Below are positions 1 through 64,000 of a stretch of 64,000 bases of DNA, piece after piece (position 1 is the first letter of the stretch; every line of letters begins with the position of its first letter). The notes below the pieces were generated by a model. That model saw only the letters and a program-made list of their open reading frames with translations. It had not been told where the DNA came from and made no database searches. A program made the position numbers and the translations under genes. Origin of the DNA: Candidatus Pseudothioglobus singularis PS1 (GTDB lineage Bacteria; Pseudomonadota; Gammaproteobacteria; PS1; Pseudothioglobaceae); assembly GCF_001281385.1 (NCBI RefSeq), contig NZ_CP006911.1:1116001-1180000 (forward strand), read 5' to 3'.

Positions 1-1
1 A

Positions 2-1015
2 ATTGAGACAGATAAAGTCGTTCTTGAAGTTCCTGCAGAAGAGTCTGGCATCCTCACTGAAATTCTAGCTGAAGAGGGAGAAACCGTTAATGAGCAGCAA
101 GTTCTTGGTCTTTTAGATGATTCGGCAGATGCTTCAAATGATGATACTCCTCAAGAGGAGCATGTCGCCCAAGAAGAGCCTGTAAAAGCTACCCAGGTAA
201 GCCCTGAAGAAGCTCCAAAAGAAGAGGTCAAAAAAGAGCCAGTTGCTGCGCCTGAAATTTCTAGAGAAGAGCCAGCCGCTGCCCCAGTTTCGCAACCTTC
301 TCAACCGAGCAGTAACCGAATGGAGGAGAGAGTCCCAATGACTCGAATCCGTAAAACGATTGCAAATAGGCTTCATTCGGCGACTCAAAACACTGCCATG
401 CTGACAACCTTTAATGAAGTTGATATGAGTGAAATCTTGGCAATGAGAGCGAGCTATAAAGAGGCCTTCGAGAGGAAGTACTCTGTGAAATTAGGATTCA
501 TGTCTTTCTTTGTGAAAGCAGCCGTCGAGTCACTCAAAAAATTCCCAACAGTCAATGCCTATTTAGATGGTGACGATATTGTTTATCATGCCTTCTGTGA
601 CGTTTCTGTTGCTGTTTCTTCTGATAGAGGTCTCGTTGTTCCCGTTCTTCGTGATGCCCACAAAATGGGGATGCATGATATTGAGAAAGGGATTATGGAT
701 TATGCTGGTAGAGCTCAAGATGGGACGCTTGGGATTGAAGAGATGAGTGGTGGCACCTTTACGATTTCTAATGGCGGCGTCTTTGGCTCACTACTTTCAA
801 CGCCCATCCTTAATTCACCTCAGAGCGCTATCTTGGGAATGCATAAGACGCAAGAGCGTCCTATTGCAGTGAATGGTGAAGTCGTTATAAAACCCATGAT
901 GTACCTGGCTCTATCTTATGATCATCGCATTATTGATGGCAAAGAGGCGGTTCAATTTTTGATCTCAATTAAAGAGGCTTTAGAAGATCCAGCGAGACTA
1001 TTACTTAAAGTTTAA
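2..1015 (+). CDS. sucB: Dihydrolipoyllysine succinyltransferase, E2 of 2-oxoglutarate dehydrogenase, 5'-truncated
   Basis: This is the C-terminal 337 residues of the E2 core enzyme that moves succinyl groups from lipoamide to CoA in the TCA cycle. The reading frame is open from base 2. It holds the second half of a lipoyl domain with the lipoylated lysine in ETDKVVLEV, then a linker of about 65 residues rich in Glu, Pro and Ala, then the acyltransferase core. The core carries the catalytic DHRIIDG and the segment [15 protein letters not shown], which is close to E. coli SucB rather than AceF. The linker shows no peripheral-subunit-binding domain, which would normally sit there to hold E3. The start lies outside the window. 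The gene ends just before a strong terminator, so lpd does not follow directly. Confidence 0.93.
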
Positions 1016-1033
1016 CGGATTCAATCTTACAAA

Positions 1034-1065
1034 AAAAAGGGCGGTATTTTCATACCGCCCTTTTT
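1034..1065. terminator. Bidirectional intrinsic terminator between sucB and the amtB unit
   Basis: A perfect 9-bp stem (GGGCGGTAT / ATACCGCCC) with a 4-nt loop is flanked by A-runs on the left and T-runs on the right. It can therefore end transcription of sucB on the plus strand and of the convergent amtB unit on the minus strand. Confidence 0.9.
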
Positions 1066-1085
1066 CGTTTTATTGCTTTTTACAG

Positions 1086-1262
1086 TTATTTATAGTGCTC
1101 TTGCTCGTCAGCATTGCCTTTAGCTAAAACCGCTATCAACATTACTGATGCAATCACCGTCCACCATCCAGGCGCAGATGAGCCTGATCCGATGTACATG
1201 CCCATGTCAATCCAACCATCGGCATTATAAAGTTCTGCAAAAGATTCAGCAAAATATCCCAT
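1086..1262 (-). CDS. 58-residue single-span membrane protein linked to amtB
   Basis: I do not recognise this family. Reading the minus strand from the ATG at 1262 gives 58 codons and a TAA stop. A strong ribosome binding site (AAGGAG, 6-7 nt spacing) precedes the ATG, which argues for a real gene. The N-terminal half is polar and aromatic with several Gly and Met. It is followed by one hydrophobic helix (about residues 30-48, starting PGWWTVIAS) and a charged C-terminal tail ending EQEHYK. It begins 14 bp after the amtB stop and ends at the shared terminator, so it is very likely cotranscribed with amtB. No glnK is seen here; a role as an Amt accessory subunit is inference only. Confidence 0.8.
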   Translation of the reverse strand: MGYFAESFAELYNADGWIDMGMYIGSGSSAPGWWTVIASVMLIAVLAKGNADEQEHYK

Positions 1263-1276
1263 ATTATTTCTCCTTA

Positions 1277-2680
1277 TTAAGAATCAGACTCAGGACTAAC
1301 CATTGACTCAGGGTATGCCTGAGCAGGAACCTTGACAGCGTCAAGACCTTTGATTTGAACTGATTCTGGGATACGCAACATACCTGCTTTATGGACTAAC
1401 CAAGATACGATGTATCCCGGAACAAATCCTAGCAAGAACATGACTACTGCACCAACGACTTGGCCAAACAGGCTGATTGCAACTGTATCTTCTGGCGCAA
1501 AAGCACCCAGTCCTGGCGCACCAGAACCCAAGACACCAAGCATCACAACGCCGAAGAGACCAATCGTTCCGTGAACCGTAACACAGCCAACAGCATCATC
1601 AATACCAAAACCCTCTAACCAGTCTGCACAAGGCTTCAAGATCATACCGGCAACCATTGCAATAACTATTACAGTAGAGCCAAAGTATATATCAAGGCCC
1701 GAGGCAACAGAAATAATACCTGCAAGACAGCCAGACATCATCCAGAACGGATCTTTGGTTATGATCCAGGCACCAATAATACCGCCCGAAGCAGCCAAAC
1801 ATACGTTGAATGCTAGAGCAGAAAGCGTCATCGGCGTACCATAAATGGTTGTACCTTGGTCCGCGTACCAACTCCAGCCTTCACCAGGCAGAATGATACA
1901 GGCCATTAGGAATCCGAAGAAACCAACAATAATCAGCATTAAGCCGGTTACTGTGAGCGGCATGTTGTGACCAGCGATGTGGTTAGCAGAGCCATCAGCG
2001 TTGAACTTTCCAACACGTGGACCTAAATTAATTAGGATACCAAGCGCGAAGAATCCTGCGACAGCGTGCACGAGACCTGCAGCACCAAAGTCATGAAAAC
2101 CGAACTCAGTCACTAGCCAACCGTCTGCGTGCCAACCCCAAGCAGCAGCGACAACCCATGCAAAAGAACCTAGCACGATCGCACAGATTACAAAACCAAC
2201 GGTTTGTATTCTCTCGATTAGTGCACCAGATGCAATCGATGCAGTGGTCGCAGCAAACAGAGCGAAAGCACCCCAGAATACACCTGATGCGTGATCAGCC
2301 ATATTTGGACCCATGTATTGAGCAGAGTCGCCCCATGGCAATGCTATAGCACTTGCATATTCGATACCTGAAATCTCCATATATCCTGCGCCAGAGGCGA
2401 GGTCATACGGGAACGTTGGTAAGGCCCAATAGAACCACCAACCAAACAGATAGAACGTGATGATTGTAAACGCGAACGCGAGTAAGTTTTTCGTACCCGA
2501 TGATAGAACGTTCTTCACACGAGTAGCACCCATCTCATAGAGAAGGAAGCCGGCATGAATAAGAACCATCAGAGGGATTGTTAAGTAGTAGTACGCTTCA
2601 GCAAACATCGTGTTTGTGACCTGAGCCGCACTTTTGACAGCAGCTAACTCTGCCGTTAAAGCTAATATTTGATCTTCCAA
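1277..2680 (-). CDS. amtB: Ammonium transporter, Amt family
   Basis: This inner-membrane channel conducts ammonia/ammonium, usually as a trimer. The 467 residues hold about 11-12 hydrophobic segments. They include the family stretches AYYYLTIPLMVLIHAGFLLYE near the N terminus, WHADGWL, and the pore histidine region DDAVGCVTVHGTIGLFG. The best start is TTG at 2680, with AGGAG 8 nt upstream; an ATG 5 nt earlier is out of frame and too close to that site. The length is slightly above E. coli AmtB. A 58-residue membrane protein follows in the same unit, and no PII gene is adjacent. A hairpin lies at the predicted 5' end of the mRNA. Confidence 0.95.
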   Translation of the reverse strand: MEDQILALTAELAAVKSAAQVTNTMFAEAYYYLTIPLMVLIHAGFLLYEMGATRVKNVLSSGTKNLLAFAFTIITFYLFGWWFYWALPTFPYDLASGAGYMEISGIEYASAIALPWGDSAQYMGPNMADHASGVFWGAFALFAATTASIASGALIERIQTVGFVICAIVLGSFAWVVAAAWGWHADGWLVTEFGFHDFGAAGLVHAVAGFFALGILINLGPRVGKFNADGSANHIAGHNMPLTVTGLMLIIVGFFGFLMACIILPGEGWSWYADQGTTIYGTPMTLSALAFNVCLAASGGIIGAWIITKDPFWMMSGCLAGIISVASGLDIYFGSTVIVIAMVAGMILKPCADWLEGFGIDDAVGCVTVHGTIGLFGVVMLGVLGSGAPGLGAFAPEDTVAISLFGQVVGAVVMFLLGFVPGYIVSWLVHKAGMLRIPESVQIKGLDAVKVPAQAYPESMVSPESDS

Positions 2681-2726
2681 AACATTATCTCCTTTTTTAG
2701 TTTAAAGAATCTCTCTCCTTTTTTTG

Positions 2727-2765
2727 ACTCGTAGGAAATTTATATCCCTACGAGTAGTGAGTATA
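2727..2765 (-). promoter_or_regulatory. amtB promoter -10 and 5'-leader hairpin
   Basis: On the minus strand a TATACT hexamer (2760-2765) is followed by a perfect 9-bp inverted repeat, 2727-2735 with 2747-2755, and an 11-nt loop. If the hexamer is the -10 box, transcription would begin at or next to the outer stem base. The mRNA would then carry a 5'-terminal hairpin about 45 nt ahead of the TTG start. No sigma-54 (TGGCAC-N5-TTGC) site was seen. An A13/T7 tract at 2868-2889 separates this region from def. Confidence 0.45.
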
Positions 2766-2933
2766 TAGAAAGAATATATTTAAATCTATAAAAATTATCT
2801 GTAAATAAGTCTAAAAATAGAAACTATTTAAAGATATATATGAAATAACAATTAGTTAGTTGCTGAAGAAAAAAATTTTTTTTTTTTTGAACTAGATTTC
2901 AAATTGAACTACACTAGCAAATAAACCTATTTT

Positions 2934-3506
2934 TTAGCTACCATATCTCTCAACAATGCTGATGACTTGTTGCTTAAAGCTATCCTCGTAATGCTCTGCA
3001 AATTCTTCTATGGTTGTGAGAGAACTCGAGTCTGCCATTCGATCGGTATAGATGAGACCGTCAAGATGATCGAGCTCATGCTGAAAGGTTCCAGCGCTGA
3101 TTCCCTTTGATATAAAGCTGACATTATTTCCTTCACGGTCATACCCTTCAATCTGAATTTCAGGGCAGCGATCAACCTTGCCTCTCATATTGGGGACTGA
3201 AAGGCATCCTTCAAAGACGTTGATTCTGTCTTCCGTTAGAAAGGTGACTTTTGGATTAATTAATACAGTTAATGGAATGTCTGGCTTGTAAGGATAGCGA
3301 GGGTTTTTTTTCACCTCAATCACGCAGATTCTTTTATGAATAGCAATTTGAGTAGAGGCCAGACCCGCGCCATTAGCATCCCTCATGGTTTCAATAAGGT
3401 CATCAATGAGGGCTTGAATTTCATCAGATTGAATCTGACTGACATCGACAGGATCAGCAACCTGACGAAGCGCTGGGTTGCCTATTTGTAGAATTGCTCT
3501 AATCAT
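2934..3506 (-). CDS. def: Peptide deformylase
   Basis: This enzyme removes the formyl group from the N-terminal methionine of nascent proteins. The three family motifs are present: GAGLASTQ (residues 46-53), EGCLS with metal ligand C101, and QHELDH with ligands H143 and H147 and catalytic E144. At 190 residues it is slightly longer than E. coli Def because of a C-terminal tail. The usual partner fmt is not adjacent. Instead a 44-codon membrane-protein gene lies 17 bp upstream on the same strand and may share its transcript. Confidence 0.95.
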   Translation of the reverse strand: MIRAILQIGNPALRQVADPVDVSQIQSDEIQALIDDLIETMRDANGAGLASTQIAIHKRICVIEVKKNPRYPYKPDIPLTVLINPKVTFLTEDRINVFEGCLSVPNMRGKVDRCPEIQIEGYDREGNNVSFISKGISAGTFQHELDHLDGLIYTDRMADSSSLTTIEEFAEHYEDSFKQQVISIVERYGS

Positions 3507-3523
3507 TCAAAAGAAGCTCTCAG

Positions 3524-3658
3524 TTAAATAAAATTAACAATCAGAATAAGAAGTAGCAATAAACTTGCAGCCCAAAATAATTGGTAAGCCTTATTCATTA
3601 CCCCGCGTATATCTCGGAGTTCTTTTAATATCTTTTCAACTTGTTCATCATTCATCAT
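3524..3658 (-). CDS. 44-residue single-span membrane protein upstream of def
   Basis: This is a short gene of unknown function. It starts at one of two adjacent ATGs (3658 or 3655) behind AGGAG and runs 44 codons to TAA. The first half is a charged helix (about residues 3-18, EQVEKILKELRDIRG). The second half is a hydrophobic span of about 17 residues ending at the C terminus, as in tail-anchored or bitopic small proteins. The good ribosome binding site, the helix-plus-membrane composition and the 17-bp spacing to def support it as real. I know of no family for it. Confidence 0.7.
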   Translation of the reverse strand: MMNDEQVEKILKELRDIRGVMNKAYQLFWAASLLLLLILIVNFI

Positions 3659-3710
3659 GAGGCTCCTTTGAATTTATATATTTTAAAATGGATAGTATAT
3701 ATATTGAGTT

Positions 3711-4055
3711 TTAATAAGGGCAATTTTTACAGCCATTATTACAGCAATCACCCTGCTTAATCAGATACCACTTACTAAATACATAGAGCCCATCGTTGAT
3801 CGTATAGTCAACATTTTTAACAAGCTTTGTTTGAGTACGGTGTGGCTCTACAAATTTTTGAAATTCTTCCATACCTTTCTCTCTAACAAGAGAGTCAATT
3901 TTCTGGTTAATTGCCTCACTAAGGCATGATGGACAATAACAGTCCTCCTCAGAAGTTGGGGCCATGATTGGCGGAAAGCTAATGCACCAGCAATTCCCTG
4001 TTCCTGCACCGCATCCAAATGACTCATTACATTGGGAGCAATTTTTTGCAGTCAT
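3711..4055 (-). CDS. Cysteine-rich protein: CWC-type domain fused to DUF5522-type domain
   Basis: The 114 residues contain 16 cysteines. The N-terminal half matches the Cys_rich_CWC pattern: CSQC, then C-G-x-G-x-G-x-CWC, then CYCPSC. The C-terminal end matches the DUF5522 pattern, a VFSKWYLIKQG segment followed by CCxxGCxxCPY at the extreme C terminus. Both halves look like small metal-binding (probably zinc) knuckles of unknown role. Each is more often found alone, so this is a fusion or a tandem pair read as one protein. It has no signal peptide and is likely cytoplasmic. It lies 53 bp downstream of the amidotransferase gene on the same strand. The domain names come from pattern recall, not a search. 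Confidence 0.75.
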   Translation of the reverse strand: MTAKNCSQCNESFGCGAGTGNCWCISFPPIMAPTSEEDCYCPSCLSEAINQKIDSLVREKGMEEFQKFVEPHRTQTKLVKNVDYTINDGLYVFSKWYLIKQGDCCNNGCKNCPY

Positions 4056-4108
4056 AATCTCATGCGAATCAAAAACTTAATTTTGACATTGATTTTAGTG
4101 AAATGCAA

Positions 4109-4831
4109 TTAATTAAAAACCAGATCACACCAATTATTAAATAAAGTTTGGGAAGCTTTATTATTTGAGGATAAATTCTTTGTAAATTCGTCTTGAAAAC
4201 TGGCAAGGCCATCCTTACCCAAAAGATTCTCAAGACTCGATGGTATTCCTGGAATACACATCCAGCCTTCGAATGTATGGCCGCAAACCTCAGGATGGAA
4301 CTGGCAAGAAAAAGCATTCTCAGAGACCTGCATAATATGATTATGACAATTACTAGAGGATGCCAAGATGGTTGAACCTTGAGGAGTCTTTGAGACTTCA
4401 ACTAAATGAACGTTTACCCACTTATCTGAAAAATTAAAATTCTTTAAAAGAGCATGACTCTTTCCCTCTTTTGTGGGTTGAATTTCGAATAAACCGATCT
4501 CATGATTATCCGTTTTTTTAGCCTCACCACCTAAAGCCTCTGCGAGAAGTTGGTGCCCCAAACATATACCAAGAAATGGCATCTTGAGGCCTTGAACTGC
4601 ATGACGGATAGCTTTCTTTTCTTCAATAAGCCAGGGATATTGATCTTCCTCCCAAACATTCATAGAGCCGCCCATCACCCAGAGACCATCAAAGTCATTT
4701 AATTCTGGAATTGGCTCGCCTGCATGAAGATCAATTTCATGGAACGCAATACTTCGAGTTTCAGCAAAATCCCTAAAAATTCCTGGATTCTGTGAAGTCA
4801 TATGTTTAAAAACAAGGATATTCTTTTTCAA
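4109..4831 (-). CDS. Class I glutamine amidotransferase domain protein (GMP synthase-like)
   Basis: The 240-residue protein has a complete class I glutaminase triad: the nucleophile in GICLGHQ (C90), and H179 and E181 in QFHPEV. It has no synthase domain. It therefore belongs with the stand-alone GuaA-like amidotransferases (YfeJ type, or gamma-glutamyl hydrolases such as PuuD-like enzymes). The substrate cannot be told from sequence. The WVMGGSMNVWEED segment is typical of the stand-alone group. The start at 4831 has no clear ribosome binding site. The 4832-4959 gap behind it is AT-rich and shows nothing I can name. Confidence 0.85.
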   Translation of the reverse strand: MKKNILVFKHMTSQNPGIFRDFAETRSIAFHEIDLHAGEPIPELNDFDGLWVMGGSMNVWEEDQYPWLIEEKKAIRHAVQGLKMPFLGICLGHQLLAEALGGEAKKTDNHEIGLFEIQPTKEGKSHALLKNFNFSDKWVNVHLVEVSKTPQGSTILASSSNCHNHIMQVSENAFSCQFHPEVCGHTFEGWMCIPGIPSSLENLLGKDGLASFQDEFTKNLSSNNKASQTLFNNWCDLVFN

Positions 4832-4959
4832 AATTTCAATCTATTATTTTAAAAATAACATTCTAATTTAGAAAAATGAAAAATAGTTGTTATTATTTTA
4901 TTAAGGTAATTGAGTAGAATTCAATTTTTAGATTACGAACGCACTTGTAAAAATATATA

Positions 4960-6309
4960 TTAGAACAAGCGATTAAAGGACAACTCGGTATTTTTGGACA
5001 AGTCTTGAGAGTTTATATTGTAACCAAGCTTAAGGTCCTTATACCTGAGACCTATATAGCTTGATCTGGCTAAATCAGAATCTTGATTATGGTTTAAGTT
5101 ACTTGTTAAAAGGTGTTTAACTGAGAAACCAATCCCGTCATCTAGGTCTTTGCGATAAGTCAATCCATAAACCATTTGTCTTCCAGTTGGCTTTAAATTG
5201 ATATTAGTATTTCGATAAGAAATACTTCCATCTGATTCAGCTAAATTAGACAATCTAATTGACATCTCACCATTATTGACTCTATTAGGCTGACTGACTG
5301 AGAATTGTAAACTGTCATCACCCATAATATTTTTCTGCGTCGCAATCAAACTAACACTTGAAGATTTAACATTACTGGCAGAATTGATAAAACTTTCTGA
5401 AGGCTCAGTCATATCGGTTTTAGCTAAAGAAGCAATTCCAGTTAGTGTTAGATTATTCTTAAGTTTATTCTGAGCTTTAAAAGCTGCAAAAGTAGTGTTA
5501 GATTTGGATCCAGACATTGAATAGGCATCATTACCGGTTAGGCCTAATAGGTTTTCTTTATCTTGAGTAATGCCTGTCATTATAGTAACTGCCCTCTCTG
5601 ATGGATCGCCATACTCTAAGGATGCAATTAAAGATTTTCTTTGGCCAACTATTTCTCCAGTTAGATTGTCAACCATAATAGGGGTTGTCGCACCAAGCAT
5701 GAGGCGATTATTGCCCATTTGATAATTTGTATTTATTCCAAGACCGCCCTCTCCATTCTTTAAATATGGAGCTTGGAAATCCGAAAGATTAGTTTCTAAA
5801 TCTGAGTTTGACCCATAGAAGCTTTGAACTGGGAAAGAGCTGGCTCCAAGAGTGAAAGAGCTCTCTAATTTTTTTGTCTTGGACAGTGTGGATACAACAT
5901 TACTAAAATTTCGCTTCCAATCTGAACTACTTCTTGATTGCAATGGGGTATCTAACTTTGATAACTCAGATGTCAAGCTAATGGTTGGTGCTCTATAATT
6001 GACCACATTTACTGTTTTTGACATGTCATACTTAAAGCCTCCATTTAAATCATCATAAGCATATCCAATCTCTCCAATTAGTCCTTGAGAAATTGCATTA
6101 CCAAATGAGGCAGACGGCGTTATGTATGATGCACCAAGTGAAGAAGATTTACTTGATTGAATTGAATTACCAGTATACAAAAACATTGATGCAGGATTTC
6201 CATTTGAAGTAATCGGACTTAATGCAGCATAAAAATCTGGAACTCCGTGACCCCAAGTCGAGTGATAGCCATGCTTTATACTATTACCATGAGTTGTGAA
6301 TATGACCAA
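4960..6309 (-). CDS. C-terminal half of a broken autotransporter serine protease: beta-barrel region
   Basis: This frame encodes the autotransporter part of the protein begun at 7727. Its first residues (HGNSIKHGYHSTWGHGVPD, then FYAALSP) are the normal end of an S8 peptidase domain and not a start. A linker follows, then about 280 residues of alternating hydrophobic and polar strands ending LSFNRLF. A final Phe is typical of outer-membrane barrels recognised by Bam. It lies in the -1 frame relative to the upstream half, and the two frames overlap by 34 bp. No convincing ribosome binding site precedes it; the nominal start is a TTG. It is unlikely to be secreted by itself, as it lacks a signal peptide. 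I read it as a pseudogene half unless the frameshift is a sequencing error. Confidence 0.7.
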   Translation of the reverse strand: MVIFTTHGNSIKHGYHSTWGHGVPDFYAALSPITSNGNPASMFLYTGNSIQSSKSSSLGASYITPSASFGNAISQGLIGEIGYAYDDLNGGFKYDMSKTVNVVNYRAPTISLTSELSKLDTPLQSRSSSDWKRNFSNVVSTLSKTKKLESSFTLGASSFPVQSFYGSNSDLETNLSDFQAPYLKNGEGGLGINTNYQMGNNRLMLGATTPIMVDNLTGEIVGQRKSLIASLEYGDPSERAVTIMTGITQDKENLLGLTGNDAYSMSGSKSNTTFAAFKAQNKLKNNLTLTGIASLAKTDMTEPSESFINSASNVKSSSVSLIATQKNIMGDDSLQFSVSQPNRVNNGEMSIRLSNLAESDGSISYRNTNINLKPTGRQMVYGLTYRKDLDDGIGFSVKHLLTSNLNHNQDSDLARSSYIGLRYKDLKLGYNINSQDLSKNTELSFNRLF

Positions 6310-7727
6310 GATGACCCGAAAGAAATTCTACCAGTGTTGTATTGACTGGTTCCACTATCAACATATGTTGCAGCATAAACATCCCACCCATCGACTGACA
6401 AGCAATATTCTGCAGTCGAGCCGCATTTGTTTCCTTTAAGAGTAAATTCAGATGAAGTGGCATTTGATAAATCTGAGTCACCAGTATACTCAACAACATT
6501 AGCGACTAGCCACGCCTCTCCGAGTTGAGGAAATAATTCTGGCAAACCTGCCATAGCATTTGCGTCTGACTCACCAGAATCATTGGCAGCTGCCCAGACC
6601 ATTACACCAGAGTCCTCAAAATCATTTAATGCTGTAATATAGGTATTTGCATCAGTTAAAGCTTGGCCAGAAGTTGACCCATGCATTAAACCCGCTAAAC
6701 CCTGAGCATTGGTTAAACTGTTGCTAGATATATAAGATTCAAGTTCAGAGATATTGTAACTACTTCCACCTGAGTTATATCCCCAGCTCTGGTTTGAGGC
6801 TATTGCACCTGCGGCCCTTGCAGCATCTAAATCACGCGCATAATCGTCACCCTCATTTGACCCTTCAACATTTGGTATGCTGGAAAAGACTAAATCTGCA
6901 TCAGGAGCCACCCCACTTCTAGCGCCAACGTCTCCGGCAGCAAACATAGCCACTCCCTGGCAATGATTGTTACTAGATGTCGCAGCGCTGAAAGTGCTCT
7001 CACCAGAGCCACCATCATCTAAATTTGTTATTGTTTTGTTATCATAAATTTCATGATTAACATCACAATTAAAATCAGCTACATGAATTGTTTGACCAAC
7101 TCCAGTCAAATAGGTTCCACCCGATGAAAAAGATTGAACTTTGTGGATCCCCATTTGTTCATAAGGGTGAGTTGCTCCACCAGCTTCTATTGCTGTCCAA
7201 GTAGATCTGTTTTTTATAGTATTTTGTTCAGAGGAAGTTCCTTCCGAAAATGCAGTCTTAGAAATCAGAGCATACTCATTAATGGTAATCGTAACGCTTT
7301 GAGTTCCATTCTCTGTTGCTCCTCCTCCAGAGACTCCTGTAATACTTAAAATAGCTGTCTCATTATTGCTTTCATAAGCTGAATCACTTGTGGGATCAAA
7401 AGTTGAGGTGCCGGTTGTATTGCCCGCACTTACTGATATGTCAGACACATTGCTGTAGTCTGTTCCCTCAGTCGCGGTGCCTGAAGATCCAATAGTGACA
7501 TCAACATCCTCAGCAACTGCACAGGAGAGAGTTGCTGTAAGCGTAAGCAATCCTGCTGATGACTCATAAATTGAATTAGCACTACTAGAAAGTGTGACTT
7601 CTGGATTACATACTGGTGCTGGTGCTGGAGTTGAAACTGCAGCTGCTGTTGAACTTCCACCTCCAGCTTGACAGCCATATAAAGACAATGATGTGACAAC
7701 AATGAGGCAACAAGTTTTAAAATTCAT
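6276..7727 (-). CDS. N-terminal half of a broken autotransporter: lipoprotein, Calx-beta and subtilisin-like domains
   Basis: Starting at the ATG at 7727, the protein has a lipoprotein signal peptide with lipobox LYGC. It then has a low-complexity Gly/Ser/Ala/Pro stretch, a Calx-beta-like domain (about residues 40-155) and a peptidase S8 domain. Candidate catalytic residues are the Asp in VADFNCD, the His in NNHCQGVAMFAAG, and a Ser in GSSWSYSQ at about 6309-6314, where families have GTSxAAP. The frame then runs into a stop at 6276 after six more residues. About 35-45 residues that normally follow the nucleophile are missing. The barrel continues in another frame. TTG at 7736 is an alternative start but adds only three residues. 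Confidence is high for the family and moderate for pseudogene status. Confidence 0.75.
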   Translation of the reverse strand: MNFKTCCLIVVTSLSLYGCQAGGGSSTAAAVSTPAPAPVCNPEVTLSSSANSIYESSAGLLTLTATLSCAVAEDVDVTIGSSGTATEGTDYSNVSDISVSAGNTTGTSTFDPTSDSAYESNNETAILSITGVSGGGATENGTQSVTITINEYALISKTAFSEGTSSEQNTIKNRSTWTAIEAGGATHPYEQMGIHKVQSFSSGGTYLTGVGQTIHVADFNCDVNHEIYDNKTITNLDDGGSGESTFSAATSSNNHCQGVAMFAAGDVGARSGVAPDADLVFSSIPNVEGSNEGDDYARDLDAARAAGAIASNQSWGYNSGGSSYNISELESYISSNSLTNAQGLAGLMHGSTSGQALTDANTYITALNDFEDSGVMVWAAANDSGESDANAMAGLPELFPQLGEAWLVANVVEYTGDSDLSNATSSEFTLKGNKCGSTAEYCLSVDGWDVYAATYVDSGTSQYNTGRISFGSSWSYSQLMVIV

Positions 7728-7931
7728 ATCAATCAATTATATATGAGTAAATAATAAAATAAACTCTCAACTTTTGGTTAAAAAGTTTATTCATTTCATT
7801 GATAACTGTAACACTTTAAATTGCTCATTCATCAATAAACTCATCAAAGGTATACTGCCATCTTATCTTCATATTATTAAGAAAAATAAAACAATGATTT
7901 GCACTAAATGTTACCCAATGAGCCAATGAAT

Positions 7932-7965
7932 TTAACTATAATTTTTGTATTATTTTTATAGTTAA
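7932..7965. promoter_or_regulatory. 10-bp inverted repeat directly upstream of the pirin gene
   Basis: TTAACTATAA (7932-7941) and its exact reverse complement (7956-7965) are separated by 14 bp and end 4 nt before the pirin ATG. No Shine-Dalgarno sequence is visible between the repeat and the start. It could be an operator or an mRNA hairpin that limits initiation; the sequence alone cannot decide. Confidence 0.4.
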
Positions 7966-7969
7966 TTAA

Positions 7970-8848
7970 ATGGCTTTAAGATCAATCGAAGCAATACTTC
8001 CGCCAGACAACCTTCACTTCGTTGGAGATGGATTTAGAGTTTATGGAATCTTAGGAAGAAGAGAGCCCTTAACAATGAAACGGATGAGTCCTTTTCTACT
8101 GATGGACTATGCTCCAGTTCACTATTTTCCTCCCAATAATGGAGCGCCACTTGGTGTTGGCTCCCATCCACATAGAGGAATTGAAACAGTCACGATTGCC
8201 TATAAAGGAAAAGTTGAGCACAACGATAGTACTGGCGCAGGGGGAGTTATTGAAGAAGGTGGTATACAATGGATGACTTCTGGCAAAGGAATATTACATA
8301 AAGAATATCACGAAAAAAACTTTAGTAAAAAAGGTGGTGATATGCAGATGGTTCAGCTGTGGGTTAACCTACCCGCCAAAGATAAAATGACAGAGCCGAA
8401 GTATCAGAACATTGAAAACAAGGATTTAGCTAAAGTTGATCTTGGTAATGGAGTTGGATCGATCGATATTATTGCAGGTGAGTTTGAAAATAACAAAGGT
8501 CCAGCATCTTCATTTTCACCTTTAAGCCTTTTTAATCTGAAACTAAATAAAGGAAAGGGAACCAGTTTAAGCTTTAAAGAAAGTCACAATACTGGACTAT
8601 TAATTACAAAAGGAAACGTCACCATTAATAATTCAGAGAGGGCACCAACAAATCATTTTGTACTCTTTAAAAACAAAGGCTCAGAATTTACAATAAGAGC
8701 TGATGATGATGCTGAAATACTTATTCTAAGCGGTGAACCCATTGATGAACCTATAGCCTCATATGGGCCATTTGTTATGAATACAAATGATGAGATTAGG
8801 CAGACAATTGATGATTTCAATAGTGGAAAATTTGGTTACTTAGACTAA
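7970..8848 (+). CDS. Pirin family bicupin protein
   Basis: This is a two-cupin protein of 292 residues. The N-terminal cupin keeps all four metal ligands of human pirin: H66 and H68 in GSHPHRGIET, H110 and E112 in ILHKE. A mononuclear iron site is therefore expected. Some bacterial pirins are quercetin dioxygenases and others modulate central metabolism or redox response; nothing here chooses between them. The C-terminal cupin is degenerate, as is usual. The protein is cytoplasmic. It is transcribed divergently from the broken autotransporter across a 240-bp AT-rich gap and converges on the MATE gene. Confidence 0.93.
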   Translation: MALRSIEAILPPDNLHFVGDGFRVYGILGRREPLTMKRMSPFLLMDYAPVHYFPPNNGAPLGVGSHPHRGIETVTIAYKGKVEHNDSTGAGGVIEEGGIQWMTSGKGILHKEYHEKNFSKKGGDMQMVQLWVNLPAKDKMTEPKYQNIENKDLAKVDLGNGVGSIDIIAGEFENNKGPASSFSPLSLFNLKLNKGKGTSLSFKESHNTGLLITKGNVTINNSERAPTNHFVLFKNKGSEFTIRADDDAEILILSGEPIDEPIASYGPFVMNTNDEIRQTIDDFNSGKFGYLD

Positions 8849-8861
8849 ATATAAAAAATTC

Positions 8862-10181
8862 TTAATCCTCAACTGAAGCCTCTAGCTTTGGATACTTATA
8901 GGCCAAAGTCACCCCCCTTGCAATTGAAAAGATAATAAGTGAGGCCCAAAGCCCATGATTGCCGTATTTAGGTAACAGTAATGCCAAAGCAATCAGATAG
9001 ACGCAAAATGAAATAAACATCATATTGCGCATATCTGCGGTCCTGGTTGCACCAATAAAAATGCCATCCAGCATCCAGGCTGCTGCCCCAACAAGAGGTG
9101 CAAGAACCATCCATGGTAGATACTCATAGCTTACGGCTCTGACGTCCTCAGCAGTAGTCATGACATTAATAATAGTATTTCCAAAAACATAAAAAGTGAG
9201 CGCCATGACAACAACCGAGCCAAAACCCCACTGACTTGTCATAACCGCTGACCTTCGAAATATTAATCTATTTTTAGCGCCAAGCGCCTTACCAACCAGA
9301 GCCTCTGCTGCAAAGGCAAAACCATCCATAGCGTAAGCAGTTATATTTAAAAACTGAATGAGTACTTGATTCGCTGCCAGGGTAGCATCATCAAAGCTAG
9401 AACCAAGAAAAAGAAAACTTACAAAAGCTATTTCAAGTAAAACAGATCGAATCAAAATATCACTGTTCACTTTAGCCATCTTGGTTAGTCTTGCTCTGTC
9501 AAATATTTGACTCCAGTTTCTCCAATACCCATTTTTGAAGCCCTTTCTTGCAAGCCATAATCCAAAAAATAGTCCGCTCCACTCCGCAATAAGTGTTGCA
9601 TATGCGACCCCTTCAACCCCCCAACCTAGCCTCAGAACAAAGACAAAATCTAAAACTATATTGATGGAATTGATAAGCAACATGAGAACCAAAACAGCTC
9701 GCGTCCTCTCATTCGCAATAAGCCAACCTGTAATTCCAAAGATAGCTATTGCTGCTGGAGCACTATACACCCTTATCTTCAAATACTCTTGAGCCAAAGA
9801 CTCAACCTCAAAGGAGGCTGGTGCTATTCCAAGAGCAGCACTGAATAGAGGAATTTGAGTCATTATGAGGACTAAACCTGCACCAAGACCAATAAGGATC
9901 CCTCTAACTAAAAGTGCTGATGTTTCTGAATGATCGTTAGAACCAATAGCCTGAGCGGTAAGTCCCGTTGTACCCATTCTCAGAAAACCGAAGAGCCAAT
10001 AAATAGCTGAAATAATAATAGCACCAATTCCAACAGCTCCAATTGGAACAGCAAGTCCCATCTGACCAACAACGCCTGTGTCAACTGCTCCTAGTATAGG
10101 GATGGTTGCATTCGCCAAGACAATGGGTATGGCAACGCCTAATACTCTTTTGTGAGTAAGCTTAGTTGAGCTTGGATTCAT
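8862..10181 (-). CDS. MATE family efflux transporter (DinF-like)
   Basis: This inner-membrane cation-coupled multidrug/organic-cation exporter has 439 residues and about twelve hydrophobic segments in two repeats. The N-terminal LANATIPILGAVDTGVVGQMG and LTAQAIGS segments are family hallmarks. The mid-protein pattern with MDGFAFAAEALVGKALGAK fits the DinF/NorM branch. The substrate is unknown. It starts at ATG 10181, 17 bp downstream of the DCC gene on the same strand, so the two may form one unit. Confidence 0.9.
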   Translation of the reverse strand: MNPSSTKLTHKRVLGVAIPIVLANATIPILGAVDTGVVGQMGLAVPIGAVGIGAIIISAIYWLFGFLRMGTTGLTAQAIGSNDHSETSALLVRGILIGLGAGLVLIMTQIPLFSAALGIAPASFEVESLAQEYLKIRVYSAPAAIAIFGITGWLIANERTRAVLVLMLLINSINIVLDFVFVLRLGWGVEGVAYATLIAEWSGLFFGLWLARKGFKNGYWRNWSQIFDRARLTKMAKVNSDILIRSVLLEIAFVSFLFLGSSFDDATLAANQVLIQFLNITAYAMDGFAFAAEALVGKALGAKNRLIFRRSAVMTSQWGFGSVVVMALTFYVFGNTIINVMTTAEDVRAVSYEYLPWMVLAPLVGAAAWMLDGIFIGATRTADMRNMMFISFCVYLIALALLLPKYGNHGLWASLIIFSIARGVTLAYKYPKLEASVED

Positions 10182-10198
10182 TGATTTAAATATAGGAT

Positions 10199-10540
10199 TT
10201 AGCTAGACAAGGTACGGTTGAAAATCTTGAATCGCCAATAAAGAATGAATGCAAGGAAGGCATACAAAATCTTAGCAAGGCTAAAGATAACTGGAAGACT
10301 AGCAAACTTTGCAAGCCAGCCGTAGCCCTTGGTATTGCTCCAAACATAGATAAAAGCATCAACGCCTTTGATTTCTCGTCCATCTGGAAACTCTACATAA
10401 AGGGCTTTTAGGTATTTATCACCCTTTTGACTGCAGTTCTCATATTCAAGCTTAGATCGCTTTTTATAGTGCTTTATTTCGAAGTTACAAATACTACACT
10501 CTTCATTAAATAAAACTTTTCCATCTGAATCATTTTTCAT
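10199..10540 (-). CDS. DCC family protein (DUF393)
   Basis: The 113-residue protein has the family signature near the N terminus, FNEECSICNFEI, which takes the place of YDGxCPxC. It also has the typical later segments (ALYVEFPDG, KGVDAFIYVW, GYGWLAKF) and a hydrophobic stretch near the C terminus. DCC proteins are named for a proposed thiol-disulfide oxidoreductase role that has not been well shown. It lies directly upstream of the MATE gene on the same strand. Confidence 0.8.
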   Translation of the reverse strand: MKNDSDGKVLFNEECSICNFEIKHYKKRSKLEYENCSQKGDKYLKALYVEFPDGREIKGVDAFIYVWSNTKGYGWLAKFASLPVIFSLAKILYAFLAFILYWRFKIFNRTLSS

Positions 10541-10581
10541 AATCGGTTATTCTTATCAGTTCATAGATTCTTTTAGTGGCT

Positions 10582-10713
10582 CTATTTGAATCCCTCAACG
10601 ACTTGCCATGAACTTACTTCCTCTAGTTTAACTGCCTTTTCTAAACAGCCATTAATTAATAAACTGAGTGCAATTAAAGTAAAAATTTTATATTTATCTA
10701 AAGCATTCTTCAT
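10582..10713 (-). CDS. 43-residue putative lipoprotein
   Basis: The minus strand from the ATG at 10713 encodes 43 residues. A basic N terminus is followed by a hydrophobic core (IFTLIALSLL) and a lipobox INGC that would be cleaved before the Cys, leaving a mature peptide of about 20 residues. There is no Shine-Dalgarno sequence. A TATAAT hexamer lies about 10 nt upstream of the ATG, which would suit a leaderless transcript. The family is unknown. It is upstream of the DCC-MATE pair on the same strand. The clear lipobox is the main reason to call it. Confidence 0.55.
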   Translation of the reverse strand: MKNALDKYKIFTLIALSLLINGCLEKAVKLEEVSSWQVVEGFK

Positions 10714-10814
10714 ACTGACATATTATATATTACTAATGATTTAATCAAATTAGATTGACTAACTTTCAGCCTTATTAAGGTATAGTTTAATTATCAAAAT
10801 AAAGAGTCCTTCAA

Positions 10815-11759
10815 TTGATAAATAGACTACTCAACGAACTCCAAATAATTCAATTTTTTAATTTGCAAAGCCCTCAAACTAAAGCAATCATTTTAAATAT
10901 TTCTTCTATCGTTCTTTTTTCAATCATGGTTATTTTTATTAGAAAAGCATCGGAAAGCTTACATATTCTTGAAGTTGTTTTTTTCAGAAACCTTTTGGCT
11001 TTAATTGTCATGCTGCCAATTATAAAATCTATTGGCTTAGCCGCAATCAAAATGAATAACACTAGATTATTTTTTATGAGGGGCTTTGTTGGTGCTATTG
11101 GAATGATTGCAGGGTTTACCTGCTTAACGCTTATACCACTTGCCCAAGCTACGGCAATTAGCTTCTCTCAGCCCCTATTTATTACCATTGGAGCAACTAT
11201 TTTTTTAGGTGAGATCATTAAGGCTCGAAGAATTGCTGCCATTATTGTTGGAATTATTGGAATGCTCATCATTGTGCAGCCAGGGTTCAATAGCCTCTCA
11301 TTAGGAATAATACTCGCCATTATTTCAGCCTTAGCGTTATCAGTTAACGCTTTAATAGTGAAAAAACTTACCCTGACAGACACGCCGCATGCAATTATTA
11401 TATGGATGGTAGTCATGCTTATTCCAATTACTTTGATACCAGCTATCCCAGTTTGGGAGTGGCCCAGCTTAGAAGCTTGGCTATACTTATGGGGAATTGC
11501 AATTTTAGGAACCCTGGCACACTTCTCATGGACTAAGTCCTATGCAATGGCAGACATAACCAGCCTTGAGCCAATCGGATTCATAAAACTTCCAATTATG
11601 GCTCTGTTAGGGTGGATGATTTTTTCAGAAATACCTGGAACCTGGACTTGGGTTGGGGGATTGATAATTTTCATGTCGACAATTTATATCAGCCAACGAG
11701 AAGCTAAAGCTTCTGGCTCTCATAAACCTAATAAAGGTGCTCAAGAGCCAAAACTATAA
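10815..11759 (+). CDS. DMT superfamily transporter, EamA domains
   Basis: The 314-residue inner-membrane protein has about ten transmembrane segments in two EamA repeats. The motifs ILEVVFFRNLLALIVMLP and PLAQATAISFSQPLFITIGA in the first half are typical of the RhaT/RarD-type branch. Members export or import metabolites and amino acids; the substrate is not predictable. The first in-frame start is TTG at 10815 with only weak AAAGAG upstream, and homologous sequence seems to begin about 20 residues later, so the true start is uncertain. It converges on merC. Confidence 0.88.
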   Translation: MINRLLNELQIIQFFNLQSPQTKAIILNISSIVLFSIMVIFIRKASESLHILEVVFFRNLLALIVMLPIIKSIGLAAIKMNNTRLFFMRGFVGAIGMIAGFTCLTLIPLAQATAISFSQPLFITIGATIFLGEIIKARRIAAIIVGIIGMLIIVQPGFNSLSLGIILAIISALALSVNALIVKKLTLTDTPHAIIIWMVVMLIPITLIPAIPVWEWPSLEAWLYLWGIAILGTLAHFSWTKSYAMADITSLEPIGFIKLPIMALLGWMIFSEIPGTWTWVGGLIIFMSTIYISQREAKASGSHKPNKGAQEPKL

Positions 11760-11780
11760 TCAAGCTTCAGAAAAACTTTA

Positions 11781-12164
11781 TCACTTCTGAGTGCAGTTTT
11801 TCCAATTTAGAAAGTGGGCGAATGTAATTGTAATTGAACCTAGTAAAGTAATTAACTCCTCACCTAAAAAGATCTCTTCAATTGTAACAGCACTTATAAG
11901 CATTAAAATTCCAGCAAGTCCAAGAAGAAAAATTGGCATCCTTTTGTGTTTTTTATAGCCACTTGATAAAGCATATAAACTTACTGGAACAATTACCCAC
12001 AACATCAACCGATGTAAGAATTCATTATCTAATTGACCTGAGAAAAATAGAGGTATAGCCAAAACAAATGATGGCATCAATAAGCAATGAGCTGCACAGG
12101 CCATTGATAGTCCAATAGCAATTTTATCATTCAGGTATTTATATTGAAGAGCAAGTGTTGACAT
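11781..12164 (-). CDS. MerC domain membrane protein, putatively Zur-regulated
   Basis: The 127-residue protein has four hydrophobic segments. The MerC signature Cys pair lies in the first (SMACAAHCLLMPS), which in mercury operons binds and moves metal ions. No merR, merA or merP is nearby, so mercury resistance is unlikely. Such orphan MerC proteins are more plausibly tied to zinc or other soft metals. The ATG at 12164 is preferred because AAGGA lies about 7 nt upstream; a longer reading from 12221 would run through a palindrome that looks like an operator. That palindrome, 29 bp upstream of the start, fits a Fur-family regulator such as Zur. Confidence 0.82.
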   Translation of the reverse strand: MSTLALQYKYLNDKIAIGLSMACAAHCLLMPSFVLAIPLFFSGQLDNEFLHRLMLWVIVPVSLYALSSGYKKHKRMPIFLLGLAGILMLISAVTIEEIFLGEELITLLGSITITFAHFLNWKNCTQK

Positions 12165-12192
12165 ATGATTTTCCTTGTAATAGTATTTTATT

Positions 12193-12211
12193 AATGCAAT
12201 ATTATTGCATT
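12193..12211. promoter_or_regulatory. Zur/Fur-family-like 9-1-9 palindrome upstream of merC
   Basis: AATGCAATA-T-TATTGCATT is a perfect 9-1-9 inverted repeat. It has the same geometry as known Zur boxes (for example TGTTATA-N-TATAACA), though the inner bases differ. It lies 29 bp upstream of the chosen merC start, where a repressor would cover the promoter. Confidence 0.55.
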
Positions 12212-12377
12212 TAAAATTCAAATGTCAATACTTAATAGATTATTTAGTTATTAATGACGAAAAAATCTGTAAATTGAGTGAACTTGCTTTGTGTTGATTT
12301 GATAGATTTATGATGTAGATTAACCTTTACTTAATTAAAGTATCTATACTCCTACCTTTTATTACCTATTTTTTAAT

Positions 12378-12956
12378 ATGAAAAAACTACTTACTCTTAT
12401 ATTTTGTTCGCTATTTGTATCACAAGCTTTTGCTCATAAGCCAGTGCTTAATGAAAATTCAACCTATCCTGCAGATTCACCTTATGAAATTGAAGAACCA
12501 GAAATTTCAAAAGCAATCTATTCAACTCTAACGGGTGATCCGCACTACTACCGAATTCAGTCTGATATTGATTTTGATTTCTATGCGGGAATCCTAGCTG
12601 CCAAAATTGGTGAATGTCCTTTAGAGCAAAAGTTTTCATTTGAGGTCTTAGACTCTGAATTTCATAATATCAGTCTAGCAGACGGTGAAAACTTTGAATG
12701 GACTCCCTGGTATGAAGAGTATGGAAAACAGTGGTATTGGAACGGTCCAGAGATTGGTGAAAAGTTTTTATCTGATAGAGTCTATGAAGCAGGAACATAC
12801 TATATTAAAGTATTCAATGACTCAAACACAGGACAATACATTATGGCTGTGGGGGATATTGAAAAATTCTCGTTTACTGATATAGTTGGATTATTATTTT
12901 CAATGGGTGACATCGAAGATGAGTATTGGGACCCAAGCCTTTGCTCCCTAGGCTGA
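12378..12956 (+). CDS. Secreted periplasmic protein of unknown function
   Basis: The 192-residue protein begins with a clear Sec signal peptide (MKKLLTLIFCSLFVSQAFA, cleavage after AFA). The mature part starts HKPV and is acidic and rich in aromatic residues. It has a segment resembling a beta-sandwich of the PPC type (AGTYYIKVFNDSNTGQYIMAVG). Two cysteines, in the GECPL and SLCSLG segments, could form a disulfide. I do not recognise a named family. It is followed 42 bp later by a cytochrome c lipoprotein and a DUF4396 protein, so it may be part of a periplasmic redox or metal-handling unit. Confidence 0.75.
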   Translation: MKKLLTLIFCSLFVSQAFAHKPVLNENSTYPADSPYEIEEPEISKAIYSTLTGDPHYYRIQSDIDFDFYAGILAAKIGECPLEQKFSFEVLDSEFHNISLADGENFEWTPWYEEYGKQWYWNGPEIGEKFLSDRVYEAGTYYIKVFNDSNTGQYIMAVGDIEKFSFTDIVGLLFSMGDIEDEYWDPSLCSLG

Positions 12957-12998
12957 TCTTAACTCAATAACCGTGTCAATTACACGAGTATATTAAAA

Positions 12999-13406
12999 AT
13001 GTTAAAAAAATTACTCGTCATCCCTCTCATCATTTTATTAGTAGGATGCAATCCTGATGATAAAGATAAAAGCTCAGATTATCTAGTGCAGTCTGGTGAG
13101 GCAATTTATAATAAAAATTGTGCAAGCTGTCACGGTCCTAATGGTCAAGGTCTTGCTGAAGATTGGAGGATAAAGGATGCGAATGGCAACTATCCAGCAC
13201 CACCTCTTAATGGAACGGCTCACACTTGGCATCATTCACCGGCTCAATTACTTTATACAATTAATAAGGGTGGCACAGAAATGGGTGGTCAAATGCCTGC
13301 ATTTGAAGACTTACTTTCTGAAACAGAAAAACAAGCCTTAATAGACTATATGTATAATCTATGGCCTAACGAAATTCAAACAAGATATGATGAGAGATAT
13401 AAATAG
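12999..13406 (+). CDS. Class I cytochrome c lipoprotein
   Basis: The 135-residue protein has a lipoprotein signal peptide with lipobox LVGC (C17). It has one heme-binding CASCH motif (C41, C44, H45) and a likely axial methionine, M99, in GGQMPAF. It is therefore a small membrane-anchored monoheme electron carrier, in the periplasm on the inner or outer membrane. The region around TWHHSP (about residue 76) is rich in His and could bind an additional metal. It sits between a secreted protein and a DUF4396 membrane protein, 8 bp before the latter. Maturation would use the Ccm system, part of which is encoded at 40385-42252. Confidence 0.9.
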   Translation: MLKKLLVIPLIILLVGCNPDDKDKSSDYLVQSGEAIYNKNCASCHGPNGQGLAEDWRIKDANGNYPAPPLNGTAHTWHHSPAQLLYTINKGGTEMGGQMPAFEDLLSETEKQALIDYMYNLWPNEIQTRYDERYK

Positions 13407-13414
13407 GAGACAAG

Positions 13415-13861
13415 ATGCAATTTATTCCAGCAATAAATGATGGTTTTTGGCTTTGTAAGCACACCTGGAAAAGAAGTAGATTGAATACATTTTGGTGTTT
13501 ACTTGGCTGTTCAATCGGTGATTTTGGCACAATTTTTACCTTTCAAATGATTGAGCATAGCTGGTCTGTCTGGATGGTTATGACGCTTGCAATAATGAAT
13601 GGGCTTCTAACGAGTATTGCTCTAGAAACAATCATTCTTAGCAAGCAAATGGCAATAAAATTAGCGTTTAAAACTGCTATAGGTATGAGCTTTATATCTA
13701 TGATTGCTATGGAATTTGCAATGAATTTAACAGATGTACTCCTTACAGGCGGTGCAGTTCTAACTTGGTGGGTGATTCCTTTTATGCTTTTAGCAGGATT
13801 TGCTACGCCTTTGCCATACAACTACTGGCGTTTGAAGAAATATGGTATAGCTTGTCATTAA
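13415..13861 (+). CDS. DUF4396-like membrane protein
   Basis: The 148-residue protein has four hydrophobic segments and conserved-looking polar residues inside or near them: KHTWKRSRLNTFWCLLGCSIGD and an IEHSW stretch. This resembles DUF4396, a family often seen near copper or cytochrome genes. A His, two Cys and an Asp at the first membrane edge could coordinate a metal. The gene follows the cytochrome c gene by 8 bp with GGAG before its ATG and is surely in the same operon. Function is unknown, and the family name is from recall. Confidence 0.75.
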   Translation: MQFIPAINDGFWLCKHTWKRSRLNTFWCLLGCSIGDFGTIFTFQMIEHSWSVWMVMTLAIMNGLLTSIALETIILSKQMAIKLAFKTAIGMSFISMIAMEFAMNLTDVLLTGGAVLTWWVIPFMLLAGFATPLPYNYWRLKKYGIACH

Positions 13862-13930
13862 CTCAGCCAGGGGTATGATGTTAAATATGTTGTAGCCAAC
13901 AGGTTTTATCTTAAAGTAATCAGTATGTAT

Positions 13931-14007
<77 letters not shown>

Positions 14008-14024
14008 TTTCAATAATAAATAAA

Positions 14025-14291
14025 CTATCTAAATTTACCGTAAAGATAGCCAATAATTGTTGCGATTAATCCAAAAGGGATTGCGACTGAAAACCATGGA
14101 GTCAGATTGTTAATACTTGGGCTCATTGCAAAAGGCTGGATATAAAAAGAAGTTGAAATAAAGAGGCTCCAAGCAAGAAAGGTTCTCGCATAGAAGTTCG
14201 CCTTACTTCCAATTTCAGATTTTGGCTTTACGATCCTAAAAAATAAATATCCAAAACCAACCGAAACCAGGGTACTAATAAAAATTAACAT
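14025..14291 (-). CDS. Small membrane protein, unknown
   Basis: The 88-residue protein has three predicted membrane segments (about residues 1-20, 33-52 and 66-84) separated by short loops, the first loop basic (RIVKPKSEIGSK). There are no recognised motifs. The gene lies between moeB and tRNA-Pro on the same strand, 30 bp after moeB, and so may be the last gene of the msrA-moeB unit. It is shorter than the polytopic families I know, and I cannot name it. Confidence 0.65.
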   Translation of the reverse strand: MLIFISTLVSVGFGYLFFRIVKPKSEIGSKANFYARTFLAWSLFISTSFYIQPFAMSPSINNLTPWFSVAIPFGLIATIIGYLYGKFR

Positions 14292-14321
14292 TTTTAAACT
14301 CCATAAAAAATATTGCTGTTG

Positions 14322-15071
14322 TTATTGACTTGAGTTACAAACCGGGCACTTCAAATCTTTACTAATCTTAACTTTTCTAAAACTTAAATCAAGGGCATCA
14401 ACTAGGAGTAGAGAGCCACTCAGCTGGTCTCCCAATTGCAATATAACTTTAATCGCTTGCAAAGCCTGTATGGTGCCAACAAGTCCAGCAACAGGCGCTA
14501 ACACTCCATTATCTATACAGCTTTCATTGTCTTCACCCTCAACACTATAGAGGCACTGGTAACAGGGCTGGTCTTTTTCATAGCCCTTAAAAACTGAAAC
14601 CTGACCTTCAAATCTGACCACAGCAGCTGAGACAAGAGGTTTCTGATGCTCAACGCAGATCTGATTAATTTCAAAGCGGCTTTCAAAGTTGTCAGTCCCA
14701 TCTAAGACAATGTCGACACCTTTAATCAGATCAGGGAGATTACCGGTATGAATAAGTTCATTGGCAATCGTGATCTTAATGTTTGGGTTGAGCTCAGTCA
14801 ACTTGTTCTTTGCAGAGTTCACCTTGTCATCACCAATGTCTTTGGTCTGATGAATAATTTGTCGCTGTAGATTTGATAATTCAACTTGATCAAAGTCAGC
14901 GATAATAAGGTGCCCTACCCCAGCTGCTGCCAAATACAGAGCGGTGGGTGACCCAAGACCCCCCATTCCAACAATAAGGACTGTAGCGTCCATAATTTTT
15001 TGCTGACCCTCAACATCGACCTGAGGCAACATAATTTGCTTGGAGTATCTCAGTAGTTCTTGATCTTCCAT
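14322..15071 (-). CDS. moeB: E1-like sulfur-carrier adenylyltransferase (MoeB/ThiF)
   Basis: This enzyme adenylates the C terminus of a ubiquitin-like sulfur carrier (MoaD or ThiS) for molybdopterin or thiamine synthesis. The 249 residues carry the nucleotide-binding loop GMGGLGSP (about residues 34-41), the NLQRQ arginine motif, DGTDNFESR, and the zinc pairs CYQCL and CPVC. There is no rhodanese domain, so it is of the E. coli MoeB/ThiF length. MoeB and ThiF cannot be separated cleanly by eye. The moaE gene at the end of this window is a reason to prefer MoeB. It lies 8 bp downstream of msrA. Confidence 0.9.
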   Translation of the reverse strand: MEDQELLRYSKQIMLPQVDVEGQQKIMDATVLIVGMGGLGSPTALYLAAAGVGHLIIADFDQVELSNLQRQIIHQTKDIGDDKVNSAKNKLTELNPNIKITIANELIHTGNLPDLIKGVDIVLDGTDNFESRFEINQICVEHQKPLVSAAVVRFEGQVSVFKGYEKDQPCYQCLYSVEGEDNESCIDNGVLAPVAGLVGTIQALQAIKVILQLGDQLSGSLLLVDALDLSFRKVKISKDLKCPVCNSSQ

Positions 15072-15079
15072 GAATCTCT

Positions 15080-15565
15080 CTATTTAAAGTATTTAGTCAC
15101 TTTAGGTAATATCACCATTTGGCAATAAGGCTGATTTGAATTATTATTAAAGTAGTTTTGATGATAAACCTCAGCTGGATAAAAAACATCAAGCTCCGTA
15201 ACCTCAGTCACAGCACCCTTAATTTTTCCAATCACTGAAGTTGCAATCTCTTTTTGCGAATCATTTGTATAGAAGACAGCAGATCGATACTGAGTTCCTC
15301 TATCAGCACCCTGCCGATTAAGACTCGTTGGATCATGCGTCTCCACAAAAACTTCTAATAACGCCTCAAAGGTTACCTCGTCTTCATCAAAGTCAACCCT
15401 TAAAACTTCTGCATGCCCTGTCTGGCCAGTGCATATTGATTCATAGGATGGATTTATTGTTGTTCCGTTACAGTAACCATTTTCTACTTCTTTGACACCT
15501 TTAACGCGCTGAAATATAGCTTCTACGCACCAAAAGCAACCACCTGCAAGATAAGCTGTTTGCAT
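15080..15565 (-). CDS. msrA: Peptide methionine (S)-S-oxide reductase
   Basis: This cytoplasmic repair enzyme reduces methionine-S-sulfoxide. The catalytic cysteine is C10 in the N-terminal GGCFWC motif. The family segments GYCNG, GHAEVLRVDFD and HDPTSLNRQGADRGTQYRS follow, and Cys in QPYCQ near the C terminus is a candidate resolving residue. The 161 residues lack any MsrB domain. The start is close to the catalytic motif, as in short MsrAs. It is followed 8 bp later by moeB. Confidence 0.95.
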   Translation of the reverse strand: MQTAYLAGGCFWCVEAIFQRVKGVKEVENGYCNGTTINPSYESICTGQTGHAEVLRVDFDEDEVTFEALLEVFVETHDPTSLNRQGADRGTQYRSAVFYTNDSQKEIATSVIGKIKGAVTEVTELDVFYPAEVYHQNYFNNNSNQPYCQMVILPKVTKYFK

Positions 15566-15639
15566 GTATTCTTGTTTAATATTTAAAACAATATAGTATA
15601 CTTTATCTCTCTAAGAAGAGATAACTACAAGGAGTCAAT

Positions 15640-16713
15640 GTGACAGAAAGTGTTAATAATCGTCATGGTAATGGTTTAGTATTAATTCTTCTAGCGCTTT
15701 CCATTCTTGCAATAGTCTGGCTATTTACTCCCTTCATTGCCTACCTATTCTTATCTCTTTTAATTTGTATATCGACCTTTAGTAGTTTTGATAAGCTTGC
15801 ACAGAAGCAGTCCAAAAATAGAGCCGCACTTATTATGACTCTAGTTGTCACGGTGCTTTTGATTTTGCCACTTGGATACATTTTGTTGGTCAGTGGTATC
15901 GAGACTACTGCGCTCATTAACAGACTTCAGAGTGACTTTCAGCTCAGTGAAATAAGCAGAATTACAGATGAAATTATCATGGGTCTTCCTTTGTCTGACT
16001 CTATTCGAGAGTTTTTAGATAGCTCACTTAGAAACAATCTTGAGAGTATTGCTATCGCAATTAAAGACTTCTCTATTGTAATTCTTAAAAGCATTACGAA
16101 GCTCTCCAGTCAGTTCGTCTTTTTTGTAATCATTACCATCTTCTCACTTTACTATTTTTATATAGATGGCCCCTCTTTCATTGAAAAGATAAGAAAGGTC
16201 TCTCCTCTGGATAATAAGATTAATGATTTACTTCTTAATCAGTTCTCTGGACTATCACTGACTCTAGTAGGAAGTGTTTTTTTAGTTGCTTTAACGCAAG
16301 GTATTGCGTTTGCAATTGGGGTCATGATCGTTGGTCTGCCTGCGTTATTTTTTGGCGTAGCGATGGCTCTTGCTAGCTTTATTCCAGTTTTGGGAGGCGT
16401 TTTAGTTTGGCTTCCAATTTCAATCTATCTGTTTGCTATTGGCGAGCCAACCAGCGCTATTATTATTATTATTTTTGGCGCCATTATAGCGGGCACAATC
16501 ATTGATAACTTTTTGAGACCCGTTATTATCATGAGGCTCTCAAGCTCAATGAAGCATCAAAGCCCACTCAACCATACTCTAATTACTGTTCTTTCTACGC
16601 TTGCAGGAATCATTAAGTTTGGTATTTTGGGTCTTTTCATTGGCCCAATCATCGCCGCCATGTCGATTACTATCTTCGACATTTATCAAATTCAATTTGG
16701 TAAGTCTAAGTAA
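15640..16713 (+). CDS. AI-2E/PerM family membrane protein
   Basis: The 357-residue inner-membrane protein has about eight membrane segments. The C-terminal motif region (GLPALFFGVAMALASFIPVLGG and DNFLRPVIIMRLS) defines the AI-2E transporter family (PerM, TqsA, YdiK). Substrates vary and are poorly known. The start is GTG at 15640 with AAGGAG 5 nt upstream; the overlapping ATG two bases earlier is followed at once by TGA. It is transcribed divergently from msrA. Confidence 0.88.
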   Translation: MTESVNNRHGNGLVLILLALSILAIVWLFTPFIAYLFLSLLICISTFSSFDKLAQKQSKNRAALIMTLVVTVLLILPLGYILLVSGIETTALINRLQSDFQLSEISRITDEIIMGLPLSDSIREFLDSSLRNNLESIAIAIKDFSIVILKSITKLSSQFVFFVIITIFSLYYFYIDGPSFIEKIRKVSPLDNKINDLLLNQFSGLSLTLVGSVFLVALTQGIAFAIGVMIVGLPALFFGVAMALASFIPVLGGVLVWLPISIYLFAIGEPTSAIIIIIFGAIIAGTIIDNFLRPVIIMRLSSSMKHQSPLNHTLITVLSTLAGIIKFGILGLFIGPIIAAMSITIFDIYQIQFGKSK

Positions 16714-16757
16714 ATCTTTGTTAAAATTCTCATCTTCATTATCAACAAAGTGGAAGC

Positions 16758-17204
16758 ATGCTTAAAGAGCTAATTGAATATATAAAAGAGTACGAGGGTG
16801 ACAATGATCTCGGTGACTATCTTGACACGCGTTATGTCAGACTGACTGATCAGCACTATGATCAAATTGCAAGCGCTATGTCAGATGGCGAACTAGAACT
16901 TAAAAAATCTTCAAGTTGCCCCGCTGAACGATTCTTTCTTCACTTTAATGAGACCATCTTATTCGTCAATAAGCAGACTCAGGATCCAAGCGCGACGTAT
17001 GATGTTGAGATGGTTGAAAATCAGGGAGAAGCGGATGATACTTCAGATCTATTATTTGCCTCTTTTTCGCTGAGTGATGACTACACCCCAACTCTTAAAA
17101 AGCGAGCTTCAAGTGGAAAAACACAGGACGAAAACCATCAACAACTTGTCATGCTCTCTGTGATACCAATATTAAAGGGTTTTATGGTTGCAATAACCGA
17201 CTAG
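16758..17204 (+). CDS. Hypothetical cytoplasmic protein
   Basis: I do not recognise this 148-residue protein. It is acidic, has no signal peptide or membrane span, and begins with an amphipathic helix (LKELIEYIKEYEGD). A middle strand (RFFLHFNETILFVNK) and a hydrophobic C-terminal strand (LVMLSVIPILKGFMV) suggest a small alpha/beta fold. GGAAG precedes the ATG. It lies 44 bp downstream of the PerM gene on the same strand, with a short CTTTGTT/AACAAAG repeat between them, and it converges with ihfA, whose stop is 2 bp away. Confidence 0.65.
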   Translation: MLKELIEYIKEYEGDNDLGDYLDTRYVRLTDQHYDQIASAMSDGELELKKSSSCPAERFFLHFNETILFVNKQTQDPSATYDVEMVENQGEADDTSDLLFASFSLSDDYTPTLKKRASSGKTQDENHQQLVMLSVIPILKGFMVAITD

Positions 17205-17206
17205 AG

Positions 17207-17497
17207 CTACTTCTTACCTTTTTGTGTGGCTAATTTAAGCTTTGGTCCGGCCTTAAAAGTAACCACTTTCCTGGCACTGATCATCACCTCTTCACCTGTC
17301 TTAGGGTTTCTGCCAGGTCGGGGCGTTTTATTGCGAACAACAAAATTGCCAAAACTAGATAGTTTTATTTCTTCGCCTGATTTAAGAGTTTCAATGATTT
17401 GATCGAAAAATTGATTGGTTAGGGCTAGCGCTTGTGTTTGAGTAAGCTCTGTTTTTTTGACGAGAGTATTAGCAATATCTTGTTTTGTAAGGGACAT
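17207..17497 (-). CDS. ihfA: Integration host factor subunit alpha
   Basis: This DNA-bending protein forms a heterodimer with IhfB and shapes nucleoid and promoter architecture. The 96 residues contain the HU/IHF signature GRNPKTGEEVMISARKVVTF with the intercalating Pro in the beta arm. The N terminus MSLTKQDIANTLVKK is typical of IhfA rather than HU. It starts 3 bp after the pheT stop, the same pheST-ihfA order as in E. coli. It is the last gene of the translation operon. Confidence 0.95.
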   Translation of the reverse strand: MSLTKQDIANTLVKKTELTQTQALALTNQFFDQIIETLKSGEEIKLSSFGNFVVRNKTPRPGRNPKTGEEVMISARKVVTFKAGPKLKLATQKGKK

Positions 17498-17500
17498 GTT

Positions 17501-19864
17501 TTATCTTAATTTAGCTGAAAAATTTGTTTCTAAATGAGCCACTATTTTACTAACTTTTTCAGCCAGTTGTTCATCAGTTAAGGTAACTTCTGTCGATTGA
17601 TAAGTTAAATTTAGAGCCACACTTTTACTGCCCTGTTCGATATGCTCCCCTTCATAGACATCGAACAAGTTAACATCCACCAGATCGGCTTGCTTTAAAG
17701 ATTGGATAGAACCAATAATCTCATCAGCACTGAGCTCTTTTGAGACTACAATCGCAATATCTCTTTGAGAGGCCTGAAAAGATGAGAAAGACGCATAAAT
17801 TGGCGTTTCACCTTGCTCAATCTCTGACTGAATAAGTTCGAAAAGAAAAGCCGTTGGCATCGATAGCTTCTTTTGAAGTTTCGGTGATAATGCGCCTACC
17901 CAACCGATCTGTTTTTTTCCATTCATTATTTTTGCGCTCTGACCCATCTGCAGTGCAGGATGCTCAGCAGCCTCAAAAGAATAGTCTTTTTTGCTCAGAG
18001 CTAATAACGCTTCAACATCTGACTTAATGTCAAAGAAATCAACCTCACGTTCGCTACTTCCCCATTGCGAGTTATAGCGATTACCTGAAATAATGCCGGC
18101 AATTTTTTGAACTTGATCCTCAACTGAAATGCCAGAGAAGCAAAGCCCTAGCTCGAAGAAGCGCGAGTTAAGGTGACCTCTTCTTATGTTTGATTTGGCA
18201 GATTGAATTAAACCTGACCATAGACTCGATCGCATTACTGCCATATCGTCTGAGATTGGATTTTGAAGCAAAATTTTCTTTGACTTAGGGTCAACCAAAT
18301 CATGCATCTCGTTTGAGATAAAGCTATAAGCGATGACCTCTTGATAGCCTCTATTAACCAGAGAACTTGATAGAACATGAGAGCTAACTTGGGCCTGCGA
18401 TGCATTTGATATATTGGCTTCAATTGAGAGCCTCTTAACAGGAATCTTGTCGTAGCCATAAAGCCGAGCGAGCTCCTCAATAATATCTGCAGGAATCCGA
18501 ATATCAAAACGAAAACTTGGCGGCGTGATTGTCCAAGAGTCATCATTGTTTGTCTTAAAATCTAACTCAAGAAACTGAAACTTAGATTCAATCCATGATG
18601 TCTCAAGTTCAAAACCTAGAACCTTTGAAATTTTTTCTTTTGAGATTTCGATGGGCTCAATTTGAGGTAGTGAATCTGAGTGAGTACACTCATTAATCTT
18701 GGATGCCTGTCCGCCGCAAATTTCGAGAACGAGCTCAGTTGCCCTCTCCATTGCTTGACTCGTAATGTTAAAGTCAACGCCTCTCTCAAACCTTAGAGAT
18801 GCCTCTGTATGAAGTCCATATGACCTTGCTACGCCTGAAATTGCAACTGGCTCAAAAAAGGCACTTTCTAATAAAATCTCAGTTGAATCTTCCAGAGTGG
18901 ATGATCCCATGCCGCCAATGACCCCAGCTATTGCTATGGCAGATTTCTCGTCAGCAATGACTAGAGTGTCCTCAGTAAGCTCAACGCTTTGTCCATTTAA
19001 AAGCTCAAGTGGCTCATTTTTTTTGGCAGATCTCACATTAATGTCACCATTAATTTTCGACAAATCAAAGGCATGCATCGGCTGACCGAGCTCTAAAAGA
19101 ACATAATTGGTTATATCAACAATCGGTGAATGGAGCTGCTGGGAGGCGCGTGATAATTTTTGAGCCATCCATTTTGGTGTTTGAGTAGTATTATCAACGC
19201 CGCTGATTACGCGCGTTAGATACCTTGGGCACTCTTTCGGGTTGCTGACTGTCGAGGTGAATGATATATTTCCTTTTTGAGACGCTTTATAATTAAGGGC
19301 TGGCATTGAAAGATCATAGTTAACGCAAACCTCTCTAGCAACACCAAGAACACTGAAACAGTCACCACGGTTTGGGGTAATATCAAGCTCGATGATTTGA
19401 TCATCAAGATCGAGAACTGATCGAACATTCTCACCAATCTGAGACTCTGAATCAAGCTCAATGATGCCGTCATGGCTATCTGACATACCCATCTCGGACT
19501 CTGAGCATAGCATCCCATTGGACTCAACCCCTCTCAGTTTGGCGCGTTTGATTTTAAGTTTACTCGGAAGAACTGAGCCAACTGTTGCAACGGCCACCTT
19601 TAAATCCTCTCTGACATTAGGTGCACCGCAAATAATTTGAAGATTTTCATCAGCGCCAACATCGACTTCACACAGACTTAATTTGTCTGCATTGGGATGT
19701 TTCCCGCAGCTTACAACGTGCCCTACAACTAGGCCTTCAAATGGAGGAGCCACTGGGGCAATCTGGTCAACCTCCAAACCGGCCATTGTTAATTTTTCAG
19801 AGAGCTCTATGTCGCTTACATCTGGACTGACCCATTCTCTTAACCATCTAGTTGAAATATTCAT
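17501..19864 (-). CDS. pheT: Phenylalanyl-tRNA synthetase beta subunit
   Basis: This is the large subunit of the alpha2-beta2 enzyme that charges tRNA-Phe. The 787 residues cover the usual modules: an N-terminal tRNA-binding EMAP-like domain (VVGHVVSCGKHPNADKLS), the B3/B4 editing domain (with PRYLTRVISG and QPMHAFDL), the B5 domain, a catalytic-like core (YSFISNEMHD), and the C-terminal ferredoxin-fold anticodon domain (SFQASQRDIAIVV). The length is standard. It lies 16 bp downstream of pheS. Confidence 0.97.
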   Translation of the reverse strand: MNISTRWLREWVSPDVSDIELSEKLTMAGLEVDQIAPVAPPFEGLVVGHVVSCGKHPNADKLSLCEVDVGADENLQIICGAPNVREDLKVAVATVGSVLPSKLKIKRAKLRGVESNGMLCSESEMGMSDSHDGIIELDSESQIGENVRSVLDLDDQIIELDITPNRGDCFSVLGVAREVCVNYDLSMPALNYKASQKGNISFTSTVSNPKECPRYLTRVISGVDNTTQTPKWMAQKLSRASQQLHSPIVDITNYVLLELGQPMHAFDLSKINGDINVRSAKKNEPLELLNGQSVELTEDTLVIADEKSAIAIAGVIGGMGSSTLEDSTEILLESAFFEPVAISGVARSYGLHTEASLRFERGVDFNITSQAMERATELVLEICGGQASKINECTHSDSLPQIEPIEISKEKISKVLGFELETSWIESKFQFLELDFKTNNDDSWTITPPSFRFDIRIPADIIEELARLYGYDKIPVKRLSIEANISNASQAQVSSHVLSSSLVNRGYQEVIAYSFISNEMHDLVDPKSKKILLQNPISDDMAVMRSSLWSGLIQSAKSNIRRGHLNSRFFELGLCFSGISVEDQVQKIAGIISGNRYNSQWGSSEREVDFFDIKSDVEALLALSKKDYSFEAAEHPALQMGQSAKIMNGKKQIGWVGALSPKLQKKLSMPTAFLFELIQSEIEQGETPIYASFSSFQASQRDIAIVVSKELSADEIIGSIQSLKQADLVDVNLFDVYEGEHIEQGSKSVALNLTYQSTEVTLTDEQLAEKVSKIVAHLETNFSAKLR

Positions 19865-19880
19865 GACTGATAACCTTGCA

Positions 19881-21315
<1,435 letters not shown>

Positions 21316-21327
21316 AGTAATACTCCT

Positions 21328-21525
21328 TTAACTGTACGGTAACATTCTTTTAACCATTGGTACATCGACCTTCTCAATGGTGTCAGGTGAACGCAGCGAG
21401 CGTTTTCTTGAAGTACTCTTCTTGGTCAAAATATGCCTCAAGTGCGAGTGTTTACTTTTGTAACCGCCACTGGCGGTCTTTTTGAAACGCTTTGCAGCGC
21501 CTCTATTGGTCTTTAACTTCGGCAT
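21328..21525 (-). CDS. rpmI: 50S ribosomal protein L35
   Basis: The 65-residue basic protein begins [17 protein letters not shown], the canonical L35 N terminus. Two adjacent ATGs exist. The second, at 21525, is chosen because its distance from AAGGAG is 6 nt rather than 3 and because homologues start MPK. The 5' end lies inside the 3' end of infC (stop at 21503), so the ribosome binding site is within infC coding sequence. Translational coupling to infC is therefore likely. Confidence 0.95.
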
Positions 21526-22102
21526 CATTTACTCCTTGACCCTCTTCGGGTTCAACTTTTCGGGCTTGCACCTTACTTTTCTTAGATTTGGGTGCTAGCA
21601 TCATGCCAAGCTGGCGACCCTCCATTTTTGCCTTCTGTTCAACAGTGGCAAATTCTTCTGTTTCACTTTCAATTCTATCCAGCATCTCCATCCCTAACTC
21701 GCGATGCTGAACTTCTCGACCACGAAACCAAATAACTACTTTGACTTTGTCGCCATTTTCAATAAATTTAACCAAGTTTCTAAACTTGATTTGATAATCT
21801 GCTTCCTCAGTTCCAGGACGATATTTAATCATCTTGACGTGAGTTTTTTTCTGTTTCTTCTTAGCGTCGCTCTTTTGCTTCTTTAATTCATACTGAAACT
21901 TTCCAAAGTCCATCACGCGGCATACTGGCGGATCTGCATTTGGAGAAACTTCTACTAAGTCTAAACCTGCGTTTACTGCTAATTCAAGAGCTTCATCATT
22001 ACTAAGGACTCCTAATTGCTCTCCCTTGTCATCGATGACTCTGACTTTTGGTGAGCTGATTAATTGATTAATCCTTGTAGTTACCTTATTTGGTCTTTTA
22101 AT
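21503..22102 (-). CDS. infC: Translation initiation factor IF-3, ATT start codon
   Basis: IF-3 keeps 30S free of 50S and checks start codons. The frame extends upstream of the first ATG (21916) without a stop to 22102. The upstream part encodes the missing N-terminal domain ([21 protein letters not shown] and [13 protein letters not shown]). The start is ATT at 22102 with AGGAG 5 nt upstream, as in E. coli, where the rare AUU allows IF-3 to repress itself. The product is 199 residues, longer than usual because of a charged C-terminal tail ([18 protein letters not shown]). The start is 2 bp beyond the thrS stop, and the 3' end overlaps rpmI by 23 bp. Confidence 0.95.
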
Positions 22103-22104
22103 AA

Positions 22105-24027
22105 TTACTCCTGATTTATTAATTCTGTCAAGGCCTCTAGAGACATTGAACCCAAGTCCTCTCCGCCCCTTCGACGAACAGATACTTGGTTATTTTCTTG
22201 CTCCCGATCACCAACCACTAAAATGTATGGGTAGCGTTGCATCGAGTGCTCGCGTATTTTAAAGCCTATCTTCTCATTTCGCAAGTCCGAAATGACTCTA
22301 AGTCCTTGTTTTTTTAGATTGATCTCGACATTCTTGCTATATTCCTCTTGTTTTTGAGAAATATTGAGAATAACTGCCTGAATTGGAGCAAGCCATGATG
22401 GAAAAGCTCCCTCATAGTGCTCAATTAAAATTCCAGTAAATCTCTCGATTGATCCAACAATAACCCTGTGAAGCATGACGGGTGTCTGCTTAGAGCCATC
22501 CTCAGCTATGTACTGCGCATCAAGGCGCTCAGGCATTGAAAAGTCTGCCTGAATCGTTCCACACTGCCATTCACGTTCAAGACAGTCTTTCAAAACAAAC
22601 TCAACTTTTGGCCCATAAAAAGCGCCTTCGCCCTCTTGAAGCTCCCATTCAATTCCTTTTGCATCAAGCGCTTCTGATAGTGAGGCTTCTGCTTGATCCC
22701 AGACCTCGTCTGAGCCGACACGCTTTTCAGGCCTTGTAGACAACTTAATGTCTATATTTTCAAAGCCAAAGTGTTTATAGACCTTAAACGTTAGATCAAT
22801 AAATTCTGAAACCTCAGATTGAATTTGGTCTATGGTACAAAAAATATGCGCATCATCCTGTACAAAATTACGAACGCGCATGATTCCGTGAAGCGTTCCT
22901 GAAGGTTCATTACGGTGGCATGAGCCGAACTCACCGAGCCTAAGCGGCAAATCACGATAAGATTTGAGCCCTTGCTTATAAATCTGAACGTGCCCAGGAC
23001 AGTTCATTGGCTTCACTGCATAATCTCGGTTCTCAGAGTGTGTTGTAAACATAGCATCACCAAACTTATCCCAGTGGCCTGATTTCTCCCACATGGATCT
23101 GTCCATAATTTCTGGGGTATGAACCTCTTGATAGCCATTATCTTTAAAGACCTGACTCATATACTGAACAATGATCTGGTAAAGCGTCCAGCCCTTTGGA
23201 TGCCAAAAAACCATCCCTGGGGCCTCTTCTTGGGTGTGGAATAAGTTTTGCGTTTTACCAATTTTTCTGTGGTCCCTTTTTTCAGCTTCTTCAAGTCTAT
23301 GAAGGTGCGCTGCAAGATCCTCTTTATTCTCCCAGGCGGTGCCGTAGACTCTTTGGAGCATCTCATTATTTGAGTCACCTCGCCAATAGGCACCAGCAAG
23401 CTTCATGAGCTTGAAGGCCTTTAACTTACTTGTTGATGGAACATGTGGGCCTCTACACAGATCAACGAAATCTCCTTGCTTATAAAGAGAGAGAGTCTCA
23501 TCCGTTGGAATAGACTCAATAATTTCAGCTTTGTAATGCTCACCCAACGATTTAAAGAATTTGACCGCATCATCCCTGCTCATCTCCATTCTCTCTATTG
23601 GCAAGTTTTGCTTCACAATGGCGGTCATCTTTTTTTCGATCTTCGCTAAATCTTGCTCAGAAAAACCATCCTTGTAAGCAAAGTCATAATAAAAGCCGTT
23701 ATCAATCACGGGACCAATTGTAACTTGCGCTTTAGGATAAAGCTGCTGAGTAGCCTGTGCCAAAAGGTGGGCAGTTGAATGACGAATCACTTCAAGTGCT
23801 TTGTCGTCCTTATTGGTAATAATTGCAAGATCACTATCATTTTCAATCATGAAAGAAGTATCAACCAGCTGGCCATTAATCTCTCCAGCTATAGCAGCTT
23901 TAGCAAGGCCAGAGCCTATAGATGAAGCAACTTCTGCAACAGTCAGAGACTGATCAAAAGATTTAACTGAGCCATCAGGTAGTGTTACATTAGGCATAAC
24001 TTCATGATTAAAATAAAAAAAACTCAT
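22105..24027 (-). CDS. thrS: Threonyl-tRNA synthetase
   Basis: This class II synthetase has 640 residues: a TGS domain ([19 protein letters not shown]), the N2 editing domain with [10 protein letters not shown] and YYDFAY, the catalytic core (motif 2 [22 protein letters not shown]; zinc ligands in MNCPGH), and an anticodon-binding domain. The start at 24027 is favoured by AAGG 4 nt upstream and adds ten residues to the usual MPNVTLPDG start at 23997, which lacks a site. It is the first gene of the operon that continues through ihfA. A hairpin abuts its ribosome binding site. Confidence 0.97.
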
Positions 24028-24033
24028 TTTACC

Positions 24034-24058
24034 TTGATAGAGTCCATCTCTTTATCAA
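24034..24058 (-). promoter_or_regulatory. Hairpin overlapping the thrS ribosome binding site
   Basis: On the minus strand TTGATA-AA-GAG pairs with CTC-TATCAA across a 5-nt loop. The 3' end of the stem supplies the first two bases of the AAGG in front of ATG 24027. In E. coli, ThrS represses its own mRNA through a leader hairpin. This one is shorter, has no obvious Thr-anticodon loop, and is only a candidate. Confidence 0.35.
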
Positions 24059-24112
24059 AATTAAGACTTTAAATATCTTTTAAATGGCACTTTAAAGGTA
24101 TATTAGGCCGCT

Positions 24113-25285
24113 ATGAAAATCAATCGCCAATCACCAGAATTTTTAATCCTCTTAATGACAATTGGCTCAGCAATTAGCTGGGCTGTATGGCTTAACCTGC
24201 TTAATAATTTTGCTATCGAAGAGATTGACTTTACGGGCGCTGAAATGGGGATACTCCAAAGTGTTCGTGAAATTCCAGGCTTCTTAGCGTTCACTGTGAT
24301 CTTTGTTTTGGCTTTTATTAGAGAACAGAAACTGGCCTACATCTCATTGGCACTTCTTGGAATAGGAATTGCCATTACAGGGTTTGTCGAGACTAATATG
24401 AACTTTTATCTAGCAACTATCATTATGTCGACAGGTTTTCATTATTTTGAAACCATTAATGGCTCGCTAACTCTACAGTGGATTGAAAAAGATAAAACCG
24501 CTGAATTCTTAGGGCGAGTTATTGCAACTCGTTCTGCCGCCTCTATTGTTTCATTCAGTTTTGTATGGCTTTTATATGAACAATTTCATTTTAGCTATTT
24601 GTGGCTATATTTACTGGGTGGTGGAATATCAGTGATGATCGTTCTTTACTGCTGGCAAAACTTTCCCTTATTCCCTGAAAAGGTCTCTCAAACTAAAAAA
24701 ATTATTCTTAGAAAGCGCTACTGGCTCTACTATGCACTTCAGTTTATGAGTGGTGCAAGAAGGCAAATCTTTGTCGTTTTTGCAGGATTTTTGATGGTTG
24801 AAAAGTTCAATTTTAGTGTCGCTGAAATCTCACTTTTACTTCTTGCAAATGCGGCAATTAATGTCTTTTTTGCACCGAAAATTGGTAGGCTTATTCAAAG
24901 GTTTGGAGAGCGCAAATCTCTAATATTTGAGTACGTTGGGCTCGCCTTTATTTTTATTGGTTACGCCTTTGTTGAGAGTGGTTACTTTGCAGTCTTTCTG
25001 TATATTGCGGATCACCTCTTTTTCTCGATTGCTATTGCCCTTAAAACCTATTTTCAAAAGATTGCTGACCCTGCTGATATTGCTTCAAGTGCCGGCGTCT
25101 CCTTTACAATCAATCATATTGCTGCAGTCTTTATTCCTGTCGTGTTTGGTCTGATATGGCTTTATTCACCCTCACTTGTTTTCTTAGCAGGCGCAGGTAT
25201 GGCCTGTATCTCACTGCTTCTTGCATTTAATATGCCGTCAGAACCCTCTTCTGGAAATGAGGTTTTATTAGGAAAATTTTCTTAA
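24113..25285 (+). CDS. Major facilitator superfamily transporter
   Basis: The 390-residue protein has about 11-12 hydrophobic segments arranged as two halves around a short basic loop (KKIILRKRYW, near residue 200). The pattern GRLIQRFGERKSLIFEYVGLAF resembles MFS motif A after helix 8. The N-terminal half has KTAEFLGRVIATRSAASI in the usual loop position. The substrate is unknown. It is divergent from thrS, and no strong ribosome binding site precedes the ATG. An AT-rich stretch with AACTTAAGTT and T8 follows and may be a weak terminator. Confidence 0.85.
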   Translation: MKINRQSPEFLILLMTIGSAISWAVWLNLLNNFAIEEIDFTGAEMGILQSVREIPGFLAFTVIFVLAFIREQKLAYISLALLGIGIAITGFVETNMNFYLATIIMSTGFHYFETINGSLTLQWIEKDKTAEFLGRVIATRSAASIVSFSFVWLLYEQFHFSYLWLYLLGGGISVMIVLYCWQNFPLFPEKVSQTKKIILRKRYWLYYALQFMSGARRQIFVVFAGFLMVEKFNFSVAEISLLLLANAAINVFFAPKIGRLIQRFGERKSLIFEYVGLAFIFIGYAFVESGYFAVFLYIADHLFFSIAIALKTYFQKIADPADIASSAGVSFTINHIAAVFIPVVFGLIWLYSPSLVFLAGAGMACISLLLAFNMPSEPSSGNEVLLGKFS

Positions 25286-25384
25286 GTCAGCTTCTAATAA
25301 AACTTAAGTTAATTTTTTTTAAAAAAATATAATCTAGTTCAAACTGATATACTTTATTCATTATGATTTATTTTGAATTATTTT

Positions 25385-26872
25385 ATGAATGAGCAGTTCA
25401 GAATTGCACAAAAATTAGGTCTCATGTTTCGTCCAGAAAATCCATTACCTGAAGACATAAAATCATGGGCAATAAAACAACTCAACGCAAAATCACCTGC
25501 ATTAGGAGTCAACAACACTCAAGCAAAAAAAATTCAGGAATGGCCAGATCAGCTTCAACCCGACCTGCTCACCCGAGATAACCTCTACAGCGAATACAAA
25601 TATAACAGACAGAGAGAAGAAATGGATCTGGCGGGCTACTCCTCAGAAGCCGCCAAGCAGGATAACGAAAAAAAACACTTGTTACTTAAGACAGACCAAT
25701 TGAAATTTTCACACAGAAATGTTTTTGGTAACGATCAAGTCAAACTCCGATTCTCTTCCTTTTGGACAAATCACTTTACTACCGGAAATATTTGGGACAA
25801 CCAAAACCATATTGGTCACATGATGGAGGAGGCAATCCTTGCAAACCTAAATAACAACTTCTCCGAAATGTTATACAAAGTGACAACACACCCATCAATG
25901 CTGGTTTATTTGGATAATTGCTGGAGCTGCGGAGAGAGATCTCAAACTGCGATATGGGCTAAACAAAACGGCGAGCAAGCTGGGCTAAATGATAACCTTG
26001 GTAGAGAGCTACTCGAGCTCCACACTGTATCGCCATCTGCAAAATATACTGAGTCTGACATTAGAGGAGCTGCCAATACTTTGGCCGGCTGGGGCATATG
26101 GCCAGGAAGAATATCAGATCAATCAGAGTTGTTGTCGATTCCACAGAGACACCAAAAACTGTTAAAGATGGGAGGAACAATCAATTCCTGGGACTTCTTC
26201 AAACAGGATCATGCAGAACCTGGCAATAAAAAAGTTTTAGGCAAGGTGGTACCTGCTGGTAAAGGTGGTCTCAGACAGCTTACTGATTTTCTTGCTGCGC
26301 ACGAACACACCGTCAAGCATATCTCTTTTAAATTGGCTCAGCACTTTGTGAGCGATAACCCAAGCAAAGCTGATACTGACTTTATAGCTAATGCCTGGAG
26401 AAAAAGTAACGGTAGTCTGGATGAAATTCATTCTGCTGTGATTGAACGTGCTATTCAGTCAAAAGAGCCTAAATTTCAATGGCCAATGACTTGGTTATTC
26501 CAAGTTGTAAGGCTTAGCGATGCAAGATTTTTCAAGGGTTGGGCTCAATTAAATAGGTACGATAATTACATAATGGAATCTCGTGAGATTTTTGAGGAGC
26601 TTGGTCAGGGTTTTTGGCATGAAAGGCAGCCTGACGGTTACTCGAGTGACAAGAAAGAGTGGCTGTCTGGTGAAATGTTTGAGCGGCGCATTCGATTTGC
26701 TGATGCCATTTATACTGCTGGAAGGCCAAAATTTAAGTCGGACGATATCATGAATAGAATCAATGCAAATGATACAACTCGAAACCTTGTAGCTAGTGTT
26801 GGTATGAGTGAAAAAACAAAATTCATTGCGTTGATGTGTAGTCCTGAAATAATGGGGTTGGAGAATGCCTAA
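25385..26872 (+). CDS. DUF1800 family protein
   Basis: The 495-residue protein contains the family core: FWTNHFTTG, then ILANLNNNFSEMLYKVTTHPSMLVYLDN, and the characteristic NLGRELLELHT followed by YTESDIRGAANTLAGW. The function of the family is not established. It is nearly always encoded with a DUF1501 protein, as here, where its stop overlaps the next start by 8 bp. No signal peptide is seen from ATG 25385 (TTG at 25373 adds four residues). If it is periplasmic it may be carried out with its Tat-dependent partner. CWSCGE near residue 180 is a possible disulfide or metal site. Confidence 0.9.
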   Translation: MNEQFRIAQKLGLMFRPENPLPEDIKSWAIKQLNAKSPALGVNNTQAKKIQEWPDQLQPDLLTRDNLYSEYKYNRQREEMDLAGYSSEAAKQDNEKKHLLLKTDQLKFSHRNVFGNDQVKLRFSSFWTNHFTTGNIWDNQNHIGHMMEEAILANLNNNFSEMLYKVTTHPSMLVYLDNCWSCGERSQTAIWAKQNGEQAGLNDNLGRELLELHTVSPSAKYTESDIRGAANTLAGWGIWPGRISDQSELLSIPQRHQKLLKMGGTINSWDFFKQDHAEPGNKKVLGKVVPAGKGGLRQLTDFLAAHEHTVKHISFKLAQHFVSDNPSKADTDFIANAWRKSNGSLDEIHSAVIERAIQSKEPKFQWPMTWLFQVVRLSDARFFKGWAQLNRYDNYIMESREIFEELGQGFWHERQPDGYSSDKKEWLSGEMFERRIRFADAIYTAGRPKFKSDDIMNRINANDTTRNLVASVGMSEKTKFIALMCSPEIMGLENA

Positions 26873-28016
26873 ATTAAATTTAACGAGAAGACAGTTCTTA
26901 AAGACATCAGGGGCCTCATTATTTCTTGCAGGCCTTCCTCTTCCCGGCTTCACAAAAGATAAACCTCCAGGAACGATTTCAGTCATTATGCTTGAAGGTG
27001 GAATGGATGGCTTAGCCGCTGTGCCGCCCATAGGTGACCCTGATCTTTCTAGAATGAGAAAGGGATTGGTTCCTGACAACTATCTAAAACTCAACTCTCT
27101 ATTTGCGTTGCACCCATCCTTTCAATACTTTGGTGGACTGATGGCTAAAAATAATGCCTCAATTGTTCATGCAACAAACTTTCCATATACTTTAAGATCG
27201 CACTTTGAAGGCCAAAACTTAATGCAAGGTGGTGGATTAAGTCCATTTTCGGAGTCTACTGGTTGGCTCGGAAGAGCGCTTGATCTAGCAATGCTACCTG
27301 GAAGATCACTCTCACTGGATATGCCATTACTGTTAAGGGGTACTGATAAAAACGATAACTTCTACCCAGCCAGTGTCCGAAGCTCCAGCAAGCTATCAAC
27401 CCAACTTATTGATATGATTTCTATGGCTCACTCCAAGGAAGGCGCTTCAGTTTTCAACAAGGTCAGTCAAAAAAGTACTCAGAAGGACTCCATCGTTCCA
27501 AGAGACCCGGCCAGTTTAGCCAAATATGCCGGTAAGGCAATGTCTCAAGAAGGTGGTCCTCTGTCCTCCGTTATTAAAGTCACTCAGTTTGATACGCATG
27601 CTAGTCAGGGAGCCAATGAAAATGGCTACCATGGCAGGCAAATGACTTTGATTGATGACATTATTGCAGGATACAGAGAGGGGCTTGGTGATGCCTGGGA
27701 CAGAAGCATTATCTTAACCTTAACTGAGTTTGGAAGAACAGTCAAAATTAATGGGACCTGGGGGACAGATCATGGTTATGGCTCTGCGGGACTTTTGGCG
27801 GGAGGTTCAATTACTAAAAGTAGAGTTATTTCTGAATGGCCTGGACTTGCTGAGCGTGACCTATTTCAAAAAAGGGATGTAATGTCAACCATTGACTATC
27901 GCTCTGTATGTGCTGCCTGTATCGAGAATGCCCTCGGGCTTGATCACGATTTGATTGCGGATAAGGTCTTCTTTACCCCTAAATTACCTCGAGTCTACGA
28001 CTATATTTTTTCATAA
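26865..28016 (+). CDS. DUF1501 family Tat-exported protein
   Basis: The 383-residue protein starts with a twin-arginine signal (TRRQFLKTSG, then a hydrophobic stretch, LAGLPLPGF). It then has a sulfatase/alkaline-phosphatase-like fold, with the family segments VIMLEGGMDGL, FDTHASQGAN, and LTEFGRTVKINGTWGTDHGYG, in which His and Asp could bind metal. The enzymatic role of DUF1501 is unproven. It overlaps the DUF1800 gene by 8 bp (ATGCCTAA), which indicates translational coupling. Confidence 0.92.
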   Translation: MPKLNLTRRQFLKTSGASLFLAGLPLPGFTKDKPPGTISVIMLEGGMDGLAAVPPIGDPDLSRMRKGLVPDNYLKLNSLFALHPSFQYFGGLMAKNNASIVHATNFPYTLRSHFEGQNLMQGGGLSPFSESTGWLGRALDLAMLPGRSLSLDMPLLLRGTDKNDNFYPASVRSSSKLSTQLIDMISMAHSKEGASVFNKVSQKSTQKDSIVPRDPASLAKYAGKAMSQEGGPLSSVIKVTQFDTHASQGANENGYHGRQMTLIDDIIAGYREGLGDAWDRSIILTLTEFGRTVKINGTWGTDHGYGSAGLLAGGSITKSRVISEWPGLAERDLFQKRDVMSTIDYRSVCAACIENALGLDHDLIADKVFFTPKLPRVYDYIFS

Positions 28017-28080
28017 AAACTCAACTCACACCTTGGAGTGGTATTAATTTGCTAAAAAGCAAAGGAGATTCAAAAATTAT

Positions 28081-29661
28081 ATGAATAAAATATACCTGCT
28101 TTTATTTCTGACATTGTTCTCTGTAAAAAGCTACGCAGGGGATTGTCCTGATGGTAGCGATCCGATTAAATCGATTTCAGATGATGGTACATACTTTGTA
28201 TACAAGTGTGGTGGTAGTTCAAATAATAACTCAGCAGCTGATACGTCATCAAATAATACTTCATCGGTCAAAGCCTCAGAAATAGAGATATATGACGTTG
28301 CTTTTTCTTCTGATGTTTTAGAGGATTTACTAAATAGGATAGTCTCAAAACTGGATTATGACTTCAGTAATCATAAGTTGGCAAAAAGTGTTGAAGATGC
28401 AAACTGTAGGTTCACCTTAAAAAGAATCGTCTACGATAAAAGTGAATCTGGCGAATTGGAAAATTGGAACATGGCCTTAGGCTATATTAATATTAAGGAT
28501 GCAAATGTAGATTTTGTTAAATCCTCTTGGAGGATGGGTGGACTTTCGATTGATCCAAGTTTCTTCATTGACGAAACAAATATAAAGCTCACAGAAGATG
28601 GTCACTTTGTTGGGAAAATGGCCTACTTTAATAGAAGCGTAGATAAAGGCGAAGTCCCAGAAAACCCTACATATCCCACTCTCATTAAACACCAAAGGTC
28701 AAATGCTGCAACTTTTAAAGATAACAAAATAGTTGAGGCGAAGTACTTTATTGATGTTGAGGATTGGGCTGGAGGCGTATTATTTGTAACCGGCTGCAGG
28801 GATGGTATTCTAGTTCCAAAAAAACCTAAGACAGTTAAAAAAGTAGCCAAAAAAGTTGAAACTAAAGAAAAAGCAACAGAAAACAAAACAAAAAAAGTAG
28901 CCCCAACCACTCAACCATCGACCTCTGCATCAGACCCAGTTATATCAAAAGTGGTTGAGGTTACGCATGGAGACAAACTTGTTGTAAACATTGCCGAACC
29001 TCATGAGCTTGCTGACAACTATATAAAAGTATCTTTGAAAGATATTGACGCGCCAGATGCTACAAAATCATGCCCTAAGCAGATCGAATTTGGAGTCAAG
29101 GTAAGGGATTATGTCTCCAAAAGACTGAGTGATGCGTCTTCTATCAAACTTAGCAACATCAGAAAAACAAATACCAAGCTCATTGCACAAGTTATTGTTG
29201 ATGGCAAAGATTTAGGTAATGAGCTCGTAGAAATGGGTTACGCATCTGAAGAGTACGGCTTCTGGAAGCCATACTATTGTAGTGCTTTAACAGCGGTTCA
29301 AGCGGGCCAACAACTCTTTGATAAAGACCCTGACATGTCTATCTTCTGGCTTGAGCGCTCATTGATATTAGACCCAGATGGCAGCAACAATACGTTATCA
29401 ACCTTTCTTCTAAGCCAGCAATATGAAAATAAGGGTGAGGAAAAAATATCTATTGATTATCTAAAGAGATCTGCATCACTAGGATGGGTCCAAGCAATGG
29501 AAGAGCTTGGACAGCAATATCTTATTGGTAGCAGAGTTAATCAAGATAAAAATCAAGGAAAAAAATGGCTTAAAAAGGCTCACGACAAAGGTAGTCAAAT
29601 TGCTGAGACAATATTCTGCAACTCACTTCCTGTTGCAAAACAAAACTCTTGTAGATTATAG
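28081..29661 (+). CDS. Secreted protein with inactive nuclease-like (SNase) domain and Sel1/TPR-like repeats
   Basis: The 526-residue protein has a Sec signal peptide (cleavage after SYA, residue 19) and a low-complexity Ser/Asn segment. It then has an unrecognised domain (about 65-240), a Lys/Thr-rich linker (245-285), a staphylococcal-nuclease-fold domain (291-400), and one or two Sel1-like helical repeats (425-510). The nuclease fold is recognisable from VEVTHGDKLVV, KDIDAPDA and VIVDGKDLGNELVEMGYA. However, the catalytic Arg35, Glu43 and Arg87 positions are S318, D326 and K366, so cleavage is not expected. It follows the DUF1501 gene by 64 bp, with AAGGAG 13 nt before ATG, and is possibly cotranscribed. 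Confidence 0.75.
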   Translation: MNKIYLLLFLTLFSVKSYAGDCPDGSDPIKSISDDGTYFVYKCGGSSNNNSAADTSSNNTSSVKASEIEIYDVAFSSDVLEDLLNRIVSKLDYDFSNHKLAKSVEDANCRFTLKRIVYDKSESGELENWNMALGYINIKDANVDFVKSSWRMGGLSIDPSFFIDETNIKLTEDGHFVGKMAYFNRSVDKGEVPENPTYPTLIKHQRSNAATFKDNKIVEAKYFIDVEDWAGGVLFVTGCRDGILVPKKPKTVKKVAKKVETKEKATENKTKKVAPTTQPSTSASDPVISKVVEVTHGDKLVVNIAEPHELADNYIKVSLKDIDAPDATKSCPKQIEFGVKVRDYVSKRLSDASSIKLSNIRKTNTKLIAQVIVDGKDLGNELVEMGYASEEYGFWKPYYCSALTAVQAGQQLFDKDPDMSIFWLERSLILDPDGSNNTLSTFLLSQQYENKGEEKISIDYLKRSASLGWVQAMEELGQQYLIGSRVNQDKNQGKKWLKKAHDKGSQIAETIFCNSLPVAKQNSCRL

Positions 29662-29685
29662 TCATTGCTCATCTGTAAATTCTAG

Positions 29686-31380
29686 TTAAGAGCTTTCAAT
29701 TGACTCAATCATAAGCTGCAAAGACTCATTCCCTCTAAATGAATTGACATTGAGCTTATAAGCCACCCTAGCCTTCTTGGAATCAAGCTTTTCCTGAAAA
29801 AAAGCGATTCCCTCTAAAACTGAATTTGTACCTTGGAGTTTTAAATTACACTTGAGATGTTTTTCACCCACAATTCTCTGTTCAACTAGCTCAAAGTCAC
29901 CATAAAAAATGGGCTCTTCAAAACCCTGACCCCAGGGTGAAGCTTGCCTCAACAGCTCTGCATTTTTAAGGGTTATTTCAGCTGAATCAAGACTTCCATC
30001 GGTTAGAAGCTCGATAATTGGTTTTTTACCTTTGAGATGCTTTGTTATTTCCTCAGTAAATGCATTTTTGAACTGCTCAAAGTTATCTGGATTGATGGTC
30101 AAACCTGCCGCCATCGCATGGCCACCAAACTTCTCAATGAGTCCTTGATTTTCTCTATCAACAAGGTCTAGCAAGTCTTTGATGTGGACATCTGGAATAG
30201 AGCGTATAGAGCCCTTTAAAACGTTATCTGCCTTGGCAAACACTGCAGATGGGCACTGATAGGTTTCTTTGAGTTTTCCAGCAACAATACCGACCACTCC
30301 CTCGTGCCAAGACTCGTCATAGAGAACGATTGCAAAATCACTCTTATCGATAGCTTGATCTTCAACAATAGCTAGAGCCTCGTCCTGCATACGAGTCTGC
30401 TCTTTGCGCCTTTTAATATTAAACTCTTCAAGCGTTTGCGCATACCTTCTCGCATCATTCATATCATCTGATAAGAGGCAGCGAATCCCCTGAGAAATAT
30501 CACTGAGTCTTCCTGCCGCATTGATTCTTGGTGCGACTGTAAATCCAAGGTCAGATGCTTGAAGCGACTCAACTGGCCTTTTTGTTAACTCAAGGATGGC
30601 AAGGATGCCTTTTGAGCACCGTTTTTCACGAATACGCTTGATTCCTTCATTCACTAGAATTCGATTGTTTTGATCCAGTTTTACAACATCTGCAACGGTT
30701 CCAAGTGCAACTAAATCAAGAAGCGTTCGAAGGTCTGGATTTTGAATATTATTCTTTTCAAAATAACCTTGTTTTGTGAGATAGGTTTTAAGTGATGAAA
30801 ACAAATAAAAACAGACCCCAACCCCAGCCAAATTTTTTGATGGAAAATCACAACCCCTTAAATTGGGATTAATAATCGCATTGGCATTGGGAAGCTCATT
30901 AGGCGGAAGGTGATGATCTGTGATAATGACGTCAATATCAAGGGATCTTGCAAGTTCTGCACCCTCATTACTTGATATGCCATTATCGACCGTAATAATG
31001 AGATCTGGCTCTTTATCACGCTTTGCCTCATTAACGATCTCAGGACTGAGACCATAGCCATGCTTAAAACGATTTGGAACTAAAAAATCGACATGTTTTG
31101 CACCCATGAGTCTTAGCGCCTTAATAGCCACTGCACTGGCAGTTGCACCGTCCGCATCAAAATCTCCAACAATCAGGATCTGCTTATCCTCTAAGAGGCA
31201 TTTCTCAAGAAGCTCTAGGGCGATATTGAGTTGGTCAAAGTTGGGCTTAAGAAGACCAGGAAGCGCCATTGAGAGCTGCGACTCAGAGACGCCTCTGGCT
31301 GCATAGATTCTTTTGAGAATTAAGGGTATATCGTCAGAATATGACTCATACAAGGATTGATCAATCTCTCTAGTCAGCAC
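29686..31380 (-). CDS. recJ: Single-stranded-DNA-specific exonuclease RecJ
   Basis: This 5'-3' ssDNA exonuclease acts in recombination, mismatch and base-excision repair. The 564 residues have the DHH motifs: DFDADGATA, then TVDNG, then TDHHLPP, and the DHHA1 domain with KFGGHAMAAGLTI. An OB-fold region near the C terminus is present (SPWGQGFEEPIFYGDF). The length is typical of gammaproteobacteria. The start overlaps the end of the upstream DUF1566 gene by 11 bp. It converges with the pseudo-nuclease gene. Confidence 0.97.
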   Translation of the reverse strand: MLTREIDQSLYESYSDDIPLILKRIYAARGVSESQLSMALPGLLKPNFDQLNIALELLEKCLLEDKQILIVGDFDADGATASAVAIKALRLMGAKHVDFLVPNRFKHGYGLSPEIVNEAKRDKEPDLIITVDNGISSNEGAELARSLDIDVIITDHHLPPNELPNANAIINPNLRGCDFPSKNLAGVGVCFYLFSSLKTYLTKQGYFEKNNIQNPDLRTLLDLVALGTVADVVKLDQNNRILVNEGIKRIREKRCSKGILAILELTKRPVESLQASDLGFTVAPRINAAGRLSDISQGIRCLLSDDMNDARRYAQTLEEFNIKRRKEQTRMQDEALAIVEDQAIDKSDFAIVLYDESWHEGVVGIVAGKLKETYQCPSAVFAKADNVLKGSIRSIPDVHIKDLLDLVDRENQGLIEKFGGHAMAAGLTINPDNFEQFKNAFTEEITKHLKGKKPIIELLTDGSLDSAEITLKNAELLRQASPWGQGFEEPIFYGDFELVEQRIVGEKHLKCNLKLQGTNSVLEGIAFFQEKLDSKKARVAYKLNVNSFRGNESLQLMIESIESS

Positions 31381-31930
31381 TTCTTACAAGTCTTACAAAA
31401 GTGTCAATGGTTTTCTCACGCGCCTTTGAGCCGCCATAGAAAAAAGGCACCTCGAAGGCGAGTTTAGGGCTATTTGTGACTGAATCAGAGGTCCAATAAG
31501 TATTCTTCTGAGTGTTAGGAAAAAAGTCTGTATTAATGAGCGTATCGCTCTCACCATAATAGTCAACAATCGTATTTAATTCATCAAGTGATGGAAGGCG
31601 CCAATCTGCATAACCACAAAGATTGGCTTTATTTATATCGGCAGTAAAGGACAGTGTATTGCAGTTTTTACCCCAATAACAATTCTTAGTATAGGTCCCA
31701 TTATCTCTCCCACTCTCACCATCAAACCAAGTATAGGTGTTGAGGCTATATTGAATGCCTTCTTCTTCACTCTTGACTTCCCAGAGAAGTGACTTACTGT
31801 CATCTAAAACGCAGGACCAAGCCTCACTATCTAAAGCTAAAATTTCGCCAGAATCTGAAACTTTATGCATTTCAGCTAATGCCGAAATACTCATCAAATA
31901 AAGTAAAGGTAATAAAAGAAATTTATTCAT
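31370..31930 (-). CDS. Secreted DUF1566 domain protein
   Basis: The 186-residue protein has a Sec signal peptide (MNKFLLLPLLYLMSISALA). It also has a DUF1566/Lcl-type domain recognised by LLWEVK, NLCGYADWRLPSLDELNTIVDY, NTYWTSD and a C-terminal FVRLVR. Four Cys residues in the mature part suit an exported, disulfide-bonded protein. The function is unknown; related domains occur in adhesins. It overlaps recJ by 11 bp and follows lspA by 68 bp. Confidence 0.85.
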   Translation of the reverse strand: MNKFLLLPLLYLMSISALAEMHKVSDSGEILALDSEAWSCVLDDSKSLLWEVKSEEEGIQYSLNTYTWFDGESGRDNGTYTKNCYWGKNCNTLSFTADINKANLCGYADWRLPSLDELNTIVDYYGESDTLINTDFFPNTQKNTYWTSDSVTNSPKLAFEVPFFYGGSKAREKTIDTFVRLVRSAD

Positions 31931-31998
31931 TGAGTTTGAGTGGAATGCATTTATTTAATATTCTACCACTTATGGTGATTCTCGATGCTATTGGAATT

Positions 31999-32463
31999 TT
32001 ATTTACTAGTCGATTTTCTCTCAAATATGAGAAGTGCAACGCCCAAAAAGATTAAGCTGTCTGCTATATTAAAGACAGGCCAATAGAAACTATTGACATG
32101 AACATCAATGAAGTCGATGACAAAACCATACTGCGCCCTATCAATTAAATTGCCTACAGCACCTGAGAGAAGTAGAAACTGTCCTGTTAACTTTTGACGA
32201 TAAATTGAAGATGTCTTTTGCGTCCAAATCACGATCCAAATAGAAACTAAGATAGAGACAACTAAAAGAAATGACTTTTGCATCATACCCCCGCCTGCGA
32301 GAAAACTAAAAGCAGCGCCTGTATTTTGAAGATAGGTCCAACTGAGGAAAGGATTAACAACGATTGACTGACCTAAATCAAACGAAGACATAAAAATTTG
32401 CTTGGTAAATTGATCTGTTAAAACCAATCCAAGAAATAATAGGTAGTAGCCTTTGTGCTTCAT
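31999..32463 (-). CDS. lspA: Lipoprotein signal peptidase
   Basis: This inner-membrane aspartyl protease cleaves prolipoprotein signal peptides. The 154 residues have four membrane spans. The catalytic aspartates lie in GAVGNLIDRAQYGFVIDFIDV and FNIADSLIFLG, and the N-terminal LVLTDQFTK is conserved. Its partner ileS is not adjacent. It is divergent from fabI across a 140-bp gap. Confidence 0.96.
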   Translation of the reverse strand: MKHKGYYLLFLGLVLTDQFTKQIFMSSFDLGQSIVVNPFLSWTYLQNTGAAFSFLAGGGMMQKSFLLVVSILVSIWIVIWTQKTSSIYRQKLTGQFLLLSGAVGNLIDRAQYGFVIDFIDVHVNSFYWPVFNIADSLIFLGVALLIFERKSTSK

Positions 32464-32604
32464 AAATATCTTCAGTAATTGTTAAATTTAAGAGTCCGTG
32501 ATTAACTTTAAATAATCCTCAACATTTATTAAGTAAACAGCATCTATTTAGTCAATGTGTTTATAATTAAACCCTAACTGTATTATAAATATTATGGAGG
32601 TTTC

Positions 32605-33390
32605 ATGGGTTTTTTAACAGGTAAAAAAGCACTCATTGTTGGCGTTGCTTCAAACCGCTCTATAGCTTGGGGAATTGCTGAATCAATGGCAGCAAATGGC
32701 TGTGAACTTGCCTTTACTTATCAAACTGAGAAACTTAAAGGTCGCGTTGAAAAGTGTGCTGAAATCTGTAACTCATCTATTGTAATTCCTTGTGATGTAT
32801 CCAGTGATAAGCAAATTAATGAAACTTTTGATGAACTTAAAAAATCATGGGATAGTTTTGACATTTTAATTCACTCAGTGGCTTTTGCAGAAAGAGCTGA
32901 GCTCGATGGTAATTATCTTGAGGTCACAACGCGTGAAGGATTCCTCAAGGCGCATGAAATTAGCTCATATAGCTTTACTGCACTTGCAAAATCAGCGATG
33001 CCGATGCTTAATGAGAACGGTGCCCTATTAACACTGAGTTACTTAGGAGCTCTTAGAGCAATTCCTAATTACAATGTGATGGGTATTGCTAAAGCCTCTC
33101 TTGAAGCCAATGTTAGATATATGGCTGCAGCAATGGGAGCTGAAAAAGGTATTCGCGTCAACGCGGTATCAGCAGGCGCAATCAAAACACTTGCAGCAAG
33201 TGGCATTAAAGGGTTTGGAAAATTACTTGATCATGCTGCTGAGAGCTCTGCGCTTAAACGCAATGTCAGCATTGAGGAAGTCGGCAATGTGGCAGCATTT
33301 TTATGCTCAGATCTAGCCTCTGGAGTAACCGGTGAGGTTACCTACGTTGATGCAGGGTATAACTTCTATGAGAAAGGCCCAGATCTTTAA
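32605..33390 (+). CDS. fabI: Enoyl-[acyl-carrier-protein] reductase (NADH), FabI type
   Basis: This enzyme catalyses the last step of each fatty-acid elongation cycle. The 261 residues show the atypical SDR nucleotide loop [13 protein letters not shown] and the catalytic Y146, Y156 and K163 at exactly the E. coli FabI numbering. A strong GGAGG site precedes ATG 32605. A monocistronic unit is likely, as the next gene is 98 bp away behind an AT-rich inverted repeat. Confidence 0.97.
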
Positions 33391-33427
33391 ACACTAAAAA
33401 AAAATATTCTTTGATATTGATAAATTT

Positions 33428-33452
33428 AGGATTTTTAGTATACTAATATCCT
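33428..33452. repeat. AT-rich nested inverted repeat between fabI and the VOC gene
   Basis: A 12-bp perfect palindrome, TTAGTATACTAA (33435-33446), lies inside a second inverted repeat AGGAT/ATCCT. It could be an operator for the next gene or a weak terminator for fabI. No long T-run follows directly, so an operator is slightly preferred. Confidence 0.35.
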
Positions 33453-33488
33453 GATTTTAGGGGTTATTTTTCTTTTTTAGAGTCAATA

Positions 33489-33902
33489 ATGAGTAATCGA
33501 TTTCATTTGGCTATTGAGGCTGGAAAATTAAGCAATACTGTTAAATTTTATACTGATGTACTTGGATGTCAGCTTGATATGTCTGAAGAGGGTAAATGGC
33601 AAGACGTGGATTTTTGGGGGAATGAACTTACCCTACATCAATCAAAGCCTCGAAATAGTGATAGCCTTGAAAGGCATAGACATAGTGTAGATATGGGCGA
33701 TGTCATTGTGCCTCACTTAGGAATACATTTACCATTAGAAGAATATCAAAGAGTTAAAGCCAGTGTTGCTTCTTCTGTAGGTTTTGTAGATAAGCCTTAT
33801 ATCAGGTTTGAAGATACAGACTATCAACAAGAAACTTTCTTCGTTGAAGATCCCAACTTCAATGTTCTTGAGATTAAGAGTATGGTCAAACCTAGAGACT
33901 AA
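33489..33902 (+). CDS. VOC (glyoxalase/bleomycin resistance) family protein
   Basis: The 137-residue single-domain protein has the vicinal-oxygen-chelate pattern. It begins RFHLAIEAGKLSNTVKFYTDVLGCQ with a candidate first ligand His, followed by HLGIHLPLEEYQ and a C-terminal FFVEDPNFNVLEIK with the usual terminal Glu. Similar proteins are dioxygenases, isomerases or binding proteins; the substrate is unknown. It is isolated between fabI and the convergent ppiD. Confidence 0.85.
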   Translation: MSNRFHLAIEAGKLSNTVKFYTDVLGCQLDMSEEGKWQDVDFWGNELTLHQSKPRNSDSLERHRHSVDMGDVIVPHLGIHLPLEEYQRVKASVASSVGFVDKPYIRFEDTDYQQETFFVEDPNFNVLEIKSMVKPRD

Positions 33903-33932
33903 TAAACCTTTGAAATTTAATTTAAATTAAAT

Positions 33933-35777
33933 CTATAGTAAATCAGAGAACACTCTAATTTCAGCATTATCTCTTAACTGCCTAATAAGAGTAACAAACA
34001 TTTCATTGTTCTCCTGGCTCAAATAAAGCGCTGAGATGCCAGTATTTGTATCCTCCTCAGGAACTCTAACTCCGCTTAAATCAATCACCAAAGAAGTTAA
34101 TTGGTTAGCACTTTGAGCACTATAAGTGTGTCTTCCTTCTTCAGGTTTTGATAAAGCAAATGATATAGATGCAACATTATAAGGCAACTCACTAGCTCTT
34201 GAAAGCCAGCCTTCAGAAACCCACTCTAGGTTGTTCTCTAAGATTAATTTATTGGCTGTTTGCTCATCACCACTTGAGAATGCAGAGGCAATACTTTCAG
34301 CAATGTTTTCAATCACTTCTTTTGCTGAAGCTGTCTTAAGAGTGGACTCAATTTGATCTTCTACTTCAATTAAATCTCTCTCACGCTCTGACTGCAGATC
34401 AGATAAAGCCAAAACAACAAATTTTTCTGAATCAATCTCCATAACTTCAGAATTATCACCGTCATCGATAACTGAAGAACTAAATGCAGAAGCAACAAAT
34501 TTTGCATCATACAGACTGCTGCCATTACCAAAATATTCACTACTTTGAAGCTCAAGCCCAAACTGATCAGCAACAATATCTAGAGACTCTTCATAAGATA
34601 AATTAATGAACTCCTCTAAAGAGCTAAATAACATCTTTTCTTTTGCATTTTTAATATAAAGTGCTGCTAATTGCTCCTCAACTTCATTAAAAGCTTGCAT
34701 TGTTTCAGCTTCTATATCTGTAAGCTTAATGATATGAAAATAACCATAATCAGTAGCAACCACATCACTAACATCGCCAATATTCATTGCAAATGCAGCC
34801 TCATCAAATTCAGCACCCATTAACTCTTTTTCAAAAAAACCAAGATCTCCGCCCTCTTCACTTGAAGAGCTGTCTTCAGATTTTGCTTTAGCGAGTTCAG
34901 CAAAGTCAGCGCCCTGATTGATCTGCTTTAATAGGTCATTAGCTAATTCTTCACTCTCAACTAGTATATGCTGCGCCCTTCTTCTTTCTGAGTTTGTATA
35001 GAGTTCAGCATTGTCGTCGTAAAGATTTTGAAGATCATCATTAGTTGGATTTTCAGGCTCATCCATACTGTCTAATGTAAGCTCTACAAAATCCACTTTA
35101 ACCTTTCGTCCTTCAATAAAGCTTGATCTATTTTCATTAAAATAATCTGAAATTTGATCCTTTGAAACACTAACTTGATCTAGATAATTACTTGTATTCA
35201 GGGCAATATACGAAACCTCTCTTTGCTGAGATGCAAGATCATTAAGTTGATCAATTTGAATCGATGACATAAAAGCTGAACCACTCAGATTTCTCTTAAT
35301 TTGTTCCCGTGTTAATGATTTTGATTGAGCTAATTCATAGCCAGCAGGTGAATAACTGTTAAGTCTTAATAATTGAGTATATCGATCTTGTGAAAATTCA
35401 CCATCTACTGAGAAAGCTTGATTTAATTCAATAACCGATTTAACCTCATCATCTAGGGTAACAATATCTAATGAGTTGGCATAATTTTCTATCAGCTTTT
35501 CATTAATCATGGAATCTAAAAGAGTTTGCTTGATAGCATCATCAATCTCTTGGGTGTAGGCAGCGCCTAATTGTTGCTGCAAGTTGCGTTGTTGTGTATT
35601 TAATTCTTGGTAATAAACATTAATATCAATATCTTCTCCATCAACTGTAGCAATCGAGTTATTTGCAGAACGACTTACATAATCTTGAATTCCGAACAAG
35701 GCAAATGGAACCGTTATTAAGCCAACGATGAGATAAGCGACCCAACCTTTTGATTTATTTCTTATTGCACTTAACAT
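33933..35777 (-). CDS. ppiD: Periplasmic folding chaperone PpiD (SurA-N and parvulin domains)
   Basis: The 614-residue protein is anchored by one N-terminal span (GWVAYLIVGLITVPFALFGI) and faces the periplasm near SecYEG. It has an SurA-like N domain (about 40-190) and a parvulin domain (about 260-360, with RRAQHILV, GADFAELAKAKSEDSSS and GGDLGFFEKELM). A long C-terminal region follows. YfgM, its known partner in E. coli, is encoded at 49807-50424. A 10-bp hairpin lies 22 bp upstream of the start. Confidence 0.94.
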   Translation of the reverse strand: MLSAIRNKSKGWVAYLIVGLITVPFALFGIQDYVSRSANNSIATVDGEDIDINVYYQELNTQQRNLQQQLGAAYTQEIDDAIKQTLLDSMINEKLIENYANSLDIVTLDDEVKSVIELNQAFSVDGEFSQDRYTQLLRLNSYSPAGYELAQSKSLTREQIKRNLSGSAFMSSIQIDQLNDLASQQREVSYIALNTSNYLDQVSVSKDQISDYFNENRSSFIEGRKVKVDFVELTLDSMDEPENPTNDDLQNLYDDNAELYTNSERRRAQHILVESEELANDLLKQINQGADFAELAKAKSEDSSSSEEGGDLGFFEKELMGAEFDEAAFAMNIGDVSDVVATDYGYFHIIKLTDIEAETMQAFNEVEEQLAALYIKNAKEKMLFSSLEEFINLSYEESLDIVADQFGLELQSSEYFGNGSSLYDAKFVASAFSSSVIDDGDNSEVMEIDSEKFVVLALSDLQSERERDLIEVEDQIESTLKTASAKEVIENIAESIASAFSSGDEQTANKLILENNLEWVSEGWLSRASELPYNVASISFALSKPEEGRHTYSAQSANQLTSLVIDLSGVRVPEEDTNTGISALYLSQENNEMFVTLIRQLRDNAEIRVFSDLL

Positions 35778-35798
35778 AATAATATTTTTACCAAAAAT

Positions 35799-35821
35799 GT
35801 TGATACTATTTTAGTATCAAC
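35799..35821 (-). promoter_or_regulatory. 10-bp hairpin in the ppiD 5' region
   Basis: GTTGATACTA and its exact complement surround a 3-nt loop and on the minus strand are followed by ATTTTT. It lies 22 bp before the ppiD ATG, so it may act as an attenuator or mRNA stability element, or end read-through from the threonine aldolase gene upstream. A second 7-bp palindrome (35835-35851) lies just above it. Confidence 0.4.
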
Positions 35822-35998
35822 CAATTACAATTAACTCAAATTCAATTTGAGAGACCTATCAAGAGTCAAAACTAACTCGTGATTTAATTATTTTTTTAGC
35901 TATAGGGATCTTGTATCAATGCAGATCTTACCATTTGCTTGGTGAAGCATTATACAAGGCTATACACTTCATCTATAAAAGTTTTTAAACCTTAAAAT

Positions 35999-37030
35999 TT
36001 ACCCGTATTTTTGTGATAATTTGTCTAAAAGATTTGTAATATCATTTTGATCAGTATTCCATGCAGTCACAAATCGAACAGCTTTCCCGTCCAGCTCTTC
36101 TTCATTGATGTCATAGCCAGCATTATTTAAATAATCAATGACATCTCTAGGAAGATGAACAAAAACTTCATTTGACTCAGTTGGATAGGCTAAATTGATA
36201 TTTGAAAAGGCATTTAAGCCTTTACTTAATTTCTTTGCCATTGCATTTGCATGACTAGCATTTCGAATCCATACATCATTGGAGACATAAGCATTTAACT
36301 GAGATGATATAAAACGCATTTTTGAGAGAAGCTGGCCAGACCTTTTATGAAGGAATGGAAAATTACCAACCATCTCAGGTTTAAAAAATATGATTGCTTC
36401 TGCAGCGAGGCAACCATTTTTAGTACCACCCAAGGTTAGAACATCAACTCCTGACTTCCATGTCATCTCTGCCGGGCTTTCTCCAAGAGATACGAGACCA
36501 TTTGCAAACCGCGCACCATCCATATGGACACTCATCTTATGCTTATGGGCTATTTTTGATATTTCTTGAATCTCATCTAATTGATAAACTGTCCCTGTTT
36601 CACACGATTGAGTAATACTGACAACTGAAGGCTGAGTCACATGAACATTACCAGATCCTCTAACAATCTCATCAAGCTCTTTAGCATTAATTCTTCCATT
36701 ACTACTTCTCATTGGATTTAGCTTAGCACCGCCAGTAAAAAGCTCAGGTGCCCCGCACTCATCAGTATTAATATGAGAGAGCTCATGACAGTAGATTTTT
36801 CCATAAACAGGAGCTAACGCAGATAATGCTAATGCATTTGAAGCAGTCCCAGAAACTGTTAAAAAAACCTCGACATTGGTTTCAAAGACATCAGATAATT
36901 TTTCTTTGAGTCTAGATGACCATTCATCTTCACCATATGATTCTGAAATACCAGAATTAGCATTAATGACAGCATCCATAACCTCTGGGCAAGCACTCGT
37001 CACATTATCTGAAGCAAATAAAGCATTCAT
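35999..37030 (-). CDS. ltaE: Low-specificity threonine aldolase
   Basis: This PLP enzyme cleaves threonine or related beta-hydroxy amino acids to glycine and an aldehyde. The 343 residues include the PLP lysine K204 in TLGGTKNGC, D171 in VHMDGARFANG, and the C-terminal VRFVTAW. The length matches the family. It lies downstream of, and on the same strand as, the DoeB-like deacetylase with a 38-bp gap, so both may work in amino-acid or compatible-solute breakdown. Confidence 0.92.
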   Translation of the reverse strand: MNALFASDNVTSACPEVMDAVINANSGISESYGEDEWSSRLKEKLSDVFETNVEVFLTVSGTASNALALSALAPVYGKIYCHELSHINTDECGAPELFTGGAKLNPMRSSNGRINAKELDEIVRGSGNVHVTQPSVVSITQSCETGTVYQLDEIQEISKIAHKHKMSVHMDGARFANGLVSLGESPAEMTWKSGVDVLTLGGTKNGCLAAEAIIFFKPEMVGNFPFLHKRSGQLLSKMRFISSQLNAYVSNDVWIRNASHANAMAKKLSKGLNAFSNINLAYPTESNEVFVHLPRDVIDYLNNAGYDINEEELDGKAVRFVTAWNTDQNDITNLLDKLSQKYG

Positions 37031-37068
37031 TTTTTCTCCTAATATAAAGGCAATAACAAACTATGAAG

Positions 37069-38058
37069 CTACACTGGAACCGCAACAACACCCAGAAAAT
37101 CTCCATTTACTATCAGCCCTGGAAAATGTCTTCCAGTATAAATACCATCAATACCAGCAAAATATTCAGCAGGCTCATCTCCTGTTTTTTCAATGTTGTA
37201 AATCTTTGCCACAAGTTGCCCTTCACTAACTGGATCACCTAAATCAACACAATGCTCTAAAAGCCCAGTTGATTCACTAAAAATATAGCATCTTTGATCA
37301 GGCATGTCTAAATTAAGTGTTTCTGATACCTCTAGATCTCCTTCACAAATACCAGTATGTTTTAACAAATTACGAATTCCTTTTTTTGCAATTTCGACTG
37401 AATAAGCCGTTGTTGATCCACCTCCACCAAGCTCTGTACTAATAAACACTTTCCCCATATTTTCAGCAGCAGTATCATACATGTTGACAGCATCAATCTC
37501 AAGAAGCATTACTGAATGAGGGGCGTTAAAAGCTTTCATTGCATCAATACAACGAGACTGTTGTTCTTTATCATCTAGAAAATGAGCACAACAAAAAGGT
37601 AAAAAATCTAATGTCTTTCCGCCAGAATGAAAATCTACAACATAATCTGCAAGAGGAAGAAGAGTCCGATTAAAGTAATCAGCTATCTTCTCAGTAAAGG
37701 TTCCTTCAGGATTGCCAGGGAAAACTCGATTCATATTACCACCATCAATTGGAGATGTTCTTTTTCCAGCCTGAAAAGCTGGATAATTCATCCCAGGAAT
37801 AATTATCACTCTTCCTTTAATATCAGAAGATCTGATGTGATTTGCTAAATCAAATAATGCTACAGGACCTTCATATTCATCACCATGATTAGCCCCAGTA
37901 AAAAGAATTGTTGGCCCATTTCCATTTTTTGCTACAGTTATAGGAATCACTATAGAGCCCCAGGCAGAGCCATCATGAGAGTGAGGAAGTTTAAGATAGC
38001 CATGCTGAATTCCATCTTTCTCAAAGTCAACACTTAGGCTTATTGGGCTATCCTTCAT
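37069..38058 (-). CDS. Succinylglutamate desuccinylase/aspartoacylase family deacylase, DoeB-like
   Basis: The 329-residue zinc hydrolase has ligands H58 and E61 in GANHGDEYEG and H144 in VDFHSGG. The conserved GGNMNRVFPG and the C-terminal beta domain (GDPVSEGQLVAKIY) are also present. The pattern is closest to DoeB, which removes the acetyl group from N-acetyl-diaminobutyrate in ectoine breakdown. The other doe genes are not in the window, so the substrate is uncertain. It lies upstream of ltaE. Confidence 0.85.
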   Translation of the reverse strand: MKDSPISLSVDFEKDGIQHGYLKLPHSHDGSAWGSIVIPITVAKNGNGPTILFTGANHGDEYEGPVALFDLANHIRSSDIKGRVIIIPGMNYPAFQAGKRTSPIDGGNMNRVFPGNPEGTFTEKIADYFNRTLLPLADYVVDFHSGGKTLDFLPFCCAHFLDDKEQQSRCIDAMKAFNAPHSVMLLEIDAVNMYDTAAENMGKVFISTELGGGGSTTAYSVEIAKKGIRNLLKHTGICEGDLEVSETLNLDMPDQRCYIFSESTGLLEHCVDLGDPVSEGQLVAKIYNIEKTGDEPAEYFAGIDGIYTGRHFPGLIVNGDFLGVVAVPV

Positions 38059-38142
38059 AAGAAATTAGAAAGCAAATAAAACTAAAACGTCATTGTACTT
38101 CATCAACAAAATATTTACAATCTACGAAAACTCTAAAAAAAA

Positions 38143-38982
38143 TTATTTAAACAATAAAGCACCATTGCCAAAATGGCTTTTATACAAATCAATATCATCT
38201 CCATAAATTTCATTAACAAGATTGACTTCTAATTCTGTGAACATTGATTTGTAACTTGGCAAACGGCCATTATTTTTCATTTTTTCAAGATCTATATCTT
38301 TAATCTTTGAGAAATCTCCATCAACTTTTTCAAAACTTGAAATATCATGATTTAAGATCTTCCTAGTATCATAAACTTTAAAACCTTTAGATTTCAATAA
38401 GTCAATTGCATCAGAAAAGAGCTCCAAAGAAAAATAATCATCATAATGCTCATAATGAAGAAAATCTGACTGATTTCTCCAGTGTTCCTCCATATTTTCT
38501 CTACTTTGAGATTTTATATATTCTAGAAATTCATTAAAATTTAAACTCGCTTTATTACCAAAATTATCATTAAAGTTAATTTTTCCATCTACCACTTTAT
38601 CTAAATAACAAGAAGCAATTCTAGTATATGGGCAACGCAAAACAACAAAAGTATGTTTTGCAAGAGAAACTTCTCTTTGAGATGAAATAAAGGTTTGGTT
38701 ATTTTGATGAATCCAATTAATATCATCAACGTCTTTAACAAAGCCATTTGCAATGGCAATTGAAAACCTTAATGAAGAGCAACAATTCTTTGGAATATAA
38801 GTACAAACAGCCTCCAATGGATAGATAGATAAAGCATGACTAGATGAAAAATTATAAAGTTCATTTTCAGTCACTTTTGAGATTTCTATTCTTGCATTCT
38901 TTAATTGTCGACCATTGTTCACTTTCAATTCCTTTTTTAAATTATTTGACTCTAAAGATAAAACACATATATTAAGAGGCAA
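38143..38982 (-). CDS. Sulfotransferase family protein
   Basis: The 279-residue protein has the two PAPS-binding signatures of the Sulfotransfer_2 group: a 5'-phosphosulfate loop PKNCCSSLR (64-72) and a 3'-phosphate motif VVLRCPYTRIASCYLDK (about 113-129). A later HWRNQSDFLHYEHYDDYFSLE stretch matches the family's downstream conserved block. The acceptor could be a cell-surface glycan. The first frame start is TTG at 38982; the true start could be up to 20 codons later. Its AT content seems higher than the neighbours', consistent with an accessory gene, and it is paired with a methyltransferase. Confidence 0.75.
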   Translation of the reverse strand: MPLNICVLSLESNNLKKELKVNNGRQLKNARIEISKVTENELYNFSSSHALSIYPLEAVCTYIPKNCCSSLRFSIAIANGFVKDVDDINWIHQNNQTFISSQREVSLAKHTFVVLRCPYTRIASCYLDKVVDGKINFNDNFGNKASLNFNEFLEYIKSQSRENMEEHWRNQSDFLHYEHYDDYFSLELFSDAIDLLKSKGFKVYDTRKILNHDISSFEKVDGDFSKIKDIDLEKMKNNGRLPSYKSMFTELEVNLVNEIYGDDIDLYKSHFGNGALLFK

Positions 38983-39038
38983 ATTACTTTTAGCAGTTAT
39001 CTTTTCAAGTAGTTGAATACAATTATTTTAATAAATAT

Positions 39039-39635
39039 TCAATCACCAGGTAAAAATTCAAGTGCCAGATTTCTTAATTCTTCATCAGACTTTTTACCTT
39101 TACAAGCAATAAGATATAAAGCATAGTCCTCCGGTCTTCTTCCACCTATCCATTTCTGAAAGCCCGCTTCAATAAAAAAATTCAATAAAGATGAATAAGT
39201 AAACCCACACTTGTGTGCCATAAACTCATTCCCTTCTTCAAGGGCAGCTCTTAACCCATACAAAATATCAATGGGAGCTATTGGGACTGGAGTTTCGTAT
39301 AGTGGATCATAAAGTTTATCTTTGAGAATTGCATCGCAAACACTTTGTAAATCTGGGCAAATAAGAACAACTACGCCATCATCTTTCAATACTCTAAGAA
39401 ACTCTTTTACAACAATTGGAACTTGATGAGGATATACGTGTTCAATGTTATGTGATGAGTAAACTGCTTCAACACTATTTGAAGCAACTTTACTCATATC
39501 CAACAATGTTCCAACAATATCTGGATTGACAGTTTTATCAATATCAAATCGAACTTCTTTCCATTGATCATTATCAAAACCTTTTAAACCAATTTTTGTT
39601 TGAGGACCACAGCCTACATGGAGAAATGTTTTCAT
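39039..39635 (-). CDS. Class I SAM-dependent methyltransferase (type 11)
   Basis: The 198-residue protein has the SAM motif I near the N terminus (LHVGCGP), an acidic motif II (RFDIDK), and the YSSHNIEHVYPHQVP segment seen in methyltransferases of surface-glycan clusters. It lies 56 bp upstream of the sulfotransferase gene on the same strand and 108 bp from tRNA-Asp. The pair may modify a surface polysaccharide; the substrate is unknown. The N terminus at ATG 39635 is well supported, as motif I begins at residue 5. Confidence 0.85.
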   Translation of the reverse strand: MKTFLHVGCGPQTKIGLKGFDNDQWKEVRFDIDKTVNPDIVGTLLDMSKVASNSVEAVYSSHNIEHVYPHQVPIVVKEFLRVLKDDGVVVLICPDLQSVCDAILKDKLYDPLYETPVPIAPIDILYGLRAALEEGNEFMAHKCGFTYSSLLNFFIEAGFQKWIGGRRPEDYALYLIACKGKKSDEELRNLALEFLPGD

Positions 39636-39743
39636 AAAAGAAATTAACTGTAATTATTTAAATTTTTTTAATTATATCAAGATAAATATAATTCAAAAAA
39701 AATAGATTTGGAAATTCTTAAACTAAGATATTGCAAATTAAAA

Positions 39744-39820
39744 TGGCGGAGCGGACGGGGGTCGAACCCGCGACCTCCTGCGTGACAGGCAGGCGTTCTA
39801 ACCAACTGAACTACCGCTCC
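39744..39820 (-). tRNA. tRNA-Asp (anticodon GTC)
   Basis: A complete cloverleaf lies on the minus strand: acceptor GGAGCGG/CCGCTCC, anticodon stem CCTGC/GCAGG with loop CTGTCAC (anticodon GTC), T arm GGTTCGACC, discriminator G and encoded CCA. Confidence 0.96.
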
Positions 39821-39828
39821 ATATTTCT

Positions 39829-39904
39829 TGGTGGGCGCTACAAGACTTGAACTTGTGACCCTCGCCTTGTAAGGGCGATGCTCTCCCAACTGAGCTAAGC
39901 GCCC
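39829..39904 (-). tRNA. tRNA-Val (anticodon TAC)
   Basis: A complete cloverleaf lies on the minus strand 8 bp upstream of tRNA-Asp: acceptor GGGCGCT/AGCGCCC, anticodon stem TCGCC/GGCGA with loop CTTACAA (anticodon TAC), T arm GTTCAAG, and encoded ACCA. The two are likely cotranscribed. Confidence 0.96.
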
Positions 39905-39939
39905 AAAAAAATGCCCGAATCAAATAAGGAAACGGGCAT
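39905..39939 (-). terminator. Intrinsic terminator of hupB
   Basis: ATGCCCG and CGGGCAT form a 7-bp stem with a 15-nt loop, followed on the minus strand by seven T residues. It lies 23 bp after the hupB stop and ends directly against the 5' base of tRNA-Val. Confidence 0.85.
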
Positions 39940-39961
39940 ATTATACTTCGAAAAAATCTGA

Positions 39962-40234
39962 TTAGTTAACAGATTCCTTTAATAATTTTCCTGCTTTAAA
40001 TGCGGGTGCATTTGATGCTGAAATTTGTATTGCAGCACCAGTTTGCGGGTTACGGCCAGTGCGTGCTGCGCGTGCTCTTACTAAAAAACTACCAAAACCA
40101 GTGATAGCTACTGAGTCGCCACTTGCCAATGTGGTAGAGATTGCAGTAGTTGTTGCCTCTAAAGCACGAGCTGCATCAGCTTTCGAAAGACCTGAGTTAT
40201 CAGCAATTGCTGAAACTAAATCTGATTTGTTCAT
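39962..40234 (-). CDS. hupB: DNA-binding protein HU
   Basis: The 90-residue nucleoid protein has the HU/IHF signature (GFGSFLVRARAARTGRNPQTG) and the HU-like N terminus MNKSDLVSAIA. AAGGAG lies 7 nt before the ATG. Alpha and beta HU types cannot be distinguished here, so the symbol is provisional. The unit is monocistronic with its own terminator. The 40235-40384 gap upstream shows no feature I can name. Confidence 0.94.
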   Translation of the reverse strand: MNKSDLVSAIADNSGLSKADAARALEATTTAISTTLASGDSVAITGFGSFLVRARAARTGRNPQTGAAIQISASNAPAFKAGKLLKESVN

Positions 40235-40384
40235 TTGTTAACTCCTTAGTTTTAAAAAGAATTTATGTAAAACCCACTAATTTTATTGAAAAGTGTAAAA
40301 TAATTATACATCTAAGAACCCTTATTTCAAGCGACATTCAACAATAAATATAAATTGGGGTAAAAATACTATAAAAAAATACTT

Positions 40385-40900
40385 TTATAATGTCTCTAAA
40401 AAAACCTGGAAATTTTTACTCCAAACTTCTGGAGTTATTTCTCCGATATGTTTATAAAGAATTAATCCTTCTCTATTAATTAAAAAGGTTTCTGGGGTTG
40501 CATAAACACCAAGCTCCATTCCAACTCTTCCATCTGGGTCAAAAATAATCTCATCAAATGGATTTCCCATTATGTCTAGATACTTCTGACCATCATTTTT
40601 TTGATCTTTGTAGTTAATGCCAATTAACTTTAGACTCTCATTATTTGCTATATTCATAATTACTTGATGCTCCTTCCTACAGGTAACACACCATGACGCC
40701 CAGACATTGATAAGTATCATTTGATTGCCTATCAAATCATTCAATTTGACATTTTCATTCGTATAAAAGTCTTTTCCATTGACCTCTGGAACAATCTTTC
40801 CTAATAGAGGTGATGGAAGCTTATTGGGATTAGAATTAAGACTTAAGAATAAAAAAATTCCTATTATAAAAAATATAATTAGAGGTATTATTTTTTTCAT
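40385..40900 (-). CDS. ccmG: Cytochrome c biogenesis thiol-disulfide protein CcmG/DsbE
   Basis: The 171-residue thioredoxin-fold protein is tethered by an N-terminal span and reduces apocytochrome c heme-binding cysteines in the periplasm. The active site is WASWCVTC (C71, C74). The glutamate-containing segment after it and the cis-Pro region ATPETFLI fit CcmG. The gene overlaps the end of ccmE by 4 bp. ccmF, which usually lies between ccmE and ccmG, is absent. Confidence 0.9.
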   Translation of the reverse strand: MKKIIPLIIFFIIGIFLFLSLNSNPNKLPSPLLGKIVPEVNGKDFYTNENVKLNDLIGNQMILINVWASWCVTCRKEHQVIMNIANNESLKLIGINYKDQKNDGQKYLDIMGNPFDEIIFDPDGRVGMELGVYATPETFLINREGLILYKHIGEITPEVWSKNFQVFLETL

Positions 40901-41355
40901 TGCTGAGAACTTGTAATCTCTAAAGCAGCAGCTACCTCTGGAGGCATATAATTTTCATCATGCTTCGCTAAAACTTCTTTAGCAGTAAATTTATAAGTAC
41001 ATAGCTTGCCTGCCCAAGCTTTTTTGCACTCCTTCTTAATTGAACCACTTGCCACGACTCCCTGGCCCTCTCTAAAAAGGTCAGGCAAAATACCCTCATA
41101 TGCAACTTTAATTGTTTGGTTATTATCTGTGACTGAAAAAGTAGCTATCATTCCTTCCCTACTAAAACTATCAGTCTCAACAAGGCCTCCCAGTCTAAAA
41201 CTCTTATTTGCTGGAGCCTTTCCATCGACAATATCAGAGGGAGTATAAAAGTATAATAAGTTTTCACTAAACGCCTTAATCCCCAAATATCCTGCCAGGA
41301 AAACACCAGATACTAAAAGCCCAACCAATATCATTCGGTTTTGTCTTTTAGTCAT
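40897..41355 (-). CDS. ccmE: Heme chaperone CcmE
   Basis: CcmE carries heme from the CcmABCD complex to CcmF. From ATG 41355 (MTKRQNRM) the product is 152 residues with one N-terminal span and the OB-fold chaperone domain. The covalent heme ligand H132 and Y136 lie in the classic LAKHDENYMPPEV. Starts further upstream lie inside ccmD and are unlikely. The start overlaps the ccmD stop by 8 bp. Two extra cysteines (C110, C119) are unusual to my knowledge. Confidence 0.93.
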   Translation of the reverse strand: MTKRQNRMILVGLLVSGVFLAGYLGIKAFSENLLYFYTPSDIVDGKAPANKSFRLGGLVETDSFSREGMIATFSVTDNNQTIKVAYEGILPDLFREGQGVVASGSIKKECKKAWAGKLCTYKFTAKEVLAKHDENYMPPEVAAALEITSSQQ

Positions 41356-41518
41356 TGATTGAGAATTTATTTTTGAGAGACAAAATAGTCTTAGTGTGGA
41401 TTCTCTTTGCACTAATAAAAAGAGTAATTATTGTCAAGAAGGAAACACCATATGCGAGCCAAACATAAAATGCATACTTCCCATAAGGCAGAAAGGAAAA
41501 ATACTCAACCATAGTCAT
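41348..41518 (-). CDS. ccmD: Heme exporter protein CcmD
   Basis: This 56-residue protein has an aromatic N terminus (EYFSFLPYGKYAFYVWLAYG), one membrane helix and a basic tail (SAKRIHTKTILSLKNK). That is the CcmD pattern; CcmD helps release holo-CcmE from CcmC. It overlaps ccmC by 4 bp and ccmE by 8 bp, which fixes its place in the operon and supports it as real. Confidence 0.9.
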   Translation of the reverse strand: MTMVEYFSFLPYGKYAFYVWLAYGVSFLTIITLFISAKRIHTKTILSLKNKFSIND

Positions 41519-42252
41519 GATACTACTCCCTCAACTTCATCTTTGACCCAGCGAGAATTTTGCTCACGAACTAGAACCTCTGTTCTTGCTTTAATTACAA
41601 CAAGAAGCGCATAAAGAAAAATTGACGCTACAAACATTATTGCAAGTGCAATTTGCATGTCTGGATCTTTTAAACCACCAGTACCAACCGAATAACCTTG
41701 GTGAAGGGTGTTCCACCATTTAACTGAGTAATGAATAATTGGTAAATTAATTAGGCCAACGATAGCAAGTATAGAGCTAGCTTTTGCAGCAGTCTTTGGG
41801 TTATCAAATGCGCTATTAAGAGACATGTATGCTAGATATAAAAACAATAATATGAGCTCAGAAGTTAATCTAGCATCCCAGACCCACCATGCTCCCCACA
41901 TCGGCTTACCCCAAATTGCTCCAGATGCCAATGCAATGATTGTAAAAGCTGCGCCAATTGGCGCCGAAACCTTTGCCACCACTTCAGCCATTTTAATTTG
42001 CCAAATGAGTCCAATACCCCCAGCAATTGCCATGATTGCATAAACCATCATTGACAAGATAGCACTTGGAACATGAATGAATATTATTCTATAACCATCA
42101 CCTTGCTGATAATCAGGCGGTGATATAACAAGAGACCAAAATAAACCAATCACCAAAAGGCTAGCAAAAGGCCAAAAAAACCATGGTGTAAGCCTAGAAC
42201 AGGTTCCATAAAAAACTTTCGGTGAGGCCTGCCTTTGAATCCATTTCCACAT
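41515..42252 (-). CDS. ccmC: Heme lyase/exporter subunit CcmC
   Basis: The 245-residue protein has six membrane spans and the tryptophan-rich heme-handling motif WGAWWVWDARLTSE. Periplasmic His ligands are plausible in IFIHVPSA and IIHYSVKWWNTLHQG. It attaches heme to CcmE. It is the first gene of this ccmCDEG run. ccmA, ccmB, ccmF and ccmH are not in the window, so the pathway's genes are split. Confidence 0.95.
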   Translation of the reverse strand: MWKWIQRQASPKVFYGTCSRLTPWFFWPFASLLVIGLFWSLVISPPDYQQGDGYRIIFIHVPSAILSMMVYAIMAIAGGIGLIWQIKMAEVVAKVSAPIGAAFTIIALASGAIWGKPMWGAWWVWDARLTSELILLFLYLAYMSLNSAFDNPKTAAKASSILAIVGLINLPIIHYSVKWWNTLHQGYSVGTGGLKDPDMQIALAIMFVASIFLYALLVVIKARTEVLVREQNSRWVKDEVEGVVS

Positions 42253-42279
42253 AAATAAATGCAGTGATAAAAAAGAGAT

Positions 42280-42939
42280 TTATTTTAATGATTTTTGAGC
42301 CACATTGTTTCGTAAATATATCGGCTGGGGTAGCTCAAAGTCGCTAGTCTCTCCCCTACTAAATGACTCAAGTGCTAAATCTATTAAACTAGAGGATTCT
42401 GGAAAAATTGTGAGATCAGTTTCAATTACACCAGAAGCAGAACTGAGCATATCACCATAGGCATCCCATCCTGTCCCAACTCCAATATAATTAGTATCGA
42501 GAATATCTACATCATTAGGATTACATATGCGCAATTTACTGATTTTTCCTTGATTGTAAATAGCCCAATAGACCTCTCCCATTCTAGCATCAAGTGCTAC
42601 AGCTATTTTTTCAGAACTAAGAATCTGTGAAGCCCTAAATCCAAGCAACTCAAGTGTCGAAAATCCAATCGTTGGAATATTACAGGACATTGAAAGCCCC
42701 TGAACAACGCCAACACACATTCTTACACCTGTAAATGCACCAGGCCCTTTAGTAAAGATTATTGAATCAACATCCTTTATTAGAGTTCCTGTTTCCTGAA
42801 AGACTTCATCACAAAGCTTAAGAATATGGCCAGAGCTTTTTTGAATCCCTGACAAAACGCGACTAACTCTTGACTCTTTGGTCATTAGAGTGACCGATGC
42901 AATTTCAGTACAGGTATCTATCGCAAGTAAATTCATCAA
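42280..42939 (-). CDS. tsaB: tRNA t6A modification protein TsaB
   Basis: The 219-residue actin-like ATPase-fold protein supports TsaD in making t6A37 on ANN-decoding tRNAs. The N terminus LLAIDTCTEIASV and the GPGAFTGVRMCVGVVQGLS segment are diagnostic. It overlaps the upstream transglycosylase gene by 4 bp (ATGA) and ends 27 bp before ccmC. Confidence 0.93.
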   Translation of the reverse strand: MMNLLAIDTCTEIASVTLMTKESRVSRVLSGIQKSSGHILKLCDEVFQETGTLIKDVDSIIFTKGPGAFTGVRMCVGVVQGLSMSCNIPTIGFSTLELLGFRASQILSSEKIAVALDARMGEVYWAIYNQGKISKLRICNPNDVDILDTNYIGVGTGWDAYGDMLSSASGVIETDLTIFPESSSLIDLALESFSRGETSDFELPQPIYLRNNVAQKSLK

Positions 42940-43592
42940 AATATTTTTTTGTAGTTTTCGTGCATCTTCAAAATCATCTTAACTCGCCTATCCAGCCTAT
43001 CAGGAAAGTTAATAGGATTATAGTAAGAAGGCCCTTTAAGCAAGGCAACAAGTGTTGCCATATCTTCTAAACTCAAATCCTTAACATCTTTATCAAAGTA
43101 GAAATAACTTCCACTGGCAAAGCCGTGGTAGGCCATATCTCCTTTTTGGGCTAAATATACCGTATTCATATACCTCTCAAGAATAAATTCTTTATCGTAA
43201 GACAACTCTAAAAGTAATGCCATCAAAACCTCTTCAAACTTTCTGGAAAAAGTTTTTTCCCGAGTTAGAAGCGAATTCTTAACTAATTGCTGAGTAATTG
43301 TACTGGCTCCTCTAAGCGCCTTATCATCAAATAAATATCCGTAAATAACTCTCCCAATCTCTTTAAAATCAACACCATGATGATGGAAATATGATTGGTC
43401 TTCCACTAAAAGAAGCATATTAATAAGCTCTGGAGGGTAATCATTAAAGGAGAAATTGATTTGAGTGATAGTGTTTGAGACTTTTATCTCAGTTGAAAAT
43501 TGAGACTTTACTATAATGTTAAGATAGAATAAATAAGCTGAGAAGATAAATATAAATATTAAACTTACAATCTTGATCCAAAATTTATACAT
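42936..43592 (-). CDS. mtgA: Monofunctional peptidoglycan glycosyltransferase (GT51)
   Basis: The enzyme polymerises lipid II into glycan strands at the outer face of the inner membrane. From ATG 43592 the product is 218 residues: an N-terminal anchor (residues 3-27), then GT51 motifs VEDQSYFHHHG with catalytic E64, RGASTITQQLVKN, RKFEEVLMALLLE, and ILERYMNTVYL. No transpeptidase domain follows. An upstream extension to 43706 would lie inside cutC and is rejected. Its start overlaps the cutC stop by 8 bp. Confidence 0.88.
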   Translation of the reverse strand: MYKFWIKIVSLIFIFIFSAYLFYLNIIVKSQFSTEIKVSNTITQINFSFNDYPPELINMLLLVEDQSYFHHHGVDFKEIGRVIYGYLFDDKALRGASTITQQLVKNSLLTREKTFSRKFEEVLMALLLELSYDKEFILERYMNTVYLAQKGDMAYHGFASGSYFYFDKDVKDLSLEDMATLVALLKGPSYYNPINFPDRLDRRVKMILKMHENYKKIF

Positions 43593-44262
43593 TGATTGCA
43601 GTTTTAATTTCTTTAATAGTTTGACTATCTGTAATTTTTCTATTTTGTCTATGAATTGAGCAAGAAGAATGAAGCCAAGCAAAGTGACAATCAGAGAGAA
43701 TTTCACTTATGTTTTGAGGGTTTATGCCTGAGCCTGGCATAATTTCAATTCTGCCAGATGCTCTTTGTTGCATTTCCTTCAAAACTGCCAATCCCTCCAT
43801 AACAGTCTCATAGCCACCAGATGACAAGATCGTATCAAAACCTAAATTAATTGCAATTTCAACTGCTTCAATAGTCTTTGGGATAGTATCTACTGCTCGA
43901 TGCAAAGTTTTTTTAATGCCATCGCTATATCTAATTAATTGACCTAAAAATTCTTGATCAAGCTCACCATTCAAAAGCGTAGCGCCAAATACAACGCCGT
44001 CGAAGTTGTATGATCGAGCTTTATCAATATCATCAAACATTTGATGAAGATCCCCTGATGAGTATTCAAAACTGCCTTTTTTAGGCCGAATCATTACCCT
44101 GCAAGGTATATTCACTTCTGAAGCAAGCTTCATTAATTCATCAGATGGCGTCAATCCTCCAAGCTCTAATGAGCTGCAGAGCTCAATTCGGTCTGCCTTT
44201 CCATTGATGCAGGCCTCTAGACCAGAAATGCTATCGATACAGACTTCTAGTTTGGATTTCAT
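43585..44262 (-). CDS. cutC: CutC family protein
   Basis: The 225-residue TIM-barrel protein has the family segments LEVCIDSISG, ADRIELCSSLELGGLTPS, VMIRPKKGSF, and HRAVDTIP. CutC was linked to copper tolerance in E. coli, though that role is debated; it may be a general enzyme of unknown substrate. It heads a tight minus-strand run, cutC-mtgA-tsaB, followed closely by ccmCDEG. Confidence 0.92.
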   Translation of the reverse strand: MKSKLEVCIDSISGLEACINGKADRIELCSSLELGGLTPSDELMKLASEVNIPCRVMIRPKKGSFEYSSGDLHQMFDDIDKARSYNFDGVVFGATLLNGELDQEFLGQLIRYSDGIKKTLHRAVDTIPKTIEAVEIAINLGFDTILSSGGYETVMEGLAVLKEMQQRASGRIEIMPGSGINPQNISEILSDCHFAWLHSSCSIHRQNRKITDSQTIKEIKTAINV

Positions 44263-44314
44263 AAATCCAAGTTTATATTAATGTTCATCATAATACGAGA
44301 AGAAGCGCAAATAA

Positions 44315-44342
44315 TTGATAAGTATAGAGTAACTAGTATAAA
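44315..44342 (+). promoter_or_regulatory. Putative sigma-70 promoter of rpsF operon
   Basis: TTGATA (44315-44320) and TATAAA (44337-44342) are 16 bp apart, 66 bp upstream of rpsF. Transcription would start near 44349, just before the leader hairpin. Confidence 0.5.
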
Positions 44343-44356
44343 ATACCCTCTTCCTT

Positions 44357-44388
44357 GCTTGACCAGCCCTTGTTGGCAAGCTTTTTTT
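44357..44388 (+). promoter_or_regulatory. rpsF leader hairpin with T-run: attenuator-like
   Basis: GCTTG-A-CCA pairs with TGG-CAAGC, leaving one bulged A and an 8-nt loop, and is followed directly by seven T residues. It lies 19 bp before the rpsF start, inside the predicted leader. Such a terminator in front of rpsF would suit autogenous control by the S6-S18 complex, but the known conserved CCG-containing motif is not clearly present. Confidence 0.55.
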
Positions 44389-44407
44389 AATCCATAAGGA
44401 GATGTTA

Positions 44408-44797
44408 ATGAGACATTATGAAATAACTCTCATTGTTCACCCTGACCAAAGTTCTCAGGTTACAACAATGATTGAGAAGTACAAAGAGCTAATCACTTCA
44501 GGCAAAGGTATAGTCCATAGGGACGAAGACTGGGGTCGTAAACATTTAGCCTATCCAATCAACAAAATTTATAAAGCACATTACTTAATGATGAATATCG
44601 AGTGTGACAAAGATACACTTGATAAATTAAACTACAACTTTCGCTTCAACGATGCCATCCTAAGAAATTTAATTATTTCTAAGTCAGAGGCAATCACTGA
44701 ACCATCAATTATGGTTGCAGAAGCAGGCAAAGATTCAGATAAAGTTAAAGATCAAGGCAAAGACAAAGCCAAAGGTCAAGACTCAGAAAAGAAATAG
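44408..44797 (+). CDS. rpsF: 30S ribosomal protein S6
   Basis: The 129-residue protein begins [14 protein letters not shown], the canonical S6 N terminus. The ATG at 44408 is chosen over 44402 because AAGGAG is 6 nt away. The last 25 residues are a Lys/Asp/Gln repeat-like tail of the kind often added to S6. It heads the rpsF-rpsR-rplI unit. Confidence 0.95.
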
Positions 44798-44806
44798 GAG
44801 ACTGTA

Positions 44807-45064
44807 ATGGCTAAAAAACAAGTTAACAAAAGACGCAAATTTCAAATCCCTATAAACCGCTTTTGTCGTTTTACAAAAGCAGGTTTTAAGGAAATTGACT
44901 ACAAAGATGTTGAAATACTTCTTAAGAATATTGATGAAAGTGGAAAAATTACGCCATCAAGAATAACTGGTACTTCTGCAAAGTTTCAAAGACAATTGAC
45001 AACTGCAATTAAAAGAGCTAGATTCTTGGCACTAATCCCTTACACCGATAAACACAAAAAATAG
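44807..45064 (+). CDS. rpsR: 30S ribosomal protein S18
   Basis: The 85-residue basic protein contains the S18 pattern [15 protein letters not shown], then [11 protein letters not shown] and a basic segment [21 protein letters not shown]. It binds S6 in the platform of the small subunit. AGGAG precedes the ATG, 9 bp after rpsF. Confidence 0.96.
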
Positions 45065-45072
45065 GAGGCCTT

Positions 45073-45528
45073 ATGCAAGTAATTTTATTAGAAAAAAATG
45101 AAAAACTAGGTAATCTTGGTGACATAGCAAACGTTAAGTCTGGCTATGCTCGCAACTACCTAATTCCGCAAGGTAAAGCCAAACCTGCTAATAAAGCTAA
45201 CATGGCAGTTTTTGAAACAATCCGTGCAGAGCTTGAGGCAAAAGAAGTCGCCGCTTTATCAGATGCTGAATCAAAAGAATTAGCGATGAAAGATGTTGTT
45301 TGTACAATTTCTGCGAATGCGGGTGAAGAAGGGAAGCTCTACGGCTCTGTCAGCACTACAGAAATAGCTGCCAATCTTCTGGAGCAAGGTTTTGAGGTTG
45401 AAAAGCGTGACATCAACATGCCAGAGGCAATCAGAAATACTGGTGAATATGAAGTCACCGTATCTCTCTATGCTGAGGTTGTGGTGCCAGTAAAAATTAT
45501 AGTAATTGCTGCAACTGAAACAGAATAA
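45073..45528 (+). CDS. rplI: 50S ribosomal protein L9
   Basis: The 151-residue protein has the N-terminal rRNA-binding domain signature GNLGDIANVKSGYARNYLIP, the connecting helix (about residues 45-75), and the C-terminal domain. It is last in the S6-S18-L9 unit and is followed by a clear terminator. Confidence 0.96.
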   Translation: MQVILLEKNEKLGNLGDIANVKSGYARNYLIPQGKAKPANKANMAVFETIRAELEAKEVAALSDAESKELAMKDVVCTISANAGEEGKLYGSVSTTEIAANLLEQGFEVEKRDINMPEAIRNTGEYEVTVSLYAEVVVPVKIIVIAATETE

Positions 45529-45559
45529 GTTAATCCAATTCACTTAAGTGAGTTAAAAT

Positions 45560-45590
45560 AAAAAGCCCTCTCTGAGGGCTTTTTATTTTT
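45560..45590 (+). terminator. Intrinsic terminator after rplI
   Basis: AGCCCTC and GAGGGCT form a 7-bp stem with a 3-nt loop, with AAAA before and TTTTTATTTTT after. It ends 14 bp before the dnaB start. Confidence 0.9.
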
Positions 45591-45603
45591 CTAAAATGTG
45601 ACA

Positions 45604-47046
45604 ATGGATATTGACAACCCTAAAATACCACCTAACTCTATAGACTCCGAGCAGTCTGTACTTGGCGGCCTTCTTCTTCATAATGAATCTTGGGATAATG
45701 TTGTTAACATTCTTAGCTCTGACGACTTTTATCAAACCTCACACCGCATCATCTACGATGCTATTGTCATACTACTTGAACACGACAAGCCAGCGGATAT
45801 TCTAACAGTCAAAGAACAGGTCATTAAAACGCATGACGAGGATTCAATAGGAGGTTTCGCTTACTTAGCTCAGATAGCTGAAAATACACCTAGCGTCTCT
45901 AATATTGAAGCTTATGCTAAACATGTTCGTGAGCTCTCAATCTACAGGCAGCTCATAAAGATTGGAAAAGAAATGGCTGATACTGCTTTTAGTCCAAAAG
46001 ACATTGAAGTCAACGATCTTCTGGATTTATCAGAAAGAAAAATCTTTGAAATAGCTGAACAAGTCAGTCGTAACAAGCAAGAAATTACGAATGTAAAAGA
46101 TATTATCAAGGATGTAGTGAACCGCGTTCATGAAATGCAAGAATTAAAAGGTTACAAAGGAGCCGAAACTGGTTTTTCAGAATTTGACAAATTAACTTCA
46201 GGTCTCCAAAATGGCGATCTCATTATTATCGCCGGAAGGCCCAGCATGGGTAAGACTGCTCTTTCAATGAATATTGTCGAGCATGTAGCAATTCATAACT
46301 CTACGCCAGTAGCAGTATTCAGTTTGGAGATGCCAACTGAGCAATTAGTCATCCGAATGATTTCATCATTTGGAAGAATTGACTCAAGTAAATTGCGTGA
46401 TGGAGATATGTCTGAGATTGATTGGAACAGCTTCAATCATGCAGTCAGAGCCTTTGAAGAAAATACAATTCTAATCGATGAAACGCCTTCAATAACGCCT
46501 ACCGAAATCAGGGCAAAATGTAGAAGACTTAAAAGAAGGTATCCAGATCTGGGTCTAATCATGGTGGATTATTTACAACTCATGACAGTGCACGGTAAAT
46601 CTGAGAACCGCGTTCAAGAAATTTCAGAAATCTCTCGCTCACTTAAGGCTCTTGCAAAGGAGATTAATGTTCCAGTCATAGCTCTATCACAGCTTAATCG
46701 AGGAGTTGAATCTAGAGCTAAAACTGGTAAAGGCAGAATTCCTCAGATGGCTGACCTTAGAGAATCAGGATCTATTGAACAGGATGCTGATATTATTGGA
46801 TTTATCTACAGGGATGAGGTTTATCATGATGATGCATACACGAATCCTGAAGAAGTAGGAAAAGCAGACTTAAGAATAGCAAAACACAGAAATGGAGCTA
46901 CTGGAAATATTAAGCTGGCCTTTGTGGGTCAATATTCAAGATTTGAAGATTTAGCCTTTGAAGATAGATTCCAGGGCGTGAACGATGAGCAAATGGACGC
47001 TTCATATGTTAACAATATGACAAATTTTGATCAGGGTGATTTTTAG
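45604..47046 (+). CDS. dnaB: Replicative DNA helicase DnaB
   Basis: The hexameric fork helicase has 480 residues from ATG 45604. An N-terminal domain (IPPNSIDSEQSVLGGLL) and linker precede the RecA-like domain, with Walker A GRPSMGKTAL, Walker B LIMVDYLQLM, and the arginine finger region. No ribosome binding site is visible, and GTG at 45598 would add two residues. Position behind rplI is conserved. There is no intein. Confidence 0.96.
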   Translation: MDIDNPKIPPNSIDSEQSVLGGLLLHNESWDNVVNILSSDDFYQTSHRIIYDAIVILLEHDKPADILTVKEQVIKTHDEDSIGGFAYLAQIAENTPSVSNIEAYAKHVRELSIYRQLIKIGKEMADTAFSPKDIEVNDLLDLSERKIFEIAEQVSRNKQEITNVKDIIKDVVNRVHEMQELKGYKGAETGFSEFDKLTSGLQNGDLIIIAGRPSMGKTALSMNIVEHVAIHNSTPVAVFSLEMPTEQLVIRMISSFGRIDSSKLRDGDMSEIDWNSFNHAVRAFEENTILIDETPSITPTEIRAKCRRLKRRYPDLGLIMVDYLQLMTVHGKSENRVQEISEISRSLKALAKEINVPVIALSQLNRGVESRAKTGKGRIPQMADLRESGSIEQDADIIGFIYRDEVYHDDAYTNPEEVGKADLRIAKHRNGATGNIKLAFVGQYSRFEDLAFEDRFQGVNDEQMDASYVNNMTNFDQGDF

Positions 47047-47113
47047 AGTTACAGAAAATTTGCATTAAGATTTATTATGAACATCGCCAATCAATAATCA
47101 AAGTATTAAGTTA

Positions 47114-47578
47114 ATGATGAATGATCAGATTCAAACCAAACTCATATATAACAAACAAAAGGTAACTTATAAAAATCTATCGGAGATTTTTGAACTTAAC
47201 TTTATTAAAATCTCAAGACTCATTCCACTTCTCGCTTCTATTACTGAAGAAACAATTGGAATTAAAAGCCAATCAAATGATCTTTTCATAATCTGCCATG
47301 AAAAGTCTCCTTACACTGGAACATATACACTGACTCACAAGATTAAATCTATGGATAAAGTGATCAACCGTCCAGATATTCGTTTTAAAATTTATTTTGA
47401 TGCAAAACTCTTAGAGGTTGAATCAATATGTAAAGAAACAAGAATTAATTCTAATCACCCCTTACTCGTTGATTGTAGTGATTTGTCCTTTCAACTTGAA
47501 CTTAACCTATTCATGCTAAGATGGCTCGATTACTGCTTAGATAAGTACAACGGAGCAAAGTGGATAACAAAAAATTAA
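47114..47578 (+). CDS. DUF1249 family protein (YqiB-like)
   Basis: The 154-residue protein aligns by eye with E. coli YqiB. Shared features are the FELNFIKISRLIPLL segment near the N terminus, the YTGTYTLTH strand, RFKIYFDAKLLEVESICKE, and LNLFMLRWLDYCLDK near the C terminus. The function is unknown and it is probably cytoplasmic. Its end overlaps the 5'-nucleotidase start by 19 bp, implying coupling. An N-terminal extension of about 15 residues relative to YqiB is present. Confidence 0.8.
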   Translation: MMNDQIQTKLIYNKQKVTYKNLSEIFELNFIKISRLIPLLASITEETIGIKSQSNDLFIICHEKSPYTGTYTLTHKIKSMDKVINRPDIRFKIYFDAKLLEVESICKETRINSNHPLLVDCSDLSFQLELNLFMLRWLDYCLDKYNGAKWITKN

Positions 47579-48462
47579 AATCTGAAAATACCAAGTTAGT
47601 TATTGCAATCTCATCAAGGGCATTATTCAATCTAGATCAATCTCACAAGATATTTAAAGAAAAGGGAATTGAGGCTTATGCTAAGCATCAGCAAGAAAAC
47701 GAGCATGTCATTTTAGAACCAGGGGTTGGCTTTACCCTCGTTAAAAAATTATTAAAACTCAACAGTAAAAAAACGCCAATTGATGTCATCCTTCTATCCA
47801 GAAATAGTGCAGATACAGGTCTTAGAATATTTAACTCAATTGAGCATTACGATCTAAATATTTCAAGGGCTGCGTTCACGAGAGGAGAGAGTACTCACCC
47901 TTTTGTAGGGGCTTTTGAAGCTGACTTGTTTCTATCTAGCAACTACAATGATGTCCAGAAAGCACTCCAATCAGGATATGCTGCAGCCTCTATCGTTGAA
48001 TCAAAGTCCAATAATAGCCACCCATCTCAGCTAAGGATTGCTTTTGATGGTGATGCAGTAATCTTTTCCGATGAATCTGAGAGAATTTTTCAGGAAAAAG
48101 GACTAGAGGCATTTCATGAAAACGAGATTTTATCTGAAAAAATTGAGCTAAAAGCGGGGCCATTTAAGTCATTTTTAGTATCTTTACAAAAAATTCAATC
48201 TACATTTCCAGAGGAAGATAACCCAATAAGAACAGCTCTCGTTACAGCAAGATCAGCTCCATCACATAGAAGAGTTATTCATACTATGAGAAAGTGGGGC
48301 ATTCGTATTGACGAATCATTCTTTTTAGGTGGCCTTGAAAAAGGCGTTTTTTTAAGACAATTTGCAGCAGATATATTTTTTGATGATCAGCAACAACATT
48401 GTGAGTCTGCATCTCAATATGTCCCTACAGGACATGTACCGAGTGGAATAAAAAATAGTTAA
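47560..48462 (+). CDS. 5'-nucleotidase (PF06189, cytosolic NT5C1-like)
   Basis: The 300-residue protein has the family patterns LVIAISSRALFNLDQSHKIF, VILLSRNSADTGLRIFNSI, RIAFDGDAVIFSDESE, and a C-terminal DIFFDDQQQHCESA. The HAD-like Asp in AFDGDA is a likely catalytic residue. It would dephosphorylate nucleoside monophosphates in the cytoplasm. The start is GTG 47560 with GGAG 4 nt upstream, inside the DUF1249 gene. Confidence 0.88.
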   Translation: MDNKKLKSENTKLVIAISSRALFNLDQSHKIFKEKGIEAYAKHQQENEHVILEPGVGFTLVKKLLKLNSKKTPIDVILLSRNSADTGLRIFNSIEHYDLNISRAAFTRGESTHPFVGAFEADLFLSSNYNDVQKALQSGYAAASIVESKSNNSHPSQLRIAFDGDAVIFSDESERIFQEKGLEAFHENEILSEKIELKAGPFKSFLVSLQKIQSTFPEEDNPIRTALVTARSAPSHRRVIHTMRKWGIRIDESFFLGGLEKGVFLRQFAADIFFDDQQQHCESASQYVPTGHVPSGIKNS

Positions 48463-48544
48463 GATTTTAGGACTTGGTTATTGCAAGGACTCAAGCCAAG
48501 AATTAATTGGTAAAATACTTTTTAATTACATTTTAAGATTATAA

Positions 48545-49810
48545 ATGTCAAAAAAAATTCAAGCTATCCGTGGAATGAACGATCTTCTTCCTTCAGATTC
48601 AAATATCTGGAGTTTTTTAGATAGTACCATTAGCAATCTGCTTCTTTCATATGGCTATAAATATTGCCGAACTCCCAACATTGAGAGCACAGAAACTTTT
48701 GCAAGAGCTATTGGAGAAGTAACCGATATTGTTGAGAAAGAAATGTATACCTGGAAGGACAATAATGGAGACTCTCTTACCTTAAGGCCAGAGGGAACAG
48801 CTGGTGTTGTAAGAATGATGATTGAGCATAATTTACCCAGAGAGGGAATTCAAAAAGTTTTTTATAATGGCCCCATGTTTAGGCATGAGCGTCCTCAAAA
48901 GGGGAGATACCGTCAATTTCATCAGGTTGGTGCTGAAGTATTTGGCGTTTCTGATGCGAAAATTGATGCTGAATTGATATCCATAACTCAGATTCTCTGG
49001 AAGACATTAGGAATTGATGCTGAACTGGAAATCAATTCTCTTGGCTCTGCGCAAAGTCGCGCCTCTTACAGAGAAATATTGTCAGGATACTTTAACGATA
49101 ACAAGGATCAACTAGATGAAGATAGTCTGAGACGTTTAAAAACGAATCCACTGAGAATTCTAGACAGTAAAAATAAAGAACTTGAGAGTTTAATTTCTGG
49201 CGCTCCAAAAATGATTGATTATCTTGATGATGATTCTAATCATCATTTTAATGCCTTAAAGAATTACCTAGAGAGCCTTGATATTTCATATAAGGTCAAT
49301 CCTAAACTGGTTAGAGGGCTTGACTACTATAATCAAACTGTTTTTGAATGGATTTCAAATGATCTTGGCGCTCAAGGAACTATATGCGGCGGTGGAAGAT
49401 ATGATGGACTTGTTGAAAAAATGGGAGGTAATGCAACACCAGCAATTGGCTTTGCTATGGGATTAGAGCGAATAGCCCTCCTCATTGAAGATAAGTCTGA
49501 TCAAATAATTAACAAGAGGCCTCATTTGTATTTTGCCTCAATCGGAGATAGCGCCAATATTGAGTCTATGAACCTATCTAAAAAAATTATTGAAGCTCTC
49601 CCTCATATTACTATTACTAATGATATGAGCATTGGCACGCTTAAAAATCAAATGAAAAAAGCAAATAAATCAGAGGCTGACTTTGCTATGATTCTTGGAG
49701 AACAGGAATTATCAGAGGGCCATATAAGTATAAAGCCTCTAAAGGGCCAAGGAGTTCAGCAATCAATTAAACTTGAGGGTATCATTCACCATCTTCAGGA
49801 GATATTATGA
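48545..49810 (+). CDS. hisS: Histidyl-tRNA synthetase
   Basis: The 421-residue class II synthetase has motif 1 near DLLPSDS, motif 2 FRHERPQKGRYRQFHQVGAE, the HisA motifs LVRGLDYYNQTVFEW and GGGRYDGL, and motif 3 ATPAIGFAMGLERIALL. A C-terminal anticodon-binding domain follows. Its stop overlaps the yfgM start by 4 bp, the usual order in gammaproteobacteria. Confidence 0.97.
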   Translation: MSKKIQAIRGMNDLLPSDSNIWSFLDSTISNLLLSYGYKYCRTPNIESTETFARAIGEVTDIVEKEMYTWKDNNGDSLTLRPEGTAGVVRMMIEHNLPREGIQKVFYNGPMFRHERPQKGRYRQFHQVGAEVFGVSDAKIDAELISITQILWKTLGIDAELEINSLGSAQSRASYREILSGYFNDNKDQLDEDSLRRLKTNPLRILDSKNKELESLISGAPKMIDYLDDDSNHHFNALKNYLESLDISYKVNPKLVRGLDYYNQTVFEWISNDLGAQGTICGGGRYDGLVEKMGGNATPAIGFAMGLERIALLIEDKSDQIINKRPHLYFASIGDSANIESMNLSKKIIEALPHITITNDMSIGTLKNQMKKANKSEADFAMILGEQELSEGHISIKPLKGQGVQQSIKLEGIIHHLQEIL

Positions 49811-50424
49811 AAAACTTTATAGAAATTAGCGATTCAGAAGAAGAGCAAGTTGATAAGATTAAAAAATGGTGGGATGCCAATGGTAAACAAATTATTGCAG
49901 GAGCTGTTCTTGGACTTGCAGGCGTCTTTGGTTGGAACTATTATGTTGATTATCAAGATAGTCAGGCTTTGAATGCTCGATCGCTTTATTTAAGCTATGC
50001 GTCAGACTCAGCCAATGTTGGTGCTTATGACAAACTGATTAAAGATCACTCGTCAAGTAGCTATGCTGATCAAGGGACTCTTTTGATGGCTAAATATTTA
50101 TTTGTTGCAGGCAATTACTCTCTAGCGCTAGATGCTCTTAAGCCCTTAACAACAAGAGAAAATTCAGTCATTGCATCGACAGCAATATTACGATCAGCGT
50201 CGCTTCATCTTGAACTTGGGCAACATGAAGAAGCTCTATCTGTTCTCAATATAGAGAATGAAGAGGGCTTTTCGGGACTCTTTTATAATCTTGCTGGAGA
50301 TGTTTTTCTAGATCTTGGAAATATTGAAGAAGCTAAAAAGAATTACACTCTAGCGATTGACAATATCACTGAAAACTCTAGCCTTACGCAATTGATTCAG
50401 ATCAAGCTGGACGATCTCAGTTAA
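49807..50424 (+). CDS. yfgM: YfgM-type ancillary SecYEG translocon subunit
   Basis: The 205-residue bitopic protein has a short cytoplasmic head (EEEQVDKIKKWWDANGKQII), one span (residues 29-46) and periplasmic tetratricopeptide-like helices. In E. coli it partners PpiD at the Sec translocon, and ppiD is encoded at 33933-35777. bamB, which normally follows, is absent and der comes next. Confidence 0.88.
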   Translation: MKNFIEISDSEEEQVDKIKKWWDANGKQIIAGAVLGLAGVFGWNYYVDYQDSQALNARSLYLSYASDSANVGAYDKLIKDHSSSSYADQGTLLMAKYLFVAGNYSLALDALKPLTTRENSVIASTAILRSASLHLELGQHEEALSVLNIENEEGFSGLFYNLAGDVFLDLGNIEEAKKNYTLAIDNITENSSLTQLIQIKLDDLS

Positions 50425-50445
50425 AAACATTGCTGGTTACTGATT

Positions 50446-51837
50446 GTGAGCTACCCTATCATATCTCTGGTTGGCAGGCCTAATGTAGGCAAGTCAACGC
50501 TGTTTAATCGTCTAAGCAATTCAAGGCAAGCCCTCGTCTCTGATTTTGAAGGACTGACTAGAGATCGTCAATATGCAAGCATAGAGTTAGATAATGGTAT
50601 TTATTGCTCTATTGTCGATACTGGCGGCCTAACTAATGAAGATTCAATCATTGATACGGGTATTCATAGTCAAGTAATTAATGCACTCAACGAGTCAGAT
50701 GTCATATACTTTATTGTCAGCAATAAGGATGGAGTTACTTCTTTAGATTTTGATATTTCAGCCCAGCTAAGAAAGCTAAAGAAAAATATTATTTTAGTTT
50801 GTAACAAAGCTGAGGGTTTAAATAAAGCTTCAGCTGCAGAATTTTATGAACTAGGATTAGGTGATCCAACACTTATTTCAGCAGAACATAATCAAGGCAT
50901 TACTGACCTTATAGAAAAAACAATCCCACTACTGCCTAAAGCTGTTGAGTTTAAAAAACCTGAACTAGAGGGAATTGCAGTTGCTGTTCTTGGTAGGCCC
51001 AATGTTGGAAAATCAACTCTAATTAATCGAATTTTAGGAGAAGAAAGAGTCATGGCGGTAGATCTACCTGGAACTACTCGAGATTCAATATTTATTCCTT
51101 TTGAAAGAGAGGGTCAGCAATACACTCTGATTGATACAGCCGGTATAAGACGTAAAAGAAGCGTAAGTGAAAAGGTCGAAATTTTTAGCATTATCAAAGC
51201 TAAAGATGCCATCAATGATTCACATGTTGTTATTTTGGTATTGGATGCCCATGAAGGAGTCACTGAGCAAGATGCAACACTCTTAGGGCTAATAGCTGAC
51301 AAAGGAAGGGCCTTACTCATTGTTATCAACAAATGGGATGGCTTAGATGATTATCAAAAAAGTGAAGTAAAAAGAAAGTTAGATATAAAACTCTCATTTG
51401 TAAATTACGCAACAGTTCATTACATTTCTGCACTCCACGGCTCAGGTGTTGGTAGATTATTCTCGCCCATTAAAAGATCTTATGAGAATGCAGGCGGAAG
51501 GTTTCCTACCTCACTCCTAAATCGAATATTAGAACAGGCCAACAACACACATCAACCTCCTCCAGTTGCTGGAAAGAGAATGAGGCTAAAGTTTGTCAAT
51601 CAATCTGATGTTTTTCCGCCCACATTGATTTTTCATGGCAACCATGTTCAAAATGTACCAAATAGTTATGAGCGCTTTCTAAAGAATTTTTTTATTACAG
51701 CTCTCAAGTTAACGAATACTCCTATTAAAATTCAATACAAAAGTGGCGACAACCCATTTAAAGATAAAAAAAATATTCTATCTGCACGCCAAATTCAAAA
51801 GAAAAAGCGGCTGATGAAGTTTGTCAAAAAGAAATAA
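50446..51837 (+). CDS. der: Double-GTPase ribosome assembly factor Der (EngA)
   Basis: The 463-residue protein has two GTPase domains, each with its own P-loop: GRPNVGKSTLFNR near residue 9 and GRPNVGKSTLINR near residue 183. It also has DTGG and DTAG switch motifs, NKAE and NKWD specificity motifs, and a C-terminal KH domain. It helps mature the 50S subunit. The start is GTG 50446. Gene order hisS-yfgM-der is common, but bamB is missing between them. Confidence 0.97.
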   Translation: MSYPIISLVGRPNVGKSTLFNRLSNSRQALVSDFEGLTRDRQYASIELDNGIYCSIVDTGGLTNEDSIIDTGIHSQVINALNESDVIYFIVSNKDGVTSLDFDISAQLRKLKKNIILVCNKAEGLNKASAAEFYELGLGDPTLISAEHNQGITDLIEKTIPLLPKAVEFKKPELEGIAVAVLGRPNVGKSTLINRILGEERVMAVDLPGTTRDSIFIPFEREGQQYTLIDTAGIRRKRSVSEKVEIFSIIKAKDAINDSHVVILVLDAHEGVTEQDATLLGLIADKGRALLIVINKWDGLDDYQKSEVKRKLDIKLSFVNYATVHYISALHGSGVGRLFSPIKRSYENAGGRFPTSLLNRILEQANNTHQPPPVAGKRMRLKFVNQSDVFPPTLIFHGNHVQNVPNSYERFLKNFFITALKLTNTPIKIQYKSGDNPFKDKKNILSARQIQKKKRLMKFVKKK

Positions 51838-51847
51838 AATTAAATCT

Positions 51848-53086
51848 TTAAAACCTTCGAACTGAAAACTCATGAATTGGAATGGGGGACTCCTCCCCTG
51901 TGATAATTGACTCCACAATCTCAGCAGTAATGGGAGCTAGCGTAAGGCCTATATGGCCATGACCAAAAGCATAAACAACATCATTACCTTTTCTAGAAGC
52001 TGAAATAACAGGCTTACTATCAGGAATTGATGGTCTAAATCCTAACCATGACCTATTTGACTTTCCTAAGTCTGGAAAAAAATTTGATGCACCAATCTCG
52101 AGATGATTAATTCTATGATTAGAAATCTGAGGACTAACTCCGCCTAGCTCTACAGTTCCAGCCACTCTTAATCTACCTGTCATTGGAGACATATAAAAAC
52201 CTCCATCAGCAGAACAGCAAGGTCTATTGAGGAGTGGTTCATTCATATCATATTCGACATGGTATCCTCTCTCAACATCTAAAGGTATATTGTCTCCCGC
52301 TTGTTTTGCAAACTTCTTAGAAAAAGCACCTGCAGATACAACTAGGTGATTTGATAATATTATAGATTTGTCATCTAAAGTTACTTCGATACCAGTCTTT
52401 GATCTTTCAACATTCTTAGCAGACTGCCTAATAACATGACATCCTTTATCAATACAAGCACCTAACAATAGCTTCATCATTTTTCCAGGATCACTCATAT
52501 AATTACAGTCTGGAAAATAGGCTGCGCCGCCTTCAGTTAGATTAATATTAGGTTCCAACTTATTAAGCTCTGAAGGGGTTAGCATTTGTGCATTCAAGCC
52601 TAAAGTTTTTCTATGATTAATATCTTTTTCACCAGCGTCATAGATTGACTTTGACCTATAGATATAGATACTTCCATTACTATTAAGTAGAGAACTTCCA
52701 TTGATTTGACTTGCCAAATCCTCCCAACGAAGCCTTGCATTAACTAGTAAGCCAGCGATCGATTGCGCATTTTTTGCAGCCTGTTTTGGCATCGATTGAT
52801 ACAAGAATTTCATTAGCCAAGGAGCAAGTGAGAGAATTTCAGAGCGTTTAATTGCAATTGGGCTATTTTTATTAAATAAAAGTGCAGGCAATCTCTTTAT
52901 CACTTCTGGAGAGCCAACAGGTAGAACTGCATATTCTGCAATTGTGCCGGCATTCCCATATGAAGCTCCGGAACCTGGCTCTTCGCAATCAATAAGAGTA
53001 ACTTCCTTACCTAGGTTAAGCATTCTTAGGGCAACTGAAAGGCCTATAACGCCTCCACCCAAAACTAAAATATCAGTTTTTTCCAT
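51848..53086 (-). CDS. dadA: D-amino acid dehydrogenase family FAD oxidoreductase (DadA-like)
   Basis: The 412-residue DAO-fold protein has the FAD-binding motif GGGVIGLSVALRML at the N terminus and EPGSGASYGNAG. C-terminal segments GFRPSIPDSKPVIS and YAFGHGHIGLT are typical of DadA. It oxidises D-amino acids (or possibly D-hydroxyproline) and passes electrons to the membrane. It converges with der and follows pyrG on the minus strand by 37 bp. No alanine racemase is adjacent, so the symbol is provisional. Confidence 0.85.
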   Translation of the reverse strand: MEKTDILVLGGGVIGLSVALRMLNLGKEVTLIDCEEPGSGASYGNAGTIAEYAVLPVGSPEVIKRLPALLFNKNSPIAIKRSEILSLAPWLMKFLYQSMPKQAAKNAQSIAGLLVNARLRWEDLASQINGSSLLNSNGSIYIYRSKSIYDAGEKDINHRKTLGLNAQMLTPSELNKLEPNINLTEGGAAYFPDCNYMSDPGKMMKLLLGACIDKGCHVIRQSAKNVERSKTGIEVTLDDKSIILSNHLVVSAGAFSKKFAKQAGDNIPLDVERGYHVEYDMNEPLLNRPCCSADGGFYMSPMTGRLRVAGTVELGGVSPQISNHRINHLEIGASNFFPDLGKSNRSWLGFRPSIPDSKPVISASRKGNDVVYAFGHGHIGLTLAPITAEIVESIITGEESPIPIHEFSVRRF

Positions 53087-53123
53087 CTAAAAAACCCCAA
53101 TATTAAATAAAAGTACACAGAAT

Positions 53124-54764
<1,641 letters not shown>

Positions 54765-54837
54765 CTAACAAAGTTTGAAATAGCTATGATACCTAAATTT
54801 GTGTAGAATATGGGCACATCCAAACAAACAAATAAAG

Positions 54838-56553
54838 ATGGGCTATAGACAATTTGTAAAGAGGATCTTTCCATACCTCAAAAATCATTTAGGAAAATTA
54901 GTTTTCACATCGATAATGATGGTTTTTGCAACCTTATTAGAGACAGCTATACCTGAAATTACAGGCCAAATAGTTGATACATTATTTTCCTATAACCGTG
55001 CTAATACTGCAGCATTTTCTTATTCAGTTATCTTATTTTCAGTCATTGCACTAAGTTCATTATTTGCACTAATTTCTATCAGTGCAAGCTCCTGGATCTC
55101 CAATAAAGTAATTATGGATTTGAGAGTCAATATGTTTGCTAAATTACTTCGACTTCCAAAATCCTATTTTGATAAAAATACTACGGGAGAAACACTATCA
55201 AAACTTACTTTTGATGTCGAACAAATATCGGCAGCAGCCTCTACTATTTGGCTTCAATTTATTAAATCCTCCTTCACAGTTATTATTCTTACAGGTTACT
55301 TATTTTACAAAAGCTTTCTTTTAAGTCTTAGCTTGATAGTCCTTCTTCCACTAGTATATTTAGCTGTGAAATTTTCTACCTCCAGAATTAGAAAAGGCTC
55401 AGTAAGTGTTCAAAAATCAATGGGCAAAATGACCCACCTACTAGACGAAAATATTTCTGGCAATGATTTAATCAAAATATATCAAGCGCAAGAAACTGAA
55501 ACGAATAAATTTTTTAGTATTATTAACACAATACGTCAGCAAAGGTTCAAAGTGGATATGGCTGGTGGTCTTAATACCTCCATTGTTAATGCCCTTATAG
55601 GCTTATCTTTGGCTTTTGTTGTTTTTTTCTCATCAACCTATTTGGTAATGAGTGCGGGTGACTTTTTAGCATACTTTACAGCAATGGGAATGCTTGTTAA
55701 ACCAGCAAAAACACTTATCAATATAAACAAACCTCTGCAGCAGGCAATAGTAGCTGGGAAAAGTGTGTTTAGCCTGATTGATGAATCCCCAGAAAGCAAC
55801 CCAAGCAAGAATCCAATTCATTCAATTTCTGGTGAGATATGTTTTGACAATGTTAGTTTTTCTTATGATAACGAAAAGCCTTCATTAACTAATGTTAATT
55901 TAACAATTAAAAAAGGCGAGACCATTGCATTAGTTGGATCAACTGGAAGCGGTAAAACTACGATGGTTAATTTATTAACTCGCTTTTATAATCCATCATC
56001 TGGACAAATATTAATCAATGGAAAAGATATTGTTTCTTATGAGCTAGAGTCTTATAGATCTAATTTCTCATATGTGGATCAAAATGTCCGTCTTTTTAAT
56101 GACACCATTAGTGGAAATATTGCCTTTGGTCAAAAAGAGTCAATGTCAATAGATTTAATAAGGAATGCGGCAAAAGTATCTAATTCAATTGAGTTTATTG
56201 AAAAACTAGATAAGACGTTTGATTCTGATATTGGTGAAGATGGCGTAACTCTATCTGGCGGACAGCGTCAAAGACTTTCAATAGCAAGAGCAATTGCAAA
56301 AGATAGCCCTATATTGATTCTTGATGAAGCAACCTCTGCATTAGATTCAGCAACAGAAAAACTTGTTCAGTCGGCTATTAATAAAATGCAACAAGATAGA
56401 ACTACTATTATTATTGCACATCGATTAACTACGATACAAAATGCTGATCGAATTATTGTTTTAAAAAATGGAGAAATCATTGAACAAGGAACTCATTCTG
56501 AACTTATAAAGACTTCAGGTGAGTATTCAAAGTTGAATCAGCAACAAACTTAA
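54838..56553 (+). CDS. ABC exporter with fused membrane and ATPase domains (MsbA-like)
   Basis: The 571-residue protein has six membrane spans, then an ATPase domain with Walker A GSTGSGKTT, signature LSGGQRQR, Walker B ILILDEAT, and the H-loop IIIAHRL. The architecture and ETAIPEITGQIVDTLF loop fit the MsbA/lipid-A or multidrug exporter group. Specificity is not resolved. ATG 54838 is preferred; an upstream TTG (54799) would add an unlikely Cys-rich leader. It converges with the lytic transglycosylase gene. Confidence 0.88.
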   Translation: MGYRQFVKRIFPYLKNHLGKLVFTSIMMVFATLLETAIPEITGQIVDTLFSYNRANTAAFSYSVILFSVIALSSLFALISISASSWISNKVIMDLRVNMFAKLLRLPKSYFDKNTTGETLSKLTFDVEQISAAASTIWLQFIKSSFTVIILTGYLFYKSFLLSLSLIVLLPLVYLAVKFSTSRIRKGSVSVQKSMGKMTHLLDENISGNDLIKIYQAQETETNKFFSIINTIRQQRFKVDMAGGLNTSIVNALIGLSLAFVVFFSSTYLVMSAGDFLAYFTAMGMLVKPAKTLININKPLQQAIVAGKSVFSLIDESPESNPSKNPIHSISGEICFDNVSFSYDNEKPSLTNVNLTIKKGETIALVGSTGSGKTTMVNLLTRFYNPSSGQILINGKDIVSYELESYRSNFSYVDQNVRLFNDTISGNIAFGQKESMSIDLIRNAAKVSNSIEFIEKLDKTFDSDIGEDGVTLSGGQRQRLSIARAIAKDSPILILDEATSALDSATEKLVQSAINKMQQDRTTIIIAHRLTTIQNADRIIVLKNGEIIEQGTHSELIKTSGEYSKLNQQQT

Positions 56554-56586
56554 GGCTTGTTTCATAAGTCAAGTTAAATATTAAAT

Positions 56587-57195
56587 CTAAAAAAGCGTCC
56601 AGATTCGATTACTATCAAGTTGCTCTCTGCATTGAGAAAGCTGCGACTTATAGGTATTTGACTTATTCTCAACTTTCTTTGCAATAGAGATCAGCCAATC
56701 TTTCTTTTCATAGCTTTTCTTGTTATATCCACCATGGCCCTCATGGTATGCCAGGTATTGACGATAGGCATCTGTTTTACTTATCTTAGACCTTAGGTTA
56801 GATTGATTAGCGTACCATCCAACAAAATCTATTGCGTCAGAAAAATTATCCCTCCTGGCATCTTTTTTTCCAGTTTTGAGTTGGTACCATTCCCATGTAG
56901 CTTTTTTAGCCTGGGTATATCCATAAGAGTCAGTAGGTCTCGCTCCTGGGATAAATCCAAAAATTTTATTACGTGGTGGTTTTGCTCTTGAAGCAAAGCG
57001 GGACTCTTGATGGATAATGGCTAGTTGCAAATGCATCGGCACCTTCCATTTCTCCTCACTAAGTTTAGCTGCGCGATACCAACTAACCTTTTCATCTAGC
57101 AAATTACATACGTTTGTTACTTCCCTTGCAGGTGTTGATAAGCATCCTGAAATTGTAACTGCAACAAGTAATCCTAATGCTAAAAGTCTTTTCAT
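56587..57195 (-). CDS. Lytic transglycosylase-like lipoprotein (SLT domain)
   Basis: The 202-residue protein has a lipoprotein signal peptide (lipobox ISGC) and a lysozyme-like domain. The catalytic Glu is in AIIHQESRF, followed by DSYGYTQAKKATWEWY and AYHEGHGGY, which match SLT motifs. It would cleave peptidoglycan glycan strands from the outer-membrane side. The start abuts the stop of the cold-shock gene (TAAATG), so the two are coupled. Confidence 0.88.
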   Translation of the reverse strand: MKRLLALGLLVAVTISGCLSTPAREVTNVCNLLDEKVSWYRAAKLSEEKWKVPMHLQLAIIHQESRFASRAKPPRNKIFGFIPGARPTDSYGYTQAKKATWEWYQLKTGKKDARRDNFSDAIDFVGWYANQSNLRSKISKTDAYRQYLAYHEGHGGYNKKSYEKKDWLISIAKKVENKSNTYKSQLSQCREQLDSNRIWTLF

Positions 57196-57501
57196 TTATC
57201 CAAAAAATACAAAGTAAGCAACAATCAGTTGAAAGGCCAACAAAACCCCAAACATTGCTTTAATGTCATTATCAGTCAATGGCTCAGACTCCTCAACCAC
57301 TTTTTCTAATTTAACATCAACTGCAACTAGACCCTTATCAGAGCTTTCAACTTTAAATTTAACTCTTGTGTCACTTCTTAATCGGGATTTATTAAAAACA
57401 TTTTTTTGATGAACAAAGTACTTTTCACCATCATCTCCTGTTATAAAACCATATCCCTTTGTACCAAATTGGGCTACTATGCCTGTCATTTTTTTTGCCA
57501 T
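57196..57501 (-). CDS. Cold-shock domain protein with C-terminal membrane anchor
   Basis: The 101-residue protein has a cold-shock domain at residues 5-66. It keeps an RNP1-like KGYGFITGD and an RNP2-like KYFVHQKNV. An acidic linker (EKVVEESEPLTDND) and one hydrophobic helix follow (about residues 80-100, AMFGVLLAFQLIVAYFVFFG), leaving no cytoplasmic tail. This predicts a nucleic-acid-binding domain tethered to the membrane. It is shorter than the known CSD-DUF1294 proteins, which have several spans. It shares one base with the TPMT stop (TAATG). Confidence 0.88.
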   Translation of the reverse strand: MAKKMTGIVAQFGTKGYGFITGDDGEKYFVHQKNVFNKSRLRSDTRVKFKVESSDKGLVAVDVKLEKVVEESEPLTDNDIKAMFGVLLAFQLIVAYFVFFG

Positions 57502-58157
57502 TACACTCTCACTTTTTGCAGTAAATACACTGCTTTTTCTACAAAATCTACACCAAGATTTTGAAACATTGGCTCATTTTCAATATCATTAATACACTCC
57601 AGCTCTCGACATTGAAAAGAAACTCTAAATAATTCATCGACCTCAAATTTGCTAACTGCAAAAGGTGGGCCAGATCTTTGATGCTGTGGATAATTCAAAG
57701 TTAACAATAAAATCCTCACATCAATGACTATTATATCATTTAAATGTTTAATGTATTTTTGTCTTAATTCACTATCAAGAGCGATCAATGATGCGCGGTC
57801 ATAAACTGCCTTCACCTCCTGAAGATGATTTGCTTCTAAATCAAAATAATTACCGCAATAAATTCTTATTCCATCGCCTTCATAAAGTATGAATCCATCT
57901 GAATTTGATATTGAATAAGATAAGTTGTTTTCTGAAAAAAACTTTTCTGCTGCGATAATACTCATCTCTACACCAATCACATTTATTTGATTTTCAAGTA
58001 GAAATAACATGTCTTTAGTTTTTCCACACAAGGGAACAAAAATCGTATCCCCTGGAGACAGATTAAGCTGATCTAGATACTCAATGAGCTGTCTATTGAT
58101 TTGGTCGGCATGCCAACCTATTCTATTGTTTTCCCACCTACTGATCCAATCAGTCAT
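57501..58157 (-). CDS. tpm: Thiopurine S-methyltransferase family protein
   Basis: The 218-residue SAM-dependent enzyme has the family N terminus WISRWENNRIGWH, the SAM motif IFVPLCGKTKDMLFL, and GVEMS. Bacterial members methylate selenite, tellurite or small thiols. It is first in a tight three-gene operon with the cold-shock and SLT proteins. It is divergent from ung across a 146-bp gap. Confidence 0.92.
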   Translation of the reverse strand: MTDWISRWENNRIGWHADQINRQLIEYLDQLNLSPGDTIFVPLCGKTKDMLFLLENQINVIGVEMSIIAAEKFFSENNLSYSISNSDGFILYEGDGIRIYCGNYFDLEANHLQEVKAVYDRASLIALDSELRQKYIKHLNDIIVIDVRILLLTLNYPQHQRSGPPFAVSKFEVDELFRVSFQCRELECINDIENEPMFQNLGVDFVEKAVYLLQKVRV

Positions 58158-58303
58158 GCTTAATCCTTGTTATAATAAAACTAATCCTTGAAACGCTAAA
58201 TAAATGCATGATTTGAAATCATTTTAAACCATAAAATATTTTTTACTATTTAAATGCAATCTAACTTCATTAATACAAATTCATTCGATCCTATGAACTT
58301 ATC

Positions 58304-58975
58304 ATGACTCAAAGTATTGGTGACTGGTCTGAATACCTCTCTAAAGAGAAAGAAAAGGATTACTTTATCTCGCTATACTCGTTTCTCAACTCTAGAATTG
58401 ATAGTGAAATTTATCCACCCAGAGGAGAATGGTTCAAGGCCTTTGAATATTCAAGCTTTAACTCTACAAAAGTTATAATTCTTGGTCAAGACCCATATCA
58501 TGGGGATGGTCAGGCAGAAGGACTTAGTTTCTCTGTGCCTAAAGGCACCGCCATACCTCCATCCCTCAGAAATATTTATAAAGAGCTGGAATCAAATAAT
58601 GTAAATTTTGCGAATCCTGGTCATGGTAATCTTGTCACTTGGGCTACCCAAGGGGTCTTGCTGCTTAATAGTGTGCTAACTGTCGAAAGGCAATCTCCAG
58701 CGGCTCATGCGAACAAAGGGTGGGAGTTTTTTACTGATCATGTGATTAGACTCCTCAATGAGAAAAAAAATAATTTAGTTTTTTTACTCTGGGGCGCCTA
58801 TGCTAATAAAAAAACTGAATTGATAGATAGCAGCAAACACTTAATACTCAGTGCTCCGCATCCATCACCCTTTTCTGCACATAAAGGCTTCTTTGGTAGT
58901 CAACATTTTTTAAAAGCTAATGAATACCTTGAATCAAACAATCAAAAGCCCATTGACTGGAGAATACCCAAATGA
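58304..58975 (+). CDS. ung: Uracil-DNA glycosylase
   Basis: The 223-residue family 1 enzyme removes uracil from DNA. The catalytic Asp is D63 in GQDPYHGDGQAEGLSFS. The leucine-loop motif SAPHPSPFSAHKGFFG supplies the catalytic His. It overlaps pdxB by 4 bp (ATGA), so the two are coupled. Confidence 0.97.
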   Translation: MTQSIGDWSEYLSKEKEKDYFISLYSFLNSRIDSEIYPPRGEWFKAFEYSSFNSTKVIILGQDPYHGDGQAEGLSFSVPKGTAIPPSLRNIYKELESNNVNFANPGHGNLVTWATQGVLLLNSVLTVERQSPAAHANKGWEFFTDHVIRLLNEKKNNLVFLLWGAYANKKTELIDSSKHLILSAPHPSPFSAHKGFFGSQHFLKANEYLESNNQKPIDWRIPK

Positions 58976-60024
58976 AACTAATGATTGATGATGCAGTTTG
59001 GGGATTTAACAAGATTTTTTCAGAGTTTGGAGAAGTTGTAACTCTTCCAGGCAGGGAAATTAATAGAGAGAGTTTGTTAGACTGCGATATGTTAATTGTG
59101 AGATCAAGAACACAGGTCAATCAAGAACTATTAGAGGGCACGAAAATTTCTTTTGTTGGTTCAACGGTTGCAGGCCTGGATCATATTGATGAAAGTTATT
59201 TATATAAAAACAATATAGCTTTCTCCTCTGCTCAAGGATGTAATGCTAATGCAGTTGCTGAGTACGTGATTAGTGCATTAGCAAATCTTGCGCATGATTA
59301 TTGTTTCAAATTAGCTGAAAAGTCGCTCGGTATTATTGGAGTTGGCAATGTGGGTCGAAGACTTGACTTTAAAGCAAAGCAGCTTGGTATGACTACGCTT
59401 TTAAATGATCCACCACGAGAGGAAAAAGAGGGTGCTGATGGCTTTGTCAGTATAGAAAATGCTCTTAGTGCAGATATAGTAACCTTTCATACTCCTTTGA
59501 CAAATAATGGGCCTTATCCAACTCATAATCTTCTTGGAAGTCAAAACTTTAATCTCATTACTCAGGATACAATTCTAATAAACGCGGCCAGAGGTGGAAT
59601 CATTGATGAAGCCATTTGGGAAACAATCAATACCAAGGCTAATATTATTGATTGTTGGGAGAATGAGCCCAATATTAACCCGACTCTTCAAAAGTCAGCA
59701 TACTGGTCTACTCCTCATATTGCAGGGCACTCTATCGATGCCAAGTTTATGGGAAGTTTTATGATCTATAAAGAGTTATGCAAATTCATACAAAAACCAA
59801 TGAATAGTGAAATTGAAACGCTAATTAATCGTGAATCTATGGTGATTGAAGAAAAAACGCTTCATGCGACTCTAAATTCAATATATTCTTTTAAAGATGA
59901 TGACGAGGTCATTTCAGATATTTCAAAATTTGAAGACTATCGACGAAATTACCCTGAACGCTTCGAATGGCATCACTTTAAAACTCAATTTGACTTACCT
60001 AGAAAAAATATAAATCAATACTAA
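58972..60024 (+). CDS. pdxB: Erythronate-4-phosphate dehydrogenase
   Basis: This NAD-dependent D-2-hydroxyacid dehydrogenase is an early step of pyridoxal phosphate synthesis. The 350 residues have the substrate site VGSTVAGLDHID, the Rossmann loop GIIGVGNVGRRL, INAARGGIIDE, and the catalytic His in STPHIAGHSIDAK. The C-terminal dimerisation segment is present. The stop overlaps the convergent TauE stop by 4 bp. Confidence 0.95.
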   Translation: MKLMIDDAVWGFNKIFSEFGEVVTLPGREINRESLLDCDMLIVRSRTQVNQELLEGTKISFVGSTVAGLDHIDESYLYKNNIAFSSAQGCNANAVAEYVISALANLAHDYCFKLAEKSLGIIGVGNVGRRLDFKAKQLGMTTLLNDPPREEKEGADGFVSIENALSADIVTFHTPLTNNGPYPTHNLLGSQNFNLITQDTILINAARGGIIDEAIWETINTKANIIDCWENEPNINPTLQKSAYWSTPHIAGHSIDAKFMGSFMIYKELCKFIQKPMNSEIETLINRESMVIEEKTLHATLNSIYSFKDDDEVISDISKFEDYRRNYPERFEWHHFKTQFDLPRKNINQY

Positions 60025-60782
60025 CTCAGCGAAAGCATATATTTAATAAGCATTGAAATCGAAATAATGACAATTAAAAACCTAATTATTAGTGGATTGG
60101 CTTTCAATAAATAATGAGTTCCAAAAAAAGCCCCAATCATTTGCCCCATCATCATTAGAATGCCAATTAAAAAAGCAATATGGCCAAAACTAAAAAAGAC
60201 TATGAATCCAGCAATATTTGATGCAAAATTCAAAGGCTTTGCTAGGATTGTTGCTTGGATAATTTCAAGTTTCTTAAGCATTACCCCTGTCATTGCAAAA
60301 AATGAACCAGCGCCAGGACCAAACATACCATCATAAAAACCGACTACTGGAACAGCAAACAATTCAAACTTTTTATTGGGCTTTGAATTACCAACAGTAG
60401 ATTTAGGTTTGGGAGAAACAATAAAATAAATTGCTATAAAAATGAGAACGATTGGTATTACAAAAGAGAGGAACTGCGTATCAACAAATTGAATGATAAC
60501 TCCGCCCACTATTGACCCTATAAAAGAAGCGAACATTAAATTTTTGACTGAATTCCAATCTAATTTTTTTTTCTTAAATAATAAAAAAGTAGCTATACCA
60601 GTGCCCATGCTACCCTGAAACTTGTTGGTTCCAAGAACATATATTGGAGGAATGCCGCTTAAGAGGAGCGCAGGAACAGCAAGCAATCCACCGCCGCCAA
60701 CTAGTGTGTCTAGAAAGCCCGCCACAACTCCAACAAAAAATAAAAACGTTAGAATTTCAATTGAAAAGTTAGTAATATCCAT
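60021..60782 (-). CDS. TSUP/TauE-SafE family sulfite or anion exporter
   Basis: The 253-residue inner-membrane protein has eight hydrophobic segments and the family motifs GFLDTLVGGGGLLAVPAL and LGTNKFQGSMGTG in the first repeat, and FYDGMFGPGAGSF in the second. The family moves sulfite, sulfoacetate and other organosulfur anions, but many YfcA-type members are uncharacterised. It starts 5 bp after the dioxygenase gene on the same strand, which suggests a shared pathway. Confidence 0.9.
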   Translation of the reverse strand: MDITNFSIEILTFLFFVGVVAGFLDTLVGGGGLLAVPALLLSGIPPIYVLGTNKFQGSMGTGIATFLLFKKKKLDWNSVKNLMFASFIGSIVGGVIIQFVDTQFLSFVIPIVLIFIAIYFIVSPKPKSTVGNSKPNKKFELFAVPVVGFYDGMFGPGAGSFFAMTGVMLKKLEIIQATILAKPLNFASNIAGFIVFFSFGHIAFLIGILMMMGQMIGAFFGTHYLLKANPLIIRFLIVIISISMLIKYMLSLS

Positions 60783-60787
60783 ATAGA

Positions 60788-61609
60788 TTATTTACTTACA
60801 AGGGTCGGAAACCAATCTTCTCTTAGTCGCTCCCCATTTTTTTGATTAATGCCTGGGAAACTTGGTGATGTTCTTCCTGGTCTTTGCTTATAAACTGCAT
60901 CATCACCCAACAATCTAAAAGATAAAGTTCTGCTGATTGTATTGGCGATATTTGCATTCGCTCCATGAATTGTTTTGAAATTAAAAGCGACGACATCACC
61001 TGGCTCCGTTTTCCATTCTTTCGTTGTAAATTCCTTAATATCGGGTAGATCCATAAAAGCCTCGCTGTCCTCGTAGAAACTTTCATTACTAGCCCAGCTT
61101 GTTGGACGTATCTCTTTATTAAGCTGATGACTCCCCGCTAATAATTTCAATGAAACACTCTTTTCTCTTGACTCTAATGGGAGCCAAAAACTAACAGTTT
61201 GTTGACCTGAAACGCAGTAATAAGGCATATCTTGATGCCATGGCGTTGGAACACCAGAGTTTGTCTCTTTATAAAAAAAATGATCATGAAACAACTGTAC
61301 TGAGTTAGACTTCATCAAGCTTGAAGCCGTTGATGCTAAAGAAGAATTAAATATAAAATCGGAATACTCAGGAATGGCTCTCCAATTACAAAAATCTTCT
61401 AGAAATTGTCCTTTATATTTTTCATGATGATGGGTCAATGCTCTTTCACTTGGATTCTCAATATGTCTCTCTGCACCCTTTAAAAGAGTTTCAATCCATT
61501 CACTAAAAACACCTCTGAGAATAACAACTCCATCCTCATTAAAGCTTCGAATATCTGATTGATTAATTAACATTTTCATAATGCTTAAGTTCTTAGTTTT
61601 CTTCAACAC
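60788..61609 (-). CDS. Phytanoyl-CoA dioxygenase (PhyH) family Fe(II)/2-oxoglutarate oxygenase
   Basis: The double-stranded beta-helix protein of 273 residues has the iron triad H125, D127 (WHQDMPYY) and H215 (TIHGANAN). R227 is placed to bind 2-oxoglutarate. The bacterial family hydroxylates many small molecules, including phosphonates, amino acids and osmolytes; the substrate is unknown. The start may be ATG 61579 or 61573 rather than 61609, since no ribosome binding site is clear. It is paired with the TauE-type transporter. Confidence 0.9.
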   Translation of the reverse strand: MLKKTKNLSIMKMLINQSDIRSFNEDGVVILRGVFSEWIETLLKGAERHIENPSERALTHHHEKYKGQFLEDFCNWRAIPEYSDFIFNSSLASTASSLMKSNSVQLFHDHFFYKETNSGVPTPWHQDMPYYCVSGQQTVSFWLPLESREKSVSLKLLAGSHQLNKEIRPTSWASNESFYEDSEAFMDLPDIKEFTTKEWKTEPGDVVAFNFKTIHGANANIANTISRTLSFRLLGDDAVYKQRPGRTSPSFPGINQKNGERLREDWFPTLVSK

Positions 61610-61739
61610 ACTTTAAATTCTAATTAATTTATGATTATCCCTAAAGTCTAAATCAGAGAGAATATATTTATATCTATAGTCTTTTTATAAACAAGTTCAA
61701 ACAACTGTATTATTAACATAATTTTTTTCTTGGCTACCA

Positions 61740-62435
61740 ATGAAACTTCTTCGAGAAACATTTACTGTTAAAGAAATACCTAAGACATCCTGGAGCTCAG
61801 AGGATTCATACAACATAAAACCAAAACCAACTACCTTTATTCTTTTAGTTTTTGGTTTATTTTTATTTGGATTAGGTGAGAGTCTTTTAATTACAAGCGG
61901 TGCTGGAGTTGGGCCCTATACAGTTTTGGCACAAGGGATATCTAATCTCACTGATTGGTCGCTAGGTTTTTCTACCTTTGTTATTAGTATATTTGTCTTA
62001 CTATTATGGATACCTCTAAAACAAAAACCTGGAATGGGGACCATTTTAAATGCCTTTATTATTGCACTGACCATTGAATTTTCTGTTTTTTACCTGCCCT
62101 ATCCTCAAACATATTTTTTACAGGTATTTCAGGTTGTAATAGGTGTTTTGATCATTGGCCTAGGTAGCGGATTTTATCTAATCTGTAACTTGGGAGCTGG
62201 GCCAAGAGATGGCTTGATGATTGGACTTCAAAAAGCAACCAATATGCGAATATACTCAATTCGAACAATAATTGAGATTAGTGTAGTTGTTATTGGATCC
62301 ATTTGTCTTCTCAATAATATTGATAAGCTTCTAGGGGAGGTCGTTGGCCTTGGAACCATGATATTTGCGTTAGGAATTGGACCCTCTGTTGCATTGGGCA
62401 TATCTCTTGTTGGCAGGCTATCAAAAGAGACCTAG
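61740..62435 (+). CDS. YitT/YczE-type integral membrane protein
   Basis: The 231-residue protein has five or six hydrophobic segments and the twin motifs SGAGVGPYTVLAQGIS and CNLGAGPRDGLMIGLQ. These are the repeat signature of the YczE/YyaS family. The function is poorly known. The N-terminal 30 residues are charged and cytoplasmic. It converges with kynU, 3 bp apart. Confidence 0.82.
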   Translation: MKLLRETFTVKEIPKTSWSSEDSYNIKPKPTTFILLVFGLFLFGLGESLLITSGAGVGPYTVLAQGISNLTDWSLGFSTFVISIFVLLLWIPLKQKPGMGTILNAFIIALTIEFSVFYLPYPQTYFLQVFQVVIGVLIIGLGSGFYLICNLGAGPRDGLMIGLQKATNMRIYSIRTIIEISVVVIGSICLLNNIDKLLGEVVGLGTMIFALGIGPSVALGISLVGRLSKET

Positions 62436-62438
62436 TAT

Positions 62439-63686
62439 CTAAGTTACATAGCTTCTTTTTTTAAATTGACCTGAATCCCATTCTCTAGATTCCATTATAT
62501 TTTTCAAACACATGATTGCCTCCCAAATATCCTCAAACCTCATATAAAGAGGTGAGATACCAAATCTTAAAATATTAGGTTCGCGATAATCGCCAATAAC
62601 GCCAAGTGATATTAAGGCCTGCATAATTGGGTATGCGTCATCATGCTTAAATGAGATCTGACTACCCCTCTGATCTGGATTTTTTGGTGATAAAAGCTCA
62701 AAACCAAACTCGGCGCATTCTTGCTCAATCAAAGCAATAAACGCTTCAGATAATTCAATACTTTTTTCACGAACCATTATCATTGATATTTCTTTAAAGA
62801 TTTCAAGACCACTTTCTACTGCTTTATAGGAAAGGATAGGTGGAGTCCCACAAATATATTTTTTAATACCATTTGAAGCATTATATTTATCCTCGAAACC
62901 AAAAGGGTTAGCATGGCCCAACCAGCCAGTTAGAGGCTGTGAAACATGTTCTACAAGATCATGGCTAACATACAAAAATCCAGGTGCACCTGGACCTCCA
63001 TTTAAATGCTTATAGGTGCAGCCAACTGCAAAGTCAACATTGTATTTATGTAAATCCATGGGCATTACGCCTACACTATGGCTTAAATCCCAAACAACCA
63101 AGGCACCTTTCTTGTGAGCATGCTCTGTAATTTTTTTCATATCACTGATTCGTCCAGTTTTATAATTGATATGTGAAAGCATCACTACAGCAGTAGAAGA
63201 GTCAATATATTTCTCAACATCAATTTCGCCCTCTTCGATTAAGCAGCTTTCAAAATTATTGCCAAACATTTCGTTTACACCTTCCAGGATATAAAGATCA
63301 GATGGAAAATTGGAAGCCTCACTCACGATTACTTTTCGGCTTTTGTTTAAAATTAACGCAGATGATAAAACCTTAAATAAGTTCACTGAGGTACTATCAA
63401 CAACAATAACTTCACCAGGGTTAGCGCCCAGTAGTGGAGCAATTTTATCTCCAAGAGTTAGAGGCATATTGATCCAATTTGCATTATTCCAACTTCTTAT
63501 TAACTCTTCACCCCACTCCTTATAAATTGTTTTTTCTAAGTTTTTAATGGTTCTTTTAGGCAATAACCCTAATGAGTTTCCATCAAAATAAATGATATTT
63601 TTTGGTAAATGAAACTCCTCTCTATATTTTGCTAATGGGTCAATATTATCAAGATTCTGAAAATAATCTAAGTTAAGTTTATTCAT
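62439..63686 (-). CDS. kynU: Kynureninase
   Basis: This PLP enzyme cleaves kynurenine to anthranilate and alanine. The 415 residues show the family N terminus (IIYFDGNSLGLLP), the PLP-Asp region VVWDLSHSVGVMP, and the lysine K226 in GCTYKHLNGGPGAPGF. Tryptophan dioxygenase and formamidase genes are not nearby, so the pathway genes are dispersed, or the enzyme acts on imported kynurenine. Confidence 0.93.
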   Translation of the reverse strand: MNKLNLDYFQNLDNIDPLAKYREEFHLPKNIIYFDGNSLGLLPKRTIKNLEKTIYKEWGEELIRSWNNANWINMPLTLGDKIAPLLGANPGEVIVVDSTSVNLFKVLSSALILNKSRKVIVSEASNFPSDLYILEGVNEMFGNNFESCLIEEGEIDVEKYIDSSTAVVMLSHINYKTGRISDMKKITEHAHKKGALVVWDLSHSVGVMPMDLHKYNVDFAVGCTYKHLNGGPGAPGFLYVSHDLVEHVSQPLTGWLGHANPFGFEDKYNASNGIKKYICGTPPILSYKAVESGLEIFKEISMIMVREKSIELSEAFIALIEQECAEFGFELLSPKNPDQRGSQISFKHDDAYPIMQALISLGVIGDYREPNILRFGISPLYMRFEDIWEAIMCLKNIMESREWDSGQFKKRSYVT

Positions 63687-63780
63687 CGATTCAAAAGTGT
63701 TAAAAACATCATAAAATTATAATCCAAATAAAAAAATCAAAGGGTCATTCACTTCTTTATAAAAACGATAAAATCAACTC

Positions 63781-64000
63781 ATGGATAAAATTATTGTTCA
63801 ATCTGAGGACTTTGATTTAACGACTGAAGTTGCTCTGGCTAAAGCGAGTAACTCTAACATTGGGGCAATTGTTAGCTTTGTAGGAACTGTCAGAGATCTT
63901 GAGTCAAAAAATCTAAACACAATGACTCTGGAGCATTATCCAGGGATGACTGAAAAATCACTCAAGTCAATCGCTGATAAAGCAAAGAATAAATGGGAGC
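63781..64000 (+). CDS. moaE: Molybdopterin synthase catalytic subunit, 3'-truncated by the window end
   Basis: The first 73 residues match MoaE: VALAKASNSNIGAIVSFVGTVRD near the N terminus and the MTLEHYPGMTEKSL segment. MoaE with MoaD inserts sulfur into cyclic pyranopterin monophosphate. The gene runs off the window. The MoeB-type enzyme at 14322-15071 would serve the same pathway. It is divergent from kynU. Confidence 0.93.
   Translation, partial: MDKIIVQSEDFDLTTEVALAKASNSNIGAIVSFVGTVRDLESKNLNTMTLEHYPGMTEKSLKSIADKAKNKWE

Follow-up and report, generated by a model that had tools for sequence, protein, structure and literature searches.

A putative exported adaptor protein of Candidatus Pseudothioglobus singularis carries an SNase-derived domain in which the catalytic triad is replaced

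The third gene of a DUF1800-DUF1501 cluster in Candidatus Pseudothioglobus singularis PS1 encodes a predicted exported protein that ends in an SNase domain with replaced catalytic residues, followed by a Sel1-like tail. On balance, we lean towards the reading that this SNase-Sel1 cassette is catalytically dead, that it serves the protein as a putative binding or adaptor tail, and that it was gained by fusion through a slot located before recJ. The window analyzed here is a stretch of 64,000 nucleotides (positions 1,116,001 to 1,180,000 of contig NZ_CP006911.1) from a genome of 1.714 Mb in one contig. Within it, 28081-29661 on the plus strand is a single open frame of 526 codons encoding 526 residues. 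The other five frames across the same interval contain 19 to 65 stops, and the longest open run in 500 single-base shuffles of the gene, with one frame read, was 158 codons. A Pfam scan of the protein at E up to 1 detected SNase and Sel1 and no further family, and promoter- or terminator-like sites near the gene were not in excess over shuffles. The neighboring genes and the segments of the protein are:

25373..26872, plus strand: DUF1800 gene (Pfam E 5.8e-65)
26865..28016, plus strand: DUF1501 gene with a Tat-like leader (Pfam DUF1501 E 2.1e-22)
28081..28137, plus strand: signal-peptide-like leader, residues 1-19, with a conserved Ala19 before the presumed cleavage site
28138..28224, plus strand: prefix stretch CPDGS...DGTY...C, residues 20-48, with two cysteines, both invariant in 13 rows
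28267..28803, plus strand: lineage-specific middle domain, residues about 63-241, with no Pfam family over cut-off
28804..28932, plus strand: lysine/threonine-rich linker, residues 242-284, net charge +9
28933..29295, plus strand: SNase-derived domain with catalytic residues replaced, residues 285-405 (Pfam and alignment)
29296..29661, plus strand: TPR/Sel1-like tail and stop codon, residues 406-526 (Pfam, phmmer and model)
29686..31380, minus strand: recJ, convergent, on the far side of the conserved slot (NCBIfam TIGR00644, 499 bits against a cut-off of 396.9)

Pfam matches and the neighborhood rows confirm that the gene follows a DUF1800-DUF1501 pair, as a preliminary description of this DNA had stated. 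The two genes of the pair share an 8-base overlap, and the DUF1501 product matched the TAT_signal profile at 19.5 bits, under the cut-off of 22.7. Adjoining recJ on its other side, 31370-31930 (minus strand) encodes an Lcl_C domain (PF07603) protein with a signal-like leader; a protein that resembles it by eye also follows recJ in G016 (L134:1840-2397).

The same description had assigned the protein an N-terminal domain of about 175 residues and of no recognized kind. Such a domain is present at residues of about 63-241; it constitutes a family of its own and comes after the leader and two-cysteine stretch. A PDB sequence search with the middle domain found nothing at E up to 1, phages likewise yielded no match, and its single-sequence structure model, with a mean pLDDT of 33, was unusable. 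Its distribution, like that of the prefix and the cassette described below, was scored over 83 genomes of the family and order. The middle domain occurs 22 times, in 19 of the 83 genomes, and DUF1501 passes its cut-off 22 times as well. For 19 copies of each, the DUF1501 gene lies within 1 kb upstream of the middle domain, on the same strand. The three exceptions are G010 C8 and G023 C38, which are at contig ends, and a partial copy in G019; G010 C8 and C55 possibly represent opposite ends of a single gene. Conversely, DUF1501 occurs without the middle domain in G062, G063 C55 and G083. Among 369 genomes of the class, the window's own genome alone matched.

The order DUF1800-DUF1501-middle domain-recJ was found on one contig in 14 of 28 neighborhood rows (G000, G018, G004, G020, G042, G003, G013, G022, G011, G041, G007, G017, G008 and G063), with DUF1800 only partly matched in G013 and G007 and recJ in pieces in G008. 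The recJ pieces of G008 (L067) overlap or shift frame, pointing either to a broken gene or to a sequencing artefact. Among the remaining 14 rows are second contigs belonging to four genomes, rows cut at contig ends and lone recJ genes (for example in the single-contig G040); in G001 and G019 the DUF1800-DUF1501-middle domain trio and recJ are on separate contigs. Same-strand adjacency to the DUF1800-DUF1501 cluster thus recurs in several genomes. Together, the proximity to DUF1501 and the conserved gene order argue that the middle domain is a third partner of the DUF1800-DUF1501 pair in this lineage. Orthologues elsewhere mostly stop at the end of the domain or bear other C-terminal extensions, and an SNase-Sel1 sequence in frame after the middle domain was found in the window genome only.

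The N-terminal leader is Sec-like as judged by eye, and S14 and A19 are unchanged across 13 aligned prefixes. Cleavage would presumably occur after Ala19, and the 526-residue protein is predicted to be secreted, in support of what had been proposed earlier. The leader and two-cysteine stretch (residues 1-48) form a prefix that is not confined to this gene. It occurs at 45 strong places, one of which spans positions 1-32 only, in 18 of the 83 genomes, and 17 of those 18 are among the 29 genomes of the genus; the count leaves out six weak rows that span only the first 19 to 28 positions. The 369 class genomes gave one weak match beyond the window's own genome. We collected 44 ORFs with the prefix, a few of them fragments and one of them (L095) matching in the leader only, and scanned 27 of the 44 with Pfam. 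FG-GAP_3 repeats were detected in 11, alginate lyase in 2, Polysacc_lyase in 2, a GH5 cellulase in 1 and SNase/Sel1 in 2 (the window protein and that of G042), while 9 had no family over cut-off.

Several prefix genes have arrangements of their own. Four are clustered at L074:5716-14208 (G018 C4), encoding one protein without a Pfam match, a GH5 cellulase and two FG-GAP proteins. In the window's genome a single further gene with the prefix was listed, L064:1861-2478 (minus strand), which encodes 205 residues with a Ser/Gly-rich end and no family over cut-off. In another species a different prefix protein, with an alginate lyase match under threshold only, occupies the third-gene position just before recJ (L219 / L029, G014 C69). 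Some middle-domain orthologues (L009, L010, L011, L022, L062 and L067) bear, in place of the CPDGS prefix, a different short leader of the form ~DDWPDD..C.W...KR...C, also with two cysteines, suggesting that N-terminal leaders are exchanged too.

The partners of the prefix, which include polysaccharide lyases, a GH5 cellulase and FG-GAP proteins, lean indirectly towards a polysaccharide- or surface-related role for the window protein. DUF1800-DUF1501 pairs adjoin chitin synthase genes in some other bacteria (PMC5122149), and this would be consistent with such a role. Support for peptidoglycan-linked partners, which the preliminary description had raised, is slight: the window protein has no such Pfam domain, and PG_binding_1 was matched in 1 of the 27 scanned prefix-bearing proteins.

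The SNase profile PF00565 matched residues 316-396 at 33.1 bits, above the cut-off of 21, and membership of the SNase family is borne out by the HMM check that had been suggested. The homologue in AG-313-C04 (G042) fell short of this cut-off when the whole protein was scanned (19.1) and passed it in the genome scan (22.5). Residue equivalences come from alignment to intact SNases of the short form. These include a paralogue from the same genome (L063 2129-2710, minus strand), itself a weak match to nuclease A (best E 0.0067). On the plus strand, the seven positions read from the alignment columns are:

28966..28968, plus strand: H296, at the D19 position, changed
28972..28974, plus strand: D298, at the D21 position, kept
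29032..29034, plus strand: S318, at the R35 position, changed
29047..29049, plus strand: D323, at the D40 position, kept
29050..29052, plus strand: A324, at the T41 position, changed
29056..29058, plus strand: D326, at the E43 position, changed
29176..29178, plus strand: K366, at the R87 position, changed

The alignment with intact paralogues bears out the earlier assignment of S318, D326 and K366 to the Arg, Glu and Arg positions, with the neighboring Asp, D323, retained. The protein thus differs from active thermonucleases in lacking the R35/E43/R87 triad, and has the calcium-site acids D21 and D40, as D298 and D323. What Arg35, Glu43 and Arg87 do in nuclease A is described in PMC8436206.

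An R/E/R triad is present in 59 of the 61 SNase rows that could be read at all three columns, a figure that covers readable rows and not every SNase match in the family. The two exceptions, the window protein and its AG-313-C04 homologue, both read S/D/K and have the same letters at all seven positions. These rows come from an alignment of 65 distinct sequences, from which four fragments (two L155, two L156) with gaps at the triad columns were dropped. The count is also without a G062 fragment, in which the part with R35 and E43 is missing, and without G045 C13, which is over the Pfam SNase cut-off and under the threshold of the alignment profile. The latter (L071:3766-5043) is a 425-residue protein, presumably DNA methyltransferase-like as named by eye from its sequence, with a weak SNase-like end that by eye is without parts of the active site; it is possibly a second, separate case of an altered SNase in the same genome family.

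Catalytic residues at shifted positions, which had been named in advance as grounds for rejecting the loss of the triad, were looked for in the alignment and ruled out, as the pair has no conserved displaced Arg or Glu. The arginine closest to K366, R361, is a lysine in the homologue, and the glutamate closest to D326 is ten residues further on.

Retention of the SNase family signature by profile and of the D21 and D40 equivalents would suit a protein that captures extracellular DNA or RNA and leaves it uncut, serving attachment or scavenging, and the Tudor-SN SN domains, whose catalytic residues are mostly degenerate, share in RNA binding (PMC5900569). We consider this unlikely. Two phosphate-contacting arginines are lost (S318 and K366), and the net charge of the domain, 0 in the window protein and -3 in the homologue, lends no support; as both values lie within the range of -8 to +8 of 59 other rows, charge does not discriminate for nucleic-acid binding. 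Moreover, no link to nucleic acids is known for DUF1800, DUF1501 or the partners of the prefix; the convergent recJ, by contrast, is a nucleic-acid gene. The earlier proposal of a binding protein for nucleic acid or for peptidoglycan-linked partners survives in part, as a non-catalytic, exported and probably binding protein, and none of the evidence favors nucleic acid as its target.

Mutations of nuclease A at these positions cost several orders of magnitude, and in both species R35 is replaced by serine, D19 by histidine and T41 by alanine. These changes make it improbable that the domain is an altered but active phosphodiesterase that uses D326, K366, H296 and the kept aspartates on a new substrate, as does the alanine aligned to R87 in the G062 fragment, where a lysine is found one position earlier. 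Such an enzyme would account for the conservative nature of the E-to-D and R-to-K changes, for the retention of D298 and D323, and for the likeness of all seven positions in the two species. D326 and K366, together with the two remaining acidic metal positions, may indeed allow residual activity. Caution in inferring inactivity from residues alone is also advised by Tudor-SN, which in C. elegans is a ribonuclease and cuts RNA despite the mostly degenerate catalytic residues of its SN domains (PMC5900569).

We compared the window genome with that of AG-313-C04, taking the intact nuclease that both also encode as a reference for the altered domain. The altered SNase domains are 76.7% identical over 116 residues with a dN of 0.152, and the intact nucleases are 77.1% identical over 118 residues with a dN of 0.135. 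Identities of the other parts are 53.9% for the Sel1 tail, 44.7% for the middle domain, 66.8% for DUF1501 and 60.5% for DUF1800. Values of dN were calculated by NG86. Saturation at synonymous sites affected all six comparisons, and for this reason dN alone is compared and no dN/dS ratio is given. By these measures the altered SNase domain is under roughly the same constraint as the intact enzyme and has changed less than the other parts examined, and the near-equal dN and identity indicate that it is not decaying in this pair. Conservation like that of the intact nuclease, together with the identical replacement of the triad in two species, supports the non-catalytic reading put forward at the outset. 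In a midpoint-rooted tree of 59 SNase rows, the altered pair was joined with support of 100/100 and grouped with 14 short-form intact nucleases at 99/97. The stem of the pair measures 3.92 changes per column, so long that the precise position of the pair within the short forms is uncertain, and the tips measure 0 and 0.34. A long stem with short tips is consistent with a phase of rapid change after which constraint set in anew. Since the altered domain is kept like a working copy, the comparison suggests that evolution reused it as a building block, probably for binding.

Full SNase-Sel1 cassettes number only two among the 83 genomes, those of the window genome and of G042; the remaining matches at E <= 1e-6 cover part of the cassette, on either its SNase or its Sel1 side. 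AG-313-C04, an uncultured gammaproteobacterium, was also the sole cassette match in public genome contigs, a search in which own-genome records may have been excluded. At E <= 1e-10 two of the 369 class genomes matched, that of the window itself and another of the same family in which SNase is matched in part; G042 is absent from the rows shown for that set, which makes it a thin test inside the family. Viral contigs gave one partial match at 32%, and plasmids gave two partial matches of the thermonuclease family. Between the window protein and G042 the cassette is 63% identical over residues 266-526 and 65% over 279-526.

In G042 the cassette ends a prefix-bearing protein of about 740 residues with a different core. 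From its SxxK, YxN and GGQ motifs we considered that core to be beta-lactamase-like, and neither Pfam nor a PDB sequence search confirmed this. A relative of the core that lacks the cassette is located between the middle-domain gene and recJ in both G042 and G004, and a contig of G016 starts with a stretch that matches the last 36 residues of the tail and adjoins recJ. In the window, the cassette occupies this slot before recJ and is fused to the middle domain. We infer from these occupants of the slot that, in the simplest route, the front of a cassette-bearing slot gene was lost and the 3′ part that remained was joined to the middle-domain gene. In G022, the C-terminal module of a middle-domain protein recurs a few genes off (L068:2549-4879 and L068:9346-10659); one copy is nearly whole and one is partial, ending a prefix-bearing protein, and this is a second case of C-terminal module sharing.

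The cassette can also be lost. G017 has a cassette fragment with a TAG within the matched stretch, and G062, of another genus, has a piece cut at both ends. Such remains, and the restriction of full copies to two among 83 genomes, are what would be expected of a captured nuclease fragment that has no role and is heading for loss. With the frame intact in both full copies, and dN near that of the intact nuclease at a divergence where synonymous sites are saturated, we regard simple decay as a poor explanation, less probable again than a surviving enzyme.

In the tail, PF08238 Sel1 matched residues 471-504 at 23.1 bits, under the cut-off of 30.7, and the G042 homologue scored 36.0, above it. The Sel1-like repeats noted previously therefore hold by likeness in phmmer and in the model and by the homologue's score, but the window's own match is below the Pfam cut-off. 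Against Sel1 repeat structures, phmmer gave a best E of 7.5e-10, and the tail resembles 6deh (LpnE) weakly (sequence E 0.029, fold E 0.38). An AlphaFold model of the cassette from two sequences, with a mean pLDDT of 61 and model residues 1-52 under 50, resembles TPR/Sel1 folds, the VIA-align rows spanning its helical part only. The top row is AlgK (Z 8.3, rmsd 2.6, 58 residues), although helical repeats can reach a Z near 8 simply by sharing a common arrangement. Foldseek found no match to the model at E <= 0.001; as the first half of the SNase domain is poorly modelled, this does not speak against the SNase fold.

TPR/Sel1 repeats commonly mediate protein contacts, and for this reason we propose an adaptor role. 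The scheme that we favor is as follows. The product of the third gene of the DUF1800-DUF1501 cluster bears a C-terminal, in-frame SNase/TPR-Sel1 cassette, whose SNase domain has lost R35, E43, R87 and two further active-site positions, identically in another species, and is under strong constraint at the protein level. The domain would no longer cut nucleic acid, and together with the Sel1-like tail it could tie its host protein to an extracytoplasmic partner, either a protein or a surface polymer. More tentatively, the cassette might be an exchangeable extracytoplasmic adaptor that moves by fusion between unrelated exported proteins of a single bacterial lineage and in this case retargets a so far undescribed third component of the DUF1800-DUF1501 pair. 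A polymorphic-toxin-like system, with a constant prefix and exchangeable C-terminal effector tips of which this would be a blunted nuclease, accords with the varied domains downstream of the prefix in 44 ORFs and with C-terminal modules common to different cores, but is very improbable given that the triad is lost, that the gene directly downstream is the convergent recJ and not immunity-like, and that the 27 scanned prefix proteins comprise 11 FG-GAP proteins, 5 polysaccharide enzymes, 2 SNase/Sel1 proteins and 9 without a family.

If the adaptor reading is correct, this is an example, from a bacterium and in a protein of export type, of an SNase domain retained as a pseudoenzyme. The intact nuclease present in the same two genomes serves as a paired control, which makes the shift from enzyme to non-enzyme directly testable. 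In addition, a third partner conserved in this lineage offers a handle on the uncharacterized DUF1800-DUF1501 pair.

Among known systems, the altered domain resembles the short-form SNases (PF00565, about 142 residues), such as the intact paralogue of the same genome, in its long loop before R35, its cysteine pair and its kept D21 and D40 equivalents. It differs from them in the replacement of R35, E43, R87, D19 and T41, in the long stem that leads to it, and in being part of a larger protein. With Tudor-SN (SND1) it shares an SN-like domain with degenerate catalytic residues, and in that protein the SN domains make contacts with both RNA and protein (PMC5900569). The window protein falls outside the Tudor-SN group, having one SNase domain and no Tudor match by Pfam at E up to 1; it is also bacterial, with an export-type leader and a Sel1-like tail. 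The Sel1/TPR-like tail recalls Sel1 repeat proteins (PF08238) such as AlgK and LpnE, but it is short, and its score lies under the Sel1 cut-off. Finally, the cluster is like other DUF1800-DUF1501 pairs in having both genes, here overlapping, and unlike them in that the pair is followed by a third, lineage-specific gene.
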